From a virus: a stretch of 25,583 bases of DNA. Under the pieces are notes generated by a model, which did not search any database, was not told the DNA's origin, and worked only from the letters and a program-made list of their open reading frames with translations. Below are positions 1-25,583 of this stretch, piece by piece (position 1 is the first letter of the stretch; each line of letters opens with the position of its first letter). Both the position numbers and the translations under genes were made by a program. The stretch spans positions 1 through 25,583 of IMG/VR virus record IMGVR_UViG_3300036716_000966. One strand, given 5' to 3'.

Positions 1-2
1 TC

Positions 3-3000
3 ATTGCAGGTAATGCGGGTATTAGAAGAGCCCTTAATGCTGAGGCGCAAAGAGCGATTAATAAGCTTAATGATAAGATAAAAAACAATAAGAAGAAAGC
101 TGAAAACCTTTTAGCTCCTTTTGGTGGTGGTACATGGAAAGACAATGCTGAAGGTAAACCAGAACTAACTGCTAACAAACCTCTAAACCTCGACATAGAA
201 ACTATGTCTAAACAAGGGAATTTACTTAGTAGCATAGAGAATGATGGGCTTGCCATTATAGCTCTAGAAAAACTTAAGGAAAGCTATGTTAGTAATGTTC
301 AACAGTCTGAGTTTAACCAGCAGGAACGAGAAGCATCAAAAGAATTTGAAAAGCTTAAAGCCGATAAGCTTAGAAGGTATGTACAACAGACAAGGAAAAA
401 GTTTAAAGATTTTGTAGCTACTGAAATAGAAAAACATCAGGAGGCTGTAGCGGAGGCAGATGAGGCTGAGAAAACCCGCCCACAGTATAACCTAGATAGA
501 ATACTAAAACGGGCTGTGGCTTCAGTAGCTGATTTTAGACCTGTTAATAGCTCTGAAGGTAGACTAAGCTCAGATGAAGCCGATGCTATAGTTAAAGAAT
601 ACTATCAAGCACAAGTAAGTAATGTTTCCGAGGCTTACAGTGAGGTTATATTAATAGCGCAGAGAGAAGCTGCCCGCCGCATGTATGCAGCAGAAGAAAA
701 TATTAGTTTAGCACAAGTGCCTGAAGGCTTGTTCAGCAAGGAGAGTGAGTACAAGGATATACCCGTGTTCTCACTTACGTCTGAAGATTTCTACAACGCT
801 TTTGGTAAGGAGACTGTAAAGTATGATGCTAAAGGTAAGGCTATTGGTACTACTGGTACTAGGGGCGACTACCAAACTCTGCAAAAGATGGCTAGGAAGC
901 TCGGTGTAGACCCAGAAGCTAGACTCACTAGTGGTTCTAGCGGGTATGTTCAGAACGATAAAAGTTTGAAAAACGCTACGCCAGCGGCAGGGGGTGGTCA
1001 AAGGTCTAACACAAGGGGTACGGGTGGTACAGCGATGATTAGCGACTACCGGGAAGTCGCTCGCAAAGTATGGAAGACTCTGTTAGATGTGCATCCAGAT
1101 GTGCAAGTACCCCTTACCCAGAAAGAGATTAATGAACAAGCAGATTCTGCGGAAGGTGCTAAAGTATATAAGCCAAATGATAGAGGCTTTAAGTCTAAAG
1201 CTAAACAAGTCGTAGCGCGGGCTAATAAAGCTCAGAAAATTAAAGAAGGACGTACAAGAGATTTTAATGAAGACGGCAAGGTTGTAGATAAGAAAGGTAA
1301 AGTAAAAGTTGCTAAGGGTCTACAAAACAAACCACCTAAGAATATAGGTGCTGTAGAATATGTTGCTAATCCCGGAGAGATGCCATCAGTAGAAGTCCAA
1401 ACTATTAGAGACTTAGCTTCAGACAAAATAAAAAAAGCTAGAAAAGATTATGAAGACGATGCTGAAGGTAAAGAAAAGGCTATTGAGGAAATAGAAATAG
1501 ACGCAGCTAAAGCTATTAAAGCTTTAGACATTGCCAGAGTATGGAAAGACTTTAGTAGTGGCAAGATTGACAAGGAGCGTAGAAACATTTCGCTTGACTA
1601 CATAAGGAATAAGTATACTGAGGGCTTCAGACCAGAAACCCCTCGCGCTGAAAGTATTGATGATACCCTAGATGTAGAAAGCATACCGTCTTCTTTCACT
1701 GAAGCTTATGAAAGCATACAAAATACTTTGTCAGATATTACTAAGAACCTTAATATTAAGTCAGCAGTGGATGACTCATACGATGGTATCCTTCTTAATA
1801 CTCAGCTTAAGAGTATTAAGGCTTCCATATCAGAGCTTAGTAGTAACTTAGCTTACAATGATAGACAGCAGGAAAGGCTTATTAATAAGCTTAACAAAGC
1901 CAATACCGCTGTAGAAGAAAGTATTAAGCTTCAATCAAAAGAAGCTACGCCATATGCCGTACTTGCTAGTAGTAACAAAGCTGCATCTGCAATGATTGAG
2001 GCTTTAGAGTTAGCTAACAACCCTAACCTATTTTCATCCGCACCTAAATCTACTAAGACTCAAAGGGACGCTAGCCTAGCCAGTGCAGTGGAGTCAAATA
2101 GTAACCAGCTAGAACGGCAGCGGAAAGATTCTAAGCCTGTAAAGCGCCGCAAACTTAAAGATTTAAAATATGCTGATGATAGAGGTGGAGGGTTCACCAA
2201 CCCAAAACCGGAAGGTGAGGCGACACCAGCAAAAACGCCAGATACAGCCGAACCTACTGTAGTTGAGGAAATTCCTGTTCCTGTTCCTGTAGATGAACCT
2301 ACTGTAGAACCTACTGTAGTTGAGGAAATTCCTGTTCCTGTAGATGAACCTACTGTAGAACCTACTGTAGAACCTACTGTAGAACCTACTGTAGAACCTA
2401 CTGTAGAACCTACTGTAGAACCTACTGTAGACCCAGACCCTATAGTTGAATTAGCTGACCCTGTTGATATGGAAGATGCGGCTACTGCGTTTATGCTAGA
2501 TGCTTTGGGTGGTGGTAAGTGGGTAAGAACTGACAAAGGATATACACTTAAGCTAAATGATGGTAGAGAGATACCAGTTATAAAGTCGAAAGCCAGAATA
2601 AGGGGGGAAGGGCAATTTGGGGACATGTTCGGTAGGCAGGTTACGGTGTGGAGAAACATACGTGACAACATGGGGTCTCGCACACTCAAGGAAGCTAAGT
2701 CAGCTACGATAAACGTGCTATGGAATGATGCTGGTCGTCCGAATGAATCGGCTTGGATAAAAGCTAATCAGGTAGAATCTACTGAGCCTAATCTAGATAC
2801 AGAGGAGGGTAAAATAGCCGCAGCTACTGAGGTTAAAGAACCGGAAAACCCAGTATCGAATGAGCCATCAGTTACACCTGATAATTTTCCAGCACTATCC
2901 GAGGATGAGCTACAAACCCTTATCGAGGGTTGGGATATAGATACCGAGTATCTACCAAACGAACTTGTATCATCAAAGTTGGGTGTAGAATCAGTATTAA

Positions 3001-6000
3001 GTATTCCAGAGGCAACTGAAGACTTAATTAACCGTTGGACAGATTCAGCAATTAAAAAAACAAAAACTGGAAACCTTAAACCTACCAGTATGCCATTGAG
3101 TAAGTTACTAAAAGAGGTAATAGCCACACTGCCTGACGCACACCCACATAAGATGGTATTAAAAGCAGCATTAAAAAATGTTTTATCTTACAAAGGTGGT
3201 AGCAGGGCTAAGGTAGAACTTGCATATAACGAATTTATTACCACCATGGGGCGGTATCGTATAGAAGGAAGTGGTCGAGAAACTCTTACACTAAACCTAG
3301 CTAATAATCGAAAGCCGCTTATTACTGAGGGTGTTGATAGGGACCTAGAGAGTATTGAAGCTCCTATGTCAATCTTGCAAACTCTTGTGCATGAATCAAT
3401 ACATCAGATTACTCAGCTATCAGGCACATGGAAGCCAGAGGATAAGGCGGCTATAAGAAGTATCATGGACGCTGCCAAGAAAGCATATCCTGATATAGAT
3501 AAAAACTATTCAACTAAGTACGCTTATACAAATGAATCTGAGTTTATGGCTGAATCTCTGAGCAATCCAGATTTAGCTCGCTTGCTCTTAAGTGTGTCAG
3601 TACCAGTAGAAGCCGCTGGCAAAGGTGGTATTACCGACCTACTAGCTATGGCTCTAGCTCTTGTTAAGAAGGTATTAAACGTACCTTTGGTAAATAACGA
3701 TGCGTTAACTGCTATGTACTCTATAGCTAGCCGTTCAAGTACCGATGCTGGGACTACAGCTAGTAGAGTATCTGGAGGGGTCGCTAATGATAGGCTACAA
3801 AGTAGTGCTAATGAGGGGCAAGGGGCTGAATCAGCAGATAAAAGAAGTGTTGTTGATGCAGTCAAAAATGCTAAAGGTAGCGCCTCAGACAGTGAAGCTT
3901 GGCAGAAGGTAAAAACCGCCTTTCGCCGCGTAGGTACGCTAGACCATTTGATTCGTATGAAGTCAGATGTGTTTAAGACTATGACCGCTGACGGTATTGT
4001 AGACCCGGCGGCTAGATGGTTTGAACTACAACAGTTAAAGCTCTCTGCTGCTATGCGCCACATGAAGGGTGCTAACGCGCTTGTTAGGGAGCTTAAGTCA
4101 TTGCCCGATGATGTACGCCTTGGGGTTATGACTCAAATGAAGAACATGACTATGTGGGGTATGTACCCCGGAGGTGAGCTTGGTAAGGGTAGGAACAAGC
4201 ATATAGCAATAGGGCTTGACCCAGTAGAGCAAGCGCGCCTAGAAGCTATACATAAAAAGATTACTGAAGCGGATGAAAAGCTTTCCGGTCTGAGTAAAAC
4301 TAATAAAGGTCGTACACCATCAGAACTAATTGAGTCCATGGCTGAATTTAGCAAGACCTCAAATGACCTAAAGACTTCTGCGCTGTTAAAGAGACTCACC
4401 AAGTCATTTAAGTTTAATGAGTATGGTGTTGATGAGGATATAACAGATGGCTGGTCTAAGCTACGAACGCCTGAACAAGTAGACCAGATGCTTTTCTCCA
4501 TGCCTGAGGGTATGGATGGTATAGATGACCTTGTAGAAGCGACTAAGAAACTTGTTACTGTAGGAAGGATTGAGGGTCCTTACTTCCCACTGCGTAGGTA
4601 TGGTGACTTTATAGTTAGTGGCACTAAGACTAAGGAAACAGAGTTTGAAACTTATCGGGAAGCTGAAGAATATGCTGAGAACCTTAAAGCCGAGGGTAGC
4701 ACCAATGCCCAAATGGATTCGGTAGAGATTAATGGACTAACTGTAATAGAAAAATCTCCTATATTCGCTACCCGAACAACATTACAGAAAGCTAAGGAGC
4801 TGAAGTCAAAGCTGGAGAGTGACGGCTATGATGTTTCTCCTGTCGAGAAAAAATTATCACCTGAGACTATGCTCTCTAGTGACTTAACAAAACTAGCCCA
4901 AGTCTTCATGCGTGACCTAAGCAAAGAAGACAGTACAGGTGTAACTAATCCTGATGGTACGCCTAAGAACGATACCGCTATGATGGCACGTAGGCATATA
5001 GAAGTTCAGCTACTACAGATGCTAGCTGACAATCCTGCTATGGCTAGTCAACTAAGACGTAAGGGTTATTCCGGTGTTGAAGTTGGTGATATGGAGAAGG
5101 GCTTTTCCGAGTATGCACAAACTACTGCATGGCAATTGGCAGATGCGGAGTATGTAACTGAGACCGAGGACCAGTATCGCTTGATGAAGAATCTTAGTGG
5201 TACTAAGAACAGTCCAGATACGCAAGACAGAACGATACCAGAGCAGGAAGACATAATAATGGAGCGTGGCTTGCTCTTAGAGGAGCTACAGAAGCGTGAG
5301 CTTGGTAACATAAAAGTTCGTAACTCTGGCAAATGGTCTAAGACAGTAGGTAAGCTTGGCTTTGCTTGGTTCCTAGCTAGTCCTGCGTATGCAATGATTA
5401 ACGCCACACAGCCTTGGATACTAGGCTACCCAATGCTTAAGACTAAGTATGGTAAGAACGGTGAGAAAGTGGCTTCTGCCCTCACTAATTCTTATAACGC
5501 AATAAACGGTGCTTGGGCATCTAGTATGGTTGATACTTGGGCGGGCATGAAGCCGGGGTCTAATGAAGAAGATGTATTCCAGAACATGCTAGCCGCGCTT
5601 GAGGATTACTCCAGCGACTTCAGCGCCGTGGAGCTAGTAGAAAAGCTAGCTGCATTAAACATTATTGATAGTACTTTTGTGCAAGAGCTAATGGATACTG
5701 CTGTCGGTAAAGAGAGCGACAGTAAAGGTGCTATCAAGTTACTAGATACAGTTGTAGAGAAGGCGCGAGTACTTCCTTCTTCAGTAGAAGCTGTTAACAG
5801 AATTGTTATGGCTTTAGCTACCGCTGAGTTATCGGGGTATAAAGATGGAGACTCCGTAGCTGAAGTGGCAGACATGGTTAGACTTACTCAGTTTGACTAC
5901 TCAATGATTAATCGACCCGACCTGTTTAAAGCTAATGCCTTCTTGAAAGGGGCATCTATGTTTAAGATGCATCCGCTAGGTGTATACCAGATGTACGGAT

Positions 6001-6938
6001 ACACCTTAGGTAAGGCTCCTACTGATGAGAAGTGGAGAGGTCTTGGTTACTTAACAATGACGCACACACTTGCAGCGGGTGTTGCAGGTGGCATACTTAT
6101 AGAGCCAATACGTGTAGCTATCAGGGCTGCTATGATAGCCGCTGATGGTCTTGACCTTTATGAAGATGACGAAGACTTGGAGCAAATAGCAAGAAGGTAC
6201 TCCGCCAAGATGAACATACCAACTAGAGTCTTCAACTTGGTTATGTATGGACCTATAACAGCAGCTCCATGGGTCGGTGCTAATATAAGCCTACGTGTTG
6301 GTTTGCAGCAAGGGTTTCTTAACCAGTACATGAACTTGGCTGACGGTAGAGAAGCTGAGGGTTTGCTTTATGAACTCACGGGCGCTCCGGGGAGTATCGT
6401 TAAGTCAGGGTTTAAAGCTTACGACTTAGCTAAAGAGGGGCAGTTTGGTAAGGCAGCAGGAGAAGTAATCCCAGTATCCTTCTTGCGTAACTTAACCAAA
6501 GCTGTAAACAATCTTGAGGGTGGTCCAACTGATTATTCAGGGAGACCCTTGGAAAAAGATTCTGGTACTGACTTAGATAAGGCGCTTGACTTTACTATTA
6601 AAGCTCTAGGATTCCAGCCCTACAATGAGAAAGAAGTACAGGCTGCTAGGTATTCACAGAATAAATACCAAGCGTATTGGTATGACAGAAAGATTGGTAT
6701 AATTGACGACATAGCAAGAAGCCAAGCGGGTAGTGCAGATAGAGCTAGAGCTGTATCTAAAATAAAGGAGCATAATAAAAAAGCTCCTACCTTCGCTAAG
6801 ATTAAGAAATCGTCTGAAGTTAAGTCAAAAGTACGCAGAGAAGCAGAGCGCGCACAACTTACTCGCGGCGGTATAGTAGTTAACTCACGAGAAGCTAGGG
6901 AAAGAGCAAAGCTTTTCGATACCCGTGATAATAACTAG
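3..6938 (+). CDS. Giant polyvalent virion-type protein (PLxRFG / metallopeptidase-like), 5' partial
   Basis: The reading frame is open from base 3 to the TAG at 6936-6938, so the gene starts left of the window and the ATG at 204 is probably internal. The visible part is about 2,311 residues. Order of parts: a long charged, helical, coiled-coil-like N-terminal half; a proline-rich EPTV repeat linker (2250-2429); an HExxH zinc-site motif HESIH (3390-3404) followed by NESEFMAES (3531-3557), whose Glu residues could supply a third ligand; a motif PLRRYG (4587-4604) preceded by GPYF, matching the PLxRFG signature of large polyvalent phage proteins; hydrophobic stretches near 5352-5440 and 6060-6150; and a basic C-terminus. 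Such proteins are packaged in virions of podovirus-like phages and may enter the host with the DNA; a role as ejected internal protein is inferred. The stop codon interlocks with the stop of the opposing primase-helicase gene. Confidence 0.8.
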   Translation: MAGNAGIRRALNAEAQRAINKLNDKIKNNKKKAENLLAPFGGGTWKDNAEGKPELTANKPLNLDIETMSKQGNLLSSIENDGLAIIALEKLKESYVSNVQQSEFNQQEREASKEFEKLKADKLRRYVQQTRKKFKDFVATEIEKHQEAVAEADEAEKTRPQYNLDRILKRAVASVADFRPVNSSEGRLSSDEADAIVKEYYQAQVSNVSEAYSEVILIAQREAARRMYAAEENISLAQVPEGLFSKESEYKDIPVFSLTSEDFYNAFGKETVKYDAKGKAIGTTGTRGDYQTLQKMARKLGVDPEARLTSGSSGYVQNDKSLKNATPAAGGGQRSNTRGTGGTAMISDYREVARKVWKTLLDVHPDVQVPLTQKEINEQADSAEGAKVYKPNDRGFKSKAKQVVARANKAQKIKEGRTRDFNEDGKVVDKKGKVKVAKGLQNKPPKNIGAVEYVANPGEMPSVEVQTIRDLASDKIKKARKDYEDDAEGKEKAIEEIEIDAAKAIKALDIARVWKDFSSGKIDKERRNISLDYIRNKYTEGFRPETPRAESIDDTLDVESIPSSFTEAYESIQNTLSDITKNLNIKSAVDDSYDGILLNTQLKSIKASISELSSNLAYNDRQQERLINKLNKANTAVEESIKLQSKEATPYAVLASSNKAASAMIEALELANNPNLFSSAPKSTKTQRDASLASAVESNSNQLERQRKDSKPVKRRKLKDLKYADDRGGGFTNPKPEGEATPAKTPDTAEPTVVEEIPVPVPVDEPTVEPTVVEEIPVPVDEPTVEPTVEPTVEPTVEPTVEPTVEPTVDPDPIVELADPVDMEDAATAFMLDALGGGKWVRTDKGYTLKLNDGREIPVIKSKARIRGEGQFGDMFGRQVTVWRNIRDNMGSRTLKEAKSATINVLWNDAGRPNESAWIKANQVESTEPNLDTEEGKIAAATEVKEPENPVSNEPSVTPDNFPALSEDELQTLIEGWDIDTEYLPNELVSSKLGVESVLSIPEATEDLINRWTDSAIKKTKTGNLKPTSMPLSKLLKEVIATLPDAHPHKMVLKAALKNVLSYKGGSRAKVELAYNEFITTMGRYRIEGSGRETLTLNLANNRKPLITEGVDRDLESIEAPMSILQTLVHESIHQITQLSGTWKPEDKAAIRSIMDAAKKAYPDIDKNYSTKYAYTNESEFMAESLSNPDLARLLLSVSVPVEAAGKGGITDLLAMALALVKKVLNVPLVNNDALTAMYSIASRSSTDAGTTASRVSGGVANDRLQSSANEGQGAESADKRSVVDAVKNAKGSASDSEAWQKVKTAFRRVGTLDHLIRMKSDVFKTMTADGIVDPAARWFELQQLKLSAAMRHMKGANALVRELKSLPDDVRLGVMTQMKNMTMWGMYPGGELGKGRNKHIAIGLDPVEQARLEAIHKKITEADEKLSGLSKTNKGRTPSELIESMAEFSKTSNDLKTSALLKRLTKSFKFNEYGVDEDITDGWSKLRTPEQVDQMLFSMPEGMDGIDDLVEATKKLVTVGRIEGPYFPLRRYGDFIVSGTKTKETEFETYREAEEYAENLKAEGSTNAQMDSVEINGLTVIEKSPIFATRTTLQKAKELKSKLESDGYDVSPVEKKLSPETMLSSDLTKLAQVFMRDLSKEDSTGVTNPDGTPKNDTAMMARRHIEVQLLQMLADNPAMASQLRRKGYSGVEVGDMEKGFSEYAQTTAWQLADAEYVTETEDQYRLMKNLSGTKNSPDTQDRTIPEQEDIIMERGLLLEELQKRELGNIKVRNSGKWSKTVGKLGFAWFLASPAYAMINATQPWILGYPMLKTKYGKNGEKVASALTNSYNAINGAWASSMVDTWAGMKPGSNEEDVFQNMLAALEDYSSDFSAVELVEKLAALNIIDSTFVQELMDTAVGKESDSKGAIKLLDTVVEKARVLPSSVEAVNRIVMALATAELSGYKDGDSVAEVADMVRLTQFDYSMINRPDLFKANAFLKGASMFKMHPLGVYQMYGYTLGKAPTDEKWRGLGYLTMTHTLAAGVAGGILIEPIRVAIRAAMIAADGLDLYEDDEDLEQIARRYSAKMNIPTRVFNLVMYGPITAAPWVGANISLRVGLQQGFLNQYMNLADGREAEGLLYELTGAPGSIVKSGFKAYDLAKEGQFGKAAGEVIPVSFLRNLTKAVNNLEGGPTDYSGRPLEKDSGTDLDKALDFTIKALGFQPYNEKEVQAARYSQNKYQAYWYDRKIGIIDDIARSQAGSADRARAVSKIKEHNKKAPTFAKIKKSSEVKSKVRREAERAQLTRGGIVVNSREARERAKLFDTRDNN
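2250..2429 (+). repeat. In-frame EPTV tandem repeat region
   Basis: The 12-base unit gaacctactgta, coding EPTV, is repeated seven times without change at 2346-2429. Just before it lie two copies of a longer block coding EPTVVEEIPVPV plus D, one of which has an extra PV. The region forms a rigid, acidic, proline-rich linker between the coiled-coil half and the downstream domains of the giant protein. The near-identity of the units suggests recent expansion by replication slippage. Confidence 0.9.
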
Positions 6939-9646
6939 AGGGGTATGTCATAGCATAGGCTTCTTGATGATGTACCTGCTATACCACCTGAGTAGTTAGC
7001 CTTCTTAGCTTTAACGCCTCGCTCGTCAAGACCTGCCTGTATCATGCTGCTATTAATACCACGCTGCCTACACCAGTTGTCCAACTCTGCCCTACATACA
7101 CGAAGCTCACTACTCTCTTTGTTTATTGAGCCTACTATTTTGCTACGCACATTTTCATCGTTAACCATACCCCAACTTGTGTTGCGCTTGGATATAGCGT
7201 CAACAACTACTAGCGCATCACGGTTCTCTCTAAGGAATCTTTCCATAGTACCCTCAAATGTCATAACTCCGAGGGTAATCTGCTTAGTTCGAGCTACTTG
7301 TACCGCGTAAGTGCTGATTAAAAAATCTCTCAGCTTAGGTAGGTCTATGCATGTGTAGCCAAGCTTATTAGTAAGCATCCCTGCCATCATAATAGTACTC
7401 ATAGTGGCAAGCCAGAAGCGTTCTGGTCCTTCCCTATACTTTATAGCCTTAGCCATACCTGACTGAACCTTACTATAGGTCTTGGCTAATGAGTCTTTGT
7501 TAGCTACTAGATACTCAGCGTAGCTAATACCTATAACGCCGTAGTTAGTTCTAAGTACGCTGTCATCTATGGGTGGTACGTCACCTAATGGTGGTACGTC
7601 TACCTCAAACAAGCGGTAAGATGTCGCATTGGTGTTGTCATAGTTAGACATGCGGTCCGCCACACCTTGGTTAGATGATATAGTAATCATAGTACGCCAC
7701 TCTGCGGATACTTTAAGGTTACCATCAGTAGTAGACCTACCTTTATCACGCCCTGCGGTGAAGCCATAAACCATATCGACCTGTGCTTTAGGGTCCTTGT
7801 CGAACCTTAAGTCATCTAAATACCCCGGTATAGAGCCTACAGCGGCTAGCCTAGAGGACATAGAAGTGGTCGTATCCTTAGTAGAACCCATACCCACAGT
7901 AGTTTTACCCCAAACAGCCTGACCCATACGCATTGATGTGGTCTTCCCACTACCACCTTCAGGTGAGTTGAGGGACATAACAGTAGCATCTACTTCTGTG
8001 AACTCAACTAAAGGCGCGGCGAAGCCTGATAGCATACCTATGTCAGCGGTAGGTAGCTTCTCTCTATTTATTTGTTTAGCTAGTTTAATCCAAGCATCGC
8101 CTGAACCTACGGCTTTGTAAGTATCTGCTGAGTTAGCATTACCTAGGGAGTATGGTTCGTTACCCTCAGGGGTTATCCGCATCTCAGGTAAGTGGAAGTT
8201 TTTACCAGCCCAACCCATAGCGGTTACAGCCTTAGTTTGAGTGGCACGTTTGCTGTTCATTTTAGTTAGGAAACTCATAAAGAACTCACACATAAATTTA
8301 GAGTTATAAGAATCTGCGTACTCAATACCCTTACCAATAAGCTGTTGAGCGTGGTCAGCACGTTTACCCATGGCTTTAAGTGGTATAGCAGTGCGCTTGG
8401 TAGTGCCGTTACTGTGCTTCCATATAACTACGCACTCCATTTCTTTTTCACCAGTGGCTAGTAACCTTTCTTCTACGTCCATCTTAAGTATGTGAAGCTT
8501 GGATACTAAGTCCCACTGATAAGAAACTGAACCGTCTTCTGTCTCAATACGAATCTTACGTGATACGCCATGCTCATTACTGCGCCAACCTTCCGCGTAT
8601 TCATCATCAGCGGATACACGTATATGTATAGGTGAGTATTGCTTACCCCTGAACTTACAAGACTTGCAAGCCTCTGGCATTAGTGTGGAAAACATTTCGC
8701 AGCTAGCTGGACCTAAGCCTTTGTTGTTAGCTTTTGCTGTAAGTTTTTCTTGGAACTTAGCATTAGTTTCTTTTTCTTTATAGTCAGCGTGTCCTTCTGA
8801 TATTTCGTGTATATAGTCAGCACCATCCTCGGCAAAGGAAAGCACTTGCAACTGCAAAGACCATAAGTCTTGGGGCTGTTCAGCTCCACCTGTTCGTAGT
8901 GATTCCTTAAACACCTCACAGTTTTTAAGTGGGGCTTCAGCTAAGTACTTTTGCTCAACTGTAGTAAGTGTGGGCTTACCAAGGTGTATGTCCTTAACAG
9001 TACCAGCTAGCATCTCTACTGCGCTGGTATCATTAAATATATTGAGAGCATCAGCCATATCCTCAACAGGTATGTCGCTGCTCTGCGAGCCTAGCACTCT
9101 TACATCTTTCGGTTTGCTAGGGTCTTTATAGTTAACTGAGTTAGGTACTCGTAGTATTCTTGCGCTGTCCGCTGTTACTGCTGGGTCTATTCTTAAACCA
9201 CTGTCTAGGCATAAAGACTTTAGCGCATCAGCCATGGGTTGCCATTTTTCTATTGGTATGTCTTCATCAAGTACCCAGTAAGCGTGTATCCCATTACCAC
9301 TATCTACGGTAATTGTCGGTGGTATAAACTTTGTGCTACTTAGAAAGTTCTTAAAGGCTCTAACTGCTGATTTCTTATTGGGGTATTCTTTTGATTCACC
9401 GCAGTCTATGTCTACATATAGGCTACACTTATACTGCGTGTGGTTCTTTTTTCTTTCTGTATCATAAGTACCAGTAGCAAAGTACACATTACTCTGTCCC
9501 TTGATAGCATGTGTCACGTACCCTAACAGTGCATCTATTGAGTCTAGTTGTTTGCTTTGCGCAAATCCTTTGCTGCTACCTACCGCACCGAAATAGCCAG
9601 TTCCTTTGGCGGGCAGTACCCGCTGGAGGAAATTCCTTGTCTCCAT
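6935..9646 (-). CDS. AEP-type primase fused to P-loop (DUF927-like) helicase
   Basis: This 903-residue protein is probably the phage replicative primase-helicase. The N-terminal part looks like an archaeo-eukaryotic primase (RepB-like prim-pol): YVDIDC with Asp79/Asp81 as metal ligands, SGNGIHAYW with His121, and DSARILRVPNSVNYK at 160-174. A Cys cluster follows (Cys316, Cys327, Cys330, then RGKQYSPI), as in related primase-helicase fusions. The C-terminal ATPase has Walker A GGSGKTT (564-570), a Walker B-like GYLDDL (Asp611/612), a sensor-like TISSNQ near 665-670 and a likely arginine region around 675-690. The start ATG has a strong ribosome site TTAAGGAG five bases upstream. It is the last gene of the minus-strand replication block and sits behind a terminator-like hairpin. 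No separate DnaB-type helicase is seen, consistent with this protein doing both jobs. The primase class is inferred from motifs only. Confidence 0.8.
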   Translation of the reverse strand: METRNFLQRVLPAKGTGYFGAVGSSKGFAQSKQLDSIDALLGYVTHAIKGQSNVYFATGTYDTERKKNHTQYKCSLYVDIDCGESKEYPNKKSAVRAFKNFLSSTKFIPPTITVDSGNGIHAYWVLDEDIPIEKWQPMADALKSLCLDSGLRIDPAVTADSARILRVPNSVNYKDPSKPKDVRVLGSQSSDIPVEDMADALNIFNDTSAVEMLAGTVKDIHLGKPTLTTVEQKYLAEAPLKNCEVFKESLRTGGAEQPQDLWSLQLQVLSFAEDGADYIHEISEGHADYKEKETNAKFQEKLTAKANNKGLGPASCEMFSTLMPEACKSCKFRGKQYSPIHIRVSADDEYAEGWRSNEHGVSRKIRIETEDGSVSYQWDLVSKLHILKMDVEERLLATGEKEMECVVIWKHSNGTTKRTAIPLKAMGKRADHAQQLIGKGIEYADSYNSKFMCEFFMSFLTKMNSKRATQTKAVTAMGWAGKNFHLPEMRITPEGNEPYSLGNANSADTYKAVGSGDAWIKLAKQINREKLPTADIGMLSGFAAPLVEFTEVDATVMSLNSPEGGSGKTTSMRMGQAVWGKTTVGMGSTKDTTTSMSSRLAAVGSIPGYLDDLRFDKDPKAQVDMVYGFTAGRDKGRSTTDGNLKVSAEWRTMITISSNQGVADRMSNYDNTNATSYRLFEVDVPPLGDVPPIDDSVLRTNYGVIGISYAEYLVANKDSLAKTYSKVQSGMAKAIKYREGPERFWLATMSTIMMAGMLTNKLGYTCIDLPKLRDFLISTYAVQVARTKQITLGVMTFEGTMERFLRENRDALVVVDAISKRNTSWGMVNDENVRSKIVGSINKESSELRVCRAELDNWCRQRGINSSMIQAGLDERGVKAKKANYSGGIAGTSSRSLCYDIPL

Positions 9647-9658
9647 ATTACTCTCCTT

Positions 9659-9703
9659 AAAAAGGTAGGTAAGAGGCTACCCTGAACGTATAGCCACCTA
9701 CCT
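9659..9703 (-). terminator. Intercistronic hairpin with U-tract, upstream of primase-helicase
   Basis: Read on the minus strand, AGGTAGGT pairs with ACCTACCT (9696-9703 with 9663-9670) and GGCTA pairs with TAGCC (9691-9695 with 9675-9679), with a four-base bulge on one side and an 11-base loop. The stem is followed directly by TTTTT (9663-9659) and then the AAGGAG ribosome site of the next gene. This has the form of a rho-independent terminator or attenuator that would lower primase-helicase expression relative to the gene before it. It could alternatively be an RNA-processing site. Confidence 0.6.
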
Positions 9704-9719
9704 ACAAACAACCAACTAC

Positions 9720-10748
9720 CTAATCATCCATGCCGCCGAACAGTTCGTCAAGCTCACCATCCAGTTCGTCATCGGTAGTCTCTACGGCAATGGTCTCTGG
9801 CGCTTGCTCAACTTCTTCTGCGTCAGGTTGCGCTTTTATTTTGCGCGCCGCTTTCTTTTTAGCTGTCTTCTTTTTCTTCTTAAGAGCCTTGGATTCCTCA
9901 GTCTCAGCATCTTCCGAGGGTTCTTCCGCCGTTGTTTCGAAGTCAGTATCTACAGACTTCTTAACAGGTGGCTTAGGCTTAGGCTTATGCGCCATACCAG
10001 ATACTTTGTCTGCTGTAGCTTTAGTTACTTCCCTCTCGTCAACTAACATGCTGTCTATGTTCCCAGCAGAAAAGTGTTCTACAAGTTCAGATGCTTCACT
10101 CTGGTTCAGTGGACGAACAGCTTTAAACATTAGCTTAGGGTAGGCTACATCAGGGTCAAACGACAGTCGGGTTACTACTGTGTTATATGGGAAGCCCTTA
10201 GCCTTCATAGCTTTACCATATGTACCTAGGTCACCAAGTGACATAACAGGTATACGTAGCAGCATTGGACCACCATACTGCTCATTAGTAATATCATTGG
10301 CTGGTACTACTACAACTCTGCGTGAGTCACTACATGCTTTAGTCTCACGACCATCAGCGGTCATCTTACTGCCAAACTTACCCTTAGGGCATATCCCACA
10401 CAGTTCAGACTGCGGGCGCGGTGAACGACTAGAAGGTTTCTGACCATCAAGACTATAACAATCCGGCTCACCAGCAGTACCTTCAGTGTAGTCACCTTCA
10501 TAGAATGTTTTTGCTACAAACTCACTGGCTTTAGCAATGACTACTTCAATACCCATCTTGGGTAGTCCTTCCTCGTCTACTACTACAGTCTCCTCGCCGC
10601 CGCACTTAATGCGAAACTTGCTCCCCTTGATGGACATAGTACTAAAGCCACCACTAAGACCAGAGCTAAGAGCATCATTGTCTTCTATACCAAATGCATC
10701 CTGTAATAGTGCAGGAACACTATCATTAAATTTTACTACATCACCCAT
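9720..10748 (-). CDS. Four-cysteine, acidic-tailed protein; candidate ssDNA-binding protein
   Basis: The 342-residue product has Cys97, a CxxC pair at 117/120 and Cys139, a likely zinc site, within a folded N-terminal ~235 residues. Then comes a low-complexity charged tail: Lys-rich around 290-305 and strongly acidic at the end (DELDELFGGMDD). An acidic C-terminal tip after a flexible segment is a common design in phage and bacterial ssDNA-binding proteins, and the gene lies between the helicase and the primase-helicase, where such a protein is expected. No sequence signature proves it, so the function is inferred. The start ATG overlaps the upstream stop as TAATG, with GGAGG upstream, so translation is probably coupled. 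A terminator-like hairpin follows the gene, as expected if it is needed in larger amounts than the next gene. Confidence 0.6.
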   Translation of the reverse strand: MGDVVKFNDSVPALLQDAFGIEDNDALSSGLSGGFSTMSIKGSKFRIKCGGEETVVVDEEGLPKMGIEVVIAKASEFVAKTFYEGDYTEGTAGEPDCYSLDGQKPSSRSPRPQSELCGICPKGKFGSKMTADGRETKACSDSRRVVVVPANDITNEQYGGPMLLRIPVMSLGDLGTYGKAMKAKGFPYNTVVTRLSFDPDVAYPKLMFKAVRPLNQSEASELVEHFSAGNIDSMLVDEREVTKATADKVSGMAHKPKPKPPVKKSVDTDFETTAEEPSEDAETEESKALKKKKKTAKKKAARKIKAQPDAEEVEQAPETIAVETTDDELDGELDELFGGMDD

Positions 10749-11134
10749 TAGGATTTCCTCCGAAAGCGAACAACGTCCGCAGATTTAAACTCGACACCCG
10801 CTGGTATCTCACCTGAGTTCGTCATAAAGTCACGAACAACTACCTTACTTGCTTTGATTTCCATTAGCTCAAACTGATTAGTATCCTTACAAAAGCTAAG
10901 GAAAGCATCCTTATCAACTACCTTACACGTATCAGCGTTACTAAAGAAAACACTACCTACGCTGCTGCGGGATTCTTCTAACCCCATCTTGTTAAGTTCA
11001 CGACTAGTCCACTTCTCAATAAGCTTCATACCCTCATTGATTGTGGCAAGTTCATCCTTGTGCTTCCTTTGTATCGCTTCTTTCTCATCACGTAACGATA
11101 TGTACTTTTGTATGGCTTGCTCCAATGTAGCCAT
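10748..11134 (-). CDS. Small coiled-coil protein of unknown function
   Basis: 128 residues. The first ~55 residues are a charged heptad-like helix (from LEQAIQKYISLRDEKEAIQR onward). The rest is a compact mixed domain ending in a basic tip (VVRFRRKS). I do not recognise the family. Stop and start codons are interlocked as TAATG with both neighbours (the helicase upstream and the four-cysteine protein downstream), and AAGGAG lies eight bases before the ATG. Tight coupling to the helicase and the candidate ssDNA-binding protein suggests a replication accessory role, but this is inferred from position only. Confidence 0.75.
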   Translation of the reverse strand: MATLEQAIQKYISLRDEKEAIQRKHKDELATINEGMKLIEKWTSRELNKMGLEESRSSVGSVFFSNADTCKVVDKDAFLSFCKDTNQFELMEIKASKVVVRDFMTNSGEIPAGVEFKSADVVRFRRKS

Positions 11135-12681
11135 TATGTTGTCTCCTTAAACATGTCTAACAAAATTCCCTGACACTTCTGCTTGCTCTTAAGTCTCTTG
11201 TAAATCTTCTCCTCAACTTTAGAGCCTACGATGTGCAGGATGTGCGTGTGCTTATCCTGTCCTGCTCTAGTGATACGCCCACATGCTTGCTCATATATTT
11301 CCGTTGACCATATCGGCGCGAACCAAATGACAGTATCTGCCTTGGTCAACGTAATACCATGAGCCATACACCCCGGATGTGCTACTAGTACCCTAGGATG
11401 TTTGCTTTGTTGGAACGCTAAGAAAATCTTATCACGTTCCTTCTTCGGTGTGTCTCCGCTGATACTCTCAACAGAGAAATACTTATCTAAAATAGTACTA
11501 ATCATTGTAACAGAAAACTTAAACGGAGTGAAGACAATAACTTTTTCTTCTGACTCTCTTATCAACTCTATAAGTAACTTGAATCTTGGGTTACTCTTAA
11601 TGACCTTACGTACACCGTCAGTACCATATATAAAACCTGATGCTATCTGTAGTAGCTTAGATATTTTAACCCCCTCGTTAGCTGCGGTTATCTTTTTTTG
11701 TCGCACCTCAACAGAGTAGTTATTAAACATGTCCTTGTAAGCTTTTATCTGCTCAGTTGTCATAGCTATATCACGATAGCCGTATGTTGTGGGGGGCATA
11801 TCGAAACTGTCATCACGGGTAAATCTAACGGCGGGCTGCATAGCTTCGTGTACTACCTCATTAGCCTCAGGTCTGGCTATCCACCTGAACGTACTAACTT
11901 GCCGCATTACTTTATTCTTAAAGGTACGTCCGCTATATGAAACCCTATCTGGTGTGAGCAACCTAACCTGTCCCCAAGCATCAGTAGGTTCGTTGGGTGT
12001 TGGCGCACCAGTCATACCCCAAGCGTACTTAGCAGCGGCTACCAGTGGTCTTAGTATCTTCCATCGCTTTGTGCTGGCATTGCGGTATACAGCAAGCTCG
12101 TCAATTATAATTACGTCAAAGTCCATAGCTAACAGCTCGTCTTTTATAACAGCTATACCATCATGGTTTATAACGTATATATCCGCTGGTACTTCTAACA
12201 ACTTAGCTCTCTTAGCTTTAGTACCAAACAGGGCTATGCACTCTAGGTGTGGAAACCTTGCGAATACTTCACGTTCCCATACTGATGTAAGTGTACTGAG
12301 AGGTGCAACTACTAAGCACTTTTTTGCTACGCCCTGCTGCCTAAGAAAATCAAAAGCAAACAAGGCGGCGCATGTCTTACCAGTACCAATACTGTTAAGT
12401 ACGTACCCTCGCTTACTGCTAACTAACATAGCCGCTGTACTTTTCTGCGTATCGAATGGTGTCACACCTGACCAGTCGTAGTAGCTTAGTATAGGTGAAG
12501 GTACTTCATAGCCTATATTATTTAGCAGCTTTGTCTCCTCTATCCTATGGGGTATTGATAACCATGGTGAGTCGCGCCATGTTATTTCTTTAGCCGTAGG
12601 TATAAGCGCGGCTACCTTATTAGAGGGTGGTACTATTAGCTGCTTATGCTTAACACTAATTAATAGATTCTTCTGCTCCAA
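11134..12681 (-). CDS. SNF2/superfamily 2 DNA helicase
   Basis: The 515-residue product carries superfamily 2 motifs in order: Gln79 region, Walker A SIGTGKT (97-103), DELA in VIIIDELAVYR (Asp194, Glu195), TGAP (224-227), and a C-terminal motif VI QACGRITRAGQ (465-475, with Arg469 and Arg472). This is the SNF2-like helicase type common in phage replication blocks, acting in DNA unwinding, remodelling or recombination. The start is a TTG, chosen because a clean AAGGAG lies eight bases upstream and no in-frame ATG occurs nearby; it overlaps the preceding nuclease gene by 26 bases. Its stop codon is interlocked with the next start as TAATG. Confidence 0.9.
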   Translation of the reverse strand: MEQKNLLISVKHKQLIVPPSNKVAALIPTAKEITWRDSPWLSIPHRIEETKLLNNIGYEVPSPILSYYDWSGVTPFDTQKSTAAMLVSSKRGYVLNSIGTGKTCAALFAFDFLRQQGVAKKCLVVAPLSTLTSVWEREVFARFPHLECIALFGTKAKRAKLLEVPADIYVINHDGIAVIKDELLAMDFDVIIIDELAVYRNASTKRWKILRPLVAAAKYAWGMTGAPTPNEPTDAWGQVRLLTPDRVSYSGRTFKNKVMRQVSTFRWIARPEANEVVHEAMQPAVRFTRDDSFDMPPTTYGYRDIAMTTEQIKAYKDMFNNYSVEVRQKKITAANEGVKISKLLQIASGFIYGTDGVRKVIKSNPRFKLLIELIRESEEKVIVFTPFKFSVTMISTILDKYFSVESISGDTPKKERDKIFLAFQQSKHPRVLVAHPGCMAHGITLTKADTVIWFAPIWSTEIYEQACGRITRAGQDKHTHILHIVGSKVEEKIYKRLKSKQKCQGILLDMFKETT

Positions 12682-13054
12682 TTTCTATACTCCTTAACAT
12701 CATAATCTTAATGAGGAATGTTTCTAGTTCCTCGTAGTTTCCATCACATAAAAAGCCGTGTCCTCCAGCAGCTTCTATGTTCTCCATTGTTAACTTCTGT
12801 CTTGCGGTCGCCTTTTTTCCCGGAGCTTTTGCTTCTATGCCTACAAAGATTCCTTTCACGCACACCAAGTAATCTAATGACGGTGCGCCCATACCATTAC
12901 TTACTGGCATGTACCAGTAAGCTGAATACTTACTAAGTACCTTTTTTATATTCTTTTTTACTTCTCCTTCAGGTGTCATACCTCTTACATCCTTATCGGC
13001 TGTATACTTAAAGCTACGCATAAGTTTACTGTTAATACCATTACTATATTCCAT
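12656..13054 (-). CDS. VRR-NUC domain nuclease
   Basis: 132 residues fitting the small stand-alone VRR-NUC fold of phages, a PD-(D/E)XK-type endonuclease associated with branched-DNA processing. Visible motifs: TPEGEVKKNI (Glu31), SNGMGAPSLDYLV with Asp61, GIEAKAPGKK (Glu74-x-Lys76, the catalytic E-x-K), and Gln86. The annotated ATG overlaps the end of the exonuclease gene by 11 bases and has no clear ribosome site, so it may depend on coupling. The in-frame ATG at MTPEGEV (residue 26), preceded by AAGGA, is a credible alternative. The gene overlaps the helicase start, and the helicase ribosome site lies inside its last codons. Confidence 0.85.
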   Translation of the reverse strand: MEYSNGINSKLMRSFKYTADKDVRGMTPEGEVKKNIKKVLSKYSAYWYMPVSNGMGAPSLDYLVCVKGIFVGIEAKAPGKKATARQKLTMENIEAAGGHGFLCDGNYEELETFLIKIMMLRSIEIGAEESIN

Positions 13055-13709
13055 TAAGCGGGCAGTCTTTTACTTCGCAGTTTCTTTTACACAAGAAGTT
13101 CTGCCTCTTAGGGAAGGTGTCTGTTCGGTGCGCTTTGTTGTACGCCTCTATCCTAGGCATGAGCATGTTCCATACCTCTACAGTATCTTCCCTAGTAATT
13201 ACTTCGCTTGTTATTTTCTTATCCTTAATCCACCAGTACATCAGCTTGATGCGCTCTAGTTCTGGACGGAATAGAAACAATATGCAAGCGGATACCTGTA
13301 GCTGTGTGAAGTCATCTGACATACGCCCTGTCTTATAGTCTACTAGTACTGCGTCCTTACCCTTAATGGCTAAGTAATCTACGATAGCCCTAAACCATAC
13401 ATCATCATCAAACCAACCAGTCGGTCCCATGTCTGTTGTTATAGCTAGCTGTTGCTCGGTTAGTATCTCGTCCGGTTTAGTTTTAGGCTTCGCAAACTTT
13501 GCGGCGTACTGTTCTAGGTGGGTCATATGCATGGGTAGCTTAGTTCCTTTCTTAACCCTAAGCTCTAATGCTTTGTGTACTTCTTTACCGTAGTCAGCAG
13601 CACCACCAAAAACTGGCGTAACATCTTTGGCTACGCTGTTATGGTAAAACTTTTTTGGGCATAGCTCATACGCATTAAGGCGACTAAAGCTTACTGCTGG
13701 TGTCTTCAT
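13044..13709 (-). CDS. Cas4/RecB-like PD-(D/E)XK exonuclease
   Basis: About 221 residues from the chosen ATG, which has GGAG six bases upstream. A longer frame reaches 13754 but its first ATG lies in a hairpin loop without a ribosome site. Motifs: LCPKKF (Cys17), VHKALE (His45, Glu49), AIVDYL (Asp111), LVDYKTG (Asp124, Lys126), a downstream Gln in TQLQ, and a C-terminal cysteine set Cys207, Cys211, Cys216. With Cys17, these could bind an iron-sulfur cluster as in Cas4/AddB-type nucleases. Such phage enzymes resect DNA ends for recombination-linked replication. No Cas1, Cas2 or repeat array is present, so this is a replication/recombination nuclease rather than a CRISPR component. It overlaps the VRR-NUC gene by 11 bases. 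Confidence 0.88.
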   Translation of the reverse strand: MKTPAVSFSRLNAYELCPKKFYHNSVAKDVTPVFGGAADYGKEVHKALELRVKKGTKLPMHMTHLEQYAAKFAKPKTKPDEILTEQQLAITTDMGPTGWFDDDVWFRAIVDYLAIKGKDAVLVDYKTGRMSDDFTQLQVSACILFLFRPELERIKLMYWWIKDKKITSEVITREDTVEVWNMLMPRIEAYNKAHRTDTFPKRQNFLCKRNCEVKDCPLNGI

Positions 13710-13734
13710 ACTAACTCCGGTTATATAAATAAAT

Positions 13735-13760
13735 GCCGACTGCTGATAAACCATGTCGGC
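13735..13760 (-). other. Stem-loop in leader of Cas4-like exonuclease gene
   Basis: On the minus strand GCCGAC (13755-13760) pairs with GTCGGC (13735-13740) across a 14-base loop, followed by an A/T-rich stretch (ATTTATTTATAT) and then the GGAG ribosome site. It may act as a weak terminator, an RNA-processing site or a translation control element. Its function is not shown by sequence. Confidence 0.5.
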
Positions 13761-13776
13761 GTATGGCTAAGGACTA

Positions 13777-13826
13777 CCCCACCCTAAATAAAGTCATACC
13801 GTGGTGGGGGACGTAACCAGCTTACG
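13777..13826 (-). other. Two further inverted repeats between polymerase and exonuclease genes
   Basis: CCCCACC (13777-13783) can pair with GGTGGGG (13803-13809) over a 19-base loop, and CGTAA (13812-13816) with TTACG (13822-13826) over five bases. Together with the hairpin at 13735-13760 they fill most of the 144-base gap between the two coding regions. No U-tract follows the GC-rich stem, so a classical terminator is not supported. A structured leader, processing site or origin element is possible. Confidence 0.4.
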
Positions 13827-13853
13827 CCTATGATACGATATGACAAGGAGAGA

Positions 13854-15671
13854 CTATTTACATTCAGCGTAGTTTTTACCTACGTTAATTTCACAATCTA
13901 GTGGTACGTTTTTCATCCATGGTGGTCTGCGTTTAAACACAGCTTCAACACCTTTCTTTAATTTATCTACGTCAGCATCAGGTACTACGAACACGAGTTC
14001 ATCATGTACACTAAGCGCGGCTAGCTGATTAAACTCAGCTAGCTTAAGCTCCGCCCTAGTCATTATAACTCTCGCTAACGCCTGTACTATATTCTCTACT
14101 AGCTTCGCGCCATAAAGTTTGTGCGGCACACTGCCAGTGTAGTAAGTGTAGTCGCCCGTAGCTGGGTCTTTGTTTAAGTTGTTATATACTATGGGCATAC
14201 CATTAGGTAGCCACACAGTACCATTAGCGTCAGTAGTGCATGGACCAAACTTAACTGGAGTGCCTTCAGCCATCATCTTTACTACATGGTCAGCGGTAGA
14301 CCATAGCTTTTTAATTTTCCAGTAAGACTTTCTGTACATCTGAACTGTATCATTACAAAATTCTTGGGTAACATCCTTACCCTTAGACTGTAGGTCTTCC
14401 CATAGTCTTGTGGGTCCCATACCAAACCCAAGTCCTAGTATACATGTCTTACCTATAAACCTTTCTTCTGGGTGGTCGTTCTTGTTGATGGCATAGCCGT
14501 AAAGCTTTTCAGCAAATATGGAATAAACATCTAGCCCATTCTCAAACTCACTCACAAGGTCTAGTTGTTCAGCCATAGCCGCAGTAATTCTAGCCTCAAT
14601 CTGGGAATAGTCAGCGGCTAGAACGCTATGCCCTTCCGGTGCTGCTAGCCCTTCCCTGAGTACCGAACCCCGCTTAAGGTTCTGCAAGTTTGTTTTATCT
14701 GTACCACTGAAGCGCCCTGTGTGTGCGCCCCAGTACATAAGTGCTGCTGGGAAGTACCCACCAGTAAGGTTACTTATGTTCTGAAACCTCTCAAGTCTAG
14801 TACCTAGTTGCGTAGACTTAACAGCCAAACGTGCCTTGCATAAAGTCTTAACCGCAGCGCCGCTGGTGTTCATTATACGTTGAAACTCTAGGTCATCCTT
14901 GGCAAAGGCATACGTTTCCTTACCAGTCCGAGGGCTTATCTTTTTGGGTGGCTCTATACCTAGGTCACGAAGAACTTTAGCGAACTGTGGGGCTGAGGAT
15001 AGCTTAGTCTTAGCTACACCAGATGCCTCTATTATTAACTCACGGTCAATAATATGCTGGTCGTATGCGTCTTTAAACTTATCCGAGTCGCCTATTAGTT
15101 GAGGCTCTGAGAACTTTCTTATAGTTAAGTGAAGCCCTTCGCGTTCATCTGTAGGCATACCGTATTCGGTAACGTACTTGTTGTATAGCTTATTAGTTAG
15201 GTCTACATCCTGCCTACAGTACACCATGTACTTGTCCATATGTTCTTCATCAAAGTCTGTGCGGCGCAAACCTATGGCGGCTTTTACCTCAGCACCTTTA
15301 ACACCAATATCGAAATGCTTAGTAGTGTTATCCAATGACATGCTATTGGTATATGGTACTACATATGGGCGGGAAGCCATCATCGTACAGAACATACGGT
15401 GTGGGTGTATATCAAATACCCAAGCTAGGATAGCTGCTTCAAAGTGCGCATTGTGCGCTACCATTAAGCCATTATCCCAATCAAACTGTTCCAGCCATAC
15501 CTTTGTCGCATCCCTTGAACCAGTAAATGACTCAGCAGGAGCATCATTAACGGCAACGGCAACGCCGATTACCTGAAACAGCGGGTTTAATATATACTCA
15601 GGGTATGAGAGTTTACGTAAACCATATTGGCTATCATAATATGTTTCAAAGTCTATTGTGTATCTATCCAT
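13854..15671 (-). CDS. Family A DNA polymerase with 3'-5' exonuclease domain
   Basis: About 605 residues from the ATG beginning MDRYTIDFET, chosen because AGGA lies just upstream; a longer TTG-started frame (to 15725) has no ribosome site and would run through the promoter. The N-terminal proofreading domain has DFET (Asp7, Glu9), HNAHFE near 73-78 and YCRQDVD (Asp155). The polymerase domain has motif A DYSQIEARI (Asp354 onward), motif B ERFIGKTCILGLGFG, and motif C VHDE (His556-Glu558). No 5'-3' nuclease domain is present, as usual in phage replicative Pol I enzymes. It is the first gene of the minus-strand replication block, directly behind a candidate sigma-70-type promoter. Confidence 0.95.
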   Translation of the reverse strand: MDRYTIDFETYYDSQYGLRKLSYPEYILNPLFQVIGVAVAVNDAPAESFTGSRDATKVWLEQFDWDNGLMVAHNAHFEAAILAWVFDIHPHRMFCTMMASRPYVVPYTNSMSLDNTTKHFDIGVKGAEVKAAIGLRRTDFDEEHMDKYMVYCRQDVDLTNKLYNKYVTEYGMPTDEREGLHLTIRKFSEPQLIGDSDKFKDAYDQHIIDRELIIEASGVAKTKLSSAPQFAKVLRDLGIEPPKKISPRTGKETYAFAKDDLEFQRIMNTSGAAVKTLCKARLAVKSTQLGTRLERFQNISNLTGGYFPAALMYWGAHTGRFSGTDKTNLQNLKRGSVLREGLAAPEGHSVLAADYSQIEARITAAMAEQLDLVSEFENGLDVYSIFAEKLYGYAINKNDHPEERFIGKTCILGLGFGMGPTRLWEDLQSKGKDVTQEFCNDTVQMYRKSYWKIKKLWSTADHVVKMMAEGTPVKFGPCTTDANGTVWLPNGMPIVYNNLNKDPATGDYTYYTGSVPHKLYGAKLVENIVQALARVIMTRAELKLAEFNQLAALSVHDELVFVVPDADVDKLKKGVEAVFKRRPPWMKNVPLDCEINVGKNYAECK

Positions 15672-15697
15672 GTCGTCCTCACTATGTGGATATTGGG

Positions 15698-15725
15698 AGT
15701 ATACAGAGTGTATATAAATTTGCAA
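15698..15725 (-). promoter_or_regulatory. Candidate promoter for the replication block
   Basis: On the minus strand TTGCAA (15720-15725) and TATACT (15698-15703) are separated by 16 bases, close to bacterial sigma-70 -35 and -10 boxes. Transcription would start about 20 bases before the polymerase ATG at 15671. Confidence 0.5.
15700..15714. promoter_or_regulatory. Inverted repeat (operator-like) in divergent gap
   Basis: TATACA, three bases GAG, then TGTATA forms a perfect 6+6 dyad that overlaps the minus-strand -10 box and lies between the divergent polymerase and spike genes. A dimeric regulator binding here could control both directions. No regulator gene is recognised in the window. Confidence 0.4.
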
Positions 15726-15742
15726 TCTTTTTTAGGTGAATT

Positions 15743-18256
15743 ATGTCTATAAGTAAGCCAGTAGCTAGTTCAGTAGCTAGTAAAGTATCCATTGGTGTTA
15801 AAGGTGATAGTTCCAGAACAGCCTACTATCCTGAACATGCGCTACCTTGGGGTGCAGAAAATGTATTTAGGAATGCTACTCCGTTCAGTGCAGGTTTAGA
15901 AACTACCTCCGAAGCAGGATTGTTTTCTGGTTACTTCCGTATAGACAACGGTAGTCGTGACACTACGAAGTATATATTCCGGCAGACTAACAGCGCGGAC
16001 GGTAGTGGTAGCACAGGGTTCACATTCCAAACGAACGGTACTACTTCACTGCGTATGTATTTCCGTAACTACTCAGCACGTATCGACTACAACACACCTC
16101 TAGCTAACAATGATACTTGGTTTCACGTACTGTTCTTACATGACTCTGTTAACGATAGAGTTAAGCTATACGTAGATGGAGTTATGGTAGAGGATGAAAC
16201 CGCTAGTGGTGCAGGGCAAGCTGTCAATGCATACGTAGTTAAGAACTACATGAACATTATGGGTGGTGGTACAAGCGAGGATGCCTTTGATAGTGAAGCC
16301 TTGGAGTTTAAGCAAGTAGCTCTGTTCGGCTGCACCGCCGTAGATATACAGGACTTTTGGGATGCGGACTCAGCTATTGAGACTGCTGCTGTTGACTACT
16401 TTTATAATGGAAACCCAGTAGCTAACCCTAATACTTTCCCTACTAACGGTGCATGGGGTGACGTAATACCTCAGCTATATATAGGTGAGGCTAGTACAAC
16501 AATAGTTAACTACGGTATTGGCTTTGAAGGATTGTTCAAGGGTGAGCTTGAGGCATCTGGGGCATGGTCAGGTAGTGCTTTAGACCCTGCCCGAAGTCAT
16601 CCATATGATATTGCCTATAAGCCCATGGCTTTAGTAGATTCCTGTTACTTCTCATCAGGTACATGGGATACGCATGAGCTTAACGCATCGGGAAGTACTG
16701 TGTTTGAACCTCCAGTAGGATGGGCGCGGCTACATGGTGCTAACTCTAGCATGGGTTTCTTTAACACAGCCTCAAGTACACAAGAAGGTATTAAGAACAC
16801 AAGCATAGACATAGCTGGTGACATACCAATCCATATTAAGATACGTACCAATAACTACCATGCTAGTGACAACTTTGAGATAAGACTCTACAACGTGGAC
16901 AACGTAGCAAACTACTGCAAGTTTCAGTTCAGTCAGGTTGATGGTGTAAATGCGGGCGTGCAAACCCTAGTAGTACTACCTTCGTTAGCTGCTGTTGCAA
17001 CTACCAATGGTGGTACGCTTGCTGGTGGTAGTGGTATGGTTGACTCGTCTAGTGAGATAGCACAGGTAGGTACAGGATTTGACCCAGCTAGCAACATAAC
17101 CCGCATAGACTTTTTAGTAGACGGGTTCACTGGCTATCAATCTTCTACAGGTACTCCTGCTGACCCTAAGGCACAGATACTAGAAGTAGCTCAGGGCTAC
17201 AACCACACACCTGTTATGTTTATTACTCAGGATGATGGGCGTAGTAACCTAGTTACTGAAACTTACAACGGTGATAACTTTATAGATTACCTAACAGCCA
17301 ATAACCTAATAGGCGGGGTTAACCTAATTGGTGATGAAGTAGAGCAACGATTCTCAGACGCACAGTACGGAGAAGTATTCCCAATACAAGAGATAGCCCG
17401 GCATACTGCGTACAGCCTAACTACCAAGTGCCAATTCTCTTATGATGTTTCTGTAGATACTACTGCTTGGAACTTTGGTGAGGATTTCCACAGCGCCGAT
17501 GGGCTAAGACGTATGCAGCATGTAGGATTTACTACTGACTCTAATGGCGTAGTTACCCAGTGTCTGTTCTATTTAGATAGTGGCTACGCAGACTTTGTTG
17601 AGGGTGACGTAGTAACAGGTCAGACTACAGGGTGTGTTATTACTATTAACTCAGCAAAACAAACTACTACGCAAGCACAGTACGAGCAGGAGTTAGCGCG
17701 GCAGAAGACTCTAATAGAACAGCACTCGTCAGAAATAGGTGTTGCTATAGCAAGGGACTCTCTACAAGAATTTGTATATGCTGAGGGTGGTTACAGGAAT
17801 AACGCACAGGTTGCCAATGCTATCCGCAATGCGCTGACCAGTGTAGGTGTTGTCTCCGGTCGTAGTACAGTAGGTATCGGTACACAGATTGTACCTGCCT
17901 CAGACGTAGCAGTGTACGACACAGGGTTAGGTGCTGAACACTACGCACTACCCGCAGTAGGCGTAGAAAGCCCAACGCGCTTCGATTCTTACACTGATAT
18001 AGTTGATGGCTACTTAGAAGAAGTAGCGCGGCATGGTGGGATGCACTGGCTCTACTACCATAGTGTAGGTGCAGTGGGTACTACTCGTGGTAGCCCAAGT
18101 ACTAACATACCTATAGATGAACTGTTTGCCATAGCTGATAAGATGGCAGACATGCAGCAGAAGTCTTGCGCAAAGTCTATGCGTATATCCCAGTACCACG
18201 AGCATATAAACACTAAGATTCCAGAGGCTAGTACGTTATTCAGAGAGGACTTTTAG
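15743..18256 (+). CDS. Tailspike/tail-fibre-like protein with LamG-type and deacetylase-like domains
   Basis: 837 residues, with AGGTG just before the ATG. Residues about 55-210 look like a concanavalin/LamG-type beta-sandwich (typical strand pattern around NDTWFHVLFLHD and VKLYVDGV, residues 123-147). The middle part is beta-rich. The C-terminal third has features reminiscent of the NodB/polysaccharide deacetylase fold: ITQDDGRSN (Asp497, Asp498), AEGGYRNN (680-687) and WLYYHSVG with His773. The canonical HxxxH metal motif is not evident, so an enzyme activity is uncertain. The likely role is receptor binding or surface glycan modification on the virion. It is the only plus-strand gene between two minus-strand blocks, and its stop interlocks with the stop of the opposing gene. 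No tail-attachment domain or chaperone is recognised. Confidence 0.65.
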   Translation: MSISKPVASSVASKVSIGVKGDSSRTAYYPEHALPWGAENVFRNATPFSAGLETTSEAGLFSGYFRIDNGSRDTTKYIFRQTNSADGSGSTGFTFQTNGTTSLRMYFRNYSARIDYNTPLANNDTWFHVLFLHDSVNDRVKLYVDGVMVEDETASGAGQAVNAYVVKNYMNIMGGGTSEDAFDSEALEFKQVALFGCTAVDIQDFWDADSAIETAAVDYFYNGNPVANPNTFPTNGAWGDVIPQLYIGEASTTIVNYGIGFEGLFKGELEASGAWSGSALDPARSHPYDIAYKPMALVDSCYFSSGTWDTHELNASGSTVFEPPVGWARLHGANSSMGFFNTASSTQEGIKNTSIDIAGDIPIHIKIRTNNYHASDNFEIRLYNVDNVANYCKFQFSQVDGVNAGVQTLVVLPSLAAVATTNGGTLAGGSGMVDSSSEIAQVGTGFDPASNITRIDFLVDGFTGYQSSTGTPADPKAQILEVAQGYNHTPVMFITQDDGRSNLVTETYNGDNFIDYLTANNLIGGVNLIGDEVEQRFSDAQYGEVFPIQEIARHTAYSLTTKCQFSYDVSVDTTAWNFGEDFHSADGLRRMQHVGFTTDSNGVVTQCLFYLDSGYADFVEGDVVTGQTTGCVITINSAKQTTTQAQYEQELARQKTLIEQHSSEIGVAIARDSLQEFVYAEGGYRNNAQVANAIRNALTSVGVVSGRSTVGIGTQIVPASDVAVYDTGLGAEHYALPAVGVESPTRFDSYTDIVDGYLEEVARHGGMHWLYYHSVGAVGTTRGSPSTNIPIDELFAIADKMADMQQKSCAKSMRISQYHEHINTKIPEASTLFREDF

Positions 18257-19008
18257 GGATTAACTTTTTCTCTACTAGCTTCATCAAGTTTCTTGCGGTT
18301 AACAGACCCAATGGGAAGGTGGAAGTCCTTATCTTCTCTATCCTTAGCCGCATCGGAAGCCTTAAGCAACATCCCTGTACCTAGGTACTGGTTTAGTTTC
18401 TCTAGGGTGGCTGATGACTCCGTGCGGCTATCAAGGTATGGCTTAAGTTTTGCTGGCATTCTAGGCTTGCGCTTGTATTCCCTAGCCCTACCTACAACGC
18501 CAGCGGGTAGAATAGAGAACAGGTCGGGTATAAGTACTCGCATCTGTCCGACTGAGCTTATGTTGTCGCGAATAATACCAGTAAGGTGACCAAGTTCACG
18601 AACAAGACTCAGACAATCGCGCAGACTCTCGGCATACTGGAGTAACTCGGTATGCATTGGGTGGTAATCATATATAATAGTTAGTCCATCTCCAGTTCGA
18701 CTAAAATCTGGTAGGCTATTGGTGCTAGTGTAACTTAGCTGAATAAAATTTCTTTTCTGTGACTCCCAATTATCCCTAGCTATGTATACATCATGCCAAT
18801 GAGCGGTTTCTATAATACCCTTGTACCCTGTATGTTTAGCGGTAGCTAGTAAAAGCTTTTGCTTTTCGGTAAGTAACTCCGCCCACCAGCGATTGCCTTC
18901 AGCCTTCATAGTAGCTTTGTAGGGGTTTAAGTTATGCTTGATTGTGTCGTCCAGCAGTTGTTCAATCCTTCCGCGCTCATGCTCTTTTAATCTATATGCT
19001 GTACTCAT
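18253..19008 (-). CDS. Unknown protein, 251 aa
   Basis: The product begins with a charged helical segment (RLKEHERGRIEQLL), then a Trp-containing region (NRWWAELL, ETAHWHDVYIARDNW), a long mid-protein helix (around LRDCLSLVRELGHL), and a basic Pro/Lys-rich stretch (REYKRKPRMPAKLKPYL). There is no signal peptide or clear membrane segment. The general layout recalls small phage proteins linked to nucleotide modification, but the match is too weak to name. The start overlaps the stop of a 46-codon gene as ATGA, and AAAGGAG lies upstream. Its TAA interlocks with the TAG of the spike gene. Confidence 0.7.
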   Translation of the reverse strand: MSTAYRLKEHERGRIEQLLDDTIKHNLNPYKATMKAEGNRWWAELLTEKQKLLLATAKHTGYKGIIETAHWHDVYIARDNWESQKRNFIQLSYTSTNSLPDFSRTGDGLTIIYDYHPMHTELLQYAESLRDCLSLVRELGHLTGIIRDNISSVGQMRVLIPDLFSILPAGVVGRAREYKRKPRMPAKLKPYLDSRTESSATLEKLNQYLGTGMLLKASDAAKDREDKDFHLPIGSVNRKKLDEASREKVNP

Positions 19009-19145
19009 TTCTTTTCTCCTTTATTAAAACCTTCATTTAAAAAACCCTTGCGCCAGCTTTCTATTCGTGCTTCAGACAGTCCCTCTCTTTTTAGTTGGCG
19101 CTTACGCTTAATCATAAACTCTTTAGTCTTCCGTTTTAATTTCAT
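19005..19145 (-). CDS. Small basic protein, 46 aa
   Basis: A short reading frame, MKLKRKTKEFMIKRKRQLKR at its start and ending FNKGEKK, with about a third Lys/Arg. It is supported by an AGGAGG ribosome site seven bases before the ATG and by an ATGA overlap with the next gene. The stretch LSEARIESWRKGF could form a short amphipathic helix. High basicity suggests nucleic-acid or acidic-partner binding, but this is inference. It is easily missed by length cut-offs. Confidence 0.7.
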   Translation of the reverse strand: MKLKRKTKEFMIKRKRQLKREGLSEARIESWRKGFLNEGFNKGEKK

Positions 19146-19147
19146 AA

Positions 19148-19306
19148 CTATCCTCCTTTCATGCTTGCACTATTCAGTCTTGATACTGCTTCGTATATAG
19201 CTTCATATGGTAGTGACTCTGGGTCAAACCTTTCAGCTACTTTAACAAGTTCACTTACTAAGTCTCTGTCTGATAGCCTTTCTATTCTGTTACTTAGATT
19301 ACTCAT
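19148..19306 (-). CDS. Small acidic helical protein, 52 aa
   Basis: The frame starts MSNLSNRIERLSDRDLVSEL and ends SASMKGG followed by TAG. AGGAG lies six bases before the ATG. The last codons (AAA GGA GGA) themselves form the ribosome site of the next small gene, two bases before its ATG. It reads as a compact two-helix protein with no known family. The preceding gene stops ten bases upstream, so it is part of one operon. Confidence 0.7.
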   Translation of the reverse strand: MSNLSNRIERLSDRDLVSELVKVAERFDPESLPYEAIYEAVSRLNSASMKGG

Positions 19307-19315
19307 GGTCGTCTC

Positions 19316-19738
19316 CTATATTGTTGGTTCATCCGGTGTTACTCTACTTATGCTGCCTATCTCTCTACAAGTAGTCGGTGCTGTGGTATCACCCAATGGT
19401 TGAAGGTGCAGCACATACTTCTCATGTACAGGTGCGCGGTCTGCCTTTCTTTCTGTTACGTGCATCACCTTGTACCAGTCCGTTTGTTTCTGGTGGATAA
19501 GGTTTTGCTGCGCAGTTGTACCCGCCTTCCAGTTTGACTTACGCAAGGCGATAGACTCATCACTTAAACGGTCTACACCCACGCACTGCCCTACTATAGT
19601 CTTCGCTATCAGTCTCCTATTCATTACGTCCATAGTATTAAACGTCTTATAGTGGTGTACCATGCGGCATCTGTACCAATGATGTAGTGTTACGTCATCA
19701 CTCTGAAACGCTACTTTATCTGCTTTAGTTAGCATCAT
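19316..19738 (-). CDS. Unknown protein, 140 aa
   Basis: The product is rich in His, Arg and Trp in its first half (LHHWYRCRMVHHYKTF) and ends in a loop-rich tail. No catalytic signature is convincing. The upstream gene's TGA sits inside ATGATG: the first ATG is three bases from GGAGG and the second is six bases away, so initiation may be at 19735 instead, one residue shorter. It is clearly co-transcribed with its neighbours. Confidence 0.65.
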   Translation of the reverse strand: MMLTKADKVAFQSDDVTLHHWYRCRMVHHYKTFNTMDVMNRRLIAKTIVGQCVGVDRLSDESIALRKSNWKAGTTAQQNLIHQKQTDWYKVMHVTERKADRAPVHEKYVLHLQPLGDTTAPTTCREIGSISRVTPDEPTI

Positions 19739-20142
19739 CTTCCTCCCATGTTATTACTCTCTGTCACCCATTTAAGTTTGTCCCTTATGTACGCATCGAA
19801 AGATGTAACCGTTGTGTATTTACGTATCGCAGCCTCATCCTCTGGCGCTACTAACTGAATACCATAGATGCTGTAAAGGTTAGCCTCATCCATCCATTCT
19901 TCTGACTCATCGTACACATATAAATCAAGTGCTTTGCCAGTGATGGCAGGTGATGCGTCCGTTTTATTACTCAGCCAGTACACATACCCAACTGGGTCAT
20001 GCGTCCGATACCCTATAGCATGTTCCTCGGCATGTTCATAGGTAGGTGCAGTTACAAACACATCTTCAACGTATTCATACCCATTTGTATTTACTTGCAC
20101 AGAGACACAATACATATGCAGTGCATTCCTATCGTCACTCAT
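19735..20142 (-). CDS. Unknown protein, 135 aa
   Basis: The start chosen is the ATG of MSDDRNALHMYCVSV, with AAGGAG seven bases upstream; a TTG-started extension to 20163 lacks its own site and would consume this one. The N-terminal half reads as beta strands (MYCVSVQV, YVEDVFVTAP) followed by a helix rich in His/Glu (YEHAEEHAIGY), an arrangement seen in small ferredoxin-like folds. The C-terminal part is helical. It overlaps the DUF3310-type gene by 8 bases and the following gene by 4. No function can be assigned. Confidence 0.65.
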   Translation of the reverse strand: MSDDRNALHMYCVSVQVNTNGYEYVEDVFVTAPTYEHAEEHAIGYRTHDPVGYVYWLSNKTDASPAITGKALDLYVYDESEEWMDEANLYSIYGIQLVAPEDEAAIRKYTTVTSFDAYIRDKLKWVTESNNMGGR

Positions 20143-20401
20143 CTTCCTTCTCCTTGTACTCAATCAACATATCAATGCAGTGCCTAGCCTTCTTCAAGTC
20201 AGCAAGTTCATCATGCTTATCACGCCCGATGTACTTATCTATCTTGCAATGAAGCGCGGCTTTGACACCCGCATACCCATACCGCATATAGGTAGCTTCA
20301 ACAGGCTCAAGTCCCATATCCTCGTAGTGTGTACCACCTACCTGCTTTCTCCTCAGCCTAGTAGCTGCCTCTATGCTCTTCATCTCGTCATCTATATCCA
20401 T
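20135..20401 (-). CDS. DUF3310 family protein (SaV-like)
   Basis: 88 residues matching the small phage DUF3310 pattern: QVGGTHYEDMGLEPVE near 20-35, a central segment with an alpha-helical IDKYIGRDKHDELADLKKAR, and a helical end (HCIDMLIEY). Members are widespread in phage early or nucleotide-metabolism regions and are sometimes called nucleotide kinase-like, but the biochemical role is not established. AAGGAG lies eight bases before the ATG. Confidence 0.85.
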   Translation of the reverse strand: MDIDDEMKSIEAATRLRRKQVGGTHYEDMGLEPVEATYMRYGYAGVKAALHCKIDKYIGRDKHDELADLKKARHCIDMLIEYKEKEDE

Positions 20402-20423
20402 GACACGTACTCCTTATCAGTAA

Positions 20424-20495
20424 TTAAATATACGTACAGCTACGCACTACAACTATCAGCGTAATCGTAAGCACCATATAAAACATTAGCTTCAT
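20424..20495 (-). CDS. Tiny membrane peptide, 23 aa (candidate)
   Basis: A 24-codon frame with start residues MKLMFYMVLTITLIVVV and end RSCTYI then TAA. It begins 11 bases after the stop of the VWA gene, behind a very strong GGAGGAG ribosome site. Residues 3-17 are uniformly hydrophobic, enough for one membrane span, and a Cys lies near the end. It could be a small membrane regulator or lysis-related peptide; nothing in the sequence decides. The 105-base gap it sits in otherwise holds only the ribosome site of the DUF3310-type gene. Confidence 0.55.
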   Translation of the reverse strand: MKLMFYMVLTITLIVVVRSCTYI

Positions 20496-20506
20496 GTCTC
20501 CTCCGA

Positions 20507-21646
20507 TTAATCCATAGTCATGTGGAAGGTCTGCCCATATGGGCATTCTTTTTTTGTCGTGCTTACTACTATGACAGGGTAGGCAGGGGGCTTATCCCAT
20601 TGTGTGTACCCATCCGTTAAGATTATAAGTACATCAGGAGTTATGGCTTCCTCATCTAGTACGCGGTATATGTCGGGCAGATAAGTGCCGCCACCACCCT
20701 CTGGTTGATACTCCTCAATGTCACACACCTCCTCCATAGTGTGCGGCGGATAGGCTTTAGTATCACACGAACCTACTTGCAGCAGCTCAGGCGTTGCCTC
20801 CTGTAGTATGCCCGCTGTCTCAGATAGGAAGTGCTTAAGTTCATCCTCACCTATAGAACCTGACGTATCTATGTACACACATATATGCCCTGTCTGATAC
20901 CCAGTAGTTCCGGGGAAGTATATGTGTGGGGGCATAGATATTCGTCTGCGGTTAGGGCGTTGCCATGTAGATGAATCCCGCCCTGCCTTAGCACTAATCT
21001 CCATCATTAGTTTCTCTGACCACTTAATCTGTGGCTCAAGTAACTCGTCCACCATGCGTTTCATACTAGCTGGCAGTTTACCAACAGCCTTAGCAGCAGT
21101 AGCCGCACCAGCGAGCGCACGCTTGACCTTAGCATCATCAGGTGTGGTCGATTCATCACCTTCCTTATGGTCATCGAAGCTATTCTGGTCATCGTTATCC
21201 TCGTCCTTTAACTGTACGTACACATCATCAGCTAACATATCACCAGTGAACTTAGGGTGATACAAACCACCTACAGGCAGTGAACCTATCTTGTCTGCAT
21301 CTAGCGTGTGGTTAATGATGTAGTCAGTAGCACGATTCCACCGCATAGGTGAGAACACCTTCATGTCTGGACCGAAGCCACGCTCGTTGTACAGCCTTAG
21401 CCTAGGGCAGTGCTGGAACACAACGTGCAGTACCTCATGCGCCAGTACAAATATGCGCTCCTCTACATCCTTCAGCTCGTTCTTAAAGAACTTAGGGTTA
21501 ATGAATAACTTCTTACCATCAGTCGCAGCAGTTGGTACTGCGTCCGTCTCCTCTATAGTAAGCAAGTCCATAAGTAACACAGCATAGAATGGCTGTGACG
21601 ATATGAGGCGTGACATAGCCTCGGTTAACTCATAGCTTTTAGCCAT
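20507..21646 (-). CDS. VWA-domain putative metallopeptidase (DUF2201-like)
   Basis: 379 residues in two parts. The N-terminal part carries an HExxH zinc-site motif in VLAHEVLHVVFQH (His70, Glu71, His74). The C-terminal part is a VWA fold with a complete metal-ion-dependent adhesion site: DTSGS (260-264), Thr321 in GGGGTYLPD, and TDG (344-346). This two-domain form matches the bacterial and phage family of VWA-like putative metal-dependent peptidases. It follows a MoxR-like ATPase and a helical protein on the same strand, an arrangement like CobS/CobT-type or MoxR-VWA pairs, in which the ATPase remodels a target presented by the VWA protein. AAGGAG lies seven bases before the ATG. Protease activity is unproven. 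Confidence 0.85.
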   Translation of the reverse strand: MAKSYELTEAMSRLISSQPFYAVLLMDLLTIEETDAVPTAATDGKKLFINPKFFKNELKDVEERIFVLAHEVLHVVFQHCPRLRLYNERGFGPDMKVFSPMRWNRATDYIINHTLDADKIGSLPVGGLYHPKFTGDMLADDVYVQLKDEDNDDQNSFDDHKEGDESTTPDDAKVKRALAGAATAAKAVGKLPASMKRMVDELLEPQIKWSEKLMMEISAKAGRDSSTWQRPNRRRISMPPHIYFPGTTGYQTGHICVYIDTSGSIGEDELKHFLSETAGILQEATPELLQVGSCDTKAYPPHTMEEVCDIEEYQPEGGGGTYLPDIYRVLDEEAITPDVLIILTDGYTQWDKPPAYPVIVVSTTKKECPYGQTFHMTMD

Positions 21647-21679
21647 GATAACTCTCCTTTAATTATCAATGGGATTAAA

Positions 21680-21702
21680 ACTTCATGCTCATAACATGAA
21701 GT
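21680..21702 (-). terminator. Weak terminator-like hairpin at end of the helical triad gene
   Basis: On the minus strand ACTTCATG and CATGAAGT pair over a seven-base loop, followed by TTTTAA. The stem overlaps the last codons and stop of the upstream gene. Stem G+C is low (3 of 8), so termination would be partial at best. The VWA gene's ribosome site follows about 20 bases later. Confidence 0.4.
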
Positions 21703-22900
21703 CATCAGGGTTAAAGTCTAACGATGATACTCCTCCGTGTGTCTCCTCTTTCTCTACTCTTTCAGGTACTGGTGCTACGTCCTCTATGTCTACTTGCAAG
21801 TGCGCATCACCATCAGGCATTGAACCACCCTCACTCGTGGGTATCTTGCGTTCAATCGCCTGTGACATATCCAGCTCCTGCTCAGTAGGTGTAACATCTA
21901 GCACGCTAAGTACATCAGCAGTGTCGTCAACCTCTGGTGAGGGTGTTGGCGCGGCTACAGTAGGTACTATCTCAGAAGGTAAAGCCTCACCCTTAAGCAT
22001 AGCTATAGCTCGGCTGGCTTTCGTAGCTACCTCAGCACTAAGCGCGGCGTTGCCCTTGAACACAGACACATCAGTATACTTAGATGTTATCTTGTCAATG
22101 ACATACATAGCGTGACCTTCCAGTGCCTTATCTGTACTAGAACCTATAGCACCTAACAGCCCAGCCTCACGCGCTACGTTACTAAGCATCGTATTAAACA
22201 TACGAGTCTTACCACCTTCAGCTTCCTTGGTAAGCTGCACTACCATCACATTAAGCTTGGCTATAGTACGCTCTACTGCGTCATTCTTTGCGTTGTCTAG
22301 CTGCTTAGTCATACGTGCGGCGTACATACTCTGTAAACCCTCGACTATCTTGGCTGGCATAGCCATGCGTGAGAAGTCAGAGTCCGCTGGTACTGGTGAC
22401 ATACTCATGGTCACATCAAAGTATCGCTTGAACTCGTCAGGTGTAGGGTACTCTGCCAATGGCGGAGCCATGCTACCCATCCTAGAACGTGCGTCTGCGA
22501 TAATCTGGGGTAACTCATTCGCTACCTCATCACGCAGTAACTTCGCTGCATCCTTACGCTTCTGAAACTCCCGAAGGAAGTTAAGGCTATCAGTTGTAGG
22601 TAACAGCCTGTCCCCTTGCGCACCACCAGCAGTATCACTTACCCATGGTAGGGTGTACATATACAGAAAGTTACGCATAGTATTGTAGGAAGATGCAACA
22701 GCCTTAATGCGCTTGTTATTATCTCCGAACATATTACGTACATACTTACCAGTAGATGCACCCGCACCCTTAGCCTGATGCACCTCGTCAGATATGGTGC
22801 GGTCAACCCGCTGTCCACCATAGGTACGCACGCTTACATTAGCCAGCATATAGTTGGCGGTTACTAGAGTGCTTACTTCACTTAAGTTTTCATTACTCAT
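21689..22900 (-). CDS. Helical protein of the MoxR-VWA module (DUF3150-like)
   Basis: 403 residues, mostly alpha-helical to about residue 310, then a low-complexity acidic Pro-rich tail ending LDFNPDDFML. The N-terminal region has a conserved-looking pattern (DRTISDEVHQAKG, YNTMRNFLYMYTLPW, GDRLLPTTDSLNFL) reminiscent of DUF3150 proteins encoded beside MoxR and VWA genes; this family call is tentative. It sits between the AAA+ and VWA/metallopeptidase genes and probably acts as their third component or adaptor. AAGGAG lies upstream of the ATG, preceded by a GC-rich hairpin. Confidence 0.65.
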   Translation of the reverse strand: MSNENLSEVSTLVTANYMLANVSVRTYGGQRVDRTISDEVHQAKGAGASTGKYVRNMFGDNNKRIKAVASSYNTMRNFLYMYTLPWVSDTAGGAQGDRLLPTTDSLNFLREFQKRKDAAKLLRDEVANELPQIIADARSRMGSMAPPLAEYPTPDEFKRYFDVTMSMSPVPADSDFSRMAMPAKIVEGLQSMYAARMTKQLDNAKNDAVERTIAKLNVMVVQLTKEAEGGKTRMFNTMLSNVAREAGLLGAIGSSTDKALEGHAMYVIDKITSKYTDVSVFKGNAALSAEVATKASRAIAMLKGEALPSEIVPTVAAPTPSPEVDDTADVLSVLDVTPTEQELDMSQAIERKIPTSEGGSMPDGDAHLQVDIEDVAPVPERVEKEETHGGVSSLDFNPDDFML

Positions 22901-22916
22901 GTCGTTCTCCTTAGTT

Positions 22917-22943
22917 ACCCCCTACCCGAAAAGGTAGGGGGGT
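22917..22943 (-). other. GC-rich intercistronic stem-loop
   Basis: ACCCCCTACC (22917-22926) pairs with GGTAGGGGG (22933-22941) over a six-base loop, giving a 9-10 bp stem just after the MoxR-like gene. On the minus strand no U-tract follows; instead the AAGGAG of the next gene begins five bases downstream. This fits an RNA-processing or mRNA-stabilising element better than an intrinsic terminator. Confidence 0.6.
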
Positions 22944-22951
22944 GTTGCTTC

Positions 22952-24034
22952 CTAGCGTAGAGTCGCGGCTACTAACGCTCTGTTCTTAGCTATCCAATCC
23001 CCTAGGGCAGGGGCATTAAGTAGTGTGCCATTGGTCTTGTTGATAAACGCTACTGCTGCGGATGTTTGAATCTCCTTAGGCAGTCGCTCAACGTAGTCCC
23101 AGAGCTGACTAACATTATCGGCATCAACATGATGCACACAGTTCTGCATCACCATATACACAGCATCTAACCTACCATCAGAGGGTAACTTAGCTTGCTT
23201 AGGGCTAGCTATAATCTCCTCAATCGTAGGTAGCTCGTCCTTAACAGACAGGAACGAGAACATATTAGCTGCCGCACCCTCACCTATGTATCCAGCAATA
23301 GTTTCCTGCGGGATTACACCAGTCTGGATGTTGTTAATGTCACCACCACTGGCTGCTGTCAACCAGTTCCATGCAAAGGTGTAAGACCTAGGCGTGCAGA
23401 AAGGTCGTGCCTCTTTAGGTACTTCAACAGCAAACGCGCCAGCCTGTTGCTTGGCGAACGCCACACCATAGGGATGCATACCAGTACGTTCCCAGTATGA
23501 AGTGTAGTCCTCCATGTTGAAGTCCAATTCGACTATGCACTCACGGTTAATGCTGTGCATCATGGGCTTGCCCGCACCAGACTTATCAGCCTGTCTGTTA
23601 GACAATGCTACTACCCACCAACCCTCAGGTAACTTGTAGTCTCCGAACCTACGCTCAAGCGTCACCATGTTAGCTGCCTTATTGGTAAGGTTATCCGCTG
23701 CGTTCTTCTCCTCAAGAACGATGATGCCACGGGGATGCGCATCCAGATATTGCTTAGTAGGCATGAGTCCTGACCGTGTGAAGATAGATGTGGCGTTACC
23801 TTCTGCGTCCTTGGTAGGGATACAGAACCCACGGAAATCCACAGCATCAATGGACGGCATATCTATAATGACAACACCGAAGTCCTCACCGTAGTGCTTA
23901 CTCAGTACCTCAGGAAACACATTACGTGCAACGTCAGACTTACCTCCCCCCGGCGGACCCATTATGTGCAGGGTTTGTCGGGTTTCATATGAAGGTATGA
24001 TGAACTCCTTGTTTTCCAAGTGTGATATTTTCAT
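22952..24034 (-). CDS. MoxR-like AAA+ ATPase
   Basis: 360 residues with Walker A GPPGGGKS (26-33), Walker B GIIVLEEK (Glu108/Glu109), and a sensor-1 type LSNR (Asn136), in the arrangement of MoxR/AAA_5 ATPases. These form hexamers that remodel proteins or load metals together with VWA partners. The start ATG has AAGGA eight bases upstream. It is the first gene of the triad, followed by the helical protein and the HExxH+VWA protein. Phage homologues are sometimes labelled CobS, but no cobalamin genes are present here, so a chelatase role is not supported. Confidence 0.88.
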   Translation of the reverse strand: MKISHLENKEFIIPSYETRQTLHIMGPPGGGKSDVARNVFPEVLSKHYGEDFGVVIIDMPSIDAVDFRGFCIPTKDAEGNATSIFTRSGLMPTKQYLDAHPRGIIVLEEKNAADNLTNKAANMVTLERRFGDYKLPEGWWVVALSNRQADKSGAGKPMMHSINRECIVELDFNMEDYTSYWERTGMHPYGVAFAKQQAGAFAVEVPKEARPFCTPRSYTFAWNWLTAASGGDINNIQTGVIPQETIAGYIGEGAAANMFSFLSVKDELPTIEEIIASPKQAKLPSDGRLDAVYMVMQNCVHHVDADNVSQLWDYVERLPKEIQTSAAVAFINKTNGTLLNAPALGDWIAKNRALVAATLR

Positions 24035-24061
24035 AGTACTTTCCTTATGGTGCGTTGATAA

Positions 24062-24094
24062 AGGACAGTAAGCTGCACCACTGCTAACTGTCCT
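24062..24094 (-). terminator. Intercistronic hairpin upstream of MoxR-like gene
   Basis: AGGACAGTAAGC (24062-24073) pairs with GCTAACTGTCCT (24083-24094), 11 of 12 positions matched (one A-A mismatch), over a nine-base loop. On the minus strand only TTTA follows, so termination would be weak. It separates the two small helical genes from the triad, so it may set the triad's expression level. Confidence 0.5.
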
Positions 24095-24121
24095 GCTTGT
24101 TAACTAAAGTAAGACGGTAGG

Positions 24122-24451
24122 TTATTCCTCTGCCGCCCAATCCAACTCGTACTTAAGGTATGAGATGTACTCACCCAGTATGCGCGCCTCATCCTTAGTG
24201 CATACACCCCTTTGAATCTTGGCTATCACTACCCTCTCGTCATACCCCTTGAACGTAGACCTTAGTGCTTCCTTCATGGTCAGGGGTCTGCTTGGTGTAG
24301 GTACTAGCTTGAATTCATCCGGCAGAGGGTAAGTCATGTTAGGCGCGGCGTTAGAAGATTCCTCTAATGCCCTAACCCGCTTAGACATTACAGCCATCTG
24401 TCTATACAGCAGGTTTATAGAGGCACTGTAATTTTCTTTATGATTACTCAT
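24122..24451 (-). CDS. Unknown helical protein, 109 aa
   Basis: The N-terminal ~35 residues form a likely coiled coil (INLLYRQMAVMSKRVRALEE). A Pro-rich linker follows, then a helical domain with FKGYDERVVIAKIQRGVCTKDEARILGEYI and a Trp-containing acidic end. The start overlaps the previous stop as ATGA, with GAGGAG eight bases upstream. No family recognised. Confidence 0.7.
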   Translation of the reverse strand: MSNHKENYSASINLLYRQMAVMSKRVRALEESSNAAPNMTYPLPDEFKLVPTPSRPLTMKEALRSTFKGYDERVVIAKIQRGVCTKDEARILGEYISYLKYELDWAAEE

Positions 24452-24720
24452 CGGTCTTGCTCCTCTCTCAGTAGTTCATAGTTCTTAGATAGATACGTCC
24501 TCATGTTTGTAAGTGCGTTGGTAGCATGATGGACAGCCTTGTATAACATACGCACCTCATGGTTACTCTTTACCTGAGCTTCATTCGTTGCGCGGCTAAG
24601 TTTCGATAAGCGTTTGTTGATGCTTTGGTATTGCTTGATAGCGTGCCTTACATCTACGCATAGCGATTCAAACTCTGCCCTAGTCACAGGGGCAGAGCTA
24701 TTCACAGATTTCTTTACCAT
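24448..24720 (-). CDS. Unknown basic helical protein, 90 aa
   Basis: The sequence is almost wholly helix-forming and basic (RHAIKQYQSINKRLSKLSRA, NHEVRMLYKAVHHATNAL), likely a coiled-coil or helical bundle. AAGGA precedes the ATG. It is translationally coupled to the next gene by a 4-base overlap. A candidate promoter lies 30-60 bases upstream. No function can be assigned. Confidence 0.7.
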   Translation of the reverse strand: MVKKSVNSSAPVTRAEFESLCVDVRHAIKQYQSINKRLSKLSRATNEAQVKSNHEVRMLYKAVHHATNALTNMRTYLSKNYELLREEQDR

Positions 24721-24750
24721 GTTTTAGTCCTTGTTGCTGAATACATTATG

Positions 24751-24779
24751 AGTATAACGTATTGACGTTGTTAGTTAAA
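24751..24779 (-). promoter_or_regulatory. Candidate promoter for the cluster beginning at the 90-aa gene
   Basis: On the minus strand TTTAAC (24774-24779) and TATACT (24751-24756) are 17 bases apart. The -10 box is identical to that proposed for the polymerase promoter; the -35 box is poor. This is the only larger gap (132 bases) in the right-hand cluster. Confidence 0.35.
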
Positions 24780-24783
24780 CCAG

Positions 24784-24802
24784 TGTCCCGCCTAAGGGAC
24801 AG
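24784..24802 (-). other. Small hairpin in intergenic gap
   Basis: TGTCCC (24784-24789) pairs with GGGACA (24796-24801) over a six-base loop, with no U-tract on the minus strand. The arm GGACAGTAA also occurs in the hairpin at 24062-24094, which suggests related elements. Confidence 0.35.
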
Positions 24803-24827
24803 TAACCCCACCGGGAAATGTTCATAA

Positions 24828-24844
24828 GGTACATAGTATGTACC
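24828..24844. promoter_or_regulatory. Perfect 8+8 inverted repeat after the 195-aa gene
   Basis: GGTACATA and TATGTACC flank a single base, making a 17-base dyad eight bases past the stop of the 195-aa gene. The one-base loop favours a protein-binding (operator-like) site over a terminator hairpin; both remain possible. Confidence 0.4.
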
Positions 24845-24852
24845 CAATAACA

Positions 24853-25440
24853 CTAGGTGGTAGGTATCTTACTTCTAAGTGCATCACAGTACGCCGCCAT
24901 AGCATGAGCGTACCACTTGAAGTCAGGATGCCTAGCTACTGCGTTGATAGCGTGTGACGCAGCATCTCCCGCTTCCTTGTAGTAGCCACCATACTCAAGC
25001 TGAACGACATAGCGATTTATAATGTCAGCTTCTTCCTCGTAAACCTCTGAGAGTATGAGGTTGTTGTGCGCGGCTAAGTACTCAGTCTTTAAGTAAGCAT
25101 CATCCTCACCAAGCTGGGCAACCATCTTGAGTATCTTATCCACTTCAGCTTCCTCCCCTGAGCCAGTGCCTAGTATCCGCACTGTGTCATCAGTTATGTG
25201 CGTAGTGTAGTCCAGCTTACCCTCTGGATTGACTACCGCAATTTCATAGAAACCGTCCCACCCATCAAGCTTAATGACAGACGCAGCCCATCCATTGCTA
25301 AAGACAAACCAAGCGTAGTCATGCTGAGGCATTCCCCGATGCTCTGAAAACACCACATCCCTGACGCTGATGCTACATCCATGCCCAATGACATAGTGAA
25401 GAACACCTTGGAGTTCGTACACCTTAGTTATGCCACTCAT
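24853..25440 (-). CDS. Unknown protein, 195 aa
   Basis: The first ~95 residues are beta-rich with aromatic strands (YAWFVFSNGWAASVIKLDGW, GFYEIAVV); the remainder is helical and acidic (EEAEVDKILKMVAQL). There is no signal peptide, membrane segment or catalytic motif. GGGAG lies seven bases before the ATG, and the upstream gene stops within that ATG (ATGA overlap). Confidence 0.7.
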   Translation of the reverse strand: MSGITKVYELQGVLHYVIGHGCSISVRDVVFSEHRGMPQHDYAWFVFSNGWAASVIKLDGWDGFYEIAVVNPEGKLDYTTHITDDTVRILGTGSGEEAEVDKILKMVAQLGEDDAYLKTEYLAAHNNLILSEVYEEEADIINRYVVQLEYGGYYKEAGDAASHAINAVARHPDFKWYAHAMAAYCDALRSKIPTT

Positions 25441-25583
25441 TTGTATACTCCCGCGACATCAAAGCTATACCGCACACCATTCATGCATTCAGCACCCAGC
25501 ACATCACCTTGACTGGCGATGAACACCATCAGCCCACCATCATAGTCCTCACATACCTGATGCGCACGCTCTATGTCCTCAGG
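25437..25583 (-). CDS. Unknown protein, 3' end only
   Basis: The frame is open from the right edge and ends in TGA overlapping the next ATG. The 48 visible residues begin PEDIERAHQVCEDYDGGLMV and include a strand-like FIASQGDVLGAECM. The start lies outside the window. Same strand, spacing and ATGA overlap as its neighbours support a real gene. Confidence 0.6.
   Translation of the reverse strand, partial: PEDIERAHQVCEDYDGGLMVFIASQGDVLGAECMNGVRYSFDVAGVYK

Follow-up and report, generated by a model that had tools for sequence, protein, structure and literature searches.

Three adjacent genes in a viral DNA fragment of 25,583 nucleotides (the window, below) look, from sequence comparison, like a module of mobile DNA that is found in many phages of unrelated kinds as well as in conjugative plasmids and the genomes of bacteria. 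They encode a MoxR-type AAA+ ATPase, a helical protein of the DUF3150 family, and a DUF2201 protein that carries an N-terminal zincin-like domain and a C-terminal VWA domain. The pairing of a MoxR ATPase with a metallopeptidase-VWA protein in phages is not new. For DUF3150 as a third part, and for the link between phages and plasmids, no published description was found.

The trio occupies positions 24034-20507 of the window, and the open reading frames follow each other on the minus strand, as the initial annotation had described. The gene for the ATPase (22952..24034, minus strand, 360 aa) comes first and is separated by 51 bp from that of the helical protein (21689..22900, minus strand, 403 aa), which is followed after 42 bp by the gene for the DUF2201 protein (20507..21646, minus strand, 379 aa). 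An AAGGA-type Shine-Dalgarno site precedes every gene of the trio. All three genes are under purifying selection, with dN/dS values of 0.11, 0.21 and 0.11 against the nearest relative. A predicted intercistronic RNA hairpin (22918..22941, minus strand; -19.7 kcal/mol, z -2.06) is located just 5' of the ribosome-binding site of the DUF3150 gene. Another locus, L008, has a hairpin at the same intercistronic place, the stem of which is partly different from that of the window.

The motifs earlier assigned to the ATPase were both located: the Walker A sequence GPPGGGKS at residues 26-33 and the Walker B residues E108/E109. E109 is unchanged in seven phage relatives, while at position 108 the window has a glutamate where an aspartate is usual among 35 relatives. 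The protein also has a sensor-1-like N146 and a candidate arginine finger, R164. G29, K32, N146 and R164 are invariant across the 35 relatives, and G31 is nearly so. The window protein alone gave no Pfam model above cut-off; it matches the PHROG 1297 ATPase family (3e-55), and its relatives match AAA_5 (22/35) or AAA_3 (12/35). When the family profile was compared with the PDB, Midasin was the best match (3e-33), and NorQ, RavA and CbbQ were matched as well. By these profiles, the window ATPase is a MoxR-clade AAA+ protein, closest to the helix-2-insert/MoxR families.

The DUF2201 protein was said to combine an HExxH site with a complete VWA metal site, and both domains are indeed far above the Pfam cut-offs (PF13203, 127.5 bits, 9.8e-37, cut-off 23.2; PF09967, 64.1 bits, 1.8e-17, cut-off 26.4). 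The structure model has a pLDDT of 84, and its fold matches are VWA domains and the MIDAS of Rea1. The HExxH zinc site (HEVLHVVFQH, residues 70-79) is encoded at 21410..21439, and the DxSxS motif of the MIDAS (residues 260-264) at 20855..20869, both on the minus strand. In 40 of 40 dereplicated relatives, H70, E71, H74 and H79 of the zinc site and D260, S262, S264, T321 and D345 of the MIDAS are unchanged, and the zinc site, for which degeneration had been considered, is not degenerate. It is apparently the intact site of a putative metal-dependent peptidase, although the HExxH motif could also have a structural or metal-handling role. The label "HNH endonuclease" attached to PHROG 1314, to which the protein belongs, appears to be an annotation error carried by many phage records: an HNH domain is absent, and only the DUF2201 domains exceed the Pfam cut-offs.

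The helical protein had been proposed as a possible DUF3150 member with an acidic tail. The prediction is largely helical and has a core of about residues 1-305, followed by a disordered tail of about residues 310-403 that ends in DFNPDDFML; in the structure model, confidence is low from residue ~334. The tail is present, but it is not a feature of the family: of the aligned phage members, none has it apart from the window protein and the relative closest to it. The window protein itself (P0002) does not match PF11348 (DUF3150) in a Pfam search. However, PF11348 is matched by 12 of its 27 relatives (best 2.7e-6), two bacterial homologues score above the 24.9-bit cut-off, the predicted fold matches that of a viral DUF3150 protein with a TM of 0.77, and phage and plasmid DUF3150 proteins align in hhalign at 94% (E 9.7e-8). 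At the family level, judged by profile and predicted fold, the protein is a member of DUF3150. No fold in the PDB matched the DUF3150 model at E<=0.001, and no solved relative was found; matches of the model to spike proteins are meaningless (TM about 0.1). A literature search for DUF3150 or COG3864 found no papers. D33, a tentative candidate for the MIDAS ligand, is unchanged in each of the 29 phage-type members that are informative, but by eye it is unmatched in the plasmid-type proteins.

Conserved co-occurrence was examined in the 40 dereplicated relatives. In 39 of the 40 loci, a MoxR gene precedes DUF2201 in the same orientation, and the lone exception has only 840 bp of upstream sequence; where the upstream sequence exceeds 4 kb, MoxR is upstream and co-directional in every case (34/34). 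DUF3150 was found in 21/40 loci, in the orders MoxR-DUF3150-DUF2201, MoxR-DUF2201-DUF3150 and DUF3150-MoxR-DUF2201. On the DUF2201 tree its presence switches about 10 times, and at least four switches are forced. DUF3150 is not obligatory, since it is missing from about half of the phage loci and from N4. The intervening proteins of N4 type were considered as hidden DUF3150 proteins, and no profile match was found. The downstream side of the 40 loci holds homologues of the window polA (20/40), an exonuclease (15/40), HJR (10/40) and a helicase (6/40).

The pair without the third protein has been described before. In jumbo phages, a MoxR and metallopeptidase-vWA pair was published (PMC7824862), and gp24/gp25 of phage N4 are the same pair (PMC2784036, PMC10783043). 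As in the window, these are PHROG 1297 and PHROG 1314/DUF2201 proteins encoded by adjacent, co-directional genes of lytic phages, with N4 gp24 and gp25 separated by 167 bp; unlike the window trio, they come without a DUF3150 protein. The published proposal is a role in virion assembly, in which MoxR-VWA would act as a chaperone that assembles a structural complex while the zincin trims virion proteins during maturation. The model for this suggestion, made for the pair of the group 2.2 jumbo phages, was the Acidianus two-tailed virus, the tail of which needs a MoxR-VWA pair (PMC7824862). For the trio we regard this role as unlikely. In the relatives that were read, the trio is part of early/replication regions and has the same direction as the polA, exonuclease and helicase genes there, and homologous trios are found on conjugative plasmids, which make no virion.

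Bacterial versions came from a reverse survey that started from canonical PF11348 genes in 398 bacterial genomes of one phylum. At all seven intact bacterial DUF3150 loci, genes for a MoxR-like AAA+ protein and for a VWA protein lie no more than about 12 kb away, and at six of them the VWA protein has an exact HExxH. On IncC, Vibrio, Rts1 and pCAR1 plasmids, genes for AAA+, DUF3150 and VWA proteins lie near ssb, RecT/bet and exo, and phage and plasmid zincin domains are homologous (82%, E 1e-5). The "three-part phage machine" of the initial annotation thus stands as a three-part module by conserved co-occurrence and falls as a phage-only one, as conjugative plasmids carry it too. In the IncP-7 plasmid pCAR1, ORF101-103, homologous to the phage trio, encode the AAA+ (MoxR), DUF3150 and VWA proteins in one operon, which the available part of the published account (PMC2642839) gives as conserved in Rts1, R478, SXT and R391; that part names neither DUF3150, a peptidase nor a phage link for it. 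The pCAR1-type operon, which lies near ssb/recT and transfer genes, differs from the phage trio in that its AAA+ is of the CbbQ/NorQ type and its VWA protein of the CobT/NorD type. In Rts1 the VWA gene is interrupted by IS2, and the deletion data for this plasmid are uninformative as a test of function because IS2 splits that gene. In the part of the list of 32 Rts1 conjugation genes that was available (PMC10838148), no module gene is recognisable.

The plasmid proteins match the CbbQ_C and CobT Pfam models, and the pCAR1 VWA protein is annotated as NorD, which fits an insertion of metallo-cofactors or an activation of a phage or plasmid metalloenzyme, as by CobS-CobT, NorQ-NorD and CbbQ-CbbO, with HExxH handling metal rather than peptide bonds. 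Such a role seems quite improbable. Neither a large subunit of the CobN/BchH kind nor an evident metalloenzyme was seen next to the trio in the window or in the loci that were read, and the HExxH glutamate is invariant, as catalysis would predict. Cobalamin and chlorophyll genes, already reported as missing, were not seen in the window either. As the window covers a fragment of 25.6 kb, such absences from it are weak evidence.

The published ternary conflict systems (PMC7159879) also consist of a MoxR ATPase, a VWA co-chaperone and a third protein, and some of them bear peptidase domains on the VWA protein. By analogy with these, in which the third part is a sensor, the trio might disable a competing element or a defence of the host, and DUF3150 would then be the sensor or target adaptor; its carriage by both phages and plasmids together with the patchy DUF3150 fits a common need to overcome hosts. 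We consider this improbable. The third part of those systems is VMAP, iSTAND, FtsH or a beta-propeller, none of which has a convincing Pfam or PADLOC match here, and their effectors are variable, whereas the trio keeps its catalytic residues without change and showed no swapping of effectors. PADLOC, run on the trio together with four further genes of the window, had no matches, an NCBIfam search of the trio gave nothing informative, and a PDB sequence search with the single proteins gave nothing relevant. The link to ternary conflict systems made in the initial annotation is reduced to an analogy.

The reading we favour, at slightly less than an even chance and by analogy with known MoxR-VWA systems, is an ATP-driven, adaptor-guided remodelling protease machine that acts on DNA-processing complexes. 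The MoxR protein would form a ring, as the precedents of Midasin/Rea1, NorQ-NorD and RavA-ViaA suggest. Following the MoxR-VWA precedents, the VWA domain would dock on this ring and hold an acidic ligand via its metal site, ATP hydrolysis would pull or distort the protein held there, and cleavage at a limited site would be the work of the zincin domain. The initial annotation had suggested that a host or virion substrate is presented for cleavage in this ATP-driven way, which stays a conjecture. Midasin differs in being a single giant chain that strips ribosome assembly factors and has no zincin domain. DUF3150 may be the adaptor through which the VWA/zincin protein receives its particular substrate, a role that fits its independent gain and loss while the MoxR-DUF2201 pair persists. 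The substrate might, speculatively, be a complex for DNA replication, repair or recombination that belongs to the host or to the element, because the trio lies beside polA, exonuclease and helicase genes in phages and beside ssb, bet and exo in plasmids, and not beside virion genes. Early regions of phages gather many unrelated genes, and the neighbourhood is an indirect guide to the substrate. More tentatively, and with chances well under even, phages, conjugative plasmids and integrative elements may share one such machine, in which DUF3150 would be the substrate adaptor and ATP-driven unfolding would feed a site-specific metallopeptidase, so that DNA-processing complexes are remodelled to the benefit of the element.

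gp25 is a core gene of N4-like phages, and IncC resistance plasmids and related elements hold a conserved block; both are without an assigned function. If both represent a single three-part module, with an intact peptidase site and a shared third component, several "hypothetical protein" puzzles would become one testable question, for which phage N4 in E. coli K-12 and plasmid pCAR1 in Pseudomonas putida KT2440 may serve as laboratory models.

The three open reading frames proposed in the initial annotation, encoding a MoxR ATPase, a helical partner and an HExxH-VWA protein, were borne out as given when the window was read for ORFs. Clear Shine-Dalgarno sites are present at the trio genes, and comparison with the window's nearest relative (L008) revealed purifying selection, with dN/dS values of 0.11, 0.21 and 0.11 for MoxR, DUF3150 and DUF2201. 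A strong RNA hairpin (22918-22941, minus sense) lies between MoxR and DUF3150, directly ahead of the DUF3150 ribosome-binding site; L008 carries one at the equivalent place (~5951-5976), its stem partly different.

The 379-aa protein belongs unambiguously to DUF2201, combining PF13203 (putative metallopeptidase domain) with PF09967 (VWA-like domain). Scanning IMG/VR for DUF2201 and for the helical protein, and adding annotated phages, gave 40 DUF2201 representatives at 70% identity; the loci were picked by sequence patterns, and the contigs are environmental. H70, E71, H74, H79, N104, D108, N112 and W209, as well as the MIDAS residues D260, S262, S264, T321 and D345, are invariant in 40/40. 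T42-D43-G44 belonged to the search pattern, so its invariance arises partly by selection, while the remaining invariant residues lie outside the pattern. In the profile alignment D108 pairs with D91 of the plasmid/ICE-type proteins; candidates for the third zinc ligand are D108 and H79, which are not distinguishable here. Since the catalytic glutamate is invariant, limited proteolysis is the likeliest predicted use of the extra zincin domain. PHROGs (PHROG 1314) and many RefSeq phage records (e.g., N4 gp25, NC_008720) call this protein an 'HNH endonuclease', apparently in error.

The 360-aa ATPase was assigned to PHROG 1297. Its relatives match AAA_5 and AAA_3, and the family profile matches Midasin, NorQ, RavA and CbbQ in the PDB. 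Walker B reads EE in the window protein versus DE in most relatives. Every one of the 34 DUF2201 representatives with more than 4 kb of upstream sequence has a co-directional MoxR gene there, and overall 39/40 have one.

The identification of the 403-aa helical protein as DUF3150 holds at the level of the family: 12 among 27 relatives have a PF11348 match, the best at 2.7e-6, and two bacterial relatives pass the Pfam cut-off, but the window protein alone falls below PF11348, so that its assignment is based on the family profile and the predicted fold. The structure prediction (pLDDT 80, core mostly >90) matches a viral DUF3150 protein with a TM of 0.77; a PDB fold search with the model returned no match at E<=0.001. 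Among the phage members aligned, the low-confidence acidic tail occurs only in the window and L008, whose C-termini (DFNPDDFML and DFDPDDFLS) loosely resemble acidic-hydrophobic SSB tails. Plasmid-type DUF3150 proteins (L183, L187, L192, L195, L198) often end past a long linker in an aromatic tip (FYF, YFF, SFF, FLF, FWF). These C-terminal tips could be docking peptides.

Relatives of the helical protein are present in 21 of the 40 DUF2201 loci. The commonest gene order is MoxR-DUF3150-DUF2201, with MoxR-DUF2201-DUF3150 in one lineage (L013-L028) and Chitinophaga, and DUF3150-MoxR-DUF2201 in Aurantimonas. That adjacency persists through these changes argues for function rather than inertia. 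On the DUF2201 tree, DUF3150 switches between present and absent about 10 times, against a mean of 24 after shuffling, and at least four of the switches are forced by starred branches; MoxR and DUF2201 stay paired while DUF3150 comes and goes. Such a pattern of gain and loss would be the behaviour expected of a substrate adaptor. The two-gene form without DUF3150 is usual in cultured phages: only three closely matching records from such phages contain DUF3150, against 493 cultured-phage records with DUF2201.

DUF3150 was also found in 1,168 plasmids, of which 978 are predicted to be conjugative. IncC carries AAA+-x-ssb-bet-exo-DUF3150-VWA, a Vibrio plasmid ssb-bet-exo-AAA+-x-DUF3150-x-VWA, Rts1 ssb-recT-exo-x-MoxR-DUF3150-VWA, and pCAR1 AAA+-DUF3150-NorD with ssb-recT ~10 kb off. 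In Rts1 the VWA gene is split by IS2 (L195, 19030-22192), which separates the HExxH part (224 aa) from the VWA part. In Burkholderia cenocepacia pBcp895-1 (L193, 2628-8215), window-type MoxR and DUF2201 genes, separated by an IS21 element, lie directly ahead of type IV secretion genes. Phage and plasmid DUF3150 are homologous by hhalign (94%, E 9.7e-8), as are the zincin domains (82%, E 1e-5), which have in common TDG, HExxH and, further downstream, an acidic motif. Across seven plasmid/ICE-type zincin-VWA proteins there is no variation at H60, E61, H64, E90, D91 or the MIDAS positions. In a set of 398 bacterial genomes, all from the phylum to which a Caballeronia genome belongs, eight had PF11348 above cut-off. 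At 7/7 intact bacterial loci, DUF3150 has within ~12 kb both an AAA+ gene with a Walker A motif and a VWA gene, and six of the seven VWA proteins have an exact HExxH. One DUF3150-linked VWA protein (L188, 875-2665) reads HEIVCH instead, possibly a degenerate or shifted zinc site.

Parts of this module have been described. A MoxR/metallopeptidase-vWA pair was reported in group 2.2 jumbo phages, and virion assembly was proposed (PMC7824862); N4 gp24/gp25 and the vWFA gene are among conserved or core N4-like genes (PMC2784036, PMC10783043). PMC2642839 points out MoxR and VWA genes in pCAR1 ORF100-103 that are conserved in R478, Rts1, SXT and R391, and suggests that they have a part in transfer. 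In the searchable open-access literature, where absence is not proof of novelty, no paper was found that names DUF3150 or joins the phage and plasmid modules.

In the window, a virus record of 25,583 bases, the trio lies upstream of, and on the same (minus) strand as, a block encoding a family-A DNA polymerase, a PDDEXK exonuclease, a Holliday-junction-resolvase-like protein, an SNF2-type helicase and a primase/helicase with DUF927. Inside this block, the opposite strand carries an ORF of 837 aa (15743-18256, +) that has a laminin-G/concanavalin-like domain; a 2244-aa ORF (204-6938, +) contains a stretch of PT-type repeats, and its C-terminus matches PHROG 37402, to which no function is assigned. 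Homologues of the window polA lie downstream in 20/40 loci and of the exonuclease in 15/40; in N4, genes for helicase, polymerase and exonuclease follow gp24/gp25, and the plasmid trio is grouped with ssb/bet/exo. From gene position only, we infer that the target of the trio may lie in DNA processing. In MoxR-VWA precedents, the VWA domain grips a ligand in a metal-dependent manner and the ring remodels it, driven by ATP (PMC7159879). Judged by its sequences, the trio is a form of these MoxR-VWA systems, a kind already known.
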